NCBI GenBank assembly: GCA_019247695.1
Contig: JAFBAP010000027.1
Span: 1 to 62,327 of the forward strand
Length of the DNA stretch: 62,327 nucleotides
Source: Verrucomicrobiota bacterium
GTDB taxonomy: Bacteria > Verrucomicrobiota > Verrucomicrobiia > Chthoniobacterales > JAFAMB01
Reading direction: 5' to 3'
In this document: piece after piece, positions 1-62,327 of the stretch
How positions within the stretch are numbered: the stretch's first letter is position 1
Layout: each line of letters begins with the position of its first letter
The notes under the pieces: model-generated
Databases searched by the model: none
Told to the model about the DNA's origin: nothing
What the model saw: only the letters and a program-made list of their open reading frames with translations
Position numbers and translations under genes: made by a program

Positions 1-310
1 CGAACACCCGAACGTCTCCCCACCGTTGACGCCCGCTTGGCTTGGCGCACGCCTTCAGGCGTCCCGAGGGGACGCGATCGCTCGTAAATGCTCCTCACAG
101 GCACTAAAGTCCCTGGCTAACCTCAGCCGTCCCTGCAGGACGAAAGCCATACCCGGCCTTGTATCCTTAACTAAATGGCCGTGGCGTTTACCCTGGGCTA
201 AGTTCCCCGGGTCCGTTGGGCCTGAGACCGACTTAACGCCGTGCGGAGCATCCGGCGGCACCTCCTCCCGCCGGAATGCTACCGAAATAATTGTGTAAAT
301 GGTATAAGTG
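1..310. repeat. Composite hairpin-repeat island (left edge)
   Basis: Non-coding block of short palindromes: a GGCGTCCC/GGGACGC hairpin followed by GATCGCTC (about 58-90), a CAGCCGTCC/GGACGAAAG hairpin (about 125-148), a fragment of the TTTACCCTGGGCTA palindrome (about 187-200) and a CCGTTGGGCCTGAGACC head with a tail ending in AATGGTATA (209-306). Bases 1-40 are nearly the reverse complement of 41883-41925. The same modules recur near 14.8, 38.0, 41-42.5 and 60.9 kb. Short frames in this block differ between copies and do not look like genes. Bases 311-547 hold nothing I can identify. Confidence 0.8.
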
Positions 311-547
311 GGCATTTTAGGGTCCGGTTGCCGAGAACCCCAACGAACAAGCACGGTGGTCTGCAAGAGTCGTGGTCAACGACCGAAGCAGAAGCGCGAC
401 CGGTTCACCGAACGTCGAGCACCCACGGATGAACATCCCTCAGCGGGAGCGTCGCCCATAAGGATCGGTCATGGGCTCGATTAAAACACTCAATTTCACA
501 GATCGGACCTTCGAGGTTTATCATCTACCAAGGCGCGCGAAGCTTTT

Positions 548-1108
548 ATGGAAGTAAAAAAGACATTGAAACCAAACTACGTTTACAAGGTGATTGATTC
601 GCCCGTTGGTAAACTGAAACTTGTCGCGAGCCAGAAGGGCCTGGCGGCGGTCCTCTGGGAAAATGACGATCCTCGTCGGGTTCGTTTGAGCCCGGTTGAG
701 GAAGACACAGCGCATCCCTTGCTTGCAGAGGCCGAACAGCAGTTGAAAGAGTATTTTAGCGGGCAACGAAAGTCGTTCTCGCTCAGGCTTGATCCGGTAG
801 GAACCCCTTTCCAGAATCGGGTTTGGCAGGCATTGTTGGGCATTCCCTTCGGCGAAACCCGCCGTTACGGCGAGCTTGCGGAGCAACTTGGAAGCGCCAG
901 CGCGCGTCGAGCGGTCGGCGCTGCCAACGGGAGAAACCCCATCGCCATCGTGGTGCCCTGTCATCGAGTCATCGGCGCGTCAGGCGAACTCACCGGATTC
1001 GCAGGCGGGCTTGAAGTCAAGAAACGACTGCTCATGTTAGAAGGCAGGACGGGCGACGAATCGAAAAGGAAGAAACCGGCCGCGTCGCGACCTGCAAAGC
1101 GTGCTTGA
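548..1108 (+). CDS. ogt: Methylated-DNA--[protein]-cysteine S-methyltransferase
   Basis: Suicide repair protein that moves the alkyl group of O6-alkylguanine in DNA to its own cysteine. The 186-residue protein carries the hallmark PCHRVI motif with the acceptor Cys138, preceded by the DNA-binding helix-turn-helix region (FQNRVWQALLGIPFGETRRY) and followed by GFAGGLEVKKRLLMLE, all in family order. An N-terminal ribonuclease-like domain occupies residues 1-90. The tail after residue 165 is basic (KRKKPAASRPAKRA) and longer than usual. It is an Ogt/MGMT-type stand-alone enzyme without an Ada regulatory domain. No regulatory partner is visible nearby; a small unknown frame follows 10 bases downstream. 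Confidence 0.93.
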   Translation: MEVKKTLKPNYVYKVIDSPVGKLKLVASQKGLAAVLWENDDPRRVRLSPVEEDTAHPLLAEAEQQLKEYFSGQRKSFSLRLDPVGTPFQNRVWQALLGIPFGETRRYGELAEQLGSASARRAVGAANGRNPIAIVVPCHRVIGASGELTGFAGGLEVKKRLLMLEGRTGDESKRKKPAASRPAKRA

Positions 1109-1118
1109 ATAAGCAACT

Positions 1119-1406
1119 ATGGATGACGACAAACCCTCGAAACCATACCGCTTTGTCGAATCATTGTACGACCTCGAGAGCGGGAAAACGATAGTTCGAC
1201 ACCCGCACAAAGGCAATGAATGGCTGGAATGCAGCCTCCTGCCGTGTATTCTCAAAGGGCAGCCCGTTCCATCGGTTTCGGGTCCGGAGGAATGTGAGGT
1301 CTTTGCCGTTCCGCCGGACGCAGAAAGCGCTGTCTTTGAGACGCCAAAACAGATGGAACTGAAGATCACTTTTCCCGGGCACACCGGTTTCTTACGGAAG
1401 TGTTGA
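1119..1406 (+). CDS. Small hypothetical protein, 95 residues
   Basis: Begins 10 bases after ogt on the same strand, so it could be co-transcribed. The product is hydrophilic and acidic with no signal peptide, membrane segment or motif I recognise. There is no clear ribosome binding site before the ATG. Antisense frames of similar length overlap it, so coding status rests on position and an ordinary amino acid composition only. Confidence 0.4.
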   Translation: MDDDKPSKPYRFVESLYDLESGKTIVRHPHKGNEWLECSLLPCILKGQPVPSVSGPEECEVFAVPPDAESAVFETPKQMELKITFPGHTGFLRKC

Positions 1407-1478
1407 GCACAGGCCTTTCATGACAGCGCTGCGCCCGTTCGCGGACCGGTGCAAGCTTTCGCTCCACGCACAGCACAA

Positions 1479-2261
1479 TCACTTGGCTGTCCAACCCCCA
1501 TCAATCAGCAGGCTTGTTCCGGTCACCATCGCTGACTCGCCGCTGGCCAGGTACAACGCTGCAGCGGCCACTTCAGCAACGGACGCCATTCGGCCCAACG
1601 GGATATTCTGCTGCACATATTCGCGAAACACCGGATCTTCAAAGTACGGCCGCGTCATCGGCGTTTCGACAAAAGTCGGCGCGATGCTGTTCACGCGGAT
1701 ACCCGCCGAGGCAAGCTCCAGGGCCATGACCTTTACAATCCCTTCCAGGGCAAATTTTGTCCCGCAGTAGACGACCCGTTTCGGCAGCCCGACGTGCCCG
1801 GCCTGAGACGAAGTCATGATGATCGACCCCGGCCGGCCTAGCTCGACCATGCGCTTTGCAGCGGCTTGAGCGACAAAGAACGCAGCGCGCACGTTCAGGT
1901 TGAAGACGGCATCAAAGGTCGAGGCGTCGACGTCCAGACACGCTTGCGGTTTATTTGTGCCGGCGTTGTTCAGCAGAACATCAAGCCTCGAGATCTGCGC
2001 CATGCGCCCGGCAATTGCCCCGTGGTCGGTGACATCCAACGCCCAGCTCTCGGCGGATCCGCCGTCGGCCTGGATTTCCGCCTGCAAACCGGCCAGCACG
2101 GACGCGTCGCGCGCGACCAGGACGACGTGCGCCCCCTGGCGCGCGAACAGTTTTGCGCACCCCTCGCCGATGCCTCGGGAAGCGCCGGTGACAACCGCCG
2201 TCAATCCGTCAAGACGGAACGGCTCCTTCCTGATTTCATAAGATCTGCCTGTTTCGGGCAT
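1479..2261 (-). CDS. SDR-family NAD(P)-dependent oxidoreductase
   Basis: Classical short-chain dehydrogenase/reductase of 260 residues. The Rossmann signature TGASRGIG lies at 25-32, NNAG at 98-101, the catalytic serine around 151, and the Tyr-x-x-x-Lys pair at Y165/K169 (YCGTK). The C-terminus has the usual GTSLLIDGG ending. Such enzymes oxidise secondary alcohols or reduce ketones; the substrate cannot be read from the sequence. It is the last gene of the minus-strand operon, 20 bases after the L-gulonate dehydrogenase-like gene, so it probably performs one redox step in the same pathway. Similarity to 3-oxoacyl-ACP reductases is general family resemblance; no fatty acid genes are nearby. 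Confidence 0.9.
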   Translation of the reverse strand: MPETGRSYEIRKEPFRLDGLTAVVTGASRGIGEGCAKLFARQGAHVVLVARDASVLAGLQAEIQADGGSAESWALDVTDHGAIAGRMAQISRLDVLLNNAGTNKPQACLDVDASTFDAVFNLNVRAAFFVAQAAAKRMVELGRPGSIIMTSSQAGHVGLPKRVVYCGTKFALEGIVKVMALELASAGIRVNSIAPTFVETPMTRPYFEDPVFREYVQQNIPLGRMASVAEVAAAALYLASGESAMVTGTSLLIDGGWTAK

Positions 2262-2281
2262 CCCCTGGCGCTGCTGCTCCT

Positions 2282-3244
2282 TCAGGCTGGTTTCTGCTTT
2301 AGAGCAGCAAACGTCATCAGTTTACGATCGCGCCAGGCAGCCCGTTCTGCGAGTTGCTCCGGGGGCAGGACCGACCGCCGTTCTGATTCGAGCCGCGCGA
2401 TCAGTGATTCGTTCCACGGCTCATCGTGCGATCGCGAGGCATCAATCGCCTGGAAGAGCGGTCCGAATCGACGGGCATAGTCCCCGATCCCGCCGGGGGC
2501 GTTCAAATCGATCGTCTCAAACGGCCCCATGAAGGACCAACGGTAGCCAAGGCCGTCTCGAACCGTCTTATCGATATCCTCAGCCGAGGCGACGCCGTCA
2601 TTAAACAGCGCCCATGCCTCCCGGAGCAACGCCCCTTGCAGCCGGTTTAAAACGAATCCTTCGACCTCATTGCGCAGCCGCACGGGAGATTGCCCGACGG
2701 ATTTCATAAGCGCTTCAGCAAACTCCACGGCCGGCGTCTCCGTCCAAGGCGCCGGTACCAACTCGACCAACGGGATAAGGTAGGGCGGATTAACCGGATG
2801 CACGATCAGCACGCGGGAGCGAATCGATACATGCTCACTGAATTTCGACGCGGGAATTCCCGAACTCGAACTGCCGATGACCGCCTTTGCGGGCAGGCAG
2901 GGCTCGAGTGCCTGCAGTACCCTGGCTTTTGTTTCCATCTGCTCGAACACAGACTCTTGTACATAAGCCACATCCTCGACGGCAGACTCGAGACTCTGCG
3001 CGACTCGCACATTCCGTAAAACGGCTTCCGGCGAGTCGATCAGCCCGTGTTCGGCCAACCCGGCAAGCCGGTCTTTAATGACCCCGATCGCGCGTTCGGC
3101 CGCACCGGGCACAGAATCGAACAAGCGGACCGGGTGGCCGGCCCTTGCAAATACGATTGCCCAACCGGCGCCGACCAACCCCGTGCCCACAACGGCAATG
3201 GGCCGTTTCTCTCCAGCTAAACCAGCATCGCTGTCCTGTCCCAT
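2282..3244 (-). CDS. 3-hydroxyacyl-CoA dehydrogenase family protein, L-gulonate 3-dehydrogenase / lambda-crystallin-like
   Basis: NAD-dependent dehydrogenase of 320 residues. The dinucleotide motif GTGLVG is at 20-25 with an acidic residue (D43) at the end of the second strand, predicting NAD. The sequence HPVNPPYLIPLVELVP from H149 is characteristic of the lambda-crystallin/L-gulonate 3-dehydrogenase and carnitine 3-dehydrogenase branch. The C-terminal helical domain (about 190-310) contains NEVEGFVLNRLQ, as in that family. These enzymes oxidise a beta-hydroxy acid. It lies 13 bases after the metallo-hydrolase gene. A sugar-acid substrate fits the ribose-type importer in the operon better than a fatty acyl-CoA, but this is inference. 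Confidence 0.87.
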   Translation of the reverse strand: MGQDSDAGLAGEKRPIAVVGTGLVGAGWAIVFARAGHPVRLFDSVPGAAERAIGVIKDRLAGLAEHGLIDSPEAVLRNVRVAQSLESAVEDVAYVQESVFEQMETKARVLQALEPCLPAKAVIGSSSSGIPASKFSEHVSIRSRVLIVHPVNPPYLIPLVELVPAPWTETPAVEFAEALMKSVGQSPVRLRNEVEGFVLNRLQGALLREAWALFNDGVASAEDIDKTVRDGLGYRWSFMGPFETIDLNAPGGIGDYARRFGPLFQAIDASRSHDEPWNESLIARLESERRSVLPPEQLAERAAWRDRKLMTFAALKQKPA

Positions 3245-3257
3245 AGCCTCTCGCCCG

Positions 3258-4145
3258 TCAACTCACCAGGGAACGGTCTCCGTCGGCCAGGCAGATCTCG
3301 CTGATGCGAAGTCCATCCTTGGTGATGCGTGAGGGGAACGCTTCCCTTAAACGCTCCTCGTGAACCGGCACCACACGATGCTTGTCGTAATGCACCGCCT
3401 TCATCATCTCCTCCGTGACCAGGACAAGATTAGTCTGGCTTCCAATGGCCAGGCCTACCGGATTGTAAACCTTGTCAACGCCGACAACGCTGCCATCGCC
3501 TTCCAGGTTCTCGTACACGTAAATGAGGTCACCGGCCAGGATCCAGCAATCATCCGAGGTTTTCTTCCCGTCGTTTCGGACGGTAACCCACATGGAGCCG
3601 AACGTGTGGGTATCGAAGGCGGCATGAAGATCGATTCCCGGCAAGACCTCCTCCATATCGCCGTCGACTGTCACCAAGCGTCGCTTTTGGGCCAATTCCA
3701 CCCCTCTCAGGACGTCTCCCGGGTCTATCGCCACCGTGATGTATTGCATCCGTTCCGGAAGAGACATCGCCCAGACCCACTTTGCGATTTCACGCTCCTG
3801 AATGTAAAACTTGGCATTCGGGAAGTCTTCGACGTTGCCGAAATGATCGAAGTGGGCGTGGGTGACGAAAACCGTATCCACGTCTTGCGGCTTTAGCCCG
3901 CACTCGCCCAAAACCGCCTCCGGCGGGTGCCAGTTGATTACCCCGAATTTGTCGCCGAGGTACCCACCGAAATCCTTGTGATTGTATCCCACATCCACCA
4001 TCGCGACGTGGTCCTGACCTTTGATCAGTACATAGCAATACGGCAGTTTACGATACCCTTGATTGTGCGCCCCGTAAATGATCCCGCTCACGTGGTAGTT
4101 TGGCACGTAAGCGTACTCCAATACCCAGATTGAATAGTTAGCCAC
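3258..4145 (-). CDS. Metallo-beta-lactamase-fold hydrolase, lactonase-like
   Basis: A 295-residue MBL-fold enzyme with the metal-binding motif HAHFDH (H96, H98, D100, H101). Further candidate ligands are the His in FDTHTFGS and the Asp in ILAGDLIYVYE. There is no signal peptide, so it should be cytoplasmic. Layout and length resemble N-acyl homoserine lactonases (AiiA/AttM type), which open lactone rings. In this operon, beside three dehydrogenases and a sugar-type importer, a catabolic lactonase opening a sugar lactone is more likely than quorum quenching. No luxI or luxR gene is present in the window. Confidence 0.86.
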   Translation of the reverse strand: MANYSIWVLEYAYVPNYHVSGIIYGAHNQGYRKLPYCYVLIKGQDHVAMVDVGYNHKDFGGYLGDKFGVINWHPPEAVLGECGLKPQDVDTVFVTHAHFDHFGNVEDFPNAKFYIQEREIAKWVWAMSLPERMQYITVAIDPGDVLRGVELAQKRRLVTVDGDMEEVLPGIDLHAAFDTHTFGSMWVTVRNDGKKTSDDCWILAGDLIYVYENLEGDGSVVGVDKVYNPVGLAIGSQTNLVLVTEEMMKAVHYDKHRVVPVHEERLREAFPSRITKDGLRISEICLADGDRSLVS

Positions 4146-4169
4146 GTTAACTTTCTCCTTTGTAAGGTC

Positions 4170-4772
4170 TTAGCCTTCTCGGCTTTTCGGGAATCGCCCG
4201 GGCGACTTACCGCACGCGCAACATCCCTGTTGAAAATTGACCGTCACCATGCCGAACCGGTCATCCGACGCCTTTAGCAGATTGGAATGAGCCGCTTTGA
4301 GGCGACGCGTCAGCCCCGTGGCCGCGTCGCGTGCCAACGGCTGATCCGGGATCTTTGACAAATGCGCCAGCACGGTTTGCAGCTCCGCGGCAACTGCATT
4401 TAACAAGAAGGCGTGACGCGTTGCACAAGGGGGCACCTTTCTCGCCTTAAGTGCGGAGAGCCCTTCCTCAAAGCGCATTTTAGCCGCCTCCAGGGTCGCC
4501 AACTCCATCCGGTTGCGTGCACAGGTCGCATACAGAAGGAGAACGCCTCCGAGTTGGCCTACAACGCTCTTGAATGCATTAAAAGCCGGCAGCGTTGCCA
4601 AAGCGTACCGGAGCAGATCCTCGGACTCGGGTTCCGCAGGCCAGGACTCCGCGGGGCATCGTTCCGGCAAAGAAAAACGATGGTGCGCAGACAACGAAGG
4701 CGCCTTTTCCAACCCTTGAACCACCAGGTCAGCAATTCTCTCAGGCCCCTTGCAGCGAAATGTCTCTTCCAT
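4170..4772 (-). CDS. Hypothetical protein in catabolic operon, helical, Cys-rich C-terminus
   Basis: I do not recognise this 200-residue protein. It is mostly predicted alpha helix (about 50-180) with regularly spaced Leu and Ala, and ends with a short cysteine cluster (GCCACGKSPG). There is no signal peptide. It lies 71 bases after the HisD-like gene and 24 bases before the lactonase-like gene on the same strand, so it is probably co-transcribed. The start is uncertain; M1 has no strong ribosome binding site. It could be a small helical accessory protein of one of the neighbouring enzymes. Confidence 0.6.
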   Translation of the reverse strand: MEETFRCKGPERIADLVVQGLEKAPSLSAHHRFSLPERCPAESWPAEPESEDLLRYALATLPAFNAFKSVVGQLGGVLLLYATCARNRMELATLEAAKMRFEEGLSALKARKVPPCATRHAFLLNAVAAELQTVLAHLSKIPDQPLARDAATGLTRRLKAAHSNLLKASDDRFGMVTVNFQQGCCACGKSPGRFPKSREG

Positions 4773-4843
4773 CAGGAATTCGATTGTTCAGATTCCATCG
4801 GTTCTGCGGCAGCTTCCGTTTCTCGTAGGCACAGCGAGACACG

Positions 4844-6127
4844 TCACGCGGCAGACGTTTTAAAGCGTCGAACCCGCAAATCCGCCTGCTCCTTGTGAGC
4901 GATGAAGTTTTCAATGGCGCACAAACGCGAACAGTACTCACCGATTTTCACGCTCGCCGCCTCGTCGCACTCCTGGTAGGTGCAGGTCTTCAGGAACTTA
5001 CCGACCCAGAGGCCGCCGGTAAATCGTGCGCCTCCCCGGGTCGGCAGCGTGTGGTTGGTCCCGATCACCTTGTCTCCGTACGCAACGTTGGTGTACTTAC
5101 CCACGAAAAGTGCGCCGTAATTCGTAAGCGCATCCAGGAATCGCCGGGGGTTTTCCGTCAGGACTTCGACGTGTTCGGACGCGATTCGATTTGCTTCCGA
5201 GACCAGCTCATCGAACGAGTCGACCAGGATCACCTGTCCCTTGTCCTGCCACGCTTTGCCCGCTACCGGCGCCGTCTTAAGGGTCTTCAGCTGGCGGTCA
5301 ATCTCGCGCAAGGTTTCATCCGCGACCCGGCGGGAGGTGGTCAACAGGATGGCGGGCGTGGTGGGCCCGTGTTCCGCCTGACCCAGAAGGTCCGTCGCCG
5401 CCATCTCACCGTCGGCGGTATCGTCCGCAATGACAAGGATCTCGGTCGGGCCGGCCAGCAGATCGATCCCGACGTGCCCGAAGACCTGGCGCTTCGCCTC
5501 GGCCACGTAGGCGTTTCCCGGGCCTACGACCATATCGACCGGGGCGATCGTGTCGGTACCGTACGCCATCGCCCCGATGGCCTGGACACCGCCGAGCAGA
5601 TAGATTTCATCCGCACCGCCTAACGCCATGGCCGCAATGGTCGCGTCGTGCGGTTTGCCGCCGGTCGGGGGCGTGCAGGCGATGATGCGCTGCACGCCGG
5701 CCACGCGCGCCGTAACAATGCTCATGTGGGCGGAAGCCACCATCGGGTAACGGCCGCCGGGCACGTAGCACCCGACGCTGGCCACGGGAATGTTCCGGTG
5801 GCCCAGAATGACGCCCGGCAAGGTCTCTACCTCGACGTCCTTGATGGCGTCACGCTGCACCTTTGCAAAATTGCGAATCTGTTCCTGAGCAAACTTGATG
5901 TCTCCAACGGTCTGCTCCGGCAGTCTTGAAATGCAAGCATCGATTTCTGACGGGGAAAGGCGAAAGGAAGGAGGTGACCATTTGTCAAACTCCTCCGAGA
6001 ACCGCCTGACCGCGGCATCCCCGCCCCGCTGAATTTCACCCAGGACGCGCTCGACCGTCTTTCGAACGTCGACGTCGGCCGCTCCGGAGCTTTCTTTGGT
6101 AACATCGGTTTTGAGGTAGGTAATCAT
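4844..6127 (-). CDS. HisD-family NAD-dependent alcohol dehydrogenase (sulfopropanediol 3-dehydrogenase-like)
   Basis: A 427-residue member of the histidinol dehydrogenase family, which oxidises a primary alcohol through an aldehyde to a carboxylate using NAD and zinc. The catalytic and zinc residues of HisD are retained: Q250/H253 (GQAEHG), E318/H319 (ASEHVE), D352 and H359 ([13 protein letters not shown]), and H411 (FIAHKE). The segment [19 protein letters not shown] is typical of the catabolic branch annotated as sulfopropanediol 3-dehydrogenase (HpsN type). No other his gene is nearby; instead it follows the binding protein of a sugar importer and precedes a lactonase and two further dehydrogenases. 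A role in catabolism is therefore much more likely than histidine synthesis. Confidence 0.88.
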
Positions 6128-6185
6128 AGGTCCGAATTGAACTGCTGGCAGTGATTGGGCGATCTCGTTCTAACAATTCCGAAAC

Positions 6186-7415
6186 TTATGGCTTAACCTC
6201 CGCCGTCACCTTGGTGAGCTTGTAGTGATCTGCGGGCGGTTTACAATTCTGGCAGTTGATGTTGGGTTCATCCGGGGCCGGCGTTACATCCGCGGGCAGC
6301 GGCTGGATGGTCGCCCCTGGCGTCGGCTTTCCCTCAAGTGCTGACACGAGCGATATTTCGGGTAGAAATGCCTGGCTGAACGACTCCGTAACGAAAGAGC
6401 TGGGCACGGTCCCTTCTGCAAAGGCGTTAGATCCGTTTTCGAGGCGGTCGCCTTTGATCGTGCGGACCTCGTCTGCGGTCACCCAAGGCAAAGGGTATTG
6501 GATGTTGTGCGTTTGCAGTTTGCGCTTACCGGTGAGCATCTCCATCATAAGCTTGAACGCATAGCCGGAGGTGGCCGGCGGAGACCCGGACGAGACCCCC
6601 TGAAGGCCACGCTTACGCAAATCCTCGTTGGCCAAAGCGAGCCTAAAGCCGTTCGAGTTTTCGCCCGTGACCGGGATCAGCTTATCGGGGCGTGCCGCTA
6701 AAAGCGCCTGAATCGCCCCATATTCACCGGCCTGAGCCCATATGCCGTCAACGTCCGGGTGCGCCGCGAGCGCCTTGGCCGTTTCCTGCTGGGTGGTGCG
6801 ATCATCCCAGTAACTGTAATACTCCTGCACAACCTGGATCCCAGGATACTTTTTGAAAATCGACATCGCTCCATCGGTATGGCGTTGGTCGACGGAGTTA
6901 CCAGGAACGCCTCTGCTGAGAAAAATTTTACCTTTACCCTTGAGGCAGTTGACCAGGTACTGGGCGGTGTTTTCGCCAAACCCGGCCGTAATGTAGCTGA
7001 CGTTATAGGCCGAAGGCTCAGTCACAGTGGCATCATACATGAAAAAGAGAACGCCTTGTTGGCTCCCCCGTTTTACCGTCCGGTTGAGCGCGGTCGCTGA
7101 GATCGGAAAGCTGATCACCCCATCCGCGTGGGCCGCGATCATGCTTTCGTAAGCCGAGATCTGGGCTTGCACGTCCGTACCGGAAATGACCTCGCGCAGT
7201 TCGACTATCTTGTCGTAGGGCGGGGTGGCCGCCAAGGCTTTGACGATGTTTGCCGCTTCGCTCTGCCATGCGTTTCCGCTATAACTCAGACTCAGGTAGA
7301 TCAGGTACTTGTCTTTGCCTTGCACGGATTGGGGCGATCCGCAGAAAAAGCAAATGGCAGCAGCCATAAGGCTTACTATGAGGCGGTACTTACCGGATTT
7401 TGTTTGGATCTTCAT
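6186..7415 (-). CDS. Ribose-type ABC transporter substrate-binding protein
   Basis: Periplasmic binding protein of 409 residues with an N-terminal signal peptide (basic KSGKYR, hydrophobic LIVSLMAAAICFFC, likely cleavage near residue 33). The mature part shows the type-I periplasmic binding fold of RbsB-like proteins: a Rossmann-like start (YLIYLSLSYSGNAWQSEAANI), QAQISAYESMIAAHADGVIS, and the hinge-proximal DGIWAQAGEYGAIQALLA. The C-terminus is extended with a CQNC pair (INCQNCKPP). It is fourth in the importer operon, separated from the permease by 107 bases. The ligand is unknown; this fold typically binds pentoses, hexoses, polyols or autoinducer-2. Confidence 0.9.
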   Translation of the reverse strand: MKIQTKSGKYRLIVSLMAAAICFFCGSPQSVQGKDKYLIYLSLSYSGNAWQSEAANIVKALAATPPYDKIVELREVISGTDVQAQISAYESMIAAHADGVISFPISATALNRTVKRGSQQGVLFFMYDATVTEPSAYNVSYITAGFGENTAQYLVNCLKGKGKIFLSRGVPGNSVDQRHTDGAMSIFKKYPGIQVVQEYYSYWDDRTTQQETAKALAAHPDVDGIWAQAGEYGAIQALLAARPDKLIPVTGENSNGFRLALANEDLRKRGLQGVSSGSPPATSGYAFKLMMEMLTGKRKLQTHNIQYPLPWVTADEVRTIKGDRLENGSNAFAEGTVPSSFVTESFSQAFLPEISLVSALEGKPTPGATIQPLPADVTPAPDEPNINCQNCKPPADHYKLTKVTAEVKP

Positions 7416-7522
7416 AGGTTCATCATTTCTTTCAGTGGTCGTTCCCGCAGCCGGCGAACGGAAGGGGTTGGTCCAACCGGCGGGCTGACGTAATCGGCTT
7501 CAGCGGTCGTTCTCACCCCAGC

Positions 7523-8656
7523 CTATTTCCCCAGCCTGGCGCTTCGGTTTGAAGTCGAGGTCTGCGTCCGGTTGCGCCGTCTAAAAACGCTTGGCATCGG
7601 CCAGGAAAGGAGCAACAGCGCGATAACGATGATGACTCCTTCCAGTACCGTCCTCCAGCCCTCCTCCAACCCGACCGCAGAGATGATCGTGCTGATCGTG
7701 GTAAGCAGGATCGCTCCCCCCACCGTACCCTCAAACCGTCCGGTTCCACCTAAAATTGACGATCCGCCCACCACGACGGCTGCGATGGAAGACAATACGT
7801 ACGGCTCACCCATTCGAAGGGTGGCTCCGTTCGAATACCCAACCAGCATCATGCCAACGATGCCCCCACATAACCCGCTCATCGCGTAAACCGACGCGAT
7901 GACTTTGTTTACCCGCAGGCCCGCAATTCGAGCAGCAGCCGGGTTGGTACCTACCGCGTAAAGGCTCCGGCCGTAACTTGACCTGCTTTGAAGCAATGCT
8001 GCGGCTATGGAAAACAGGATGACGAAATAAATGACGACCGGTACACCCCAGGCCCTCGCCTGCATAAGAGCCGACAGTAGCGAGGGAGAAGAACCCCGCG
8101 GGGTGCCGGCCGTAAAGCCGAGGCACAGGCTATAAATGACGATTCCTGATGCGAGCGTCATGATGAAAGGCGGAACCTTCGCGATGGTCACCCCGAAGCC
8201 GTTTATCAGGCCGCAAAACCCACAAACCAGGAGGACCGGCACAAGAAGCCACGCGTTTGCGCCAGCACCCGCCCAAGTCGTTGTGAGCACCCCCCCGAGC
8301 GTGATCAGCGAACCAACCGAGAGATCCAGGCCTCCCATCAGGATCACGAGGCCTTGCCCAAAGCCGATCACGATCAGGAAAGAGGACAAAACCACAATCG
8401 TTTCAACCTCGTTCCAGGAACCGAACGAAGCGCTGATCGCGCGGGAGGCGATGATCAAGATCGCACAAATAACGAAGATGGCGGCGATCTGAATCACCTG
8501 GCTGTCCTGTCCCCGGCCAAGGCGTCGAGGTTGCACGCCCGACGTTGGTTCCGGCGCTGCCGGCCGGCCGCCGTCCTTTGGACCGGGCGCAAGCCGCGCT
8601 CCCGTTTCCGGCGAGGGCGTTGCCTTGCGGGTCAGGTCATGCGGTTGCTGGCTCAT
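7523..8656 (-). CDS. Ribose-type ABC transporter permease (RbsC family)
   Basis: Inner-membrane permease of 377 residues with about nine to ten hydrophobic segments from residue 55 onward. The signature GLDLSVGSLITLGGV and the late EAA-like region (VVVGGSSILGGTG) are typical of BPD_transp_2 permeases. The first 50 residues are hydrophilic, Pro-rich and poorly conserved. Its ATG overlaps the stop of the preceding permease (8653-8656), which implies translational coupling. Together the two permeases should form a heterodimeric channel served by the ATPase at 9612-11156. Confidence 0.92.
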   Translation of the reverse strand: MSQQPHDLTRKATPSPETGARLAPGPKDGGRPAAPEPTSGVQPRRLGRGQDSQVIQIAAIFVICAILIIASRAISASFGSWNEVETIVVLSSFLIVIGFGQGLVILMGGLDLSVGSLITLGGVLTTTWAGAGANAWLLVPVLLVCGFCGLINGFGVTIAKVPPFIMTLASGIVIYSLCLGFTAGTPRGSSPSLLSALMQARAWGVPVVIYFVILFSIAAALLQSRSSYGRSLYAVGTNPAAARIAGLRVNKVIASVYAMSGLCGGIVGMMLVGYSNGATLRMGEPYVLSSIAAVVVGGSSILGGTGRFEGTVGGAILLTTISTIISAVGLEEGWRTVLEGVIIVIALLLLSWPMPSVFRRRNRTQTSTSNRSARLGK

Positions 8657-9615
8657 GACGAGCTTGCCCCCAGACGAGAGACTCGGAAGACCGTTTCAGA
8701 AAAAGCGAGCGCCGCGATCATGATCACGCCCTGAAACACCCCGATGTAGAACGACTCAACCCCGGTCGAAAACAACACCTTCTGGAGCAGCGTCAGTGCA
8801 GCTGCCCCGATCATCGAGCCGATAAGTCCGCCGCGTCCTCCGAGCAGCGAGGTTCCACCGATGACCACTGAAGCAAAAACCAGCAAGGAAAACGACGAAC
8901 CGGCGGTGGGATTACCCGTCGCAGTCTGCGCGCTCAACATAAAACCGGCCAGGGCATAGACGCAACCGGCGAGGCAATACGCCAGGAACCTTGTCCTTGA
9001 CACCGAAATTCCTGATAACCTTGCAGCCGCCTCGTCCTGGCCAATGGCATAAATCGCAACGCCGAGGTCTGTCGTTTTCAGAATGATCCACACGAACGCT
9101 ACCAGCAGCAGGACCAGCGCCGCGACGGGAAACCCAAAAATCTGGTCGGTAAAGAAGTTGGCGATGAAGTCAGAAACATTACCGCCGGGGGCGCCCAAAA
9201 TAACCAGCGCCAGCCCCTGGCAAACGATCATCGTGCCCAACGTAGCCCCGATTGACTGTAACCTGCCGTAAGCGACCAAGGCGCCGTTGACCGCGCCCAC
9301 CAACGCGCCAAGGAGGCAGACGACCAGGATGGTGATCGCTGCTCCATACGGGCCGGGAATGGGGTATACCGCAAGGATCACATTGGTCAGCGAAATGACG
9401 CCCCCGACAGAAAGGTCAAAATTCTTTGTTAACACCACGATCGTTTCACCCGCTGCCGCGAGGGCCAGCGGCGCCGCGTTATTAAACAGCGTAGCAATCG
9501 AGAATAGCGAAACCGCCCCTTTTTCACTCCCGGCGTAAACCGCAAACAAGACGCAATAAATGAGCCCCGCTACCAGTGCGCCGTTGCCTAACCATGCAAG
9601 CACCTTTTGCTTCAT
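8653..9615 (-). CDS. Ribose-type ABC transporter permease (RbsC family), second subunit
   Basis: A 320-residue membrane protein with the same architecture as the neighbouring permease: multiple membrane spans, FDLSVGGVISLTNV near residue 67 and VVIGGTSLLGGRGG in the C-terminal third. The ATG overlaps the stop of the ATPase gene (9612-9615), and its own stop overlaps the next permease start, so the three genes form a tightly coupled block. Two different permease genes, rather than one homodimer-forming gene, is a pattern seen in several carbohydrate importers of this class. Confidence 0.92.
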   Translation of the reverse strand: MKQKVLAWLGNGALVAGLIYCVLFAVYAGSEKGAVSLFSIATLFNNAAPLALAAAGETIVVLTKNFDLSVGGVISLTNVILAVYPIPGPYGAAITILVVCLLGALVGAVNGALVAYGRLQSIGATLGTMIVCQGLALVILGAPGGNVSDFIANFFTDQIFGFPVAALVLLLVAFVWIILKTTDLGVAIYAIGQDEAAARLSGISVSRTRFLAYCLAGCVYALAGFMLSAQTATGNPTAGSSFSLLVFASVVIGGTSLLGGRGGLIGSMIGAAALTLLQKVLFSTGVESFYIGVFQGVIMIAALAFSETVFRVSRLGASSS

Positions 9616-11156
9616 TCAGACGTCTTTACCTCCGAAGTGTTAATGTTAACCCCGTGCCCGTGACCGGTCATGGCAGCCACCATCATTTCCTCTGTGACGT
9701 CCTCCCCGAAAAGCTCGGAACAAACCCTTCCGCCGTAGAGCACAAGGCAGCGGTCGCATAGTCGAAGGATTTCGGGGAGTTCCGAAGAATACATAAGGAC
9801 GCTCCCTCCTTCGGCCGCGAAGCGCTCAACGGCCTCATAAATCACCTCTTTTGTACCCACATCGACTCCCCGCGTCGGGTCGAAAAGCAATAGTAACCCG
9901 GCCTTCGCCATGAACGCGCGGGCCAGAATCGCTTTTTGTTGATTTCCTCCGGAGAGGTTCCGTACGGAAAAAGGAAAGTATTCCGGATTAAGTTCGACCG
10001 AACTTGAGTACCGCAGCGCGAGGGCCTTTTCTCGCTTCGCGTCAATCCAACCCCAGCGCTGTAAGGATTCGACCGACGATACGGTAACGTTAGACAAGGT
10101 GCTTAAGCCGGCAAACAACCCGTCTACTTTTCGCTCTTCGGGAACGAGCACCATGCCGGCGCCTGCCCGCAGGGCCTCGCGGGGAGAATGGAACGTAACC
10201 GGTTGACCATCCAGTTTGATCGTTCCCGATACCGCGCGTTCCAGGCCGACGAGCGTGCGGAAAAGGTGGCGTTGACCTTGCCCCTCCAGGCCGGCGACGC
10301 CGACAACCTCTCCTTTGTGGATCGAAAAGCTGACGCCTTTAAGCCGGCTCGAGGTTAAGCCGTCGACAGAGCAGACAACCGGGGAATCTTTCGGGGCCTG
10401 CATCCTTCTCGCCTGGTGCTGGGAAATCGCCCGGCCGACCATCATCTGAAAGATGTCTGCGTTTGAAACGCCTGAGAGATCTACCGTGTCCACGCTGCGC
10501 CCGTTTCGCAGGATTGTACCCCGTTTGCAAATCGCCCGGATTTCGTGAAGTCGATGGGATATGTAGAGAACGGCCAGGCCCTTTTTGACGGGTTCAAAGA
10601 GCAGCTCAAACAACCAACTCGGATCGGGCAACGCCGCCGTCGGCTCGTCCAGCACAAGGAGTCGAGGATCATGGCTGAGCGCCCTCACAATTTCGAGTCG
10701 CTGCTTTTCGGCCAGGGAGAGATTTCCAACGGGAACGTCTGGCCGGATGCTGCTCAGCCGAAAACGCTCAAGCACCTCGAGTGCCCGCGCCTCATTGGCC
10801 CGGTGCGTTGCAAGCCCAACCCGGTTCTTCTTCAGTGTGGGAAGGAAAAGGTTTTGCGCGACGGTGAGGTTTGGAAGGAGGCTTAATTCTTGGAATGCGG
10901 TCGAGATGCCCTGCTCACGAGCCTCCGTGATGTTCTTTGGAGAATACTGCTGCCCATTCAGGAATAACGATCCCCGGTCTAACCCTACAACCCCACTTAG
11001 GATCTTGACCAAGGTGGATTTGCCTGCCCCATTCTCTCCTAACAGGGCATGGATCTCACCTGCTTGCACCAGGAGGTTAACCTCATCCAGCGCGACCGTA
11101 GCGCCGTAGGTTTTCCTGATCGCCTGGGCCGATAACAAGGGGGAGGGCATGCCCAT
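9612..11156 (-). CDS. Ribose-type ABC transporter ATPase, duplicated domain (RbsA-like)
   Basis: A 514-residue fused double ATPase. The first domain has Walker A GENGAGKST (40-48), the signature-like LSLAEKQRLEIVRAL and Walker B LLVLDEPTAALPDP. The second domain begins near residue 255, has the degenerate Walker A GLEGQGQRHL normal for this family, the signature LSGGNQQK and LLLFDPTRGVDVGTKE. It energises import through the two RbsC-type permeases. This is the first gene of the importer operon; 124 bases separate it from the AraC regulator upstream, so it may have its own promoter or be co-transcribed with the regulator. Confidence 0.93.
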   Translation of the reverse strand: MGMPSPLLSAQAIRKTYGATVALDEVNLLVQAGEIHALLGENGAGKSTLVKILSGVVGLDRGSLFLNGQQYSPKNITEAREQGISTAFQELSLLPNLTVAQNLFLPTLKKNRVGLATHRANEARALEVLERFRLSSIRPDVPVGNLSLAEKQRLEIVRALSHDPRLLVLDEPTAALPDPSWLFELLFEPVKKGLAVLYISHRLHEIRAICKRGTILRNGRSVDTVDLSGVSNADIFQMMVGRAISQHQARRMQAPKDSPVVCSVDGLTSSRLKGVSFSIHKGEVVGVAGLEGQGQRHLFRTLVGLERAVSGTIKLDGQPVTFHSPREALRAGAGMVLVPEERKVDGLFAGLSTLSNVTVSSVESLQRWGWIDAKREKALALRYSSSVELNPEYFPFSVRNLSGGNQQKAILARAFMAKAGLLLLFDPTRGVDVGTKEVIYEAVERFAAEGGSVLMYSSELPEILRLCDRCLVLYGGRVCSELFGEDVTEEMMVAAMTGHGHGVNINTSEVKTSE

Positions 11157-11280
11157 GTCCTGTCAGGATTGCGCCGGGTTCAAGGGCGGTAAAGGACGAT
11201 TCCGCCCCGCCTTGTACGTTTCCGCATAAAAAAAAGGAGTCCTCGGCCCGGTTGCAAAGCGCCGCAACGGCACCGGTAAT

Positions 11281-12345
11281 TCAACCGGCAAACCACCCCG
11301 TCATCGTTCGACGACTTGGCTCAGCGCCTTCCGCCGCGTTTGCGTGCGCCCGTCGGAAGGCGGCCGGCGTTATGCCGAAAAAGCGCCGGAAATGCCGGCA
11401 GAGGTGCGCCTGATCGAAAAAACCGCACCGCCTCGCAATCTCCGTCAGGGAAAAACCTTCATCACTTTGCGTCATTAACTCCCGCGCGCGGCTCAGGCGC
11501 ATCCGCAATCGGTACTGGTGCGGCGTGCAGCCGGTGGCCATTTGGAAGCTGCGGGCAAAATAGTCAACGCTCAGGCGCGCCTGATCCGCAAGCTCAGGTA
11601 GAGAGGCGCCATCAGAAAAGTCATTCTCCAGGCGCTGGATGGCGCGGCGAATGCCCGGATGGACAGCTGAGGTGCGCCGCCCAAAGCCGTGCTGATCCCG
11701 CACGCGGCTAAGCAGGCTCACGGCGAGCGCGCCTGCCAATGACTCAAAGTAAAGCGGGTCCAGCCAGCAGCCGTTTTGAGTCTCCTCCATCAAAAGCGAG
11801 CAAAGGGCTTCGAGCCGATGGTCGATCCAAAACGACACGCGCGGCAGCTGCTCGAAAAGCGGCCAAGGGATGGCCAGCTTGGCAGCCGCGGTTTCGAGGC
11901 AAGGTCGTGAGAACACGAATTGCGCCACCCGCCCGGGCGCGCCTTTCCATTCGAACTGCAGTGGAACCCGGGGCGGCACCATCACGAAGTCCTCACGAGT
12001 AACGCGGCGCCGGGCCAGGCCGAGTCGCGGGATCGTCAGCCGCAGCTCGCCTTTCTCGGGCCGGGAGCGGTACTTGAACCAATACCCGTCCGGGCCAGCA
12101 TTGACCTTGAAATACCCGCACGGCGGCAGTTCGCGGAGCAGCACTAAAAGGCCGGTGAACCCCGACCGGTCGCTGCGATGGGTGATCAAACCCTCAGGGT
12201 CGATTTTCGGGAGCATAAGCTGGGAGGCTGTGGTGCAACGTTTCGGCCCGGGGGCGGTTTGTCCGGCTTTACGGCACGCCAAACCTTCCGTCACGCCGCC
12301 AACAACGACCGGCCGGGTCTCCACCGCCGGGGAATCACGGTGCAT
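11281..12345 (-). CDS. AraC-family transcriptional regulator
   Basis: A 354-residue regulator with an N-terminal cupin-like sensing region (about 45-190) and a C-terminal double helix-turn-helix (about 240-340): LPELADQARLSVDYFARSF, then SLTEIARRCGFFDQAHLCRHF and the family ending FGITPAAFRR. The ATG at 12345 has an AGGA ribosome binding site at good spacing, but residues 1-43 look atypical and a second start at 12216 is possible. It is transcribed toward the importer operon, so it probably controls it. The 21-bp-phased direct repeat at 12333-12372 covers its start codon, suggesting autoregulation. Confidence 0.88.
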   Translation of the reverse strand: MHRDSPAVETRPVVVGGVTEGLACRKAGQTAPGPKRCTTASQLMLPKIDPEGLITHRSDRSGFTGLLVLLRELPPCGYFKVNAGPDGYWFKYRSRPEKGELRLTIPRLGLARRRVTREDFVMVPPRVPLQFEWKGAPGRVAQFVFSRPCLETAAAKLAIPWPLFEQLPRVSFWIDHRLEALCSLLMEETQNGCWLDPLYFESLAGALAVSLLSRVRDQHGFGRRTSAVHPGIRRAIQRLENDFSDGASLPELADQARLSVDYFARSFQMATGCTPHQYRLRMRLSRARELMTQSDEGFSLTEIARRCGFFDQAHLCRHFRRFFGITPAAFRRAHANAAEGAEPSRRTMTGWFAG

Positions 12346-12372
12346 CGATTCCTAATCATTGTGCATCGATTC
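12333..12372. promoter_or_regulatory. Tandem direct repeat, candidate AraC-family operator
   Basis: Two 19-bp copies, 12333-12351 and 12354-12372, share the pattern AATCAYKGTGCATCGATTC with two mismatches and start exactly 21 bp apart, i.e. two helical turns on the same DNA face. That geometry is classic for AraC-type operators such as araI1/araI2. They lie between the divergent AraC and LacI genes and cover the AraC start. The inner ATCGAT is palindromic, so a LacI-type site is less likely but possible. Confidence 0.6.
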
Positions 12373-12513
12373 GTCAAGGGCCAACCCGTGATTTTTTGGA
12401 GGGCGCCCCCGCCGGGGCGGCAGCCTGTGCGGGCGCGGTTGACAGCCACGCATCCATTCAGGGATGATGAATACGGGGGCAGAGCAACGCGTCTCAACGG
12501 CGCGGCACAACCC

Positions 12514-13563
12514 ATGGGATCCACCAACAATCACCTCAATGGCAAACGGCGCGTGACCACCCGTGATATTGCCCGCGCCGCGGGAGTCTCGCAACCGACC
12601 GTCTCCCGGGCCTTGGCCGGCGATGACGCGATCAGCGATGCGACCAGGAACCGAGTGCTGGCCGTGGCTAAACGGCTCAACTACCCAACCTCACGCCTCC
12701 AGCGTGCGCCGTCTCTCCTGGCCCGGCGAAAACGGGTGATCGGGGTGGTCGTGGCCGCGCTGCACAACTCGTTCTACACGTATTTCGTCGGCCACCTCCA
12801 CGATGAACTCGCGGCGGCGGGCTATTCAATGGTGTTGATGATCGACCAGTTCGAGCACTCGGCGGACCTCAGCAAACTGCAGGGCTTACTTGACGGAACG
12901 CTGGCCGGGGTGCTGTTCACGACCGCGACGATCCACTCGGCTGCGGTCCAGCTCTTGTATGACCGCGGCATACCATTGGTGCTGGCGGTGCGTTCCGTTT
13001 CGGGCTTGCCGGTCGACACGATCGAGAGCGACAACGTCATGGCCGGACGCGACGCGATCCGGCACCTCACCAGTCTGGGACACCGGCGAATCGGATTTGT
13101 GCTCGGACCGCGCGACACGTCGACGAGCCTGCAGCGGTTCGAAGGAGCGGCTCAAGAACTGGCCGGCCACGGCCAAACCGTCTCGCCGGAGCTGTTGATC
13201 TGGAGCGACTATTCACATGAAGCGGGTTATTCGGGCCTCCTTCGCCTCGCAAAAGCGCAACCGCCCCCGACGGCCTTGATTTGCGGCAACGACGTGGTCG
13301 CGCTGGGAGCACTGGACGCCGCCAGGAAGCAGGGGATCGCCGTGCCGGAGGCCATGTCGATCGTCGGCTTTGACGACATCCCGATGGCGGGCTGGGCGAT
13401 GGTGCAGCTCACCACGGTCCGCCAGGGCATTGAAGCCATGGCCACGCTGGCCGCCCGCCGCATGCTGGAACGGGTTCAGGCGGCCGATGACCTGCCGCCG
13501 CGACATGACGTCTTGCCCACCAGCCTTGTCTTGCGGGGAACGACGGCACCGCCGCAACGATGA
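12514..13563 (+). CDS. LacI-family transcriptional regulator
   Basis: A 349-residue regulator. The DNA-binding domain is TTRDIARAAGVSQPTVSRAL with hinge region near residues 60-75, followed by a periplasmic-binding-like effector domain (VIGVVVAALHNSFYTYFVG through ALICGNDVVALGALDAARKQG and VPEAMSIVGFDDIPMAGW). I chose the ATG at 12514; upstream in-frame sequence lies antisense to the AraC gene and lacks family similarity. Its position, divergent from the AraC gene and importer operon, suggests joint control of that locus. Effector unknown, presumably a sugar-like ligand. Confidence 0.9.
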   Translation: MGSTNNHLNGKRRVTTRDIARAAGVSQPTVSRALAGDDAISDATRNRVLAVAKRLNYPTSRLQRAPSLLARRKRVIGVVVAALHNSFYTYFVGHLHDELAAAGYSMVLMIDQFEHSADLSKLQGLLDGTLAGVLFTTATIHSAAVQLLYDRGIPLVLAVRSVSGLPVDTIESDNVMAGRDAIRHLTSLGHRRIGFVLGPRDTSTSLQRFEGAAQELAGHGQTVSPELLIWSDYSHEAGYSGLLRLAKAQPPPTALICGNDVVALGALDAARKQGIAVPEAMSIVGFDDIPMAGWAMVQLTTVRQGIEAMATLAARRMLERVQAADDLPPRHDVLPTSLVLRGTTAPPQR

Positions 13564-13654
13564 CGCCGGCCGTGCGAAAGATCGTGGCGCGCACAACGCC
13601 GCCTACTACGAATACGGCAATACGTGCCGGGCGTTAAGCCAACGGCCCCCTAAG

Positions 13655-13690
13655 CCGATATTCTACCAAGACAATTATCTGAATGGTATT
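13655..13690 (+). repeat. Partial copy of the AT-rich tail of the dispersed repeat
   Basis: The segment ends with ATTATCTGAATGGTATTA and matches the tail at 14738-14775 (inverted), 42460-42489 and 280-306. It abuts the stop codon of the cyclase-family gene (13689). The 90 bases between the LacI stop and this repeat show nothing else. Confidence 0.7.
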
Positions 13691-14639
13691 ACTTAATTGC
13701 CTGAGGGTTGACCGGAGAGCCCGCACCGCCCGGTAGATGGAGCGGCGGAGCGACGAAGAAGAATTCGTAGACGCCGTCTGCGGCGCAATCCTCCGCCAAC
13801 TCTTTCACGTAAAAGATTTCACCCATCGAGATCCCGATTGAGGGGATGACGACCCAATGCCAAGGCTGTTTCGCTTCGTTGGTTTCGTTGGGACGAACTT
13901 CGCAGCCCCACGTGTCGGCGCAGATTGCCGCGATGTCCTTCTCGCGGATCCAGTAACAGGTCTCAAAGGCGAGACCCGGGGCAGGGCCTCCGCCATACCC
14001 AGCCCAGTCACGCTGCGCGAGGCAGCGCTCCTGATGGCCGGTACGAACGATCACGAAGTCGCCTTTTCGGACCTCGACGGCCTGATGCGTAGCACAGGCA
14101 TCCAGATCGGCGTTGGTGACGGCGTAACCGTCCTCAAGCGAATCGAGGCCTTTGAACCGCGCCACATCAAGCAACACCCCGCGCCCGACCATCTTACTCC
14201 GCACGTGCTCGATCCCAAGCTTCTTTGCGCCGCGGGCATCGACCAGCCGCGCATCGTGGCCATTGTACATCCTGTCATCGAGGAAAATGTGACAGAGTGC
14301 GTCCCACTGCGTGGATGCCTGGCAGGGCATATTGATCGCGTCATCCGCGTAGCGCAAATACGGCGCGGGCTCGTCCTGGTTGCCGGCTGCTGCGTCAGTG
14401 CCCGTCGCCAGCATCGTGTGAATGGGATTCCAACGGCCACCGAAAAGGCCGGACTGAATCGGCTCCTTCAGCGAGAGGCCAAGCGCGAATACTTTACCTT
14501 TCCGGATCAGGCGGGCTGCGGTGACGATGTCGTCAGCCGTGACGTTGTTCAGGGTTCCTATCTGGTCTTCGGGTCCCCAGCGTCCCCAGTTAGAAAGCTG
14601 CTTGGCAGCCTCGTAGATTGCAGCCTTATCAACCTTCAT
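13689..14639 (-). CDS. Cyclase-family hydrolase (kynurenine formamidase-like fold)
   Basis: A 316-residue protein of the bacterial cyclase/formamidase superfamily, metal-dependent hydrolases acting on amides or lactones. The family region QASTQWDALCHIFLDD replaces the usual HxGTHxDxxxH, and EFFFVAPPLHLPGGAGSPVNP is the typical C-terminus (an R/P-rich loop ending the active site). I start at 14639 because GGTGGAGG sits just upstream; an upstream in-frame start would add 25 residues encoded by poorly conserved sequence. It lies beyond the divergent LacI regulator and may belong functionally to the operon at 1479-11156. Substrate unknown. Confidence 0.88.
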   Translation of the reverse strand: MKVDKAAIYEAAKQLSNWGRWGPEDQIGTLNNVTADDIVTAARLIRKGKVFALGLSLKEPIQSGLFGGRWNPIHTMLATGTDAAAGNQDEPAPYLRYADDAINMPCQASTQWDALCHIFLDDRMYNGHDARLVDARGAKKLGIEHVRSKMVGRGVLLDVARFKGLDSLEDGYAVTNADLDACATHQAVEVRKGDFVIVRTGHQERCLAQRDWAGYGGGPAPGLAFETCYWIREKDIAAICADTWGCEVRPNETNEAKQPWHWVVIPSIGISMGEIFYVKELAEDCAADGVYEFFFVAPPLHLPGGAGSPVNPQAIK

Positions 14640-14737
14640 CTGTTTTCCTCCACCTGGTCCTACGGGTCGCGGTAAACCTCCCACAGCTCCCCTCGAAGGC
14701 AAACACTCGTTCATCGGACCCTGTCCCCGGCCCCCTT

Positions 14738-14910
14738 ATACCATTCAGATAATTGTCCTGGTAGAATGCCGGCCCAGGGGGATGCCGGCGCCGGAGGATG
14801 CTCCGGACTTGGTTGAATCGGTCACGCTTTCTGCCGCCCCTTTCAGGGCTGAGTCGTGGGACGGAAGACAAAAATTTTACCTCAATGGCCGTCGAAATGA
14901 TATCAGCCCT
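14738..14910. repeat. Dispersed repeat: inverted A-type copy followed by B-type tail
   Basis: Positions 14738-14825 hold an inverted copy of the A-type repeat (ATACCATTCAGATAATTG, then GGTAGAATGCCGG, then GGAGGATGCTCCGG). It is followed by the CCCCTTTCAGGGCTGA palindrome fragment and, at about 14867-14905, a B-type tail (GACAAAAATTTTACCTC then GTCGAAATGATATCAG). The remaining bases between the cyclase gene (start 14639) and trpC (14992) hold no gene I can support. Confidence 0.75.
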
Positions 14911-14991
14911 TGCCTTAGCCGCTGCTCAGGTTTTGGATACTCGGGCAACCGCCGCCTCGACGAACCCGCGCCGTTGGTTAAAGATTGAAGC

Positions 14992-15780
14992 ATGAGCCGC
15001 CTCGACGAAATCGTTGCCCACAAGAAAACAGAAATCGAACCATGGCTCGCCCATACCGAGGCTTGGCGTGACCGGGTTTTAAGCCATCGCCCAAACTACC
15101 GCGGCTTCGAGCAGCGATTGCTGGCGCGCGGTTTCGGGGTCGTGGCTGAGATCAAACGCGCGTCCCCCTCCGCCGGCCTGATTGCGGATAATTTCGACCC
15201 GGTAACCGTCGCCAGGCAATACGACGCCGCCAATGCCGATTGCATCTCCGTTTTGACCGACGAACGCTTTTTCCAGGGCCACCTGGATTACCTGGCCTTG
15301 GTGCGGAAGCACGCCGGGCGGCCGTTGCTCCGGAAAGACTTTACCTTGCACGAAGTCCAGGTTTACCAGGCCGCGTTGGCCGGGGCGGACGCGGTTCTGC
15401 TGATTGTGGCCGCGCTGGATGACCAAACCCTCGCCCATTTGATGAACGTCTCCCGTGAGATCGGCATTGATTGCCTGGTGGAAGTGCATCAGCCGTACGA
15501 ACTGGAGCGCGCGTTGAAGGCCGGGGCGACGCTTTTAGGGATTAACAACCGCGATCTGACGACCTTTAAAATCGATCTGCAAACCACTGAAGACCTGGCG
15601 TCCCTGATCCCGGAACAATGCACCGTCATCAGCGAGAGCGGAATCAGGACCAAAGAAGACGTCGAGCGCGTGGCCGCGGCCGGCGTTGACGGCGTACTCA
15701 TCGGCGAGGCCCTGATGCGGTCGTCTGAGCCGGGCCGCTTGCTCGAGGAGTTGCGGTCGGCGGCAACGGCCGCGAAATGA
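14992..15780 (+). CDS. trpC: Indole-3-glycerol phosphate synthase
   Basis: Closes the indole ring in tryptophan synthesis from carboxyphenylamino-deoxyribulose 5-phosphate. The 262-residue protein has all family blocks of the TIM barrel: VAEIKRASPSAGLI with the catalytic Glu/Lys, VLTDERFFQGHLDYL, PLLRKDFTLHEVQVYQA with the catalytic Lys, LGINNRDLTTFKID, and SESGIRT for phosphate binding. It is full length and stand-alone, without a TrpF fusion. No other trp gene is visible here; it is coupled by a 4-base overlap (ATGA, 15777-15780) to an rluD-like gene, so the tryptophan genes are probably dispersed in this genome. Confidence 0.96.
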   Translation: MSRLDEIVAHKKTEIEPWLAHTEAWRDRVLSHRPNYRGFEQRLLARGFGVVAEIKRASPSAGLIADNFDPVTVARQYDAANADCISVLTDERFFQGHLDYLALVRKHAGRPLLRKDFTLHEVQVYQAALAGADAVLLIVAALDDQTLAHLMNVSREIGIDCLVEVHQPYELERALKAGATLLGINNRDLTTFKIDLQTTEDLASLIPEQCTVISESGIRTKEDVERVAAAGVDGVLIGEALMRSSEPGRLLEELRSAATAAK

Positions 15781-16814
15781 ACCCCGGCGCATTGCCTGTG
15801 CCCTGGAGACCGGTTGTCGTGTCTCCGGAATACGCGAAGCGGCGGCTCGACGTGTTTGTGGCGCAGGCGCTGCCGCACCTGTCTCGTTCCCGGGTCCAGG
15901 CCCTGATCGAGCAAGGCAACATCCTGCTTAACCAGAAACCGGTGCGGGCCCGTGAAATGGTCCGCACGGGCGACGTGGTCTCGGTCCGGGAACCGCCGCC
16001 GCAACCGGCGGCGGTGACGCCGGAAGACATCTCGCTGAACGTCCTCTTCGAGGACGAGTACCTCCTGGTCCTGGATAAACCTGCGGGCATGGCCGTGCAT
16101 CCGGGTGCCGGGCTGCATTCCGGCACGCTGGTCAATGCGCTGCTGGCGAGACCGGGCTCGTTGAGTTCGATCGGCGGCGAAGCGCGACCAGGCATCGTCC
16201 ACCGTCTGGACAAGGATACCACCGGGTGCCTGGTTGTCGCGAAAACCGATCAGGTTCACCTCCGGTTAAGCCGCCAGTTCGCCGGGCGCGAAGTGATCAA
16301 GTGGTACCTGGCGATCTGCCGCGGCGTCCTCAAACAATCACCGGTGGACATCAAGGCGCCAATCGGCCGTCACCCGGTCCAACGCCACAAGATGGCGGTG
16401 ACGCCGCGCGGCCGGCCGGCACGGACGACCTTCACGCTGGCGCAACGGCTCGCGGCCGGCAGCCTGCTGCATTGCCGCTTGTGGACGGGGCGGACGCACC
16501 AGATTCGGGTTCATCTCCAGGAACTGCACAACCCATTGTGCGGGGACCCGGTCTACGGCGGCGCGGACCCGCGGTTTCCCCGTCCCCTGCTGCACGCGTG
16601 GCAGCTCGGATTTTTTCATCCGGCCGACCGGCGCTGGATGAATTTCATCGCCCAAGTGCCGGATGATTTTGTTAGGCTGGGAGTCGATACCGATGAGCTT
16701 ATTCGAAAGTGGCCTCGAATACCTGATCCGGCAATTAGAGGCGAATCAGCGCCTTCACCAGGAACGCTATTCTCGCGCCCTCCTGGACCGGATCCAAGCG
16801 ATCGCGACGAGTGA
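15777..16814 (+). CDS. RluA/RluD-family pseudouridine synthase
   Basis: Isomerises uridines in RNA, most likely 23S rRNA. Residues 15-75 form an S4 RNA-binding domain (RLDVFVAQALPHLSRSRVQALI). The catalytic motif GIVHRLDKDTTGCLVVAK contains the nucleophilic Asp, and LLHCRLWTGRTHQIRVHL and NPLCGDPVYGG complete the family blocks. The 345-residue product is slightly longer than E. coli RluD; the last 40 residues (Pro/Ser rich) are read across the start of the downstream uracil-DNA glycosylase gene. It is translationally coupled to trpC by ATGA. Confidence 0.93.
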   Translation: MNPGALPVPWRPVVVSPEYAKRRLDVFVAQALPHLSRSRVQALIEQGNILLNQKPVRAREMVRTGDVVSVREPPPQPAAVTPEDISLNVLFEDEYLLVLDKPAGMAVHPGAGLHSGTLVNALLARPGSLSSIGGEARPGIVHRLDKDTTGCLVVAKTDQVHLRLSRQFAGREVIKWYLAICRGVLKQSPVDIKAPIGRHPVQRHKMAVTPRGRPARTTFTLAQRLAAGSLLHCRLWTGRTHQIRVHLQELHNPLCGDPVYGGADPRFPRPLLHAWQLGFFHPADRRWMNFIAQVPDDFVRLGVDTDELIRKWPRIPDPAIRGESAPSPGTLFSRPPGPDPSDRDE

Positions 16815-17553
16815 ACCGGAGGAAATCGAAACCGCCGAGGAGGTAGTGGCCTTGACGGCCAACGGCGCCGACCTCTGGCCGCTTACGCCCGCCGCCGTCG
16901 AGGTGCCTTCCGGCGAAGAAGCGGTATCCGGCGAACCGGCCGAAACGCTGGAATCGTTGCGTGAGCGGGCGATGCAATGTCGAAAATGCCCGCACCTGGC
17001 GGCGTCCCGCCACCAGGTGGTTTTCGGCATCGGGAACCCGGAGGCGGAACTGATGTTTGTCGGGGAAGCGCCGGGCGCCGATGAGGACCTGCGCGGAGAA
17101 CCTTTCGTCGGGCGGGCCGGGGAACTGCTTACCCGTATCATCGGCACGATGGGATTTTCGCGGCAGGACGTCTACATCGCGAACGTGCTCAAGTGCCGTC
17201 CGGACATGCCGCCGGGAACACCCGGCAACCGGCCGCCGACCCCGGCTGAAATGGAGACCTGCCTCCCGTACCTGCGCCGGCAGATCGAACTGATCCGTCC
17301 GCAGGTGATGGTCGCGCTCGGTGCCACTGCCATGCGCGGGCTGTTCGGCACGTCCGAGCCCATGCGCGGCCTTCGCGGCCAGTGGCACGAATTTGACGGA
17401 ATCCCCGTCATGGCCACGTTCCATCCGTCGTACCTGTTGCGTAACCAAGCGCTGACCGAGAAGCGTAAAGTGTGGGAGGACATGCTCCTGGTGCTCGAGC
17501 GTTTAAACCGTCCGATCAGCGAGCGACAACGCAACTATTTCATGGCCAAGTAA
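16693..17553 (+). CDS. Uracil-DNA glycosylase, family 4-like with Fe-S cluster cysteines
   Basis: Removes uracil from DNA. The 286-residue protein has the family 4 motif FVGEAPGADEDLRGEPFVGRAGELL, the C-terminal FHPSYLLR motif, and four cysteines in the expected spacing for a 4Fe-4S cluster (CRKC, then one in LKCRPD and one in METCLPY). Residues 1-95 are a family-atypical acidic N-terminal extension. I start at 16693, which has GGGAG nine bases upstream. The gene overlaps the end of the rluD-like gene by 122 bases in another frame, an unusually long overlap. Confidence 0.92.
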   Translation: MSLFESGLEYLIRQLEANQRLHQERYSRALLDRIQAIATSEPEEIETAEEVVALTANGADLWPLTPAAVEVPSGEEAVSGEPAETLESLRERAMQCRKCPHLAASRHQVVFGIGNPEAELMFVGEAPGADEDLRGEPFVGRAGELLTRIIGTMGFSRQDVYIANVLKCRPDMPPGTPGNRPPTPAEMETCLPYLRRQIELIRPQVMVALGATAMRGLFGTSEPMRGLRGQWHEFDGIPVMATFHPSYLLRNQALTEKRKVWEDMLLVLERLNRPISERQRNYFMAK

Positions 17554-17570
17554 AGCAACTCATCATTTCC

Positions 17571-17966
17571 ATGGCAACCAATCCCCCACCCGAGGTTGGT
17601 GCGTCTACCCGCTCGGTGATGGTGGTCGATGATGAACCGGAAATCGCCGGTTACCTCGCCCAGGCGCTCAGCGACCACCATTGGCGGGTAACCATCGCCG
17701 TCGACGGACTCGATGCGCTGGAAAAGATCCGGCAAACGGGTGCACCCGATCTTCTCGTCCTGGATCTCGGACTGCCTCGCATGGGTGGGATGGAACTGGC
17801 CCACAGGATCCGCTCCCAACATCCCCGGACCCGTATCATCGTCTCTACCGGTTACAGCATCCGGCTGGAACCCCACGAGATCCAGGAACTCAACATCCGG
17901 CGGGTGCTCTCTAAACCCTACGGATTGGAAGTCCTGGTCGAGGCGGCCGACGAAGCGTTGGCGTGA
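17571..17966 (+). CDS. Stand-alone response regulator receiver domain
   Basis: A 131-residue single receiver domain. The acidic pair is in VMVVDDEPE, the phospho-acceptor Asp in LLVLDLGLPRMGG, and the conserved Thr/Lys in VSTGYS and VLSKPYG. No output domain follows, so it should act by protein contact (CheY or Spo0F style). It starts 18 bases after the uracil-DNA glycosylase stop. No histidine kinase is present in the window, so the partner is unknown. Confidence 0.9.
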   Translation: MATNPPPEVGASTRSVMVVDDEPEIAGYLAQALSDHHWRVTIAVDGLDALEKIRQTGAPDLLVLDLGLPRMGGMELAHRIRSQHPRTRIIVSTGYSIRLEPHEIQELNIRRVLSKPYGLEVLVEAADEALA

Positions 17967-18125
17967 CCTGCAGGGAAGCAGGCAAGGAAAACGCCACAAA
18001 TGACGGAGCTTCTTTGCGGCTGCAGGCTCCTATACAAAGGTTAAAAAAAGCCGGCCCTTCCTCACTTGCGGCATTTTTCACTTTTCACTTGTGGCATTCG
18101 CGGCGTTTTCCTTTGATCACGACCG

Positions 18126-18683
18126 ATGAGTTGCCCGAAAGCTTTGTTCCTGGCGGGTGCGGCTGGTCTGTCGCTCTTCCTGACGGCCTCCGCTTGCCGC
18201 GCGATCGAATGGAGATCCTCGTTTTATAAATGCGTGGTGAACCTGCCTGATACCTCGCCCCAATTTAATCCCTGGGCCCCCCTGAGTTCGACCCGTGGCG
18301 AGGATGAATCCGGCCTGGTGGGAATAACGGGCGCGCACCGGGTCGATTTCAGTGCGTACGTCTTCCTCGGGGTCATCCGGCTGGATCAGCAACCCAAATT
18401 TCAATTGAACGACAAAACCGTTCCCGAGCTCGAGAAACGGTACTTCGGCCCCGGAATGGGCTTCCTGCATTCGCTCGAACCGCTGCGGCGCAAGGACGGC
18501 ATTCCGGGCTACCGGCTGACCGGCACCCACAAGTATAACGGCACCACTTACAACATCGTGGTGGACCTGCTGCAAGCCAATAACATGATCTATGAACTTG
18601 CCGGCCTGACCCAATACGAGCAGAAACCGCTCAAAGATCCGGACATAAGGTATTTCATGGAAAGCTTCCGGGTGACCCGGTGA
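18126..18683 (+). CDS. Exported hypothetical protein
   Basis: A 185-residue protein with an N-terminal signal peptide (ALFLAGAAGLSLFLTASACRA, cleavage likely after about residue 26). The mature part is a mixed alpha/beta sequence with no motif I recognise; YELAGLTQYEQKPLKDPD and a final IRYFMESFRVTR resemble small outer-compartment proteins that detect or bind a ligand, but no function can be assigned. It stands alone: 160 bases separate it from the receiver-domain gene, and a repeat island follows its stop codon directly. Confidence 0.75.
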   Translation: MSCPKALFLAGAAGLSLFLTASACRAIEWRSSFYKCVVNLPDTSPQFNPWAPLSSTRGEDESGLVGITGAHRVDFSAYVFLGVIRLDQQPKFQLNDKTVPELEKRYFGPGMGFLHSLEPLRRKDGIPGYRLTGTHKYNGTTYNIVVDLLQANNMIYELAGLTQYEQKPLKDPDIRYFMESFRVTR

Positions 18684-19139
18684 GAGTTGAGTTCGGGGTT
18701 CGGAGTTCGGAGTTTGGAGTTCGGAGCGGCAGAGAATGCCACAGATGAGGAGAGGTGGCGGGTAACGGGTAACGGGTAACGGGTAACGGGTAACGAGTAA
18801 CGAGTAACGAGTAACGGGTGTCGGGTAAGCAGTAACGAGTAACGAGTTGCGGGTACAAACTCGGAGAGGCCGGGCGGCATGCTGCGAATGAAGCACGCTG
18901 ATCTGTGTCAATCTGTGTAATCTGTGGACGTTTTCTCTCTTTTCTGCGTGTTCTGCGGATGATTTAGTCTTCCCGCCGTGGTCGCCGTGGTTCGCCGTGT
19001 GAACTCTTACGTTGTGCCCGCCCAACCCGCTGTGCCCGCCGTGTGACCGTGTGAACTCTTACGTTGCGCCCGCCTTCCCGCTGTGCCCGCCGTGTGACCT
19101 TAATCTGTGTCAATCTGTGTAATCTGTGGATAGATCTCT
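18684..19139. repeat. Degenerate short-unit repeat island R1
   Basis: Non-coding. Begins at the preceding stop with tandem GGAGTTC 7-mers (about 18690-18725), then AGAGAATGCCACAGATGA, then at least nine GGGTAACG/GAGTAACG 8-mers (about 18757-18850), then ATCTGTGTAATCTGTGGA, TTCTGCGTGTTCTGCGG and two copies of a GCCGTGGTCGCC / GTGTGAACTCTTACGTTG block. Similar blocks recur at 20.97, 26.4, 30.3 and 45.4 kb. The right end supplies the last codons of the threonine aldolase gene. Confidence 0.85.
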
Positions 19140-20186
19140 TTTCTGCGGAGCCGCCAGTCCGGCCGCGTCCTGGAGGAAGGCATCGACGTCCTCCGGAGTC
19201 GTATCCCACGCGCACATCAACCGTGCGCCGCCCCCGGGCCCCACATCGGTGTAAAAGCGCCACCCGCGTTGGTAAAGCCCTTCGACCACCCGCGCCGGCA
19301 ACTTCGTAAAGACCGCGTTAGCCTGGGTCGGAAACAAGAGTTTGACCTCCGGCAGCCGCTCCAACCCTTGCCGTAGCCGCAGGGCCATCGTGTTGGCGTG
19401 AGCCGAGCGTTCCAGCCACCGGTCTTTCTCCAAAAATGCCAGCCATTGGGCGGAGATGAAACGCATCTTGGAAAAGAGATGGCCGCTCTGTTTAAGCCGG
19501 TACTCAAAATCTCGAGCCAGTTCGCGCCGGAAAAATACGATCGCCTCACCATAGGCAAGGCCGGCCTTGGTGCCTCCGAAGCTGAGGAGATCCACGCCGG
19601 CCTTCCACGTCAGGTCAGCCGGTGAACAACCGTGACAGGCGACCGCGTTGGCGATACGGGCACCATCCAAATGCACGACTAAACCGGCTTCGTGAGCAGT
19701 CGCGGCCAGTTCGGCGGTTTCAGCCGGTGAATAGACGGTGCCCAGTTCCGTTGCGTTAGTGATCGAAACCGCTCGTGCCCGCGATGCATGAATCGGACGC
19801 AGTCCCTGCAGAACGCGGCCGATCGCCTCCGGCCGGATTCTGGCCTGTTCACCCGGCACGGGCAAGAGCCTGGCACCCGGAACAAAGTGTCCCAGGGCAT
19901 TACATTCGTCGGTTTCAAGGTGTGAAAACTCGTGCACGAGCACCGCTTCATAGGGTTGCACCGCCGCAGCCAGCCCGAGGCAATTCGCCGCCGTCCCGTT
20001 TGCCGCGAAGTGAACCGCGCACTCGCAGCCGAAAACCCCGGCAACCGCGTCCCGCGCCCGCGCGGTGACCTCATCACCTCCGTAGCCGCTGGCGTGGCCG
20101 GAACCATAAAGGGCCATGGCCTCGATAACCTCGGGAAACACCCCCGCGTTATTGTCGCTCGCAAACTGCCGGCGGGAAGGCGCCAT
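19110..20186 (-). CDS. ltaE: Low-specificity L-threonine aldolase
   Basis: PLP enzyme that cleaves threonine or allo-threonine to glycine and acetaldehyde. The 358-residue protein has the beta-eliminating lyase blocks: FASDNNAG near the N-terminus, GYGGDEVT, HFAANGTAANCLGL, VVHLDGARIANA and the PLP lysine in LLSFGGTKAGLAYGEA. I start at 20186 (MAPSRRQFASDN); the upstream in-frame Cys-rich sequence is not family-like. The final residues LSTDYTD are encoded by the neighbouring ATCTGTGTAATCTGTGGA repeat, so the natural end of the gene seems to have been replaced. Confidence 0.92.
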   Translation of the reverse strand: MAPSRRQFASDNNAGVFPEVIEAMALYGSGHASGYGGDEVTARARDAVAGVFGCECAVHFAANGTAANCLGLAAAVQPYEAVLVHEFSHLETDECNALGHFVPGARLLPVPGEQARIRPEAIGRVLQGLRPIHASRARAVSITNATELGTVYSPAETAELAATAHEAGLVVHLDGARIANAVACHGCSPADLTWKAGVDLLSFGGTKAGLAYGEAIVFFRRELARDFEYRLKQSGHLFSKMRFISAQWLAFLEKDRWLERSAHANTMALRLRQGLERLPEVKLLFPTQANAVFTKLPARVVEGLYQRGWRFYTDVGPGGGARLMCAWDTTPEDVDAFLQDAAGLAAPQKRDLSTDYTD

Positions 20187-20361
20187 CCGCCAGCATGAAC
20201 GCGTTCGAAGCGAGGAGCAACGGGAACAATTGCAGTTGCACCGCCGGAAACAACCGGCGCCGCGCAACCTCGCCGGACCGCTGGGGAACGACGCAAACGA
20301 ATAACGGGCCGATCCACATTACGCTCGACCTTGACGGGTCGCCTGAACGAAAAACTCGGTC

Positions 20362-20973
20362 ATGGAAGAGGAAATGGTGCTGGTGGTGCGCAGGGCCTTG
20401 TTCGATCAACTCGGGGCCTTCCAGGGCCTGAGCTTTGAGGCAAACCGTTACCTGCCGAGCTTCCTGGCGCGGGAACACAACTTCTTCGCGCTGCGTTCCG
20501 CCGCGGAGCAGGATCCGAGTCTTAAACAAATCATTCCTTACGCAATCGTGACCCACGGTGGCAAAGTCCTGCGGTACCGGCGCGGCAAAAAGTCGGGTGA
20601 ACAACGCCTCGTGGCCAAAGGGTCGATCGGCATCGGCGGCCACATGAATGATTCGGACGAAGGCCTGTTTACGCTGGACGAAGCGGCCTACCTGGCGGGA
20701 GTGAAACGCGAGATCGAGGAGGAGATTTCGATCCCGGAGCCGGTTTCGAACCGGGTCGTGGCCCTGATTAATGACGATTCGAATGAAGTCGGCCGGGTCC
20801 ACCTCGGCGTGGTGCACCGGGTGGAACTGCCCAGCCCCGAAGCCGTCAAACGCGAAAGCATGATCCTCGGGATAGAATTCCTGACCGCGGAACAACTTCG
20901 CGCCGAACGCGGCACCCTCGAAACCTGGTCACAGATCTGCCTGGACAACCTGGAGCGAATCCTCAACGGATAG
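20362..20973 (+). CDS. NUDIX-like hydrolase / phosphoesterase-type protein
   Basis: A 203-residue protein whose central part resembles a NUDIX domain: IIPYAIVTHGGKVLRYRRG, GSIGIGGHMN, then a NUDIX-box-like helix in AAYLAGVKREIEEEISI with the conserved R-E-x-x-E-E acidic cluster. Such proteins hydrolyse nucleoside diphosphates linked to another group; the substrate is unknown. The start is uncertain between 20362 and 20374. It is divergent from the threonine aldolase gene with about 175 bases between starts. Confidence 0.8.
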   Translation: MEEEMVLVVRRALFDQLGAFQGLSFEANRYLPSFLAREHNFFALRSAAEQDPSLKQIIPYAIVTHGGKVLRYRRGKKSGEQRLVAKGSIGIGGHMNDSDEGLFTLDEAAYLAGVKREIEEEISIPEPVSNRVVALINDDSNEVGRVHLGVVHRVELPSPEAVKRESMILGIEFLTAEQLRAERGTLETWSQICLDNLERILNG

Positions 20974-21172
20974 CGAGTAACTGGTAACTGGTAACTGGTG
21001 CGGGCAGACGAAGGGAACGTCACGCCGCGGACGATGTCCGCGTGTTATGGGCCGGGGCGCCCTTTCGTGGGCAATACACCACGCCCGGCCGGAAATGCAA
21101 GACGACCGCTTGCCTGTGAAGGGTCCAGCGCCTTGCCGGGTTTCCTCCACCCGCTACCCGTTACCCGTTACC
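20974..21172. repeat. Degenerate short-unit repeat island R2
   Basis: Holds GTAACTGGTAACTGG units right after the preceding stop and an inverted run of CCCGTTACCCGTTACCC (about 21150-21172). The second run encodes the last residues and stop of the ribokinase gene on the minus strand. The middle 150 bases contain no gene or motif I can identify. Confidence 0.7.
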
Positions 21173-22060
21173 CGCGACCTCCGCGCGGTACGGCATGCCG
21201 GCCTGCGCACCGGCCCGGGTGACCTTGAGGGACGCAGCCCGGGTAGCCTGCCCGGCCGCCTCCGGTAAACTGAGGCCGTCGGCAATTCCGACTCCGAGCC
21301 AGCCGACGAAGCAATCCCCTGCCCCCGTGGTATCGACAGGTCGAACTTTTGGGGCCGGAAGCCGCCCTTTGCCTTCGGCATCGGCATAGATCACGCCTTC
21401 AGAACCGAGCGTGATCACCACCTGCCTGCAGCCCTGATTCAGAAACCAGCTCACGGCTTGATCCAAATCCGAAACGCCGCTGTAATCCTTCGCTTCGTGC
21501 TCGTTGACGACGATCGTGTGGACCGCGGCAAGGACCGGCTGCGGCAAGGGCCGTGACGGCGCCGGATTCAAGATCCAGCGTTTACCCAGTTCGTCGCAGA
21601 GCCGGGCTACCGCCCCAATGGCCTCATCCCGGATCTCGAGTTGGGAAATGACCACGTCCGCGCGCTCGAAAGCCGGCCGTGCCGCCGACACCATCGTGGA
21701 ATCAAGCGCATCATTGGCCGATTTCGCGACGGCGATCAGGTTGTCCCGGGTTTTGCCGTCCACAAGGATAAGGGCGACTCCGCTGGGTACGCCGGGAGCG
21801 ACCTGGAAATGGTCGAGATCGATCCCCTCGGCGGCGAGCCGGTCCCGGGCAGCCTTGCCGAAATCATCGGCGCCCCGGGCCGCGACAAAGGTGACATTAC
21901 CCCCGGCGCGCGCGGCCGCCACCGCCTGGTTGGCGCCTTTGCCGCCTCCGAACGTTTGAAATTCGCCGCCCAGCACCGTTTCTCCGGGACCGGGCAGCCG
22001 GTCGCAGTAAACGACCAGATCGGTGTTTGAACTTCCGATGACGAGAATCCGGGAGGGCAT
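21161..22060 (-). CDS. rbsK: Ribokinase (PfkB family sugar kinase)
   Basis: Phosphorylates ribose or a related sugar at the 5 position with ATP. The 299-residue protein has the two PfkB signatures: GGGKGANQAVAAARAGG near residue 45 and the C-terminal VDTTGAGDCFVGWLGVGI with the catalytic Asp. VLGGEFQTFGGGKG and NPAPSRPLP are typical of ribokinase itself rather than fructokinase. I start at 22060 (MPSRILVIGSSNTDLV). Transporters for ribose are not adjacent; the ribose-type importer at 6-11 kb is a separate locus. The last residues (VAGNG) are read from a GGGTAACG repeat. Confidence 0.9.
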   Translation of the reverse strand: MPSRILVIGSSNTDLVVYCDRLPGPGETVLGGEFQTFGGGKGANQAVAAARAGGNVTFVAARGADDFGKAARDRLAAEGIDLDHFQVAPGVPSGVALILVDGKTRDNLIAVAKSANDALDSTMVSAARPAFERADVVISQLEIRDEAIGAVARLCDELGKRWILNPAPSRPLPQPVLAAVHTIVVNEHEAKDYSGVSDLDQAVSWFLNQGCRQVVITLGSEGVIYADAEGKGRLPAPKVRPVDTTGAGDCFVGWLGVGIADGLSLPEAAGQATRAASLKVTRAGAQAGMPYRAEVAGNG

Positions 22061-22148
22061 AACTGCAGAAGACCAGCTGATCACGATGCCGTCAACCGGC
22101 TAACGGGCTTTTGAAACAGTCGATCGCGCGCGGGTCGCCGCATCAGGG

Positions 22149-24041
22149 CTACTTCGTCAGCTGCCCGGCCTGCTCGAGCGGCGCAACGGGCCGTTTCGGG
22201 CCCCGCGAAGCCACGGGAAGCAGGCCGATCCCGATCAGGACGAGCTGGCCGGCGATGAAGCCGATCAGGACGTTGAACGCCTGGTCCATGAACCCGTACG
22301 AATGCAGTCCGACGCCGAGCATATTCGTGCCGAACCACGAGAGGCTCGTGATGATGTTGCCGAACACGGCCATCAACGCAATCCCGCGTTCCTTGACGTA
22401 ACCGCCCCAGCGGGCATGGAGGATGATCGCGTTCCAGAGGACGATGAGCAGGGCCCCGTTCTCCTTGGGGTCCCAGCCCCAGAAACGTCCCCAGGATTGG
22501 TCCGCCCAGATCCCGCCGAGGATCGTGCCGACGAGGCTGAACAAGGTGGCAAAGCAGACGATCCCGTAGATCATCCGGCCCAGTGACCGGCTCAATTCCG
22601 GGGTAAAAGACCTCACGAACAGCCGCCGGATGACGTAAATCACCCCGAGCAGACCGGCCAGGAAGGTGGACGAATAGCCGAGCGCCACGACCACGACGTG
22701 CGTGGCGAGCCAGACGTTGGTATCGAGAACGGCCCGGAGCATTTCGAGGGTGTCGCCGTCCAACTGCAGGTTGTAAGCGATCAGGAGCGTCACGAAACCG
22801 GCAGTGGCGGCGCACACGTTGCCGATGCCGTTACGGTAAATACGTTCGAGAAACAGGCAGAGCAACACCGCTCCCCACCCCACGAAAATCGCCGAACTGT
22901 AAAGGTTCGTCACCGGCGGGCGGCCCTGAAGGTACATGCGGGTGATCAGCCCGCCCGTGTGCAGCACAAACGCCAGCAGGAGCAACCACCCGGCCACCCG
23001 CGCCAGCGTTCGCGGCCAGAACAGCCACGAAAGCACCGCGCAGATGAACACGAGCACGTATAAAACCATCGCCTGCAGGAAGGGAGCGGCGTGATTGAAC
23101 CAGGCTTCCAGGTCAGGACGGTTCAACTCTCCGGGAACGGTGCGGCGCAGGTAGTTCTGATAGTTGCTCACCGCGGCGTTAAAACCCGCGGCATCGCCTT
23201 GCCGGTAAGCGGAGATTAACGTTGCGTAAAACCCAACCGCAGGCTCGACGCGGCGAGTACGGATCGTGCCCAGCAACGCTTCACCAACGTGTTGCCAGCG
23301 GCCGGTCGCATCCGGCGCGGCGGGATCAGGAAATGCGTAGACGTACCTCGCCTGCGCCAGGTTTTGGTACCGCTGCGTAAACTGCAGAATCCGTTCGAAA
23401 GCAGCCTGGTCAAACGGCTTGCCCGCGTCGCGATCCTGGATGGCTTGCATGCCGGTGGGAACGGCCTGCGCGAACGCATCGATCTCTTCCTTGAAATCGG
23501 GTGATCCTTCCGGCTGAAGGCTGTTCTTGAGCCGGAGGTAAAGCAGCAGCGCGTTACGCAGCTTGATGATCTCGCGCTGAAAAGCGTTGCGCGTCTGCGC
23601 GTCGGTTTGTTCGGCCGCTTGGGCCTGCTTTTCAATCTCGCTCAGGAACGGCTTGAACTCGTTAAAGGAAAAAAGGTTGAAGGCAAACAGTTTGTCCTGC
23701 CGGTCGCTGCCGCCGAGCAGGTCGAGCAACTCGGGATTCACAATCTCGAATACCCTGGCCTGATCAGCTTCTTCCGGGCGCATCATCACGTTTACCAGCC
23801 ACGCCACCGGCGGCACGGGTTTGTGCGGAACCGGTTCGTAAGCGCCGTGATGATTCATCAGCGACAATGAGATGCGCGCCACGCTGTCCATCGGCATCAC
23901 CCGGCCGCCGACCAGCACCGGGAGTTTGCCGAACTCGACAAAATTGAAACCCTGCGGAGCCGGCTTTTCGGGCATCATCTTACTTGCAAGCCAGCCCGCG
24001 ACGAGCAGCACGAAGATCCAGGGTGCAGCCTTTTTGATCAT
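22149..24041 (-). CDS. ccsA: Cytochrome c biogenesis protein CcsA/ResC family, extended
   Basis: Part of the system-II haem delivery and ligation complex that attaches haem to cytochromes c outside the membrane. The 630-residue protein has a membrane anchor at 10-25, a large extracytoplasmic region to about 320, and a C-terminal multi-span CytC_asm domain with the haem-binding WWD motif in SWGRFWGWDPKENGA and conserved histidines (THVVVVALGY, LHARWGG, LHSYGF). The ATG overlaps the resB stop (24038-24041), so the two subunits are translationally coupled. The long N-terminal domain is more than in minimal CcsA proteins. Confidence 0.92.
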   Translation of the reverse strand: MIKKAAPWIFVLLVAGWLASKMMPEKPAPQGFNFVEFGKLPVLVGGRVMPMDSVARISLSLMNHHGAYEPVPHKPVPPVAWLVNVMMRPEEADQARVFEIVNPELLDLLGGSDRQDKLFAFNLFSFNEFKPFLSEIEKQAQAAEQTDAQTRNAFQREIIKLRNALLLYLRLKNSLQPEGSPDFKEEIDAFAQAVPTGMQAIQDRDAGKPFDQAAFERILQFTQRYQNLAQARYVYAFPDPAAPDATGRWQHVGEALLGTIRTRRVEPAVGFYATLISAYRQGDAAGFNAAVSNYQNYLRRTVPGELNRPDLEAWFNHAAPFLQAMVLYVLVFICAVLSWLFWPRTLARVAGWLLLLAFVLHTGGLITRMYLQGRPPVTNLYSSAIFVGWGAVLLCLFLERIYRNGIGNVCAATAGFVTLLIAYNLQLDGDTLEMLRAVLDTNVWLATHVVVVALGYSSTFLAGLLGVIYVIRRLFVRSFTPELSRSLGRMIYGIVCFATLFSLVGTILGGIWADQSWGRFWGWDPKENGALLIVLWNAIILHARWGGYVKERGIALMAVFGNIITSLSWFGTNMLGVGLHSYGFMDQAFNVLIGFIAGQLVLIGIGLLPVASRGPKRPVAPLEQAGQLTK

Positions 24042-25201
24042 GACGCGGATGCTGATGCTCCCTGCATTTTACGTGCAAACCGGAACAGGTGCATACCGAA
24101 CTGCAGCAGCAGGCCGGCGACCAGGAGACCGCAGGAAATGTAGGGCACCAGCCGGCCCGGGTTCTGCACCACCTGCAGGATGGTGGTGCGGTCGTTGTTA
24201 TCGTAACCCGCCTGGTAAAAGGTCAGTCCGGCGTAACGCAACGGATGATTCATGTAGATCGATAATTCGCGGTCTTCCTTACGGGCCGGGTCAACCAGCC
24301 GGACCTGGCTGGAAAAATTTTTCGCGATATCGGTCCCGGCATAGCGGTCGTGACGGAACTTGAGCAGCTGCAGCGAAAACGGCTGGTAATAACGTTGCGG
24401 CTGCAGAGCGATTTGGAACGGCTTGCCTCCAACCTGGAAGTTGACCGGTTGCGGGAACCCGCTGGAAACGCTCCAGGAGCCGGCCGGCTGATCCTTGTCG
24501 AGAAGCGTCACGGCCGCGGTGGCGACGTTTCGTTCGTCCTGCTTATAGGTTTTGGGGATTTGCACGGCGACAGCCATCGGGCCCAGCTTCAGGTGCGGGT
24601 AAGCCGGTGACGGCAACCGGCCGGGGTTAACCAGAGCCGAATTGGGGTAGAAATCGTTCACCACCACTTTGAAATCCGTGCCGGGCACCTGAATGGTCCG
24701 GCCTTTGCGGAGGTCGGAGTCAGGGATGGAAATGATACGGTCACGGTCCGGCTGCGATTTGTCGGTGATGGCAAGTTCGTCGAAGTACGGGCTTTCGGAG
24801 AAATTTTTGCGTTCGCCTTCATCCAAACGCATCTGGCTTTCGACCTGGAAGATGCTGGTGATGAGTTGCCCGACCAGCATCAGGATGAGACCGGCGTGGA
24901 GCACGACGATGCCGAGCTTCTTCCAACTGAACTTAAACCGGGCCAGATGCGCGGCGATCAGGTTCAGGAGCAGCACGCCGCCCACCACGTATCCGCCCGG
25001 AAACCAGGGCACGGCGAACCGGGTGCCCGGGATCGGCAGAAACAGGGCAAAACTTTTGAAGTAACGGTTCTGCGCTTCGTAGATGCCGATGTGCACCTGG
25101 TCGAGCGTGCCGACGAAGACCAGGACCATCGCGCACGCGAGGCAGATGATCGTGAGCTTCAGCGACGCAAGGGGACGGAAAAGCGTTTTTATCCTGATCA
25201 T
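24038..25201 (-). CDS. resB: ResB-like cytochrome c biogenesis protein
   Basis: Partner of CcsA in system-II cytochrome c maturation. The 387-residue protein has the ResB layout: three N-terminal membrane segments (about 12-33, 62-85, 95-115), a large periplasmic domain, and a last membrane segment (VPYISCGLLVAGLLLQFGMHLF). The C-terminal MNHPLRYAGLTFYQAGYD block is strongly typical of the family. Its start overlaps the stop of the lipoprotein gene by ATGA (25198-25201) and its stop overlaps ccsA, giving a three-gene coupled operon. Confidence 0.92.
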   Translation of the reverse strand: MIRIKTLFRPLASLKLTIICLACAMVLVFVGTLDQVHIGIYEAQNRYFKSFALFLPIPGTRFAVPWFPGGYVVGGVLLLNLIAAHLARFKFSWKKLGIVVLHAGLILMLVGQLITSIFQVESQMRLDEGERKNFSESPYFDELAITDKSQPDRDRIISIPDSDLRKGRTIQVPGTDFKVVVNDFYPNSALVNPGRLPSPAYPHLKLGPMAVAVQIPKTYKQDERNVATAAVTLLDKDQPAGSWSVSSGFPQPVNFQVGGKPFQIALQPQRYYQPFSLQLLKFRHDRYAGTDIAKNFSSQVRLVDPARKEDRELSIYMNHPLRYAGLTFYQAGYDNNDRTTILQVVQNPGRLVPYISCGLLVAGLLLQFGMHLFRFARKMQGASASAS

Positions 25202-25839
25202 TGATCGTTGCTCGACTTGGGTCGCCCAGGCGCACCCGGTTCACCTTCGGATGAAACCTGGGAGAACTGGAACGATTGCACAAACTGCGCAAAAGTCTCC
25301 TTCTGCGTTTCGACGAAGGCGGGCGGACCCGTCATCTTCACAAACCAGGTCCGGTCCGGGGTCTCCAGAACCGCGCCGAGGATCCGGGAAGGCTTGGCGC
25401 TTTGCGGCGGCGAGGCGTAGTCGACGAGAATACCTTCGACCGGGCCGGCCTGAACCGGCTGGGTCGCCTGCCGGAGTTCTTCATCGGAGGCGGGCGGCAA
25501 CTCCACCTGCCCGCGCCACCGGTTCAAATTGGACGCCAGGCCGCCGGCCGTCCCGGGAAAGGAAACCACGGAAATATCGGCGTTTGCACCATCCGGTCCC
25601 GACGCCCGGAAACTTCCTTGCCGCATTTCGCTCAACGGCTGCTCCTGCCAGTTTGCCGGCGTGGTCCATTTCACCGCCGCAGCGGGTGCCGGCCCCGGCG
25701 CAACCAAGCCTGCCGCCATGAGTTCAGTCTGGCTGCTCGGGGGCTTGGGGACATCGTAAACCTGGACCGTGCGCCGCTCGCAACCCGCCACCGACATCAG
25801 GCTGAGGACAAGCCCGGCCCGCCGCAGCGGCGCCCGCAT
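25198..25839 (-). CDS. Hypothetical lipoprotein of the cytochrome c maturation operon
   Basis: A 213-residue protein with a lipoprotein signal (RRAGLVLSLMSVAGC, lipidated Cys at residue 20 of the form starting at 25839). The mature part begins with a Pro-rich linker and then a compact domain (VKWTTPANWQEQPLSEMRQGSF to TFAQFVQSFQF). I do not know its function. It is the first gene of the lipoprotein-resB-ccsA unit, so it may help cytochrome c maturation or haem handling. An upstream in-frame start at 25893 would add 18 residues; the start at 25839 gives a better lipoprotein signal. Confidence 0.82.
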   Translation of the reverse strand: MRAPLRRAGLVLSLMSVAGCERRTVQVYDVPKPPSSQTELMAAGLVAPGPAPAAAVKWTTPANWQEQPLSEMRQGSFRASGPDGANADISVVSFPGTAGGLASNLNRWRGQVELPPASDEELRQATQPVQAGPVEGILVDYASPPQSAKPSRILGAVLETPDRTWFVKMTGPPAFVETQKETFAQFVQSFQFSQVSSEGEPGAPGRPKSSNDQ

Positions 25840-25923
25840 GTCTCGGGTCAACTTCCAAACGGTTACTACAGACAAAGACAAACGATTGTACATGCGAACT
25901 GCTCAGCCGGGCACCTCTCAGGC

Positions 25924-26427
25924 TCAGGCGGCGCTCTGGCCTGCCCGTGACCTCAGCTCAAAACGTCTTTTTAACTCCTCAAAATGGGTCGAAGGGAACC
26001 ACTGGTATAGCATAAAATACACGAGCACGCCCGTGATTGAAACGTAAAGCCAGATCGGCAGGGTGAACTTGCCCATCCTGCGGTGCCGGTCGAAACGGGC
26101 CCGCAAGGCGGGAACCACGGTCAGGATGACCAGCGGAGGGATCGTGAATGCCAGCAACAGGTGCGTCGCCAGCAACAGGTAATAAAATAGCCGGATCCAC
26201 CCGGGATAGGTAAATCGGACCGAGCCTTCGCCCACCGCCGCCATCATCCCGAAATGGTAACAGAGGTAGCACGTCAGAAACGCCGTCGAACAAACCAGGG
26301 CGGTGACCATGCTGGTGATGTGGAGCCGCTTGCGGTCCCGGAGGATTGCCCACCAGCCGAGCGCGATAAAGCCGGTGCTCAGGGCGTTAAGGGTGGCGTT
26401 CAGCGGCGGCAAATCAAAAATGTTCAT
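25924..26427 (-). CDS. DUF420 membrane protein, cytochrome oxidase assembly-like
   Basis: A 167-residue integral membrane protein with about five hydrophobic segments. The motif HITSMVTALVCSTAFLTCYL followed by YHFG and THLLLAFTIPPLVI, then RRMGKFTLPIWLYVSITGVLVY, matches DUF420 (CtaM/YozB-type) proteins needed for haem-copper oxidase assembly. I start at 26427; longer in-frame versions would be made of GGAGTTC-type repeat sequence. It lies 84 bases upstream of the lipoprotein-resB-ccsA unit and fits a respiratory assembly theme. Confidence 0.88.
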   Translation of the reverse strand: MNIFDLPPLNATLNALSTGFIALGWWAILRDRKRLHITSMVTALVCSTAFLTCYLCYHFGMMAAVGEGSVRFTYPGWIRLFYYLLLATHLLLAFTIPPLVILTVVPALRARFDRHRRMGKFTLPIWLYVSITGVLVYFMLYQWFPSTHFEELKRRFELRSRAGQSAA

Positions 26428-26930
26428 CACGAAGGAGGCGATAGAGAATGCCACAAATGAAGAGTGTCGGGTGTCGCTCGGAGTTCGGAGTTCGGAGTTC
26501 GGAGTTTGGAGTTCGGAGCGGCAGAGAATGCCACAAGCGGAAAAATGCCACAAATGAAGAGTGGCGGGTAACGGGTAACGGGTAACGGGTGTCGGGTGTC
26601 GCTCGGAGTTCGGAGTTCGGAGTTCGGAGTTCGGAGTTCGGAGTGGCATCATGGGTGCGAGATGCCCATGTCAAGCTCCGGTTTCGTGGATTCTTTTTCT
26701 GCGTTCGTCTGCGTGTTGTGCGGATGATTCCGTCTTCCCGCCGCGTTCCGCCGAAAGATTGGATCCAGTCATAGGACGTCTCCGAGCTCCGAACCCCGAA
26801 CTCCAAACTCCGAACTCTTTCCTCTTCCCGCCGTGGTCGCCGTGGTCCGCCGTGTTCGCCGTGTGAACTCTTACGTTGTGCCCGCCACACCCGCTGCGAC
26901 CGCGGTGTGACTGTGTGAAGGATTGGCTTT
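26428..26930. repeat. Degenerate short-unit repeat island R3
   Basis: Non-coding. Contains AGAATGCCACAAATGAAGAG (twice), GGAGTTC 7-mer tandem runs at about 26480-26520 and 26605-26640, GGGTAACG 8-mers at about 26562-26595, then TTCTGCGTTCGTCTGCGTG, a right part with the 7-mer unit inverted (GAACTCC, about 26776-26816), and GCCGTGGTCGCCGTGG with GTGTGAACTCTTACGTTG. Left and right halves are partly inverted copies of each other. A promoter for ackA could lie at the right end but I cannot define it. Confidence 0.85.
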
Positions 26931-26956
26931 TCACCAAACTCAATTAGGATCTCAAC

Positions 26957-28168
26957 GTGGGATCTGAGAGCCTGAAAGTTCTGATCATCAACAGCGGCAG
27001 TTCATCGCTGAAATTCTCGTTTCTGGAAGCCGGCGCGGGCACTTTGCTGGCGGCCGGGATTGCCGAACGCCTCAACACGGACGAGGCCTCGTTTAAGGTG
27101 ACGGCGCCGGAGGCCAACCGGCAGGAAGAGCGCATACCCCGCGGAGATCACCGCAGGGCGGTTCAGATGGCCGTCGGGATTCTGACCCGGGAAATCAAGC
27201 TCGAGGTGGATGCCATCGGCCATCGCGTCGTGCATGGCGGCGAATGGTTCCGCTCCGCGGTCCGGATTGATCAGGATGTCCTCGACAAGATCGAAGCCCT
27301 CGCTTCTCTGGCGCCGCTGCACAATCCCCACAGCGCCGAAGGCATCAGATTGACGCTGGAGTTCTACCCCGGGCGCCCGCAGGTGGCCGTGTTCGACACC
27401 GCTTTTCATCACACGCTCCCGCCCGAAATGTTTTTTTACGCGGTCCCATACGAGTTCTACGAAAAGTACCGGATCCGGCGGTACGGTTTTCACGGCACCA
27501 GCTACCAGTTCATTACCGAGGAACTTGCGCGGCGCTTGAACCGGCCGGCAAAGGCACTGCAGTTTATCGCCGCGCACCTCGGCAACGGTTGCAGCGCGAC
27601 GGCAATCCGGAACGGTGAAAGCGTGGATACCACGATGGGGCTCACACCCCTGGAAGGCCTGGTCATGGGAACGCGCAGCGGTGACGTCGACCCTACCCTG
27701 CATCAGACCCTGCAGCGGCTGACCGGTGCGCGCCTCGCGGAAATCACGGATTGGTTGACCAAAAAGAGCGGCCTGCTCGGACTCTCCGGCGTGACCCACG
27801 ACATGCGGGGCATCCTTGAAGCGATCGGACGGAATAACCTGCAGGCCAAACTGGCGTTTGACGTGTTCTGCTTTCGCCTGGCCCGGGCGCTCCTCGCGCT
27901 CACGGCGTCACTCGACCGGGTCGACGCCCTCGTCTTTATGGGCGGCATTGGTGAAAACAGCGTCCCGGTACGTGCCGACGTGCTCGGCCGCCTCAAGGTT
28001 CTCGGTTGCGAAGTGGACCCGGCGCTCAACGCCGAACACGGCAAATCGTCCGGCGGCCGGATTACCCGGGCGGGCGTACCGGCCTATGTGGTCCCGACCA
28101 ACGAAGAACTGATGATCACCCGCGAGGTCGCCAGGGTGCTCGGACGGAATCAGGAGGCCGTTGCCTGA
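26957..28168 (+). CDS. ackA: Acetate kinase
   Basis: Interconverts acetyl phosphate + ADP and acetate + ATP in overflow and fermentative metabolism. The 403-residue protein starts with GTG and the signature VLIINSGSSSLKFSF; further family blocks are FDTAFHHTLPP, RRYGFHGTSYQFI, HLGNGCSATAIRNG, TTMGLTPLEGLVMGTRSGDVDP and FMGGIGENS. Full length. The pta gene follows at once, the usual ackA-pta arrangement. Confidence 0.97.
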   Translation: MGSESLKVLIINSGSSSLKFSFLEAGAGTLLAAGIAERLNTDEASFKVTAPEANRQEERIPRGDHRRAVQMAVGILTREIKLEVDAIGHRVVHGGEWFRSAVRIDQDVLDKIEALASLAPLHNPHSAEGIRLTLEFYPGRPQVAVFDTAFHHTLPPEMFFYAVPYEFYEKYRIRRYGFHGTSYQFITEELARRLNRPAKALQFIAAHLGNGCSATAIRNGESVDTTMGLTPLEGLVMGTRSGDVDPTLHQTLQRLTGARLAEITDWLTKKSGLLGLSGVTHDMRGILEAIGRNNLQAKLAFDVFCFRLARALLALTASLDRVDALVFMGGIGENSVPVRADVLGRLKVLGCEVDPALNAEHGKSSGGRITRAGVPAYVVPTNEELMITREVARVLGRNQEAVA

Positions 28169-28211
28169 CCCGGCCGCCCGGCGGCCTTCATGGATTTTCG
28201 GAGAAAGCGAA

Positions 28212-30275
28212 ATGAAACAGACATTTTTCCTGGCGCCGGTCGGGCGTTCCCTTGGCCTGACCACCGTCGCCTTGGGGACGCTGCAGGCGCTGGATCGCCG
28301 CGGTGTGAAGGTTGGTTTTTTCAAACCGTTCAATCAACGTGCGACGGACCAGGAAGAACGGTCGGTCCATTTCATCCGGGCGATCACCCATTTGCGGCCG
28401 GCGGAACCGATCCCCTTCGGACAGGCGATGCGGCTGATTTCGGAGGGCCGGCTGGACGAACTGCTCGGGGACGTGATCGCCCGCTTTGAAGAATCTACCG
28501 CCGAAAGCGAACTCGTCATCGTCGAAGGGTTGGCGCCGACGGAAAGTGAAGGTGAGGTTTCCGCCCTGAATCAAGCCCTGCTGACCGCGCTCGGCGCCCG
28601 GCTCCTGATCGTGACGTCGGCCCAGGGCAAAGACCCTGGACAGATCGACGAAGCCATCGAGTACGGCGCCAAGATCTACGGGGGCCTGGACCGGCTGGCC
28701 GGCGTGGTCGTCAACCGCTGTCCCTCAGCGGACTTTGCCAAAACCTACCGTCAGGCCAGCCGTGTGGTCGGTCGCCGGGCCGAATTGCTCGCCGCCATTC
28801 CTCGGAACGATGCCTTGCTGCTGCCGCGCGCAATCGACCTCCAGCGCCACCTGCAGGCGGAGGTGCTGCACGGCGGCGAAATGGCGTCCCGCCGGGTTAA
28901 GTCGATGTCGCTGCTGGCCCGCACCGTTCCTAACCTCCTGCACACGTTGACGCCCGGTTCCATGCTCGTGACCCCGGCGGACCGCACCGACATCATCCTG
29001 GCCGTCGCCATGGGTGCGCTGAACCGGGTGCCCCTGGCAGGCTTGATCCTGACGGGCGACACCGAGATCGATAAACGGATCATCGATTTCTGCCAGCCGG
29101 CTTTCGATACCGGGCTGCCGCTGCTGCGGGTCACGACCAACAGCTACACGACCGCTACCGCCCTCTACGAACTCAGCCCCGAGGTACCGGCCGACGACCT
29201 CGAACGGATCCGGCAAGCCATGGAGTTCGTGGCGCAATTCGTAGACGTCGATTGGTTTATTTCTCAAAGCCAGAAACCGCTGGAGATCCGGTTGTCGCCG
29301 GCGGCGTTTCTCCACCGGCTGACCGAAAAGGCTCGCGCCGCCCGGAAACGAATCGTTCTGCCTGAGGGGAATGAGCCGCGGACGATCAAGGCGGCCGCGA
29401 TCTGCACCCGGCGCGGGATCGCCCGTTGCGTTCTCCTGGCCAACCCTGCGGACGTTCAGACCGTTGCCAAGAGCCAGGACGTCACGCTGCCGCCTGACCT
29501 GGAGATCATCGAACCCGGCAAGCTCCGGGCCAACTACGCGACGCCTTTGTTCGAGGCGCGCCGGAACAAGGGCCTTTCGCGCGAGATGGCTGAAAGCCAG
29601 CTGGAAGATAACGTGGTGCTCGGAACGATGATGCTCTACCTAGGAGAAGTCGATGGCCTCGTCTCCGGGGCGGTGCACTCGACGGCCAACACCATCCGGC
29701 CGGCTTTGCAGGTCATCAAAACCAAGCCGGGCGCCAAAACGGTGTCGTCGATTTTCTTCATGTGCCTGCCGGAACAGGTGCTCGTCTATGGTGATTGCGC
29801 CGTGGTACCCGACCCGGATGTGGAGACGCTGGCCGACATCGCCATCCAGAGCGCCGATTCCGCCGCAGCCTTCGGCATCGAACCGCGCGTGGCCATGATC
29901 AGTTATTCGACCGGCACCTCCGGCTCCGGAGTTGACGTCGAAAAGGTGCGCGCGGCAACCGAACTGGCAAAAAAGTTGCGTCCCGATCTTTTGCTCGATG
30001 GGCCCCTCCAGTACGATGCGGCGTTTATCCCGGAAGTGGCCCGCGCCAAAGCGCCTGACAGCCCGGTGGCCGGACGCGCCACGGTCTTTATTTTCCCCGA
30101 CCTGAACACCGGCAACACCACCTACAAGGCCGTCCAGCGCAGCGCCAACGTTGTCAGCATCGGGCCGATGCTGCAGGGGTTGCGCCGGCCGGTAAACGAT
30201 TTGTCTCGCGGCGCCCTGGTCGACGACATCGTCTACACCATCGCCCTGACCGCCATCCAGGCAACCCAGGACTGA
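28212..30275 (+). CDS. pta: Phosphate acetyltransferase
   Basis: Interconverts acetyl-CoA and acetyl phosphate. The 687-residue protein has the long three-domain layout of E. coli Pta: a P-loop-like N-terminal domain (FLAPVGRSLGLTTVALGTLQ, FFKPFNQ), a central DRTGG-like domain starting near 225 (ADRTDIILAVAMGALN), and the C-terminal catalytic domain from about 365 (ARKRIVLPEGNEPRTIKAA, VSGAVHSTANTIRPALQVI, FPDLNTGNTTYKAVQRSA). I start at 28212 (MKQTFFLAPVG); an upstream start at 28161 would overlap ackA by 8 bases. The stop lies 2 bases before a large inverted repeat. Confidence 0.96.
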   Translation: MKQTFFLAPVGRSLGLTTVALGTLQALDRRGVKVGFFKPFNQRATDQEERSVHFIRAITHLRPAEPIPFGQAMRLISEGRLDELLGDVIARFEESTAESELVIVEGLAPTESEGEVSALNQALLTALGARLLIVTSAQGKDPGQIDEAIEYGAKIYGGLDRLAGVVVNRCPSADFAKTYRQASRVVGRRAELLAAIPRNDALLLPRAIDLQRHLQAEVLHGGEMASRRVKSMSLLARTVPNLLHTLTPGSMLVTPADRTDIILAVAMGALNRVPLAGLILTGDTEIDKRIIDFCQPAFDTGLPLLRVTTNSYTTATALYELSPEVPADDLERIRQAMEFVAQFVDVDWFISQSQKPLEIRLSPAAFLHRLTEKARAARKRIVLPEGNEPRTIKAAAICTRRGIARCVLLANPADVQTVAKSQDVTLPPDLEIIEPGKLRANYATPLFEARRNKGLSREMAESQLEDNVVLGTMMLYLGEVDGLVSGAVHSTANTIRPALQVIKTKPGAKTVSSIFFMCLPEQVLVYGDCAVVPDPDVETLADIAIQSADSAAAFGIEPRVAMISYSTGTSGSGVDVEKVRAATELAKKLRPDLLLDGPLQYDAAFIPEVARAKAPDSPVAGRATVFIFPDLNTGNTTYKAVQRSANVVSIGPMLQGLRRPVNDLSRGALVDDIVYTIALTAIQATQD

Positions 30276-30277
30276 AA

Positions 30278-30615
30278 AAGTTCGGCGCTCGGTCACACGG
30301 CGGGCACGGCGGGTTGGGCGGGCACGACGTAAGAGTTCACACGGCGAACACGGCGGGCCACGGCGACCACGGCGAGAAGATAAATCATCCGCAGAAGACG
30401 CAGAAAAGGACAAAACGTCCACAGATTACGCAGATTACACAGATTCAAGGCATCCAAACCTTACCCACGTGAGGTATGGATGCCTTCCTCTGCGTGTTCT
30501 GCGGATGATTTATCTTCTCGCCGTGGTCGCCGTGGCCCGCCGTGTTCGCCGTGTGAACTCTTACGTCGTGCCCGCCCAACCCGCCGTGCCCGCCGTGTGA
30601 CCGAGCGCCGAACTT
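30278..30615. repeat. Large inverted repeat (R4) between convergent pta and lacI
   Basis: The left arm (about 30278-30401) and right arm (about 30492-30615) are near-perfect inverted copies of about 120 bp, each built from the GCCGTGGTCGCC / GTGTGAACTCTTACG / TCTGCGGATGATT blocks. The loop contains ACAGATTACGCAGATTACAC and a smaller inner hairpin, AAGGCATCC (about 30448) with GGATGCCTT (about 30478). The right arm ends inside the stop codon of the LacI gene. It may act as a bidirectional transcript end; no U-tract is present. Confidence 0.9.
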
Positions 30616-31624
30616 ACAAGGGCGCCGGCCCGGTAGAATCGCGCACGATCAGCTTTGCCGGCAGCACGATGCGGCAGCCCGGTCCAACCCGGCTGCCGCG
30701 GATGCGCTCCAAAAGGTAGGTGGCGGCCGATGCGCCGAGCTCTCGAATCGGTTGGGCGATCGAGGTCAATGCCGGTAGAACGTAGCGCCCCAGCTCCACC
30801 CCGTCGAAGCCGATAATCGATAAGGCGCCCGGAACCGAAAGATTGCGTTGATACGCGTAGCGCATCGTCCCGATCGCCAGGACATCGGTCACGGCAAAAA
30901 GCGCGGTTAACCCGGGGCTTCGATTGAACAGGTACTCAGTTGCGGCATACCCGCTCTCCAAAGTCAGATCCACGGCCTCAGCGATCCAGTGCGCGTGCGG
31001 CTTGATCCCCGCCTCCTGCAATGCTCGACGGTAGCCGCCCACACGCGGAGGCAAGACGCTGATGTTGGATCGTCCGGTGATGCAGCCGATCCGGCGGTGG
31101 CCAAGCTCGAGGAGGTGCCGGGTAGCTTCGTAACCGGCGCGCTCCTGATCAACCGTAACCGCGTCAGCATCGAAGCCAGGGGGAATTCGATCGACGAACA
31201 CCACCGGCACCAAAACCTTTCGCAGTAGCTCCACGAGCGCCGTGAAGTCGCCCACGGCGGAGATCAGGAGCCCGTCAACGCGCTTTTGTAACAGGCTGCG
31301 GATGTGGGCTTCCTGCCGTACCGAATCCTCGTAGGAATTGCATAAGAGAAGCGAGACCTGATTTTGGAAACAGACCTCCTCGATCTCCGAAACCAACTGA
31401 GCGAAGAACGGGTCAGCAGTATTGGCCAGAAGCATGCCGATGGTCCCCGTCGTCCGGCGCCGGAGCGCCCGGGCCACGCCGCTGGGGACGTAATTGAGCG
31501 CCTTGGCAGCGTCCTGGACAGACTGTTTGATCTTGGGACTGACGGGCCGGCTGTCGTTTAATACATGGGACACCGTGGTGTAGGAAACCCCGGCCGCCCT
31601 GGCGATGTCTTTAATGGTAGGCAT
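30614..31624 (-). CDS. LacI/PurR-family transcriptional regulator, paralog 1
   Basis: A 336-residue regulator with DNA-binding domain TIKDIARAAGVSYTTVSHVL, hinge NYVPSGVARALRRR, and a sugar-binding-type effector domain (GTIGMLLANTADPFFAQLV to GALSIIGFDGVELGRYVLPA). It resembles the PurR/RbsR branch (CFQNQVSLLLCNSYED, QKRVDGLLI). It is a close paralog of the regulator at 38770-39780, with recognition helices identical at almost all positions. No obvious target gene is adjacent; it converges on pta and its stop sits in an inverted repeat. Effector unknown. Confidence 0.92.
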   Translation of the reverse strand: MPTIKDIARAAGVSYTTVSHVLNDSRPVSPKIKQSVQDAAKALNYVPSGVARALRRRTTGTIGMLLANTADPFFAQLVSEIEEVCFQNQVSLLLCNSYEDSVRQEAHIRSLLQKRVDGLLISAVGDFTALVELLRKVLVPVVFVDRIPPGFDADAVTVDQERAGYEATRHLLELGHRRIGCITGRSNISVLPPRVGGYRRALQEAGIKPHAHWIAEAVDLTLESGYAATEYLFNRSPGLTALFAVTDVLAIGTMRYAYQRNLSVPGALSIIGFDGVELGRYVLPALTSIAQPIRELGASAATYLLERIRGSRVGPGCRIVLPAKLIVRDSTGPAPL

Positions 31625-31637
31625 GGGTCATCGTTCG

Positions 31638-31849
31638 TCAGCGGGCCGCGGCCGCGATATAGGCCGCGTCCTTCCAGTCGAGCAGATCGTACATGCCCGG
31701 CCACGGTAGCGACAAGCCCGCAGGCGGCAAAAAGCTTGCCGGGTCAGGATGGATGCCGTGATCCCGATCGCCTCGGGTCGATGTCGCAGCGCATAACTCA
31801 AAAACTTACTGGTCCTGACCAGATCGTCTTCACTCCATCCATTACCCAT
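31638..31849 (-). pseudogene. kptA: Remnant of kptA (RNA 2'-phosphotransferase), truncated
   Basis: The first 30 codons (DDLVRTSKFLSYALRHRPEA) match the N-terminus of KptA/Tpt1 RNA 2'-phosphotransferases, which remove 2' phosphates from RNA using NAD. Similarity stops after about 31760, where the family should continue with a glycine-tryptophan region; the rest of the frame is unrelated. In another frame the sequence from about 31768 to the TGA at 31638 reads like the end of a different protein (PGMYDLLDWKDAAYIAAAAR), so two fragments seem to be joined. The start overlaps the DUF1697 stop by 8 bases, an intact operon junction on that side. Confidence 0.7.
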
Positions 31850-32363
31850 AAGGAAGGCCCGCAGATATTTCGGCGAGCTTCGCCACCGTGTTCAGATTGC
31901 GTGCAGTTCCGGCCTGGGCGGCCGGGATCTTCAGTCTGGAACCGGCCATGCCCCCACCATAATGGACGTAGATTTCTCGCCGCCCGAGCCGGATCTCTTC
32001 ATCCTTCCGCCCGGTCACGCCTTTCAGGGCGTCGGCAGGCGGCGGTCCGTCCAGAAAAATGGCCACCGTTCGACCGGGCACCGCGTGCGGAAACGGGTTT
32101 TCATTTAGAACGGCAGCAATCTCCGCTGCGGTGCGCACGAGCACCCCGACCCGTTTCCCGATACAGGCTTCCAACCCCATCTCGAGCGCCGCCTTGACCT
32201 GCGGCTCCGATTTTGCGCTCCGGAAGACGACGTTGCCGCTGGCGATGTAGGTTCGAACCGCTTCGAAGCCTGCGGCTTCGCACACGGCTTTAAGCTGCCG
32301 CATCGGCAACTTGCCGGTGCCGCCGACGTTTACCGCCCGCAAAAGGGCTATGAAGACCGGCAT
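31842..32363 (-). CDS. DUF1697 family protein
   Basis: A 173-residue protein of the DUF1697 family: MPVFIALLRAVNVGGTGKLPM at the start, FEAVRTYIASGNVVFRS, and FLDGPPPADAL. These small cytoplasmic alpha/beta proteins are common in soil bacteria; their biochemical function is not established. I start at 32363 because upstream residues are not family-like. It is followed by the truncated kptA with an 8-base overlap. Confidence 0.9.
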   Translation of the reverse strand: MPVFIALLRAVNVGGTGKLPMRQLKAVCEAAGFEAVRTYIASGNVVFRSAKSEPQVKAALEMGLEACIGKRVGVLVRTAAEIAAVLNENPFPHAVPGRTVAIFLDGPPPADALKGVTGRKDEEIRLGRREIYVHYGGGMAGSRLKIPAAQAGTARNLNTVAKLAEISAGLPYG

Positions 32364-32537
32364 CCCGCAAACCTGGACCGAAACGATGAAAATGCCACAC
32401 ATGCCACAAGCGAGCGTGTTCCTTGCCGGCGCGGTTGCCTTTTTACGCGCGCCTGCGCAAAATCGGTGTCCTCGACGGCGTTGGTCGTTCGTCGTGGCAT
32501 TGAAATGGAAACCAACCACAGCGCTACGAAACCGAAT

Positions 32538-32942
32538 ATGAGCACACAATCCCCAAACGAATACCTGCTGCTGTTCCGCGGAACCGGGTGGTACCAACAA
32601 CTTTCGCCGGAAGAAATTCAGGAGGTAATGGGGCGATGGACGGCGTGGTTCGAACGTTTAAGCCGCGAAGGGAAGCTTAAATCGGGTTTGCCGTTGCAGC
32701 ACGAGGGCAAGATTATCACCGGAAAGAACGGGCGCAGCGTCGCCGACGGGCCTTTCGCCGAGTCCAAGGAAGCCATCGGCGGCTTCTTTCTACTGCAGGT
32801 CGATGACCCCGATGAGGCGGTCCGGATCGCCCAACAGTGCCCGGGCCTGGACTACGGTGTGAGCATCGAAGTCCGGCCGGTCGCAGAGATCTGTCTGCTG
32901 CATCGTATGCACGAAGAACAACTCGCCCAGGTGACCGTTTAA
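32538..32942 (+). CDS. YCII/DGPF-domain protein, partner of ECF42-type sigma factor
   Basis: A 134-residue YCII-related protein with the DGPF motif that names the group (ADGPFAESKEAIGGFFLL) and EYLLLFRGTGWYQQLSPEE at the start. Proteins with this motif are encoded next to ECF42 sigma factors; their exact role is unsettled. I start at 32538; the GTG at 32466 would add residues not seen in the family. It is 4 bases upstream of the sigma factor gene, so the two are co-transcribed. Confidence 0.9.
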   Translation: MSTQSPNEYLLLFRGTGWYQQLSPEEIQEVMGRWTAWFERLSREGKLKSGLPLQHEGKIITGKNGRSVADGPFAESKEAIGGFFLLQVDDPDEAVRIAQQCPGLDYGVSIEVRPVAEICLLHRMHEEQLAQVTV

Positions 32943-32946
32943 GGGT

Positions 32947-34269
32947 GTGAACGATTTCGAGAGAGCTACGCCGCCGGCCGGGGATGTTTCCCGGCTGGCG
33001 GAACACCTTTTTCGGCAGGAAGCCGGAAAGCTCGTGTCGGTCCTTACGAGGATCTTCGGGCTTGAACGCCTGCAACTGGCGGAGGACGTGGTCCAGGAAG
33101 CTTTGATCCGCGCCTTGCAGACGTGGCCTTTCTATGGGATCCCGAACAATCCGGCTGCCTGGCTCACGCAAACCGCGAAGCACCTCGCGCTCGACTTGAT
33201 TCGGAGAGAAAAGCTCTTTTATCACAAGCAGCCGGAAATCACCGCTTCGATTGAGCAATGGTCGGCCGGCTCCGGAGCGGCCGATACCCCTTTGTTGGAC
33301 GACGAAATCAAAGATGACCGCCTGCGGTTGATGTTTGCGTGCTGCCATCCCCTGGTGCCGCAAGACGCCCAGGCGGCGCTGGCGCTGAAAACGCTTTGCG
33401 GGCTCGGCACCGGCGAAATCGCGACCGCTTTCCTGACGAGCGAGGCGGCGATCGCCAAGCGGCTGACGCGAGCCCGGCAAAGGATTCGCGAGCTGCAAGT
33501 TCCCTTTGAGATCCCGGCCGGCGGCGAACTGTCCCGCCGCCTGGACGGCGTGCTGCAAACCCTTTACCTGTTGTTCAACGAAGGTTACAAGGCGTCATCC
33601 GGCGCGAATCTTACCAAAAACGAACTTTGCCACGAAGCGCTCCGCCTCACGACTTTGCTGGCCGAACACCCGAGTGGTAATCAACCCCGGGTTCACGCCT
33701 TGCTCGCGCTGATGCTGCTCAACGCCGCACGTCTGCCGGCGCGCGTGGACGCCGCGGGAAACGTCCTTCGCCTCAAGGACCAGGACCGGTCGAGTTGGAA
33801 CCGGGAGATGATCGGCCTCGGGATCCGGCACCTGGGCCAGTCAGCCGCCGGCGAAGAACTCAGCGAGTACCATCTGCAGGCCGGTATCGCTGCCTGCCAC
33901 TGTACGGCAACCGATTACCAATCCACCGACTGGGCACGCATCGCCTTCCTTTACGATCAATGGATGCAGATAACCGATTCTCCCGTCGTCGCGCTGAACC
34001 GCGCCGTTGCCGTCGCGAACGTGAAAGGTCCGGGAGCCGGGATTGAAGCGGTCGAGGCCATTCGAAACCGGACACACCTGGAATCCTATTACCTGTTTTA
34101 TGCGGTCCTTGGCACGTTCAAGGCGCAACTGGGTGAACTCGACGATGCTGCCGGACACTTTCGAAAGGCGGTTCAGCTTACCGGCATCAAATCTGAGCAG
34201 GCATTCCTGGCACAAAGACTCCGGGAATGTGAAAGGCAAGGCCGAAGCCGGAACCCGGTTGCTCGCTGA
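32947..34269 (+). CDS. RNA polymerase sigma factor, ECF42 type
   Basis: A 440-residue sigma factor starting with GTG. Residues 15-90 are sigma region 2 (LARIFGLERLQLAEDVVQEALIRALQ, AWLTQTAKHLALDLIRR), region 4 lies at 130-185 (ALALKTLCGLGTGEIATAFLTSEAAIAKRLTRARQRIR), and a long helical C-terminal extension of about 250 residues follows (LFNEGYKASSG, LNRAVAVANVKGPGAGIEAV). That extension and the upstream DGPF protein are hallmarks of group ECF42, which uses the extension in place of an anti-sigma factor. Target promoters are unknown; the operon may control itself. Confidence 0.92.
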   Translation: MNDFERATPPAGDVSRLAEHLFRQEAGKLVSVLTRIFGLERLQLAEDVVQEALIRALQTWPFYGIPNNPAAWLTQTAKHLALDLIRREKLFYHKQPEITASIEQWSAGSGAADTPLLDDEIKDDRLRLMFACCHPLVPQDAQAALALKTLCGLGTGEIATAFLTSEAAIAKRLTRARQRIRELQVPFEIPAGGELSRRLDGVLQTLYLLFNEGYKASSGANLTKNELCHEALRLTTLLAEHPSGNQPRVHALLALMLLNAARLPARVDAAGNVLRLKDQDRSSWNREMIGLGIRHLGQSAAGEELSEYHLQAGIAACHCTATDYQSTDWARIAFLYDQWMQITDSPVVALNRAVAVANVKGPGAGIEAVEAIRNRTHLESYYLFYAVLGTFKAQLGELDDAAGHFRKAVQLTGIKSEQAFLAQRLRECERQGRSRNPVAR

Positions 34270-34317
34270 ACGTTGAAGCGGATGGAAAAACCCGTTACGC
34301 CCCTTCTACCGGACGCA

Positions 34318-35052
34318 TCACACCCTTCGGCAGAGGTAGTCGCCGCCTAGATCCAGGATCGTGTATCTATCTTGCAGGAAGGCGCGCGCGGCGGCTTTAT
34401 CCTTGGCGGAAAGGTGCAGGTGTTCGAACAGAATTACTTCAGGACGGTATTTTGTCAGGTCGAGTTGCGAGAGAATTTTCCAGTCGTAACCCTCTGCATC
34501 GATGTGGAAAAGGCTGATCCGGTCGACGTTGTTTCGCTCCAGGAGCACCGGTAACGGGAGCGTCGGGACGTCCAGGGACACGATTAACCGGTCCGCGGCA
34601 CCGCCAACGTACCCGACAGTTCCGAGGTGTCCGACAAGATGACGGCGATCAAACGATCCGATCTGATCGAACCACCAGGGTCGTCGTGACATCGATCCCC
34701 GCGCGGCTTTATCGATGTAGTAAAATGGGCTGACTCCGGCTTGTTCTGCGATCGCCAGATTCTCAAAGCGAAAACGCGAAGCGCCGGCATAGTTGCGGCG
34801 TAATCGTTCAAACAGAAACGGAACGGGTTCGACCAAAAGCGCCGTCCAGGACGGATTTTGAAGGAGCAGCGGCCGGACGGGGTCGCCCGTCTTCCCGTCG
34901 TTCGAACCGATCTGAACGACGTAGGCGCTTTTCATGCCGGAGAAAGCCCGCTTGAGGCGACGTTCGATTCTCCATTTGTAGTATCCTCGGCGCGATGCGC
35001 GAACCGCCGTACGCAGGAAGGGAATGGACCTCAGGATTCTTCTTAGCCGCAT
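34318..35052 (-). CDS. FkbM-family methyltransferase
   Basis: A 244-residue SAM-dependent methyltransferase of the FkbM type. The SAM-binding start VVQIGSNDGKTGDPVRP near residue 45, VEPVPFLFERLRRNY, and FHIDAEGYDWKILSQLDLTKYRPEVILFEH are typical family blocks. Residues 1-40 are basic and may associate with the membrane or a partner. Such enzymes O-methylate sugars or lipids, often in cell-surface glycan synthesis. No glycosyltransferase genes are nearby, so the acceptor is unknown. Confidence 0.88.
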   Translation of the reverse strand: MRLRRILRSIPFLRTAVRASRRGYYKWRIERRLKRAFSGMKSAYVVQIGSNDGKTGDPVRPLLLQNPSWTALLVEPVPFLFERLRRNYAGASRFRFENLAIAEQAGVSPFYYIDKAARGSMSRRPWWFDQIGSFDRRHLVGHLGTVGYVGGAADRLIVSLDVPTLPLPVLLERNNVDRISLFHIDAEGYDWKILSQLDLTKYRPEVILFEHLHLSAKDKAAARAFLQDRYTILDLGGDYLCRRV

Positions 35053-35131
35053 GACGTGGAGCTCGACGTTACCGATAAGCGGGGAACCGGTTGATTCAAC
35101 CGTTGCCCCCCTGCCGGGACTAAGGTCCAGC

Positions 35132-35188
35132 GGACCGTTGGGCCTAAGACAAAAATTTTCACCTCGATGCTCATCGAAATGGTATGAG
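35132..35188. repeat. Dispersed repeat: GC-rich head with B-type tail
   Basis: The head CCGTTGGGCCTAAGAC (35135-35150) is followed by AAAAATTTTCACCTCGATGC and a tail ending GAAATGGTATGAGG. It is the only copy here in which the shared head is directly joined to the B tail. It spans the end of the chrA gene and encodes its last codons (LLIPFR). Confidence 0.8.
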
Positions 35189-36532
35189 GAGCATCCTGAA
35201 GATCAAGCCTGCAACACCCGCCCCGAGGATCACAGGCACGATATCCCACTTCCAGCGGACCATTCCGGTGAACGCCACGGCACTGATGAGGATGGCGCGC
35301 CAGTCCGCCGCGCCGCCATCCGGAAAGATGACGTGCAGGCCGAACCAGACGGCCAGATTGAGGACCACGCCGACCACCGCGGCGGTGACGGCGGATAAGG
35401 TCGTCGTCAATGCTTCGTTGCCGCGCCACTTTTCAATGTAAGGGCCGCCCAGGAAGATCCACAGAAAGCACGGGGTAAACGTGGTCCAGGTCGTGACTAA
35501 AGCGCCCAGGGTGGCTGCCAGCAGGGGTGCCAGCCGGCCCGGATGATTCCAGCCGCCGAGAAAACCCACGAATTGCGTGACCATGATCAAGGGTCCCGGG
35601 GTCGTTTCCGCGAGCCCCAGCCCATCCAGCATCTGACCGGCGGAGAGCCAGCGGTGCGTTTGGACCGCCTGTTGCGCCACATAGGGCAACACGGCGTAAG
35701 CTCCGCCGAATGTGACCAGGGCGGCTTTGCTGAAGAACATCCCTTCCTCGACCAGGGTATGATCCCTGCCCAGCCAAAAAGCCAGCAGGACAACCGGCGC
35801 CGGCCAGAGAACAACCCCGATGACGCAGATCCGAAGCGCCCGCCCCAGGGAGGGTCTGGCGTGATCCGGAACCGCCGAGAGGTCGTCCAATACCGATCCG
35901 GCCCCGGCATTCCCATGGCCGCGGATGACCAGAAACTTGTCGCGCCGCCGCCGGCCGCCCACGAAGCCGGCCACGGCCGCGCTCACGATGATCAACGGGA
36001 AGGGAACGTGAAAGAAAAAGATGGCCGCGAACGCCGCGGCGGCCAGCGTCCACATGACCTCGTTGTTGAGCGCCCGGGTGCCGATACGGAGCACCGCGGC
36101 CGTCACGATGGCGAGTACCGCGGGCTTTAACCCGTAAAAGATCGCGGCGATCCAGCTCAGGTTGCCAAAGGCGACATAGACGTAGCTGAGGGTCCAGAGG
36201 ATGAAGATGGAGGGAAGGATGAAAAAAGCCCCGGCCGCGATCCCACCCCACGTCTTGTGCAGAAGCCAGCCGATGTAGGTCGCCAGCTGCTGCGCCTCCG
36301 GACCGGGCAGGAGCATGCAGTAATTGAGGGCGTGCAGGAAACGCGCCTCGCTGATCCACTTCCTTTTCTCCACCAGTTCGGCGTGCATGATCGCGATCTG
36401 ACCCGTCGGCCCGCCGAAACTGATAAAGCCAAGCTTCAGCCAGAAGCGGAAGGCCTCACCGAACGTGGGGTGCCGTAACTCCTGGAGAGGAACACCACCG
36501 GCGTTTCCGGCGGGGGTACGTAAGGGTTTCAT
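35171..36532 (-). CDS. chrA: Chromate transporter, long ChrA type
   Basis: Inner-membrane CHR-family transporter of 453 residues, of the bidomain kind. The N-terminal half has FWLKLGFISFGGPTGQIAIMH, YCMLLPGPEAQQLATYIGWL and a series of membrane spans; the C-terminal half repeats the pattern (FSKAALVTFGGAYAVLPYV, GLGLAETTPGPLIMVTQFVGF). These proteins export chromate and may also move sulfate-like anions. Two homologous halves with opposite topology are visible. No chrB regulator is near; it is divergent from a CDF metal exporter with 250 bases between starts. The last codons are read from a dispersed repeat. Confidence 0.93.
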   Translation of the reverse strand: MKPLRTPAGNAGGVPLQELRHPTFGEAFRFWLKLGFISFGGPTGQIAIMHAELVEKRKWISEARFLHALNYCMLLPGPEAQQLATYIGWLLHKTWGGIAAGAFFILPSIFILWTLSYVYVAFGNLSWIAAIFYGLKPAVLAIVTAAVLRIGTRALNNEVMWTLAAAAFAAIFFFHVPFPLIIVSAAVAGFVGGRRRRDKFLVIRGHGNAGAGSVLDDLSAVPDHARPSLGRALRICVIGVVLWPAPVVLLAFWLGRDHTLVEEGMFFSKAALVTFGGAYAVLPYVAQQAVQTHRWLSAGQMLDGLGLAETTPGPLIMVTQFVGFLGGWNHPGRLAPLLAATLGALVTTWTTFTPCFLWIFLGGPYIEKWRGNEALTTTLSAVTAAVVGVVLNLAVWFGLHVIFPDGGAADWRAILISAVAFTGMVRWKWDIVPVILGAGVAGLIFRMLLIPFR

Positions 36533-36783
36533 GGGCGTTGGAATTCTGCGTACAAACCGTCAAAGCATTCGAAGCCTTTGGAGAGGATGCCGGCCTCCGT
36601 CAAACCCTGCTTCGCCCCCGGCCATTTGCAATTCGGATGGGCATGCGGATGATGCCGGCCGGCCTGGCCGTGATGCGTCCGCACTTGCACAACAGGAGTA
36701 AGGGAGGCACCCTGCTCGCTTGATTAGGCGCATTCCGGCTGCCACGACCCTGCAAGGATCTGAAAGCCAATGACCTCACCCTG

Positions 36784-37689
36784 ATGCACACCCATAACCA
36801 CGCTCACGCCCACCCGCCCAAGGATTTCGGTTACGCTTTCGCGATCGGTGCCGGGCTGAATCTCGTCTACATCCTGGTGGAGGTCATTCTCGGGCTGGCT
36901 GCCCATTCGCTCTCGCTCGTGGCTGATGCAGGCCACAACCTGAGCGATGCGCTCGGGCTCCTGGTGGCCTGGGGCGCGGCGGCGCTTTCAGCCCAGAAGC
37001 CCACCGCCCGGCACACCTACGGTTACCGGCGGTCCTCGATCCTGGCTGCGCTGTTCAACGCCCTCTTTCTCCTGGTGGCCCTGGGCGCGGTGGCCTGGGA
37101 AGCCGTGCACCGACTTTGGGCGCCGCGTGCGGTAAACGGTCCCACCGTCATTGCAGTTGCGGCGGCGGGGATCGTCGTCAACGGCGTAACGGCCTGGCTC
37201 TTCCGCGCCGGCCGGGAACACGACCTTAACGTGCGAGGCGCTTTCCTGCACATGGCGGGCGACGCGGCGGTTTCGGCCGGCGTGGTCGTGACCGGCGTTG
37301 TCATCGCCTGGACCGGATGGACCTGGCTCGATCCGGCGGTGAGCCTGGTCATTACCGCCCTCATCCTCATCGGTACCTGGGGCCTGCTGCGCGATGCGGT
37401 CCACCTGTCGATGGACGCCGTGCCTCCCGGGATTGACCCGGCCAAGGTGCAAGCCCTCCTAAGCCGGCTACCCGGGGTGCAAGAAGTCCATGACCTGCAC
37501 GTCTGGCCGATGAGCACGACCGAAACGGCCCTGACCGCGCACCTGGTCGTGCCCGATTACCAGGGCCAGGAAGACCTCCTGCGGGCGGCAGCCCAAGGGC
37601 TGCATGCAGCGTTTGAGATCCGGCACGTCACCTTGCAAGTCGAGCGCGGCGAAGAGCGCTGCCCCTTGGCCGAGGAGGGCACCGTTTAG
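36784..37689 (+). CDS. Cation diffusion facilitator metal exporter (CzcD/ZitB-like)
   Basis: Inner-membrane exporter of zinc, cobalt or related cations, 301 residues. The N-terminus is His-rich (HTHNHAHAH), followed by six membrane segments. The metal site motifs are DAGHNLSD in segment 2 and HMAGDAAVS in segment 5, with a cytoplasmic domain (VQEVHDLHVWPMS) at the C-terminus. It is divergent from chrA. The 250 bases between them contain no gene; I see no riboswitch or obvious operator there. Confidence 0.93.
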   Translation: MHTHNHAHAHPPKDFGYAFAIGAGLNLVYILVEVILGLAAHSLSLVADAGHNLSDALGLLVAWGAAALSAQKPTARHTYGYRRSSILAALFNALFLLVALGAVAWEAVHRLWAPRAVNGPTVIAVAAAGIVVNGVTAWLFRAGREHDLNVRGAFLHMAGDAAVSAGVVVTGVVIAWTGWTWLDPAVSLVITALILIGTWGLLRDAVHLSMDAVPPGIDPAKVQALLSRLPGVQEVHDLHVWPMSTTETALTAHLVVPDYQGQEDLLRAAAQGLHAAFEIRHVTLQVERGEERCPLAEEGTV

Positions 37690-38125
37690 CAAAAACCCTG
37701 GTTTGTGCCGGCACTGGAGTCCTGATGCACGCCATAACAGTTCTAAAACGCTTGGCCTGACTAGAAACGTGTATGTGGTCCTGGGTGGCGCACCCTGGTC
37801 TGGCCCGTAGAATGCGCGACTTTGATCGTCCTTGTCGTTGACGCTCATGTACGGCGGGCTCCTGGTCGAGAACCCCGGGGGCCCGTTCGTTTATTTTGAT
37901 TGCCGGAGGTTCGAACTGGCCACCCCGGCACGCACCTTATCCCGGTTAGATAGTTATATCGGTAGAATTCCGACCGGGTTCCGGCCCCGGAGCGGGAGAA
38001 CTTAGCCCAGGGCAAACTGCACTGCCATTTATTAAGGGCCGGTGGATGGGGGGTGCTTTTGTCCCGACGGCTGATGCCTTCCCACAGCGCCGGTTGTGTT
38101 GGCAGCGCGTTTCCCGGGTCCGCGG
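37690..38125. other. Non-coding region with dispersed-repeat fragments
   Basis: No gene supported. Positions about 37940-37980 hold an inverted partial A-type tail (TTAGATAGTTATATCGGTAG), about 38003-38018 a TTAGCCCAGGGC fragment, and about 38024-38080 the CATTTATTAAGGGCCGGTGG module. The segment near 37910 (GGTTCGAACTGGCC) resembles a tRNA T-arm, but no tRNA fold forms around it. Confidence 0.6.
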
Positions 38126-38452
38126 TCAACCCAGGCCTGGATTCATGCTATCCCGCATACCCTTATCCGCCTCCTGGGCGTGTTCAGCGCACGGCGTGCA
38201 TAAGCCGATTTCCATATCCGTGTCGTAAAAAGGAGTGTCAACCAGCGCCAGCTTCGGTTTCTCTACCCCCTTTTGCGAATCACTGAATGCTTTGCACAAG
38301 CCGCATTCGGCCAAACAATCCTTCTTCCTTTTCTCAATTCCCATAGTTAAGAGCTCCCCTCGGCCTCCATTGACTCGTAGATCATCCAGCGCGGCAATTC
38401 CATTCCGGACGGCGAATCTATGGTTAACCTCGTCTTCTATCGCACTGCGCAT
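38126..38452 (-). CDS. Hypothetical small Cys-containing protein
   Basis: A 108-residue frame with two cysteine pairs, CLAECGLC and GLCTPCAEHAQ, about 35 residues apart, which could bind zinc. Composition is ordinary, and local GC is lower than in the neighbours. No convincing ribosome binding site; the start at 38452 is the first ATG. It lies in a repeat-rich region and antisense frames exist, so I rate it as possible only. Confidence 0.35.
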   Translation of the reverse strand: MRSAIEDEVNHRFAVRNGIAALDDLRVNGGRGELLTMGIEKRKKDCLAECGLCKAFSDSQKGVEKPKLALVDTPFYDTDMEIGLCTPCAEHAQEADKGMRDSMNPGLG

Positions 38453-38769
38453 GAAGTGTGGCAATTATCCAAGACGCCGGATTTTGCCGGGGCTGAGGCA
38501 TACTTTGGCGTTGGGCGACAAGCGCTTTGCGCGAAGGCCGGTTAGCTTTGTTAACCGGGTTCCAACCTTCCTGTTATTCGCTACCTGGCTCGGGTTGAAG
38601 CCGGCGCGGTGATGACCCGTCCTCCGTTTACCGGTACCGTGAAGGTAGATGCCGGTGCTCCGGAAACAGCTCTTTGATTCCCTTGCTCCCAACTATGCGT
38701 GCAAGAGCTCCTTACCTGGCCAGCGGGCAAACTCATCCTCCCGGAGGGGCGGGCTTTGCCCGCGGCGCC
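38453..38769. other. Non-coding region
   Basis: About 320 bases with no gene I can support. I see no conserved repeat module apart from short GC-rich stretches next to the stop of the following LacI gene. Confidence 0.5.
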
Positions 38770-39780
38770 TTACGAAGGCGCGGGCCCTGTGGACTCGCGT
38801 GCCATCACTTTTGTCTCCAGCAGAATGCGGCGGGCGGGTCCCTGGGGGCCACCGCGGATGCGCTCCAAAAGGTAGGTGGCTGCCACCGCGCCAAGCTTTC
38901 CAATCGGCTGGCCGACCGAGGTCAGCGCCGGTTGCACGTAGCGGCCCAGGTTCGCCCCATCAAAGCCGATGATCGACAGGGCGCCCGGGACCGAAATTTC
39001 CCGCTGGTAAGCGTAGTGCAACACCCCGATTGCCAGAATGTCGGCCAGGGCAATGATCGCCGTCAGCTCAGAGTCTCGATGCAACAGCCGTTCGGTTGCC
39101 GCGCATCCCCCTTCCAAGCTTAGACCCGCGGCCTCAGCGACCCAGTGCAGACGCGGTTCGATCCGCGCCTCCCGTAACGCCCGACGATAGCCGGCCAAAG
39201 GCGCGACAAATGCGCCGGCGCCGGGAGTGCGGGTGATGCAGCCGATCTGCCGGTGACCGAGCTCCAGGAGGTGTTGAGCGGCCTCGTATCCCGCCCGCTC
39301 CTGGTCTACCGCCACGACGTCGGCCCCAAGGTTCGACACAAACCGGTCGACAAACACCACGGGCATCAAAGCGTTGCGCAGCTGCTGCTCGAGGGCGTCC
39401 AAGTCCCCGACTGCGGAGATCAGCACGCCGTCCACACGTTTTTCCAACAGGTTGCGGATGTGGGCTGCCTGCCGGCCCGAATCCTCATAGGAATGGCACA
39501 AGACGAGTGCGATCTGGTTTTGGAAACAGACCTCCTCGGTCGTGCGGACCAGCTCAGCAAAAAAGGGGCAAGCCGTATCGACGACAACCATGCCGATGGT
39601 TCCCGTCATGCGGCGCCGGAGCGCTCGAGCCACGCCACTGGGCACGTAGTTGAGGGCTTTGGCGGCGTCGCGGACGGATTGGCGGGTTTTGGCGCTGACG
39701 GGCCGGCTGTTGTTCAAGACGTGAGATACGGTAGTGTAAGAAACCCCGGCTACCCTGGCGACGTCTTTAATGGTAGGCAT
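38770..39780 (-). CDS. LacI/PurR-family transcriptional regulator, paralog 2
   Basis: A 336-residue regulator, same length as the one at 30614-31624 and highly similar throughout: TIKDVARVAGVSYTTVSHVL, NYVPSGVARALRRR, GTIGMVVVDTACPFFAELV, GALSIIGFDGANLGRYVQPA. The DNA-reading helix is the same in both, so they probably bind the same or similar operators, while effector-domain differences (for example around CITRTPGAGAFVAPL) may give different ligands. No target gene adjoins it. Both appear to be orphan copies of a duplicated regulator. Confidence 0.92.
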   Translation of the reverse strand: MPTIKDVARVAGVSYTTVSHVLNNSRPVSAKTRQSVRDAAKALNYVPSGVARALRRRMTGTIGMVVVDTACPFFAELVRTTEEVCFQNQIALVLCHSYEDSGRQAAHIRNLLEKRVDGVLISAVGDLDALEQQLRNALMPVVFVDRFVSNLGADVVAVDQERAGYEAAQHLLELGHRQIGCITRTPGAGAFVAPLAGYRRALREARIEPRLHWVAEAAGLSLEGGCAATERLLHRDSELTAIIALADILAIGVLHYAYQREISVPGALSIIGFDGANLGRYVQPALTSVGQPIGKLGAVAATYLLERIRGGPQGPARRILLETKVMARESTGPAPS

Positions 39781-40435
39781 GGGTCGTTTCTAACCGCGCC
39801 GCCTTGTACTCACCGGTGCGTTCGCTCAAGCTCGGGGTTGCGTTTCGTCTTGTTACCGCACCGGACCGGCAGGCGTTGCCGGATCGGTCTTCCCGATGAC
39901 CGGATTCCCAGGGATCCGCCTGGGCCGAAGAACAGCGCCTGCGCGAACGCGCGGGCAGCGAGGGACAGGCGTAGGAGGCAGAAGAAGCGGCGACCATAAC
40001 GGCTTACAAAGCCGTCAGCCGAGCCAAGTTTCGGAATTTCTCCAACCCGGTTTCGCTTTTCTTCCCGTTATACCGACTCGAAACGGTTAGCCCGCCAAAA
40101 ATATGTTTTCAGTTCCGGCTGGTACCCTGCGGTTGGCCTCATAACATAGAGAGCGGCCTTCCGACAGTCCCGGGCCTGGCGGGTGTCAGGTCTCGGGCGG
40201 CAGGTGTCCGGCGCTTAACCGCACGCGGTTATTCGAGCGGGTCATCCGCCCGGAAGGGTTAAGGCGATCGCGGGCTTCTGGACGCGCCCCCCAGGAGCCC
40301 GCCCGTTTTTGACCTGAGCGTTTCCCGCCTCTTCCTGGGGCAGGCCGCCATCAACCGGCATCTCCTCGGAGCTGAAAGCGGTCCCGTCCGTGCCCTCCGG
40401 GTAAGATTCAGCCTTGCATTTTCCGTGAGTTTTTT
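39781..40435. other. Intergenic region of about 655 bases, no gene seen
   Basis: Lies between divergent lacI paralog 2 and the GlsB/YeaQ-type gene, so promoters for both should be here. I find no long frame with protein-like composition and none of the dispersed repeat modules. Short AT-rich stretches occur (for example AAAAATATG near 40097), but no promoter can be assigned with confidence. Confidence 0.5.
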
Positions 40436-40714
40436 ATGGTGCTTGGGATGATCAGCCTTTTAGGAACCCTCATTATCGGCTTGATTGTCGGGGCGTTGGC
40501 CAAACTCATTGTCCCGGGCCGGGAACCAGGCGGTTGCCTGGTCACCGCCCTGATTGGTATAGCCGGTTCTTTTATCGCCTTCTACATCGGCAGGGCTCTG
40601 GGTTGGACCTACGGAGACCCCAACAGCTTGCGGCCGGTCGGATTCATTCCATCGCTGATCGGGGCGATCATTCTTCTGGTGATTTATCATGCCATCCGCG
40701 GACGCAGGAGTTGA
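40436..40714 (+). CDS. GlsB/YeaQ/YmgE-family stress membrane protein (transglycosylase-associated)
   Basis: A 92-residue inner-membrane protein with three hydrophobic segments and the family pattern LIIGLIVGALAKLIVPGREP, GCLVTALIGIAGSFIAFYIG and a final FIPSLIGAIILLVIYHAI. These small proteins are induced by envelope and general stress; their function is unknown. It stands alone, followed by a long repeat island, and another small stress-type membrane protein (41737-41880) lies 1 kb downstream on the same strand. Confidence 0.9.
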   Translation: MVLGMISLLGTLIIGLIVGALAKLIVPGREPGGCLVTALIGIAGSFIAFYIGRALGWTYGDPNSLRPVGFIPSLIGAIILLVIYHAIRGRRS

Positions 40715-40866
40715 TGCGGATCAAACGTAAACGCGTGACTAACCACAGGGTCGACAGCGGCCCTGGGGGTGCGGTTCCTTGCGAGCTGCTCAAGCCCGGG
40801 GCATGCGTTCGGCCGGAGCGTCTGGCTAACCCCATCTGGGCGCGGCGGCCGTGTTTGTGGCGGACT

Positions 40867-41492
40867 GATACCATTTCGACGGCCATGGAGGTAAAATTTT
40901 GCCTTCCTTCCCGGGTACCCTGCCAGCGTTACACCTATTGGACCGTATACACCGGCTAAGCCAAACGGGCCGGTAGACGGTTTGATGGCCTGAAGGGCCA
41001 AAGGAACATAGCCCAGGGTTTACCCCGCATCCATTTAGTTAAGGGCCGCTGGATGGGGGCGCTTTGGTCCCGAAGGGACGGCTGAGGTTAGCCAAGGACT
41101 TCGGTCCCTGTGAAGGCGTTCCCCCCGGGGTTGCGTCCCCTCGGGACGCCTGAAGGCGGGCGCCGGGCCACAGGCGGGCGCCAAAGGTTGGGCGCCGTTC
41201 GGGTGTTCGTCGCCGAGGGTCGGGCCGGGTTTGGCCGGCCGCTTGGGAGCCGGCACCCTGCGGGGCAGCGTTTCAGGCGTCCCTACAGGACGCGATCGCT
41301 CTTAAATGCCCCGTCCAGGGACTGAAGTCCCTGGCTAACCTCAGCCGTCCCTTCGGGACCAAAGCGCCCCCATCCAGCGGCCCTTAACTAAATGGATGCG
41401 GGGTAAACCCTGGGCTATGTTCCAGCGCCCCTTCGGGGCTGAAATCCGGTCGAGATGTTACCGGGATAATCGTCTAAATGGTATGAGGGGAT
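40867..41492. repeat. Composite hairpin-repeat island with 99-bp inverted repeat
   Basis: Starts with an inverted B-type tail (40867-40904) and a C-type tail (about 40928-40970). Arms 41003-41101 and 41325-41423 are inverted copies with one mismatch over 99 bp, each containing the CAGGGTTTACC, TTAGTTAAGGGCCGC and GGTCCCGAAGGGACGG modules. The 223-bp interior holds the CGTTCGGGTGTTCGTCGCCG block shared with 41907-42000. A partial A tail ends at 41490. No gene supported. Confidence 0.85.
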
Positions 41493-41736
41493 GAATACTT
41501 CTCAAGAAGGGGCCGTTCGAAGCCGACGAACCCGGCAAGAGGTTCGGTTCAGCAATTGGTGAGCGCCTTCCCCGCCAGTGGGTTTACCCGCCCGGGGCTT
41601 CTGCCGGCAGCCCTGCTCAGGGCGCACTCTTCCACTTTCGAACATCGGGCGCACCCCTGAACGTGCTCCCCGGGTCGGAATGACGCTCAAGTCTTGCCTT
41701 CCCCAGGGCCAGGCGCTTGCGGTAGGATGATGGGCA

Positions 41737-41880
41737 ATGCTTTGGACAATCATTGTTGTGTTGGTAGTGCTGTGGGCGCTGGGGTTGATCGGTCACGTGG
41801 GCGGCGCCCTGATTCACCTCTTGTTAGTCATCGCGGTGATCGTGCTGGTGGTGCGGCTGGTTCAAGGCCGCGCGCCTTGA
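41737..41880 (+). CDS. Lmo0937-like small membrane protein, 47 residues
   Basis: A very short gene. The product is almost entirely hydrophobic, with two membrane segments (LWTIIVVLVVLWALGLIG and ALIHLLLVIAVIVLVVRLV) joined by HVGG and ending with QGRAP. This matches the Lmo0937 family of about 45-50 residue proteins of unknown role, often stress-linked. AGGA lies about ten bases upstream of the ATG. It is enclosed by hairpin-repeat islands on both sides. Confidence 0.82.
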   Translation: MLWTIIVVLVVLWALGLIGHVGGALIHLLLVIAVIVLVVRLVQGRAP

Positions 41881-41882
41881 CG

Positions 41883-42490
41883 CAAGCGGGCGTCAACGGT
41901 GGGGAGAGCCGTTCGGGTGTTCGTCGCCGAGGGTCGTGCCGCGTTTGGCCGGCCGTTTGGGAGTCGGCACCCTCCGGGGCAGCGTTTCAGGCGTCCCGAC
42001 GGGACGCGATCGCTCTTAAATGGCCTCACAGGGACTGAAGGCCCTGTGCCTGTGCGGGCGTTCCCCAGGGGTTGAGGTGCCTGCCAGATTTACACCTATC
42101 AGACCGTATAAACGGTCTAGGCCCAACGGGCCGGCAGAACATAGCCCAGGGTTTACCCTGGGAACGCACCCCTCCCCGATCGAGCCCTGAAGGGGCGGAA
42201 GAACCCGCGAGCCACGCCTTCTGCCGCCCCTTCAGGGCTGGATCATGATTTTACGGTTACCCAGGGTAAACCCTGGGCTATGTTCTCTTGGCCCTTCGGG
42301 CCGTAAGACGATCATGGCTGTCCCCGCGCTGCCCTCAAAAAATGCGGGTAAAGCTCAGGGGTAAACCCTGGGCTATGTTCTGCCGGCCCGTTGGGCCTAA
42401 AACCGATTCAACCAAGTGCGGAGCATCCTCCGGCGGCGACACCCCCCTCCAGCCGGCATTCTACCGAGATAGCTGCCTGAATGGTATAGG
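41883..42490. repeat. Composite hairpin-repeat island
   Basis: Begins 3 bases after the small membrane protein gene with a 40-bp block matching the reverse complement of bases 1-40, then a direct copy of 41190-41330. Then an inverted C-type tail with head (about 42083-42133), three copies of the TTTACCCTGGG palindrome, CCCCTTCAGGGCTG palindromes, and a full A-type repeat (42385-42489) with head GGCCCGTTGGGCCTAAAAC and tail ending TGAATGGTATAG. Bases 42491-42619 hold nothing else. Confidence 0.85.
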
Positions 42491-42619
42491 ATCAGCCGTC
42501 CCTGCGGGACGAAGGCCACGCCCGGCCGTCTCACTCGTGCAACGAGCAGCTCCACCAACTTCAAAACCGGTGTAAATGGCACTACCGGTCACAACCCCAC
42601 CGTCGGTGAAAATTCCGGG

Positions 42620-43504
42620 TTACGGGGTGCGCGGGGCGTAAACGCGGACGTAATCGACCAGGAGCCTGGAAGGGCTGGGCGTTTTATCGATCGGCCAGCC
42701 ACCGCCCAAGGCCAAATCGACCATGACGTACAAGGGGAGCTTCGCCTCCGGGAAGACCGGCGTGTTCCAGACCTCGTTCGCGTCGATGTAGAAATGAATA
42801 CGGGCATCGTCGATCAGGCAGGAAAAGACGTGCCAGTCGGCGCTTAAATCAGCCGTTTTGGTTGAATGGCCCTCGCCCAATCCGTGGGCGGTGTTCCAAA
42901 GATGGACGTTCTGGTGGGCGACGGTCATGTCCACCCCGTAGGCTTCCAGGATGTCGATCTCGGCGGAGGGACCTTTTTTGATCCCGCCCACGCTGCTCAA
43001 CCAAAACGCCGGCCACACGCCCGGACCGCTGGGGCATTTCATCCGGCATTCCCAGTAACCCATGGCCTGTGAGAATCCCCGGCCTTCGGTGTCGACGCTG
43101 GAAAGGAGGCCGCTGCGCCAGTGGTTTTGCCGGGAGGGATCCTGCCAGGCGGTAATCGTCAGGATTCCGCCCGCGACCGAGAAAGGGCTCAGCAACTTGC
43201 CGTCCGGTCCCTTGCCGTCCGCCGGCCCGCTGAACCACGCATCGCCGAAATCGCCCGAGTAGGGGGTATGACAGATCCAGCGGGTGATGCCGCGTCCGTC
43301 CCAGCCGGTTCCGCCCGCGATGCTCAAAGGTTTGTCAAACTCTTCGTTGAAAGTAAGCCGGTAGTCGTCCAGCCCCGCGACCACCGGACGCGGGCCGGCC
43401 GGTGTAGCGCCGGCGCCGGAGGAAGGAACCGGGTCAGCCAGGACGGCCAACGCAACCGGACCGGCCAGGAGGAGAGTCAGGAGCATGGATCTTAGCGACT
43501 TCAT
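42620..43504 (-). CDS. Secreted glycoside hydrolase family 16 protein
   Basis: A 294-residue secreted beta-glucanase-type enzyme. The signal peptide spans about residues 1-23 (LTLLLAGPVALAVLA). The GH16 catalytic motif E-x-D-x-x-E is E182, D184 and E187 in SAEIDILEAYG; the surrounding blocks YWECRMKCPSGPGVWPAFWL and DWHVFSCLIDDARIHFYIDANEVW are typical of the lichenase/laminarinase-like fold. It probably cuts beta-1,3 or mixed-linkage glucans, or possibly a marine-type galactan; the exact substrate needs biochemical data. It stands alone, without a transporter or regulator beside it. Confidence 0.92.
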   Translation of the reverse strand: MKSLRSMLLTLLLAGPVALAVLADPVPSSGAGATPAGPRPVVAGLDDYRLTFNEEFDKPLSIAGGTGWDGRGITRWICHTPYSGDFGDAWFSGPADGKGPDGKLLSPFSVAGGILTITAWQDPSRQNHWRSGLLSSVDTEGRGFSQAMGYWECRMKCPSGPGVWPAFWLSSVGGIKKGPSAEIDILEAYGVDMTVAHQNVHLWNTAHGLGEGHSTKTADLSADWHVFSCLIDDARIHFYIDANEVWNTPVFPEAKLPLYVMVDLALGGGWPIDKTPSPSRLLVDYVRVYAPRTP

Positions 43505-43725
43505 TCGGGCATCTTTAGCGTGCTTTCGTCACCTGCTCGATGCACGGGTCACGAGCCGGGCAGGTGGAACGCAACCGAGGCGACACCAGGATTTTCCCAG
43601 GCGTACGCTGCGGAAACCGCCTCGTTGATGCCCTGACGCCGGCGCGGCACAATGGGTGCCCTTCGAGAATGGCCTCTCCAACCAGCGGTGCCCGCCGGTC
43701 GGGTGGCCGGCGGGCCTTCCTTGAT

Positions 43726-44091
43726 TCAGTTCAGGCCCCACACGTTATCACCTCTGAACCGGTGGGCGGCGCGGGCCGGTTTTTGAAACGGCGGTTCGAG
43801 CGATTCCTTCGCCGGCCGCGATGGTTCCGGGGGCGTTGCCTGCGCGCTTTGGGCCTCCGTGGCGGCCACCTCTTGTCGGGCGTCTTCGATCCCGTTCCGA
43901 AAAGCGGCCACCGCCACCAACAGAACCGTTCCCCCGAGAAGGGGGCTCGCCCAACTCACCTGCACCAACGCCGTCGCCACAGCCACGGCAAGAATGCAAA
44001 GCACCAGCGGTACCAGGGGCGTCGGTTCGCTGCCGCAGCGTTCGCCTTCGCGCTCGGGCCGGGTTGGTTTGTAAAAACAGGAAACAGCCAT
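43726..44091 (-). CDS. Hypothetical membrane protein
   Basis: A 121-residue protein with two adjacent membrane segments (VPLVLCILAVAVATALVQVSW and LLGGTVLLVAVAAF) and a hydrophilic tail rich in Glu, Ala and Pro. I choose the start at 44091 because GGAGG lies just upstream at good spacing. No recognised family. It lies between the GH16 gene and the M24 peptidase on the same strand, with 220 and 150 bases of intergenic space. Confidence 0.7.
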   Translation of the reverse strand: MAVSCFYKPTRPEREGERCGSEPTPLVPLVLCILAVAVATALVQVSWASPLLGGTVLLVAVAAFRNGIEDARQEVAATEAQSAQATPPEPSRPAKESLEPPFQKPARAAHRFRGDNVWGLN

Positions 44092-44239
44092 CAGAGCCTC
44101 CGGTTTCGGGGTGCACCAGTCATGGACCATTCGCAGCGGTCGGTCCTCAAGGTTTGGTGCGAGTTTTTTTCGTCATCGGCGGGCGAAATCCGAAAGGAGG
44201 TCAAACGACCCCGCCTCGGCCTCGCCGTCCGCAGACGTT

Positions 44240-45415
44240 TTACCCCGCCCGGTTCCAGCCCCGCCCCTGATCGCCGAACCCCTCACAACCCGTGTCGGTA
44301 ACCGCGACGGTATCCTCGAGCTTGATGAACCCGCGTCCGGGATGCTTCATCGTGGTCTCGATGGAGATGACCATGCCGGTCTCCAACGGCCGGGCCCCGT
44401 CGTAGCCGTTGTAAGACTCATTGTCGATCAAGCGCGGCGCTTCATGACTGATCAGGCCAATGCCGTGCGCCATGAAATCCAGGTAGGCTCGGTGAGGCGA
44501 GGCGTCAACCAACTCGTGGACGGCCGCGAAGATCTCGGATCCCGTCGCACCCCGGCGAATCGGGCGGCGTGCCCGCTGTTGAATCTCGTCAACCGCACCA
44601 AGAAGGTCCGCCAGTTCGGCGTCAGGCTCGCCCAGAATGCCCATCCGGCACAAATCCCCCAGGTAACCCTGATAGCTCCCCCCGGAATCAAGTGAAATGA
44701 TGTCGCCGGCCTCGAGACGCTGGCCGGAGGGCGCGCGGTTGAGGTTGGTGCCGGCCGTGATCAGGCAGTAATCGAAGGTCAGCCCCCGCCCGACTTCCTC
44801 TCGCCGTAACCGGTCGACGACCTCAGTTTTCGTCTGGCCAGGCGCGCACCCGTCAAACGCCGCGAGCATCGAGGCCACGACGCGTTCGGACGCCTCGCGC
44901 AATTGCGTGAGCTCGGCTTGTGTCTTGCACGCGCGCAGCCGTTCCAACGGGAACCCGGCGTCGACGATCCGGCACTGGCTGAGCCCGTCCCGGAGCGCCT
45001 GGGCCGCATCCCAGGGGAGGAATGGCGCCTCGACGCCAACCTTGCGAACCGGTCCGGGCAAACCCTTGATGTACTCGATCGCGCTTTGAGCCGCGCCGGT
45101 ACTGGTGCTGACGGCTGTCTCGATCACCCGAGGCCAGAATTTGCCGAGCTCCTTCTCGTAATCCTCGAGCTCGGAGCCGATATAGGCCGTGTTGTCAGGG
45201 CGGCCCTTCTGATAGACCACGACCGGCAGATAGCGGCTTACCCCCATGGCATCCATGTGCTCGAAGAAAAAGAAGCGATAGCCACCCAGCAGGTATTGCA
45301 CGTTGTGCTTGGAGGTCACCACGAGAACGTCGACACCCTCGTCGTCGAGCAAGGCGTCGAGTCGCGCCGTGTCAAAGGGCGCAGCCTTTACCGCATCATG
45401 TTGAGCTTTGTTCAT
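44240..45415 (-). CDS. M24-family metallopeptidase (Xaa-Pro peptidase/creatinase-like)
   Basis: A 391-residue pita-bread-fold enzyme. The N-terminal creatinase-like domain (1-170) is followed by the catalytic domain with two-metal ligands visible in order: ISLDSGGSYQGYLGDLCR (two Asp), FMAHGIGLISHEAPR (His), VISIETTM (Glu) and IKLEDTVAVT (Glu). It probably removes proline-containing dipeptide ends or acts on a small amide. I start at 45415; an upstream start at 45502 would add 29 residues encoded by the adjacent repeat island. Confidence 0.9.
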   Translation of the reverse strand: MNKAQHDAVKAAPFDTARLDALLDDEGVDVLVVTSKHNVQYLLGGYRFFFFEHMDAMGVSRYLPVVVYQKGRPDNTAYIGSELEDYEKELGKFWPRVIETAVSTSTGAAQSAIEYIKGLPGPVRKVGVEAPFLPWDAAQALRDGLSQCRIVDAGFPLERLRACKTQAELTQLREASERVVASMLAAFDGCAPGQTKTEVVDRLRREEVGRGLTFDYCLITAGTNLNRAPSGQRLEAGDIISLDSGGSYQGYLGDLCRMGILGEPDAELADLLGAVDEIQQRARRPIRRGATGSEIFAAVHELVDASPHRAYLDFMAHGIGLISHEAPRLIDNESYNGYDGARPLETGMVISIETTMKHPGRGFIKLEDTVAVTDTGCEGFGDQGRGWNRAG

Positions 45416-45860
45416 GTCCACAGATAAAACAGAATCGTCCGCAGAACACGCAGACCACGCAGAAAAGAGAAAGCATCCACAGATTACACAGATGAAGGTC
45501 ACACGGTCACGCGGCGGCCGCAGCGGAGAAGAATCACACGGCGCCGCGGCGGAACACGGCGACCACGGCGGGAAGAGGAAAGGGTTTAGCGTTCGGGGCT
45601 CGGCGCGGCATCTTGGGGGTAGGTGCGAGTGCCAAGCTTGGAACCCAGCCTTCCCGCCGTGTGACCCTTAGTCTGTGTAATCTGTGTAATTTGTGGATGT
45701 TTTCTCTTTTCTGCGTCCTTCTGCGTGCTCTGCGGATGATTCTTTTAATCTGTGGATCCGCCGTGGTCGCCGTGGCTCGCCGTGGTCGCCGTGTGAACTC
45801 TTACGTTGTGCCCGCCAGACCCGCTGTGGCCACCGTGCCCGCCGTGTGACTGAGTTCCAC
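45416..45860. repeat. Degenerate short-unit repeat island R5
   Basis: The left part (about 45430-45500: CCGCAGAACACGCAGACC, AAGAGAAAGCATCCACAG, ATTACACAGATGAAGGTCAC) is an inverted copy of the right part (about 45660-45745). The centre holds ACGGCGACCACGGCGGGAAG and unrelated bases. The right end has GCCGTGGTCGCCGTGG with GTGTGAACTCTTACGTTG. It lies between the fbp gene and the peptidase gene, both on the minus strand. Confidence 0.85.
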
Positions 45861-47825
45861 TTACCCGGGGAACCGCTGGGGCAGTTCGTGGTTACGGTAG
45901 GCTTCGACGAGGCGTTCAAGTTGATTGATGGCCAGACGAAGCTGCCGGCCGCGCTGGCCGTGGGCCACGCGCCGCGGCCAGTCCCATTCCCGCACCACCG
46001 TACGGCTCGGAACGATATCCGCCCCCTGCTCGAGAGCAGCCTGCACCGATTCGAAATGGTGGTGCGTGGCGATGAAGGTCCGCAACGGCTCCAGCACCAG
46101 GGTAAACCCGTGATCACCGTAGGCCTCGGAAAACGCCCCGTCGATGGTCACCGCCTTGCCGCTCTTTTTCAGGGGCGACTCGCCCTTTTCGAGCCTCACC
46201 GGCACGTGGCCGTTGACGATCATGCCCGCCTCGGGATCAACGCCGAACTCGGCCAGCACTTTCTCGCAAAACCAGACTTCGTGAATCAGGCGGAAATACG
46301 GGTTCTTGGTTTCGTGATAGGTGTTTGCATCGGCCACGAAATCGCGTTCGAACGTCGTGATGCGATCCTTGCCGAACAGCGGCGACTGCGGCCCGCTCCA
46401 CAGGTACCAGAACAGGTCCAAACTTTCCGGGGTATCCGGCCCGTGCTCCATCACGCGGTAAATCTCGCGCTCGATGGATTCGAAAAGCGCTTTCCCACGG
46501 TAGGGGCATCCGGCAACCGTCATCGGCAAAAATTCGCCCTGTTCATCGACCGGCACGCAGCCGTGGAAGATCAGGTGACCTTCGCGCACCAGGTGCATGT
46601 GACCGTGCGCCGCCATCCAGCGGATCTGCTCCCAGAGCTTATCGCTCGCCAGAAACGACCCGCGCAGCCGGTTCATGCATTCCTGTTCCTCGGGGCTTAA
46701 CGCGTAAGGGTCTGCCGGGTCGACCGTCGGCAGGTACGCGTCCTTGAGCGGGTAAGCGGTCCCGTCCAGCTCGACGGTGCCGGCGGCGTGATCGATCCGG
46801 TGCAACAACCGCCGGTGCTCCATTCCCCACTCGGGGTGCCGCGCGATCATCTGGCCCTCAAGCTTGAACTGCATCACCGCGGCCGCCTTCTGCATTCGCG
46901 CCACAGTGATGGCTTCGCGCAACCCGATACCCTTGACGGCGAAACTCGTCGCCGGGTCATCCCCGTAGATCGTACGGGCGAGGCGATCCAGTGCCGCCAA
47001 CGGGATGCCGTAACCTTCCTCCAGCTGCAACAATCGCCGGTAACGCAGGGAGATACGCAACACCTGACAGATAAGCGCTTCATGCCCCAGACACGCGCCG
47101 ATCCAGGACGCGTCGTGGTTGCCCCACACCAGGGCAACTTTAGGCTGCTGCATGAGGTAATCGACGACCCGATCGCCCCGGGGCCCGCGGTCCCAGCAAT
47201 CCCCGGCGATGACTAACTCGTCGATGGCCAGGTTACGGATCACCCGGCCGGTAAGGTGAATCAGGTGCAACAGACGGTCGTGACTCGCCAGCGCGTCGAC
47301 GATGGCGTCGACGTAATCGCGATGGCGGTCGGTCGAAGGCGCATGCAGGATTTCGGTAAAGAGTTCCCGGTACTCAGCCGGAAAGACGCGCGTGGCGTGC
47401 CGGAGGCTGCGCCGGGCCGCCAGTACCCGTACTACGGTAAACAACTCGTACAGCGTGCGTTGCGCGTACGCTTTGCGTTCCTCGACGCTCTGCAGGGTGC
47501 GCTCGAGCCGGCCCACGACTTCAGCCGGGTAAAAGATCAGCGCCAGAAATTCACGGAAACGTTCCGGGGTCATGTGTTCCTCGAAAAGCCGCTCGACCAG
47601 GGGCCGCAGCGTGCCCGAAGCATTGTTGATGACGTGGCGCAGCTTCTGATCCTCGCCGTGAACGTCGCTGATGACGTGAATGGTGCCCTGAGGCAAGGTC
47701 AATTCGGCCGAGTAACGCGCGATCTCAGCCACGGCCGCGTCCACGTTGGGCACCTCGCGAGACAATGGGTGCAGGCTCACCAATTCGCGCTCGCGAATCA
47801 CATCCTCACCGTCGGTCAGTTCCAT
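45861..47825 (-). CDS. fbp: Fructose-1,6-bisphosphatase, class III
   Basis: Gluconeogenic phosphatase of the class III type first known from Firmicutes, 654 residues. Metal-binding phosphoesterase motifs are visible in order: HVISDVHGEDQK, IAGDCWDRGPRGDRVVDYL, VALVWGNHDASW and, near the C-terminus, IVNGHVPVR. Length and layout fit the family. It is a stand-alone gene. Presence of this enzyme next to ackA-pta and sugar importers fits a heterotroph that must run gluconeogenesis from small acids. Confidence 0.95.
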   Translation of the reverse strand: MELTDGEDVIRERELVSLHPLSREVPNVDAAVAEIARYSAELTLPQGTIHVISDVHGEDQKLRHVINNASGTLRPLVERLFEEHMTPERFREFLALIFYPAEVVGRLERTLQSVEERKAYAQRTLYELFTVVRVLAARRSLRHATRVFPAEYRELFTEILHAPSTDRHRDYVDAIVDALASHDRLLHLIHLTGRVIRNLAIDELVIAGDCWDRGPRGDRVVDYLMQQPKVALVWGNHDASWIGACLGHEALICQVLRISLRYRRLLQLEEGYGIPLAALDRLARTIYGDDPATSFAVKGIGLREAITVARMQKAAAVMQFKLEGQMIARHPEWGMEHRRLLHRIDHAAGTVELDGTAYPLKDAYLPTVDPADPYALSPEEQECMNRLRGSFLASDKLWEQIRWMAAHGHMHLVREGHLIFHGCVPVDEQGEFLPMTVAGCPYRGKALFESIEREIYRVMEHGPDTPESLDLFWYLWSGPQSPLFGKDRITTFERDFVADANTYHETKNPYFRLIHEVWFCEKVLAEFGVDPEAGMIVNGHVPVRLEKGESPLKKSGKAVTIDGAFSEAYGDHGFTLVLEPLRTFIATHHHFESVQAALEQGADIVPSRTVVREWDWPRRVAHGQRGRQLRLAINQLERLVEAYRNHELPQRFPG

Positions 47826-48178
47826 GCCGTCCCCTTTCCTTGGTCAGTGCGCGGAACACGTTGCCGCACGCACGATGGAAATAAACCGCGGGATCGTGCC
47901 GAGGATTTTGCCCCGGGCTCCTTTACCTGCTCCCGGGGAACCGATGAAAAGATAGCAGACATACCGGTTATTCATCACGGAAGAGAAGTTGATCGTTTTG
48001 AGTCAGGCGAGGAGGGCCGCGGAGCCGTTACTTCCTGAATATCTCTGCGCCGCAATCAAGGAGGGGAACTGACCCTTAAACGGTAGAATCTCGGGTCCTG
48101 ATTGTCTAGACGTATTTGCTCGGCGGGTGCCGGGTGGCGAGTAAGGTTCGAGATTCGGCGGCGTCCCGCCGTGCCCGG
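47826..48178. other. Intergenic region, no gene seen
   Basis: About 350 bases between the start of fbp and the end of the GntR gene. The fbp promoter should be here, but I see no distinct operator. No dispersed repeat module is present. Confidence 0.5.
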
Positions 48179-48937
48179 TTACCCGACCGGTTCCCAGCGT
48201 GAGGTTAACGTCAGGGAGATATCTCCGGTATGATAATGGATTTCGGCGTAATCAACGGGACGGCCGTCGGAATCGAATGAGGTCCGGAGCCGGAGCAACA
48301 GGGGCGTACCCTTCTTAATCTTGAGGCGGCGCGCCGTCCGCGCGTCGGCAGCCACCGCCAGAAATTCTTCACGGGCGTGGTCGACGGCCACGCCGGCCTC
48401 CTCTTTCAATAAACCGTAAAGCGGCCGCCGGAAATCCTCGTTGCCGGAAAGGCTAAGCCGGGGGTGGAACCACGACCGGGATTGCAGGGTCGGCCGGTCA
48501 TCCCAGCCACGGACCTGGTCCAGGCATTTAACGGTTGTTCCCGGAAGCACTTGCAAGGCATCCGCAACCTTTCCCTTGGCAACTTTATCGGAGACCTCCA
48601 GTAAAAATGACTGGACGGAAATCCCTTTTCGCCTCATTTCCCCCGTCAGGCTGGCCCAGGCGACGAGCCCGGATTGAACGACCCTGGTCCCTACCCCTTT
48701 GCGGCGTTCCAGCAGGCCTAAATGGACCAGATTCAAAATGCTGTTACGGACGGTCCCGCGGCTGACCCCGAGACGGCTTGCAAGGGTCAATTCATCGGGC
48801 AATAACGCCCCGGCCGAATAAGGGGGCTGGCGAATCAGATCCTCAATGAGGCGCTCAATCTGAACATGCAGGGGCACTCCGTTCGTTCGGTCGAGCTTAG
48901 CCGGAACGAAGAATGCCTCTGCCGTGTGCGCTGTCAT
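48179..48937 (-). CDS. GntR-family regulator with UTRA domain (HutC type)
   Basis: A 252-residue regulator. Residues 15-85 form the GntR winged helix (VPLHVQIERLIEDLIRQPPYSAG, LPDELTLASRLGVSRGTVRNSIL, LLERRKGVGTRVV). Residues 95-250 form the UTRA effector domain (LPGTTVKCLDQVRGWDDRPTL, PLYGLLKEEAGVAVDHAREEF, LRTSFDSDGRPVDYAEIHYH). I start at 48937; an upstream start at 48994 is possible. No target operon adjoins it directly; the tetritol operon begins about 10 kb to the right and is a candidate target by default, but this is only inference. Confidence 0.9.
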   Translation of the reverse strand: MTAHTAEAFFVPAKLDRTNGVPLHVQIERLIEDLIRQPPYSAGALLPDELTLASRLGVSRGTVRNSILNLVHLGLLERRKGVGTRVVQSGLVAWASLTGEMRRKGISVQSFLLEVSDKVAKGKVADALQVLPGTTVKCLDQVRGWDDRPTLQSRSWFHPRLSLSGNEDFRRPLYGLLKEEAGVAVDHAREEFLAVAADARTARRLKIKKGTPLLLRLRTSFDSDGRPVDYAEIHYHTGDISLTLTSRWEPVG

Positions 48938-49165
48938 CGTGATGTTTGGCCAGCGGATAAGATTCCAGCATTGTGAGATCCCGTAAAGGTGCAATTAGCG
49001 CCTTTACTTGTTCAAAGCCAGTTATTTAGAGGCCGGGTGAAGCCCGGGGAAAGGCCTCCCGGCGGGAGGGAACGAAGGGGGTAAACCCCACAGCCATCCG
49101 GTTAGATGGCCGGGGTTCAGGGCATTGCCTTCGGCCTTAAAGGCCTTGAAAAACTATGGCCGGGA

Positions 49166-49705
49166 TCAGGATCCTCCGGACCCTTGATGCTCCTGGCGCT
49201 GGAGCTCTTGAGCCATCTGCAGGTGATGCTGAAGGATGGGCAGGGTCCGGCTCACGAACCCTTTCAACTCGGGATCCCGCACGCGTCCTTCCTCCTGCTG
49301 GAATTCACTGACGTCCTGCTGATGATCCTCGACCATCGCCTGAACGTATTCGCGATCGAAGTCCGGGCCGGAAAGTTGCGAAAGCTTATTAAAGGTCGCA
49401 ACCTGTTCCTCCGTCAGGTCGTCCGGCCACTTGACCTTTTTGTCGTTGGCAACCTGCCTGAGGTCGTCGTTCGCTTTCTGATGATCTTCGACCATCCGGT
49501 TCCCGAACTCTTTTACCTTGGGATCCGCCGCGCGTTCGGCGGCCAGCTTCCCCAGTTTAATCTCGGCCAATCCTCCTTTGGCAGCGCCAAGGATGAAGGC
49601 GCCCTCCGGTGTGGGAGAATCTTCGGTGACCACCTTCTGCGCCCAGAGGGCAGGAACCGCGACGGCAAAGCAGCACACCGTGATTAACTTTAAACAGCGG
49701 TCCAT
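49166..49705 (-). CDS. DUF4142 secreted protein
   Basis: A 179-residue secreted protein with a signal peptide (LKLITVCCFAVAVPALWA) and a helical DUF4142 domain: AFILGAAKGGLAEIKLGKLAAERAADPKVKEFGNRMVEDHQKAN, DREYVQAMVEDHQQDVSEF and a Gln/His-rich end. The fold is ferritin-like (four helices). Function is unknown; the family is common in soil bacteria and often stress-induced. It lies 55 bases downstream of the CBS-domain gene on the same strand. Confidence 0.88.
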   Translation of the reverse strand: MDRCLKLITVCCFAVAVPALWAQKVVTEDSPTPEGAFILGAAKGGLAEIKLGKLAAERAADPKVKEFGNRMVEDHQKANDDLRQVANDKKVKWPDDLTEEQVATFNKLSQLSGPDFDREYVQAMVEDHQQDVSEFQQEEGRVRDPELKGFVSRTLPILQHHLQMAQELQRQEHQGSGGS

Positions 49706-49760
49706 AAACAGTCCGGCAAAAAACCTGCGCAGGGTCGCGGGCCGTTGACACGGATGGCAA

Positions 49761-50414
49761 TCAGTCGACGCCCTTCGGGTTCGAGTTGCGTGCGATGGGG
49801 ATGTCGCTTCGAACCGTGCCGGCGCCGGCGGTGCCCAGTTCGCCCGTTGCGTTCTCCCCCCTTTCTCCCTCCGCGTGCACCGGGACATTGGGTACCTGGC
49901 GCGCCGTCGACACCCCGGCCGGATTTGCGTTCCGCGCGATCGGGGGTTCGGTTCGAGACGGTTCGGCGCCGGAGAAAGTTTGGGTTCCGGATGCCGGCGC
50001 GCCGGAGGACGAGATGGCCACGGCGGCGCTTCCGGCCATTTCTTGTCCGAGCCGGGTGGCGATGTCTGCGAGCGCAACCACACCCACCACTTGACGGTCA
50101 CGGTTCAGTACAGGAATACGCCGGACCTGTTGTTGCTCCATCAGGAGCACGGCGTCGTCGCTGTCCTGATCCTCAAAACAGAACACCGCTCCCGAGGTCA
50201 TACAGTCCCGAACCCGCGTACGTTTCGGGTCACGGCCTTCGGCGACGGCGCGAATCGTGATGTCGCGGTCGGTTATGATGCCGACGAGACGCTCGCGTTC
50301 CGTCACGGGCAGAACGCCGACGTCGAGCGAACGCATTTTCTCGGCGGCGTCAATGATAGAGGCGTCCGGGGAGACCACCTGCACATCTGCGGTCATGATC
50401 TGATTAAGTTTCAT
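49761..50414 (-). CDS. CBS-domain protein with repetitive disordered tail
   Basis: A 217-residue protein with a tandem CBS pair (MKLNQIMTADVQVVSPDASI, GVLPVTERERLVGIITDRDI; then VRDCMTSGAVFCFEDQD, RRIPVLNRDRQVVGVVALAD) in residues 1-130, the kind of module that binds adenine nucleotides. Residues 135-217 are low-complexity and contain a near-repeat (PIARNANPAGV and PIARNSNPKGV). It follows the kinase genes of the tetritol operon after 96 bases; a GC-rich inverted repeat in that gap suggests a separate unit. Confidence 0.9.
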   Translation of the reverse strand: MKLNQIMTADVQVVSPDASIIDAAEKMRSLDVGVLPVTERERLVGIITDRDITIRAVAEGRDPKRTRVRDCMTSGAVFCFEDQDSDDAVLLMEQQQVRRIPVLNRDRQVVGVVALADIATRLGQEMAGSAAVAISSSGAPASGTQTFSGAEPSRTEPPIARNANPAGVSTARQVPNVPVHAEGERGENATGELGTAGAGTVRSDIPIARNSNPKGVD

Positions 50415-50462
50415 AGCTTAAAGCTTTCCACTGCATTCCATTTCATTCCGTTTCGGGAACGA

Positions 50463-50491
50463 GCCGGCCCGCGCCGTCCAAGCGGACCGGC
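50463..50491 (-). terminator. Possible stem-loop after dhaL
   Basis: GCCGGCCCGC (50463-50472) and GCGGACCGGC (50482-50491) pair over 10 bases with one G-U, leaving a 9-base loop. It lies between the dhaL stop and the CBS gene. No U-tract follows, so it may be an RNA end stabiliser rather than an intrinsic terminator. Confidence 0.4.
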
Positions 50492-50510
50492 CGTTTCCCC
50501 CTGTGAGAAA

Positions 50511-51152
50511 TCAGGAGGCGCCCGAGAGAACCCGGCTGAACGTCTGCAGGATCAGCGCGCCGGAGGTGGCGCCCGCGTCGAGCACCCCGCGCGAACGCTC
50601 GCCCAAGCGGGCCGAACGCCCGATCCGGGCCACCAGATCCCGCGTCGATTCCTTGCCTTGTTCGGCGGCCTCAGCCATCCGGTTCAAGGCTTCCGGCAGC
50701 GAAGCGCCTTTATCCACCGCCTGCTGGCACGCTTCCTGCGCCGGGATCAGCGTGTCCATGATGGTCTTGTCCCCTACCTTGGCGCCCCCCAACTCTTCCA
50801 GCCCCGCCCGGGCCGCCTGAAGCATCTCGCCGAAGGTCCGGGCGTCGATCTCGGGTTTGCCTTTGGATTTAAGGCTCATCTGCACGAAAAGCGTCCCGTA
50901 GATGGGCCCCATCGAGCCCCCGATCTCGGTCATCAACGTCCGGCCGATCAGCCCCAGCCCTTCGCTGACCGTCACGGCTTTGTCCCCGAGTCGCTCCCGG
51001 ACCAGGCCGAAGCCTTTGGCCATGTTGATGCCGTGATCGCCATCGCCGATCTTGCCGTCGATCTCACTTAAGTGCGCCTTGTTCGTCTCGATCGTTTCAA
51101 TTAACGCCAGCACCAGCGGGCGCCCTTCAGTATTGGGGTAGGTGTTCGCCAT
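50511..51152 (-). CDS. Dihydroxyacetone-kinase-like ADP/ATP-binding subunit (DhaL family)
   Basis: Nucleotide-binding subunit (213 residues) of a two-component dihydroxyacetone-type kinase. The Mg-nucleotide motif DGKIGDGDHGINMAKGF is near residue 35, followed by ETGGSMGPIYGTLF-like blocks (here EIGGSMGPIYGTLF) and DAGATSGALI at the end. It pairs with DhaK, whose stop lies 21 bases upstream. A GTG at 51164 is an alternative start. In this operon the two subunits probably phosphorylate a tetrulose (erythrulose) rather than dihydroxyacetone. Confidence 0.92.
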   Translation of the reverse strand: MANTYPNTEGRPLVLALIETIETNKAHLSEIDGKIGDGDHGINMAKGFGLVRERLGDKAVTVSEGLGLIGRTLMTEIGGSMGPIYGTLFVQMSLKSKGKPEIDARTFGEMLQAARAGLEELGGAKVGDKTIMDTLIPAQEACQQAVDKGASLPEALNRMAEAAEQGKESTRDLVARIGRSARLGERSRGVLDAGATSGALILQTFSRVLSGAS

Positions 51153-51173
51153 AATCGGAGGCACGGAAACGGC

Positions 51174-52199
51174 TCAGCGGGCCAGTTGGGTTAACCCGGC
51201 GCTTTCGGCCTCCAGGTCGATGAGGCCTTTAAGTTCGTCGTCGAGCTTGAGCACCGTGAAGGTGATGCCCATCATCTCCAGCGAGGTGAAATAGTTACCC
51301 ACGTAAGCGCGGTGCACCTTGATCCCGGCTTGCTCCAAAAGATCGTGGGCGCGGCTGTAGGCAATGTAGAGTTCCATCACCGGCGTGGCCCCCAGGCCCG
51401 AGATCAGCACCACCACCTCGTCACCCGAGCCGAACGGCAGGTCAGGCAGGATGAAGTCATTGAGGCACATCTCGGCGATCTCGTTGGCGGTCCTAAGTTC
51501 CGAAACCTTCACCCCCGGCTCGCCGTGGTGGCCGATGCCGACCTCCATCGTGCCCGGCTTGATCGAAAAGTTCGGCTTGCCGACCGCCGGGATTGTACAG
51601 GGGCTTAAGCCCACCCCGATGCTGCGGGTCTGATTGATGGCTTTCTGGGCCGCTGCGATCACCTCGTCCAGGGACCCACCCTGGGCGGCTTTGGCGCCTC
51701 CCACCTTCCACATGAGCACCTCGCCGGCCACCCCGCGCCGCTTCTGCGGCTCATCCTTGGGCGCGCTTGCCACGTCGTCGTTAGCCACCACCGTCTTTAT
51801 CTCAATGCCGTCCATGGCCGCCAGTTGCTTGGCCATTTTGACGTTCATGTTGTCGCCGGCGTAGTTGCCGTATAGGCAGGCGATGCCCGCCCCGCCATCC
51901 GCGGCCTTGAAAGCGTCGTAAAACACCTGGGCCGAGGGCGAACTGAAAATCTCGCCGACGGCCACCGCGTCGCACAGGTTCTTGCCCACGTAGCCGATGA
52001 AGGCCGGTTTGTGGCCCGAACCGCCGCCGGTCACCACGCCCACCTTGCCCTGAATGGGCGCCCGGGCGTACTTGACCACCCGCGGGTTGTCCGGGATCGG
52101 GACTACCAAGCCCTGATGCGCTTTGAAAAAGCCCTGGAGCATGTCTTCAACCACCCGGTTGGGGTCGTTGATGATGCGCTGGGTCGAATAAGAGCTCAT
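51174..52199 (-). CDS. Dihydroxyacetone-kinase-like substrate-binding subunit (DhaK family), likely erythrulose kinase
   Basis: Substrate-binding kinase subunit of 341 residues. The family blocks are GVVTGGGSGHKPAFIGYVG with H63 and VGIGHHGEPGVKV, whose His forms the covalent hemiaminal with the keto group of the substrate. In classical DhaK the first motif is GGGSGHEPA; here Glu is replaced by Lys (K64), which may change substrate preference. The start overlaps the rpiB-like stop by ATGA (52196-52199). With the EltD-like dehydrogenase and DerI-like isomerase it should phosphorylate a tetrulose. Confidence 0.92.
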   Translation of the reverse strand: MSSYSTQRIINDPNRVVEDMLQGFFKAHQGLVVPIPDNPRVVKYARAPIQGKVGVVTGGGSGHKPAFIGYVGKNLCDAVAVGEIFSSPSAQVFYDAFKAADGGAGIACLYGNYAGDNMNVKMAKQLAAMDGIEIKTVVANDDVASAPKDEPQKRRGVAGEVLMWKVGGAKAAQGGSLDEVIAAAQKAINQTRSIGVGLSPCTIPAVGKPNFSIKPGTMEVGIGHHGEPGVKVSELRTANEIAEMCLNDFILPDLPFGSGDEVVVLISGLGATPVMELYIAYSRAHDLLEQAGIKVHRAYVGNYFTSLEMMGITFTVLKLDDELKGLIDLEAESAGLTQLAR

Positions 52200-52690
52200 T
52201 TGGAGGGGGAGGAGGATGAGGCCGCCGCCGGCTGCGTGTGGAACTGCTCGTCGATTTGTTTCATGCGCTCGACTTTGGGGGTCGACCGGCCGCCCTGGAA
52301 TTCGGAGGCGAGCCAGGCGTCGACGAGCGATTTGGCCAGCTCCTCGCCGACCACACGGGCGCCAAGGGCCATGACTTGGCAATCATTGCTTTTTCGCGAG
52401 CGCTCGGCCGAGTAGACGTCGTGGCAGACGGCCGCACGCACACCAGGCACCTTGTTGGCGGTGATGGCCATGCCGATGCCGGTGCCGCACATGAGGATGC
52501 CACGTTCATGTTTGCCGGCTGCCACCGCTTGCGCCACCTCCAAAGCCACGTCCGGGTAAGAGGCAAAACTCTTTTCGCCGTAGTCCGTCACCGCGATACC
52601 CTTTGATCTGAGGTGTTCGGTGATCTTCGCCTTAAGTTCCAACGCGGCGTCGTCCGCGCCGACCGCGATCGATTTTTCAGGAGTGCTCAT
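52196..52690 (-). CDS. RpiB/DerI-family sugar-phosphate isomerase
   Basis: A 164-residue isomerase of the RpiB/LacAB fold. The key motif ILMCGTGIGMAITANKVPG contains the catalytic Cys in the form seen in RpiB-type enzymes, and ARVVGEELAKSLVDAWL follows. Family members isomerise ribose 5-phosphate; the tetritol branch (DerI) turns D-erythrulose 4-phosphate into D-erythrose 4-phosphate. The operon context favours the latter. I start at 52690; longer in-frame sequence is Arg-rich and not family-like. Confidence 0.92.
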   Translation of the reverse strand: MSTPEKSIAVGADDAALELKAKITEHLRSKGIAVTDYGEKSFASYPDVALEVAQAVAAGKHERGILMCGTGIGMAITANKVPGVRAAVCHDVYSAERSRKSNDCQVMALGARVVGEELAKSLVDAWLASEFQGGRSTPKVERMKQIDEQFHTQPAAASSSSPSK

Positions 52691-52772
52691 ATATGATGTA
52701 AGGGACCGACGCCGCCGGCAGCATGCGCTTGGCCGGATCGGGTGCATTTGGCGCCGATCCCGTTTAACCCGG

Positions 52773-53909
52773 TTAGGGAATCAGCAGAATCTTGAGCGAT
52801 TTTTCGCCCTTCTTCATCATCTCCAAGCCTTTCTCGTATTCCTCGAGCGGCAACTGGTGGGTAACAACGCCTTCGGTCGGCAGTTTGCCGTTGGCGATGC
52901 CGTCGATGACGAACGGGTAGCAGTACGGTCCGAGGTGCACCCCCAGGATGTCCAACTGTTTGCGATCTGAAATGATGCTCCAGTCGACCGTCACGTCGTG
53001 CGAAAAGACGCTGAACTCCACGAAGCGGCCCAGTTTGCGGATCATCTGCAATCCCTGCACCACCGCGTTAGGGTGACCCGTGGCTTCGATGTAGATGTCG
53101 CAGCCGTAGCCGCCGGTCATGTCTTTGACGATCTGGACGACGTCGTCTTTCAACGGATTGAGCACGACGTCGGCCCCGAATTTTTTGGCTAACTCCAGCC
53201 GCTCGGGTTTGGTGTCCATGACCACCAACTTCTTCGGGTTCCGCAGCCTGGCGGCCCCTACCATTCCCAGGCCGAGCGTTCCCGCCCCGGCCAGCACGAC
53301 GGTATCGTCCCAGCCGATGTCGGCCCGTTTGACGCACCAGGCCGAGCAGGCGTAAGGCTCGATCAAAATGGCTTTCTCCAACGGCAAATCCTGCGGCACC
53401 TGATGATTGATGCCCTCCTTGGGGTAGCGCATGTACTCGGCAAACCCGCCGTTAACGTTGTTCTGAAAACCGTAGACGTCGTGGCGCTCGCACATCCAGT
53501 ACTCGCCCCGCTTGCAAAAACGACAATCCCAACACGGCACGATCTGCTCGGAAATGAGCCGGTCCCCAACTTTGACCTCGCCCTTTCGGGCCACGTTCTC
53601 ACCAACCTCAACCACCCAGCCCACGAATTCGTGACCCGGGATCATGGGGGCTTTGATGTAAGCGGGCTGGCCGCCGCCGCCCCAGAAGGATTCGGCCCCC
53701 ACGTAGCTCTTGATGTCTCCCGCGCAGATGCCGCAGGCTTCGACCTTGACGATGATGTCATCGGCGCCGGCCCGCGGCACCGGCACCGTCTCGAGCCGGT
53801 AGTCGCCGGGGGCATAGGCGACGACGGCCCGCATGGTTTCCGGCAATTGCGCGGGTGGGGTGGTGGAACGGGGTGCCGTTTGGGGAAGGGTATCAGTGGA
53901 CGCACTCAT
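52773..53909 (-). CDS. Zinc-dependent tetritol dehydrogenase (EltD-like MDR)
   Basis: A 378-residue medium-chain dehydrogenase. Structural and catalytic zinc ligands are visible (EACGICAGDIKSYVG, IPGHEFVGWVVEV, CWDCRFCKRGEYWMCERHD) and the NAD site is in VVLAGAGTLGLGMVGAARL. The stretches SEQIVPCWDCRFCKRGEY and HDVTVDWSIISDRKQLDIL resemble what I recall of erythritol/L-threitol dehydrogenase EltD of Mycobacterium smegmatis. It should oxidise a tetritol to erythrulose. It sits between the transporter ATPases and the isomerase and kinase genes. Confidence 0.9.
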   Translation of the reverse strand: MSASTDTLPQTAPRSTTPPAQLPETMRAVVAYAPGDYRLETVPVPRAGADDIIVKVEACGICAGDIKSYVGAESFWGGGGQPAYIKAPMIPGHEFVGWVVEVGENVARKGEVKVGDRLISEQIVPCWDCRFCKRGEYWMCERHDVYGFQNNVNGGFAEYMRYPKEGINHQVPQDLPLEKAILIEPYACSAWCVKRADIGWDDTVVLAGAGTLGLGMVGAARLRNPKKLVVMDTKPERLELAKKFGADVVLNPLKDDVVQIVKDMTGGYGCDIYIEATGHPNAVVQGLQMIRKLGRFVEFSVFSHDVTVDWSIISDRKQLDILGVHLGPYCYPFVIDGIANGKLPTEGVVTHQLPLEEYEKGLEMMKKGEKSLKILLIP

Positions 53910-53987
53910 GGGTGATCGATCCTCGGTTGGTAAAAAGTTAGTCTGGTCTCTCGTGAGGCAGCAAGGGGCGATAAACGTTGTCAGGAG

Positions 53988-55073
53988 TCAGGCAATCAAA
54001 CGCTCGCCCGACTCGGCATCAAAAAGGTTGAGATCTTCATCGCGGAACGCCAGATGCACTTTGCTGCCGGGCCGGTAACGATTCGTGACCGGCATGCTGG
54101 CCATCAGGAGCAACTCACCGTAGCGTACCCCTACCCGCGTTTCGTCCCCCAGGTTTTCGACGACCGTTACCGTGCCCGCCACGCTGGCGGGCAGCGCGGT
54201 GTCGCTGAGGCGAATACCCCACGGCCGCACCCCGAGTTTCACCTTCGTCCGCGTGCCCAGCGTGCGGCTCACCACGCCGGCAACCGGCAAGGCAAACTCG
54301 GTCCCGGGCACCACCAGGCGACCGTCCTCAACCTGGACCGCAAAAATGTTCATCGGCGGTTCACCCAGAAATCCCGCCACAAATTCGTTGGCCGGGTGAT
54401 TAAACACCGTCAACGGCGTGTCGAACTGTTGCAGCTTGCCGTCATTCAACACCGCAATACGATCGGCCAGCGCCATCGCTTCCAACTGGTCGTGGGTCAC
54501 AATGATGGTCGTAAACCCTTGTTCTTTGTGCAGGCGCTTGATCTCGGTGCGCATCTGCACCCGCAAGGCTGCGTCCAGGTGGCTCAACGGTTCGTCCAAC
54601 AGCAGCAAAGCCGGCCGGCGCACCAGTGCCCGGGCGATGTTGACTCGTTGCTTCTGGCCGCTGCTCAACGCCGCCGGTTTAAGCGCCAGCAGCTCTTCGA
54701 TCTGCAGGTAGCGGGCAATCTCGGTCACGCGCCGGTCGATCTCCTCCGGAGTGACTCCGTGCGCCTTCAAGTTGAACGCCAGGTTCTCCCGTACCGTCAA
54801 CGGCGGGTAAAGCGCATAGTTCTCAAAAGCCAGGCCGATGCCGCGATCCTTCGGGTGAACCGCGTTGATCACCCGGTCCCCGATCATCATTTGCCCCTCG
54901 GTAACTGTTTCCAGGCCCGCCAGCATTCGCAAGGTGGTCGACTTGCCGCATCCCGAGGGCCCCAGCAGGGCAATGAATTCGCCGTCACCGCACGCCAGGT
55001 TCAAGTCGTCCACGGCCCGCGGCGTGTTCGGGTTGTACTGCTTGACCACATTCTTTAAAGTTAATTTAGCCAC
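53988..55073 (-). CDS. ABC transporter ATPase, MalK/UgpC type, second copy
   Basis: A 361-residue importer ATPase. Walker A is GPSGCGKST near residue 38, Q-loop and signature LSSGQKQRVNIARAL, Walker B LLLLDEPLSHLDAAL, then a C-terminal TOBE-like regulatory domain (about 240-350). It overlaps the stop of the other ATPase gene by 8 bases. Two distinct ATPases in one operon suggest a heterodimeric nucleotide-binding pair, as in the GlpS/GlpT glycerol importer. Confidence 0.92.
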   Translation of the reverse strand: MAKLTLKNVVKQYNPNTPRAVDDLNLACGDGEFIALLGPSGCGKSTTLRMLAGLETVTEGQMMIGDRVINAVHPKDRGIGLAFENYALYPPLTVRENLAFNLKAHGVTPEEIDRRVTEIARYLQIEELLALKPAALSSGQKQRVNIARALVRRPALLLLDEPLSHLDAALRVQMRTEIKRLHKEQGFTTIIVTHDQLEAMALADRIAVLNDGKLQQFDTPLTVFNHPANEFVAGFLGEPPMNIFAVQVEDGRLVVPGTEFALPVAGVVSRTLGTRTKVKLGVRPWGIRLSDTALPASVAGTVTVVENLGDETRVGVRYGELLLMASMPVTNRYRPGSKVHLAFRDEDLNLFDAESGERLIA

Positions 55074-56217
55074 GGGCTACCTCCCCTTGGGGCTCTTCCG
55101 AACGCGCGACAAACGCCTGGCTGTCGCCGTCGAAAACCATCAAGGCTCGAGGGTCGATGGCCACGCGAATCGGCTGGTCCAGCTCAAACTTCAAATGCCC
55201 GTCGATCAAGGCGCGAATCCGGCTGCCTTCAAACGTCTCCACCGTCAGCACCGATTTGGCGCCGAGCGGTTCGAAGCTGTAGACCGTGCCACCCAGGGCG
55301 CGCGCTTCGCCGTCGGTCACGACCCGTACATCGGCCGGCCGGAAGCCCAGCCGTACCTTCCGGTTGCCGCTGCTGCGTTGTTGCAGGACCCGTGCCGTGC
55401 TGGCCGGCAGCAGCAGTGCCGCCGCACCCCCCAGAATCTCGGCTTCCAGCTGCGTGCCGCCGCCGCCGGCACGCAAGGTACCATCCAGCAGGTTGACTTC
55501 CGGGTCGCCGAACAATCTCGCCACCAGGGTGCTGGCCGGCCGGAAATAGACCTCATCCGGCGGTCCTACCTGCTGGATGCGCCCCTGGTCGATTACCACG
55601 ATGCGGTCGCCCAGGCTCATTGCTTCCAGGTAGTCGTGCGTCACGTACAACGTCGTGGTCCCGAGCTGGCTGCGCATCTCCTTGAGTTCGGCCCGCATCG
55701 AATGCCGCAACTTCGCATCCAGATGGCTCAGCGGTTCGTCCAGCAGAAAAATGTGCGGCTTGCGCACCAGCGCCCGGCCCAGAGCGGTGCGCTGCCGCTG
55801 CCCGTTGCTCAACGCCGTGATCTGCCGCTGCAGCAGGTGGTCGATCTTCATCATCTTCGCGTACTGCGTCACCCGCGCTTTGACTTCCTCCTCGGGCAGC
55901 TTGAACTTCGGGCTGCGCAACGGGAATGCCATGTTGTCAAAGACGTTCAACTGCGGGTAGAGCGCGTAACTTTCAAACACCATGGCCACGTTCCGATCCG
56001 CAGGCTCCAGGCCCCCGATGTCGCGCCCGGCGATTTTGACGCTGCCCCGCTGCGGCGTCACGATACCCGCGATCAGGTTCAACGTCGTCGTCTTGCCGGC
56101 GCCGGCCGGCCCGAACATCGCCACAAATTCCTTGTCGGCGATGCGCAATGACAAGTCTTCAACCCCGCGTCGTTTGCCGTACCACTTCGTCAACGCCTGC
56201 AGTTCCACATCCGCCAT
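55066..56217 (-). CDS. ABC transporter ATPase, MalK/UgpC type, first copy
   Basis: A 383-residue importer ATPase. Walker A GPAGAGKTTTLNLIAG, signature LSNGQRQRTALGRALV, Walker B FLLDEPLSHLDAKL, D-loop and H-loop (LYVTHDYLEAMSLGDRI) are present, followed by a regulatory domain. The Walker A variant GPAGAGKTT and signature LSNGQ differ from its neighbour, so the two are diverged, not a recent duplication. It follows the MalG-type permease gene by 30 bases. Confidence 0.92.
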   Translation of the reverse strand: MADVELQALTKWYGKRRGVEDLSLRIADKEFVAMFGPAGAGKTTTLNLIAGIVTPQRGSVKIAGRDIGGLEPADRNVAMVFESYALYPQLNVFDNMAFPLRSPKFKLPEEEVKARVTQYAKMMKIDHLLQRQITALSNGQRQRTALGRALVRKPHIFLLDEPLSHLDAKLRHSMRAELKEMRSQLGTTTLYVTHDYLEAMSLGDRIVVIDQGRIQQVGPPDEVYFRPASTLVARLFGDPEVNLLDGTLRAGGGGTQLEAEILGGAAALLLPASTARVLQQRSSGNRKVRLGFRPADVRVVTDGEARALGGTVYSFEPLGAKSVLTVETFEGSRIRALIDGHLKFELDQPIRVAIDPRALMVFDGDSQAFVARSEEPQGEVARG

Positions 56218-56247
56218 AAGCTTTCTACCTGTGCTCCCCCTTGGCTT

Positions 56248-57090
56248 CTAACCTTTGACTGCGCCGAACGACAACCCACGCACCAAGTGCTTTTGGATCA
56301 GCAACGCCAGGATCACTTCCGGCAATGCGCAGATGAGGGCCGCAGTCGCCACCCAGCCGTAATGGACCGTATCGGAGGCCAGAAATCGGGTCATCGATAC
56401 CGTCGAGGTCTGGGTCTTCCCGCCGCCGAGCAGGAGCGCAAAAGTGAAGGCGTTCCAACAGAAGATAAAACACAACAGCGCGGCGGCTACCAAGCCGGGT
56501 TTGATCAACGGCAGCAGCATTTTTAAGAACACCTGCCACCAGCTGTAGCCGTCCAGTTGCGCTGCGGATTCCATGTCGTGCGAGAGGTCCTCGAAGAACC
56601 CGCGCAAGATCCAGATCAACAATGGCAGGCTGATCAACTGGTAGACCCAGATCATGCCCAGGTAACTGTCGATGAGGTGTAAGCGCTGGTAGATCAAGTA
56701 CAGCGGTATGATGACCAGGATCTCGGGCGCAAATTTGAACGACAGGAACGTGAAGGCGATGTCCTCCTTGCCTTTAAAGTCGAAGCGCCCCAGCGCGTAA
56801 GCCGCCGGCACCCCCACCAGCAGTGACAACGCCACCGCCAGGCAGCTGATCACCAGGTTGTTCCACAAGGTAGCTAAAAAATCCGCTTGGCTAAGCACCG
56901 CGTGGAAGTTGCTCAACGTCGGATGGAAAAAGAAGGTGGTGGTAAACATCTCGTTGTCCGGCTTAAAGGCCAGGATCACCATCCAGATGAGCGGAAAAAG
57001 TGCGAACAGTGCGTAGAGGATCAGCAACAGGTATTTGAGCGCGGTGCCTATTGAAGCGAGCACGGCGTTGTTGCCTCCTTTCTCGTTCAT
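56248..57090 (-). CDS. ABC transporter permease, MalG type
   Basis: A 280-residue permease with six membrane segments. The cytoplasmic EAA-type loop is MESAAQLDGYSWWQVFLKMLLPLIKPGL, where the ATPase docks. LFPLIWMVILAFKPDNEMF near the start is typical of MalG-type subunits. It begins one base after the MalF-type gene ends, so they are translationally linked. Confidence 0.93.
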   Translation of the reverse strand: MNEKGGNNAVLASIGTALKYLLLILYALFALFPLIWMVILAFKPDNEMFTTTFFFHPTLSNFHAVLSQADFLATLWNNLVISCLAVALSLLVGVPAAYALGRFDFKGKEDIAFTFLSFKFAPEILVIIPLYLIYQRLHLIDSYLGMIWVYQLISLPLLIWILRGFFEDLSHDMESAAQLDGYSWWQVFLKMLLPLIKPGLVAAALLCFIFCWNAFTFALLLGGGKTQTSTVSMTRFLASDTVHYGWVATAALICALPEVILALLIQKHLVRGLSFGAVKG

Positions 57091-57091
57091 A

Positions 57092-58051
57092 TTACACGGC
57101 CCCTGAAGAGATTTTCTGCGCTTTACGCCAAAAGCCGATCAGCACGAAGCAGACCGCGTAAATCAGCGCCCATAAAAACAGCAGCATCGGGATGCTGCCC
57201 GACAAGTTATAAAAGGGAAAGGCTTGGTTGTAGGCTCCGATCGACACACTCAGCGTCCGGTCGCCCGGCCCTCCTTTGGTTGAAGCGAAGATGATGGCGA
57301 ACTCCTGCAGCGAGGTCATCAGGCGGAACACCAGCGCAATCAGCATCACCGGCGAGAGCATCGGCAAGGTCAGGTTGCGGAACACAAACCAGGCCGAGCC
57401 TCCATCGATCAGGGCCGCTTCGTACGGTGACTTGGGCAACGAGCGTAAGCCCGCCAGCACCAGGATCACCACAAAGGGCGTGTAAATCCAGACATCGATT
57501 AAAATCACCGAAAACAGGGCGAAATTCGGGTCAGCGCTCCACCTGAAATCTCGCAACCCGATCCAGCCCAACGGGAAACGCAAAATGCCGACGGACGGGT
57601 TGGTCATCAGTTGCCAGACCAATGCCCCGATGACCGGTGCGATCATCAACGGAAAGATGAGCACGAGGCGTAAGAACTTCGACAGCCAGTTCTCCTCGTT
57701 GAGGAGCAACGCGATGCCCAGCCCCAGGAGCATTTCGACCGCGGTCGAAAAAAAGGCGTACAACAACGTCACGGTGACCGAGTGCCAAAAGTCGCTGCTG
57801 GTGAACGTGTCAATGAAGTTCTGGACGCCTATCAGGTTGAACTCCGAGCTGCGCAGCGTCAGGTCGGTGAACGAGTAAAAGATGGCGATGATAAACGGGA
57901 TCAGGATGCCGATGGTCAGCAGGAAGGCAGGTGCCAGCACCAGGTAGGGTCGCAAGGCCTTGCGCTGCGCGTAACGTTTGCCCGATTCGGACAGGTCGGA
58001 TTCAGGTGGCGCGACCGGCCGCTCCGGAGGGGTGGTGACGGCGTGGCTCAT
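57092..58051 (-). CDS. ABC transporter permease, MalF type
   Basis: A 319-residue permease with an N-terminal cytoplasmic tail (1-30) and about six membrane segments. The EAA loop is SPYEAALIDGGSAWFVFRNLTLPMLSPVM. It pairs with the MalG-type permease. Between it and the binding-protein gene lies a strong hairpin with a U-tract (58103-58146) that should reduce permease expression relative to the binding protein. Confidence 0.93.
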   Translation of the reverse strand: MSHAVTTPPERPVAPPESDLSESGKRYAQRKALRPYLVLAPAFLLTIGILIPFIIAIFYSFTDLTLRSSEFNLIGVQNFIDTFTSSDFWHSVTVTLLYAFFSTAVEMLLGLGIALLLNEENWLSKFLRLVLIFPLMIAPVIGALVWQLMTNPSVGILRFPLGWIGLRDFRWSADPNFALFSVILIDVWIYTPFVVILVLAGLRSLPKSPYEAALIDGGSAWFVFRNLTLPMLSPVMLIALVFRLMTSLQEFAIIFASTKGGPGDRTLSVSIGAYNQAFPFYNLSGSIPMLLFLWALIYAVCFVLIGFWRKAQKISSGAV

Positions 58052-58102
58052 GACAAAGGAAGCTCGCGGCTGGAAGGCTTGACGGGTTTAAAAAAGAGCC
58101 GC

Positions 58103-58146
58103 AAAAAAACCGGGCGGCCCGCACGCGCACACGGACCGCCCGGCCG
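58103..58146 (-). terminator. Intrinsic terminator/attenuator between binding protein and permease genes
   Basis: On the minus strand a stem formed by GGCCGGGCGGTCCG and CGGGCCGCCCGG (10-11 pairs, loop about 13 bases) is followed at once by seven T residues. Another T-rich run lies a few bases on. Its position just after the binding-protein stop suggests partial termination or RNA processing that lets the binding protein be made in excess. Confidence 0.75.
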
Positions 58147-58154
58147 GACTCAGC

Positions 58155-59576
58155 TCATTGCGAGGCTTGGGCCACTGCGGCCTCCGGCGCCTGCGTCGAC
58201 TGAGTCAACTTCAGCTTGGACGTGTCGCGCGTGATGCGCTTGGCCAGATCCTTGAGCGCGCTGGCCGGGTCGGCCCCCGACAGCACGATTTTTTGGAGCG
58301 TCGCCGCCCAGTCGGTCGTTGACTGAATAAAATACGGCTGGGGAGTAAACTTGATGCTGGTGTTCGCAATGGTTTTCTGGAAGCTGTCCACGTAACCCAC
58401 GTACTTGGACAGCCGGTCCTTGAATTGCTGGTTATCCCAGATGGATTTACGCGCCGGGTCGACCGTTTTGGCGTTGAGCGCCGCCCACAGCTCAAACTCC
58501 GGCCCGGTGAAATATTGCATGAAGAGCCAGGCGGCCTTCTTGTTTTTCGAAGTGGCGTTCATGCCCAATTGCCAGACCCATTCGTTTGACTGCGGCTGTT
58601 GTCCCGCCTTCATCACCGGAGTCGGGGCCACGGCAAGGTTACCCGATTGACTCGTGCTGCCCGGCACGTTTTGGAAAAAGCCGTTGATATCGGCATCCCA
58701 CAGGATCGCCGCTTTGCCCGCTCCCAGGTCCGCGCCGCACTGGTACCAGGTGTAGTTCGACCAGGCCGGCGGCCCGCCCTGTTTGACCATGTCGGCGAAC
58801 TTGCGCGTCACCTCGATCGCCTCAGCCGAATCCATGGCCGCGACCAGCTTTCCGTCCTTGACCGCAAAGTCCTTCGCGCCGGCGGTTGAATAGATGGACA
58901 TGTAGCCGGGGTGGATGGTCGCCCAATTGCGCGTGCCGCGCACCGCTACCCCGTAGGAGCCCGGCCCGTTCCAGCCTTTCAGCTTCGTTGCCAGTTCGAT
59001 CAGTTCATCAAGTGTCTGGGGAGGGGTGAGACCTTTCTCGTCAAAGTACTTCTTGTTGTAGATCAGGCTGTACATTTCAAAACCGAGCGGCACGGAGTAC
59101 AACGAGCCTGTCCCGGGCAGCGAACCTGCCTTGAGATTCCACTTCCCCCCGGCGAACACGCCCTCCAGGAAGTCTTGCGGGTTATAGTCCGGGCTGGTCA
59201 CGGTGGAATCGTCTAAGTACTTGTCCAGCGGTTCCATGCGGTTGGAGCTGGAATAGTCCCACATCTGGTAGACGCCGGTCATGAACACGTCGGGCACGCC
59301 ACTGCTGGCCGACAGGTTTGTGGTCACCTTATCGAAGTAGTTTTCTTCGGGGGTGATTTCGTACGACACATCGATGCCCGTCAATTCCTTGAACTGCGCC
59401 AGGCGCTGGATGATGGCGTCGGCGTAGGGGTGCTGGTTGAACGCCACCGTGATTTTGGTGCCGGAAGCCTGTTTCCAGTCAAAGCCGGCGGCTCGGACCC
59501 GGGCGCCGGGTGCCAAGCCAGCGGCGCAGAAGGCCGCGGCAATCAATAGACTCACTTTGGGGGAACGCATTCTCAT
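58155..59576 (-). CDS. ABC transporter substrate-binding protein, family 1
   Basis: A 473-residue periplasmic binding protein with signal peptide (VSLLIAAAFCAAGLAPGARVRA) and MalE/UgpB-like blocks: ITVAFNQHPYADAIIQRLAQF, ELTGIDVSYEITPEENYFDKVTT, DVFMTGVYQMWDYSS, WLFMQYFTGPEFELWAALN. It is the first gene of the operon at 50511-59576 and probably binds a polyol, given the enzymes encoded downstream. A strong stem-loop follows its stop. Confidence 0.92.
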   Translation of the reverse strand: MRMRSPKVSLLIAAAFCAAGLAPGARVRAAGFDWKQASGTKITVAFNQHPYADAIIQRLAQFKELTGIDVSYEITPEENYFDKVTTNLSASSGVPDVFMTGVYQMWDYSSSNRMEPLDKYLDDSTVTSPDYNPQDFLEGVFAGGKWNLKAGSLPGTGSLYSVPLGFEMYSLIYNKKYFDEKGLTPPQTLDELIELATKLKGWNGPGSYGVAVRGTRNWATIHPGYMSIYSTAGAKDFAVKDGKLVAAMDSAEAIEVTRKFADMVKQGGPPAWSNYTWYQCGADLGAGKAAILWDADINGFFQNVPGSTSQSGNLAVAPTPVMKAGQQPQSNEWVWQLGMNATSKNKKAAWLFMQYFTGPEFELWAALNAKTVDPARKSIWDNQQFKDRLSKYVGYVDSFQKTIANTSIKFTPQPYFIQSTTDWAATLQKIVLSGADPASALKDLAKRITRDTSKLKLTQSTQAPEAAVAQASQ

Positions 59577-59667
59577 ATTAGCTGATGGATCGGGAGAACC
59601 GTGGGTTCAGGTTTGGGTGGTTAGAGGTAAACGAGGACTGCCGAAAACTTTAGCTCGGTGACGTTTG

Positions 59668-59907
59668 TTAGATCGACCGTGGCCGGAGCGGAATGGAATC
59701 GCCGGGTGTGACCGGGTGCCGCGGATCAATCACCGCCCAGCATGTGTGCTCCGTCTCGACATCGCAAGCGCTCATCGTGCCGAGCTGATCCAGCTCAAAA
59801 TCACCAACGTCGTGTTTGCCCTGCCACCTCAGGTTTACCCGGACTTCCCGGCCCGGACCGAACTGGTGCACGCTCACCACGAGCGCCGTATCCGTACTGG
59901 TCTCCAT
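59668..59907 (-). CDS. Hypothetical protein, 79 residues
   Basis: A small frame just upstream of the binding-protein gene on the same strand. Composition is protein-like, with beta-type alternation (TALVVSVHQFGPGREVRVNLRW). No motif recognised, no clear ribosome binding site and antisense frames overlap. It might be the tail end of a larger decayed gene. Confidence 0.3.
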   Translation of the reverse strand: METSTDTALVVSVHQFGPGREVRVNLRWQGKHDVGDFELDQLGTMSACDVETEHTCWAVIDPRHPVTPGDSIPLRPRSI

Positions 59908-60374
59908 AGGGGCAGTGTCAAATTGTGATTCTAACAGGTTTTTTGTGCGCTGGGAAATACCCTGGCCGCATCTGCACTCCACCCAGAGCCGCGTGCACGC
60001 TGAGACCAAGATGGACAGAGGAGGCCTGGCCGCCGGTCAGCCGGTTAACCCGACCACCGTTTTCCTCGGGAGAGCACATGTCTGTTAGGGGAATAAAGAG
60101 CGCTTACGCACCTTTTCATCGAGCCGGCGCAGGCGTCAAGTTGATTGTTTTTCAAATAAAACCGGTTGCGATGCGCTGACAAAAAGAGGTGCGGCAGAAG
60201 CGGACAAGAGCACACGAAGTGTTGCGCAAGCTCAGCTGCAGGTAGCTGAGGCTACACAGATTTACACAGAGCCATGCATAAGTTCGCATAGTGACGCGGA
60301 GTTCTGCATAGACGCGCGGCGCGAGCCGGCCGAACGAACCCATCCGGGGCCGGTGGTCGTGCGGCATCTCCAGG
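59908..60374. other. Intergenic region upstream of the tetritol operon
   Basis: About 470 bases without a supported gene. It holds a small degenerate repeat (ACACAGATTTACACAGAGCC, about 60255-60275, with GTTCGCATAGTGACGCGG nearby). I cannot point to a promoter or operator with confidence. Confidence 0.5.
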
Positions 60375-60611
60375 TCAGTCATCCTCTGCAACCACCACCC
60401 GCACCTGCGCCTCTTGCAGCGCGACGGCCCTCAGGCGTGATTCCCTTCTGTGGTCCGGCCCGCGGATCGTGAACCCGCCCGCCACGACGGCACCGCCGTA
60501 GGTTCGGGTGATGAGCCCGCGGCGCGCCATAGAGTCCAGATCCCGGCGGACGGTGTAGCCGGAAACGTTCAGGTGGCTGGCGAGTTCGGTGACCCTCGTC
60601 TGGCCGTGCTC
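60375..60611 (-). pseudogene. DeoR-family regulator remnant (winged-helix part only)
   Basis: Translating 60611 down to 60375 gives a perfect DeoR-type HTH: TRVTELASHLNVSGYTVRRD, DSMARRGLITRTYGGAVV. The frame is preceded at once by a stop and has no start codon in reach, and after VVAGGF it lacks the effector domain and ends in TGA. So only about 78 codons remain. It lies upstream of the tetritol operon on the same strand and is likely a broken regulator of it. Confidence 0.75.
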
Positions 60612-60836
60612 TCACTTCAGATCTTTGGAAAATGATTTTTGTTCAAAAATAAAATCTTTTGTAAAGGTGCGTCCGTGCACCAGCCCTTGTGGACATGCCG
60701 GTCCCCGGGTGTCGATGCCCCGGAGGAAAGACTGCGCTTGATCAGCCGTCTCCGGACACGGAAGGCGCCGGGAGAGCGCACCGGTCCAACCCGGTTTACG
60801 CGCGGGTGGAAGCGCCTCATATCATTCAAACACTTA

Positions 60837-61062
60837 TTCCGGTAGAATATCGGCTCAGGGGGGCGCAGGATGATGCTTCGTACCTTGAATGGCTCTTAGG
60901 CCCAACGGGCCCGCAGACCTTAGCCCAGGGTTCCACCCCTCTGGCATTTAATTAAGGGCGGCAGGCCGGGCGTGGCCTTCGTCCCGCAGGGACGGCTGAG
61001 GTTGCACCCCTTCCCAGGATGGTTGGGCCTAGACTGTTTATACGGTCTTATAGGTGTAAAGC
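60837..61062. repeat. Dispersed repeat cluster beside the IS element
   Basis: Contains an inverted A-type fragment with head (about 60837-60911, TAGGCCCAACGGGCC), the CATTTAATTAAGGGCGGC module (60948-60965), CGTCCCGCAGGGACGG, and a C-type tail with head fragment (61021-61062: GGTTGGGCCTAGACTG and TATACGGTCTTATAGGTG). The stretch 60612-60836 has an AT-rich start and otherwise nothing identifiable. Confidence 0.75.
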
Positions 61063-61113
61063 TCGCAGGGAACCTCAACGCCCGGGGAACTGCCCGCACA
61101 GACACTAATACGG

Positions 61114-62324
61114 ATTGCGGATCAAAGAGATAGTTTACCCAGCCTGGGTTTGATTTATGCTTCGGGCGATGAGGCCGCCCGCCAAGATCAAGCCATGGTT
61201 GAGTCTGCCGCAGTTAACCGAGTGGGTCTGCGCCGCTTCGGCCGACGCCAACTTGTTGCGCAAGCGCCTGGTGGTGTGGCTGATGGCCCTCCACCCGTGT
61301 CACGCCCATCAAGTGGCCGCCCTACGGGGGGTCTCGGTCGTCAGCGTCTGGCGTTGGATCAGCCGTTATAACCGCGGCGGGCCGCAGGCGTTGCGGGCCT
61401 CGCGTCGCGGCGGGCGCCGTCGCGGCCACTTCGAGAGCCGAGCCAAGGAAGCCAGCACCTTAGCCGGCTTGGAGCCCCGGGCCTTAGCGGGCGATTTGCT
61501 CACGGCGGGTTCTATTTGCCAGGTGCTGGAGCAAGCCGCCGGCCACACCCTCTCCAGGCGCAGCGTCTACGAACTGCTGGCTCGACAGGACTGGCGCAAG
61601 TTGGCCCCGCGGCCGCCTCACCCGCGCACCACGCCCGAAGCCTTGGAGGCATATAAAAAAACTTCAGGGCCACCTGGCAAGCCGCCACAGCCAAGCTACG
61701 CCTGAAAGCGAGCCGGCCGCTGGGGTTATGGTTCCCGGACGAGGCCCGCTTTGGACGCATCTACGAGGGCCAACGCCGCTGCTGGGCCCCCTTTCCTCAG
61801 CGCCCCCATGCCGCCCGTCAGATCGTGCGCCAATACGTGTATGCCGTGGCGGCTGTTAGCCCCTTGGATGGCCGGCTCTGCAGCGTCATTTTGCCCTGGA
61901 TGGACGCCAAGACCATGGCGATGGTCTTACGCGTCACGGCCCGAACCTTTGCCACCGAGCATTGCGTGATGTGCCTGGACCAAGCCGGCTGGCACACCGC
62001 CACCGCCTGGCGGGTGCCCCGAAGCATCACCCTTTGGAAGCTGCCGGCGCACAGCCCGGAGCTTAACCCCGTCGAGAGCCTCGGGAAGTATATTCGTGAG
62101 CACTACTTCGGCCAAACGGTGATCCCCTCGCTGGAGGCTGTCGAAGCCCGGCTGTGCAACGCCCTCCGTGAGCTGGATGAACAGCCGGAGGTGGTCAAAT
62201 CGCTTTGCGGCTACAGCTGGATTCAGGTTATCTCAACCGGGTCACCGCCCAGCGACTCGCCCGCCATTCAGCAAGAAGCACCTCCCACGCCAAGCCCGGG
62301 TAAACTATCTCTTTGATCCGCAAT
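61114..62324 (+). mobile_element. IS630-like insertion sequence
   Basis: A roughly 1.2-kb element bounded by 27-bp terminal inverted repeats that match perfectly: 61114-61140 (GCGGATCAAAGAGATAGTTT core) and 62298-62324. It encodes a DDE transposase split by a -1 frameshift. The right end lies 3 bases from the window edge, so the target site duplication cannot be judged; IS630 elements normally duplicate TA. It is inserted next to a dispersed-repeat cluster. Confidence 0.88.
61157..62316 (+). CDS. IS630-like transposase, -1 frameshift between two frames
   Basis: The first frame (61157-61705, 182 residues) carries the helix-turn-helix DNA-binding part (QVAALRGVSVVSVWRWISRYN). At 61655-61661 the codons TAT AAA AAA ACT contain an A7 run; a -1 slip there continues as YKKNFRATWQAATAKLRL into the second frame, which has the DDE catalytic part (LWFPDEARFGRIYEG, CVMCLDQAGWHTA, HSPELNPVESLGKYIREHYF) and ends at 62316. 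No stop interrupts the second frame between the A7 run and its first ATG at 61825. Known IS630 relatives use such slippage, so the transposase may still be functional. Confidence 0.85.
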
Positions 62325-62327
62325 TGG

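Follow-up and report, generated by a model that had tools for sequence, protein, structure and literature searches.

Layers of the inverted repeat

The window, that is, the whole stretch of 62,327 nt analysed here, carries an inverted repeat at 41003-41423, the arms of which (41003-41102 and 41324-41423) are 100-nt reverse complements with a single mismatch (A versus G at 41095) and lie 221 bp apart. Looser pairing extends the arms to 133 nt at 91% identity. A previous sequence-only reading, which gave 99 bp with one mismatch around a 223-bp block, was off by 1-2 bases, and the three hairpin modules that it described in each arm were found as the palindromes GGGTTTACCC, GTCCCGAAGGGAC and CARGGACTTCRGTCCCTG. 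As single-stranded DNA, the 421 nt fold with an energy of -207 kcal/mol against a mean of -92.5 for shuffled sequences (z = -26.4), a value equalled by none of 100 shuffles; the inverted repeat is thus genuine and well outside what chance would produce. No convincing gene was seen across it, the list of open reading frames giving mechanical frames only, and no tRNA was found within the window.

Conservation runs on beyond the arms in many copies (27 aligned), out to ATACCATT...AATGGTAT. In the window this outermost layer (layer 1) is an element of 615 bp (40869-41483, plus strand) with the left end TACCATTTCGACGGCCATGG (A type) and the right end TACCATTTAGACGATTATCC (C type, read on the minus strand). 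It shows two features expected of a MITE of an IS5/IS1031-like element: TIRs at both ends (TACCATT), and a 3-bp target duplication of the form TNA, here TGA at 40866-40868 and TGA at 41484-41486. Within it lies layer 2, a hairpin unit named REP-1, in two halves. The left half (40987-41025, minus strand) consists of hairpin A (40987-40999), a spacer and half of hairpin B (41012-41025), and the right half (41402-41439, plus strand) of half of hairpin B (41402-41414), a spacer and hairpin A′ (41427-41439). Between the two halves is layer 3, a palindromic element (41026-41401, ends accurate to about 3 nt) whose TIR has the consensus CTGCCATTTAGTTAAGG and takes the form CATCCATTTAGTTAAGG in each arm here. 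Layer 4, the REP-2 unit (41066-41360), is made up of hairpins A2 (41067-41079), B2 (41093-41110) and C2 (41133-41149), a core (41150-41276), and hairpins C2′ (41277-41293), B2′ (41316-41333) and A2′ (41347-41359). The right end of REP-2 (41315-41360, plus strand) matches the Rfam family Acido-Lenti-1 (RF01687) with 46.3 bits, the gathering score being 37, and its left end, in the left arm (41066-41111, minus strand), matches with 31.5 bits, below that score.

The same reading had proposed a composite mobile cassette with modular ends. The locus is indeed a modular composite and apparently mobile DNA, but what moves does not end at the arms. The best-defined ends are further out, at 40869 and 41483, next to the 3-bp duplication, and each arm is one half, left or right, of layers 2 to 4, which also occur separately. 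The block between the arms had been reported to recur at 41907-42050 and in part at 1-100, and it does so partially, as a truncated copy of the core with C2′ and B2′ (41864-42046, plus strand) and a truncated copy of the core with an arm at the contig start (1-206, minus strand).

Copies across the genome

The draft genome (5.19 Mb, 191 contigs, 96.7% complete) was searched with 40860-41500, which gave 136 matches at E ≤0.01 among the scored candidates. The absence of a second copy with the order arm-core-arm, together with free divergence of the arms, had been named as what would speak against the cassette; that order recurs at no fewer than 26 other loci (matches spanning query positions 205-502, which cover the core and the greater part of both arms, with the best 40 of 255 candidates scored), and the arms of other copies do diverge, usually being different variants of each other. 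Among 12 relatives, matches at E ≤1e-10 were found only in G001, of the same genus (seven, the longest of about 190 bases).

The A-end pattern of layer 1 (ATACCATTTCGAYGRC) was found, with at most 2 mismatches allowed, at 66+63 genomic sites, compared with 1+0 for the reversed pattern. From 80 fetched regions plus the window we collected 149 distinct outer ends of three types, from which 46 pairs of 88-870 bp were made mechanically: 36 A-B, 4 A-C, 6 A-A and no B-B. In these pairings A and B/C thus act as the two ends of one family. A T stands two bases outside ATACC at 124 of the 149 ends, and TNA is present on each side in 38 of the 46 pairs. The flanking 3-mers are identical in 20 pairs (19 TNA, 1 TGT), shuffling giving a mean of 8.2 and a maximum of 18 in 20,000 trials, and identical flanking 4-mers occur in none of the 46. 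In the other 26 pairs the 3-mers differ, as expected of old, recombined or chance pairs, and at least one (L116, 152 bp) looks like a chance pairing. No transposase gene was found between TACCATT ends among six PF01609 and two PF13340 loci in this genome and one PF13340 locus in G006; single matches resembling an outer end (3-4 mismatches, or a core with one mismatch) occur at L281, L284 and L286. At another place (L345, G000:C170:142-369) a DDE_Tnp_1 reading frame directly abuts an outer-MITE end, just outside the MITE.

The TIR of layer 3, CTGCCATTTAGTTAAGG, occurs at 53+60 genomic sites versus 2+4 for the reversed pattern. Half a REP-1 hairpin abuts 50 of 54 inner ends (44 by a strict pattern, which is present at 144 of 20,000 random window positions, and 6 by eye), the remaining four having none. 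Furthermore, L063 and L112 combine the A end with an unsplit hairpin B region, L063 also having the same C end; they are short counterparts of the window element, and intact ones of its left REP-1 half. Of 20 paired layer-3 elements, six measure 87-93 bp and contain one central hairpin, and the others 272-652 bp. When the content of the 46 outer elements was called by simple patterns, which miss degraded modules, no module was detected in 6, REP-1 only in 24, layer 3 in 14 and REP-2 in 13. Layer 3 was accompanied by REP-1 in 12 of its 14 elements and REP-2 by layer 3 in 11 of its 13, so that the layers are largely hierarchical. The nesting recurs, since an outer-type end adjoins a REP-2 hairpin at three places by one strict pattern, including one in the window near 42487. 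No clean target duplication of layer 3 was obtained; when the loops were compared by eye, inverted and direct matches were about equally frequent.

REP-1 also exists unsplit by layer 3, as a REPIN-like pair of inverted hairpins in many copies. In the example at 42120-42302, hairpins A (42120-42132), B (42145-42162) and C (42184-42196) face C′ (42226-42238), B′ (42260-42277) and A′ (42290-42302), and RF01687 matches at 42119-42162 (minus strand) with 39.8 bits. Among 101 RF01687 matches tabulated for this genome, neighbours form 12 -+ pairs, 3 --, 2 ++ and no +- pair. The GTAG/GTGG foot of canonical REPs is absent, REP-1 reading CATAG or CTTAG before hairpin B, and we therefore do not file it as a canonical GTAG REP.

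RF01687 and Y1 transposase genes

Both REP-1 and REP-2 match RF01687, two places in the window being above the gathering cut-off. In the whole genome at least 73 matches exceed it (best 150 of 2028 candidates scored). Rfam has filed the family as an sRNA gene since 2010, and Table 1 of PMC2864571 rates it as probably RNA. Within the library searched, no title or abstract opening listed for Acido-Lenti-1 or RF01687 connects the family with transposases.

There are two Y1_Tnp genes in this genome. The one on contig C153 has REP-1 on either side, in the arrangement A-B-C, gene, C′-B′-A′, the upstream side being recognised by Rfam as well. Its homologue in G001 (81% identity) has the same mirrored flanking hairpins. 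Most of ten further homologues (41-55% identity) are flanked by mirrored hairpins of other sequence, as judged by eye; at one, L133 (46% identity), no such hairpins were seen by eye. REP-2 ends were found at neither of the two Y1 genes of this genome, and the A and C hairpins flanking a Y1 gene of G004 (L127) resemble REP-2 by eye. The second Y1 gene (L001, G000:C19:62262-62624) is followed by a divergent frame that reads like a putative IS605-type tnpB.

Of 42 Y1 loci taken from this genome and related ones, RF01687 scores above its cut-off in 2, which suggests that its model describes one sequence variant of a broader structural type. A larger set of named loci was drawn from GTDB genomes scanned with a 10-row alignment; the best 80 loci were kept and 60 of them scanned with Rfam. 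The 20 others (L246, L247, L250, L252 and L256-L271) are largely from Bacteroidota, so that the rate of positives, 10 of 60, is not that of a fair sample. These ten loci contain 16 matches, of which 15 lie within 300 bp of the gene, a zone that makes up 11.6% of the flanking bases (binomial P = 1.4e-13, ignoring clustering within loci and neighbouring genes in the outer flanks). Twelve of the 15 near matches are mirrored, that is, on the minus strand upstream or on the plus strand downstream, and three have the other orientation. Among the hosts of the ten loci are Terriglobus albidus DSM 26559, a Terriglobia MAG, Verrucomicrobiota and Planctomycetota, as well as MAGs of Saprospiraceae, Chthonomonas and Deltaproteobacteria. 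The first of these, a cultured host, has at least 121 RF01687 matches. Searches of whole genomes gave RF01687 above cut-off in 15 of 15 genomes versus 0 of 14 controls; ten of the 15 had been picked for their locus match and five (L192, L193, L227, L231 and L253) had not.

An earlier hairpin scan of the Y1 loci gave mostly unconvincing matches and was replaced by the Rfam scans and by a mirror test independent of Rfam, in which the 220 nt upstream of the gene were compared with the 220 nt downstream in reverse complement and significance levels were taken from swapped pairs. The 99% level was exceeded at 41 of 77 loci and the 95% level at 52, compared with 0 of 59 above 99% at a distance of 1 kb. 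In direct orientation 12 of 77 exceeded the 99% level, as palindromes would. All 10 rows of alignment A1 have the motif Y---Q--HH, as do 78 of the 80 named proteins, the latter count being partly circular since one retrieval pattern contained the motif. Assigned by this motif rather than by a tree, the proteins probably belong to HUH/Y1 subclass 1.2, which PMC6006769 defines by Y---Q--HH and low copy number and describes as generally without the typical IS200 terminal structures.

Repeats in other genomes

Across 38 genomes, RF01687 was found at E ≤1e-5 in 17: in 12 of the 15 with this Y1 clade and in 5 of the 23 others (Fisher P = 7e-4), with clade membership taken from 51 of about 100 listed Y1 loci. 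The correlation is only supportive, and G029, with 56 RF01687 matches, counts against it. In G005, which holds one of the two positives among the 42 Y1 loci, the match at that locus is the only one of the genome at E ≤1e-5.

Of the 61 RF01687 matches of G041, the 44 listed give 17 neighbouring pairs, and 16 of these are inverted at 96-107 nt. Their consensus reads A-B-C-spacer-C′-B′-A′. Around the REP pair of G041 (L287-L302) conservation continues for some 60 nt on each side, possibly as part of another carrier element.

In G029, a genome of another family in the same order, an RF01687 half unit lies inside a 142-144-bp element, CTGCC...GGCAG (L307-L326), which by its anatomy appears to be a MITE. 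Both ends are present in 15 of 20 fetched stretches, and each of the 15 has the same 3-mer, TTA or TAA, on its two sides; as just two 3-mers occur, shuffling the flanks already gives 7.8 (P = 0.00025). Neither a transposase nor a longer autonomous form of this element was found in 16 more stretches with its ends, in which the MITE interior was seen. These stretches lie mostly at contig ends, and one (L334) has a second, interrupted end. Many contigs of the G029 draft end inside a copy of CTGCC...GGCAG.

Interpretation and alternatives

We consider it probable (roughly 0.7) that the locus is a nested stack of non-autonomous mobile elements, and that RF01687 represents the DNA termini of subclass 1.2 Y1 transposases rather than a small RNA. 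The outer MITE, with its TACCATT repeats, would have inserted at a TNA site and duplicated 3 bp of it, the simplest agent being an IS5/IS1031-like DDE transposase acting in trans. It carries REP-1, the kind of hairpin that flanks the HUH/Y1 gene on C153 of the same genome. The loop of REP-1 hairpin B holds the palindromic element with CTGCCATTTAGTTAAGG repeats, presumably as a later insertion. At the centre of this element REP-2, another hairpin unit built in the same way, surrounds the short core. The RF01687 hairpins may fold as the single-stranded DNA ends of subclass 1.2 Y1 transposases, and the family would have spread in part as a passenger of DDE-type MITEs. Both readings, of the locus as nested MITEs and of RF01687 as transposase ends, seem likely to us, and the enzymes named are candidates.

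In a wider scheme, which we put forward tentatively and at somewhat less than even odds, two engines would be at work. That is, single-stranded DNA hairpins of subclass 1.2 would spread both as inverted pairs of their own and by riding along in DDE-type MITEs with TNA/TWA duplications, the loops of palindromes serving as the next landing sites, with nesting in a preferred order and recurrence of the stack in itself. This genome and G029, which belong to different families of one order, suggest a general partnership of both engines.

The alternative offered by Rfam is that the hairpins are small regulatory RNA genes and the inverted repeat two such genes facing each other. The 46.3-bit match to a family typed as an sRNA gene and the rating in PMC2864571 argue for it, and a repeat, too, can be transcribed. 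We nevertheless think it quite unlikely, given that RF01687 behaves as repeats do: at least 73 matches exceed the cut-off in one genome, matches adjoin Y1 genes on both sides, inverted pairs of almost constant spacing occur in G041, and in G029 it sits in MITE copies with target duplications at 15 of 15 sites. A cassette with the two 99-bp arms as transposition ends and the 221-bp core as cargo would explain why the order arm-core-arm is kept at so many other loci. However, the arms run on into outer sequence, the 3-bp duplication lies at the ends of that sequence, parts of the arms exist without the core, and the two arms of other copies usually differ from each other; this cassette is very improbable, and arms as transposition ends were rejected on these grounds.

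The layered element may be real and the near-perfect identity of its arms still an assembly artefact, the reads of one arm having been used for both. The arms of the window copy are 98.1% identical, compared with at most 90.4% in the 19 others of 20 inner copies, and GCATCCATTTAGTTAAGG, common to both arms, was present in this copy only among 286 loci examined, the three loci listed for it all being this same place; the assembly is, moreover, a draft of many contigs. Against this, one mismatch between the arms has been kept, and template switching or gene conversion within a palindrome homogenises arms in the same way. We consider such an artefact possible though rather unlikely. The near-identity is in any case exceptional and not a defining feature of the element, its cause probably being either later homogenisation or an assembly effect.

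With the nested stack as the preferred reading, the nearest concept is that of the TIRtrons. TIRtrons/TIRYTs (PMC3733652) are described as having a Y1 gene within long inverted repeats, some of them palindromic and repeated in the genome, and as occurring in Acidobacteria; a Y1 gene with flanking long inverted repeats is likewise what was found here. TIRYTs are, however, mostly of subclass 2.1 according to PMC6006769, whereas the present genes have the signature of subclass 1.2 and repeats matching RF01687. With TnpA-Y1 subclass 1.2, as described in PMC6006769, they share Y---Q--HH and a small number of Y1 genes per genome (two in this one). That subclass is mostly from Cyanobacteria and Bacteroidetes, whereas the hosts here are largely Verrucomicrobiota, Planctomycetota and Acidobacteriota, and it is described without terminal structures, whereas many of the Y1 genes here have mirrored hairpins. 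REPINs/BIMEs (RAYT, TnpA-REP) are similar in being inverted pairs of short hairpins in many copies, with the same hairpins beside a Y1 gene. They differ in having one tagged hairpin per end rather than three, and the units here lack the GTAG foot and go with a Y---Q--HH Y1 protein. The Rfam family itself agrees with the repeats in sequence and structure, above the gathering score, and differs in being an sRNA gene in Rfam and a putative transposon end here.

The IS1031 group of IS5, to be compared together with its MITEs, is described in PMC12016507 as having TNA targets and exclusively 3-bp duplications, a rule with which layer 1 agrees; the terminus of layer 1, TACCATT, is unlike that of the one IS1031-group element compared (ISLrh, GAACCTG). 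Layer 3, which sits in a REP hairpin, resembles the REP-targeting insertion sequences of PMC1525189 and differs from them in that its 87-93-bp forms are without coding capacity. If the proposed reading is true, an Rfam family filed as sRNA since 2010 would gain a different identity, and an HUH transposase subclass described as generally without terminal structures would gain its ends. Moreover, stacking of MITEs and REPs in a preferred order would make the spread of REPs beyond their own transposase directly testable.

Further repeats in the window

A short outer-type element of 166 bp lies at 14738-14903 (minus strand) and has no REP or inner layer detectable by simple patterns. A B-type outer end at 42498-42510 adjoins a REP-2 A hairpin at 42462-42487, which points to insertion of an outer element into a stretch of REP-2. 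Finally, at 45408-46117 the frames between genes contain SAEHA.HAEK-like repeats on both strands, which suggests another dispersed or tandem repeat.
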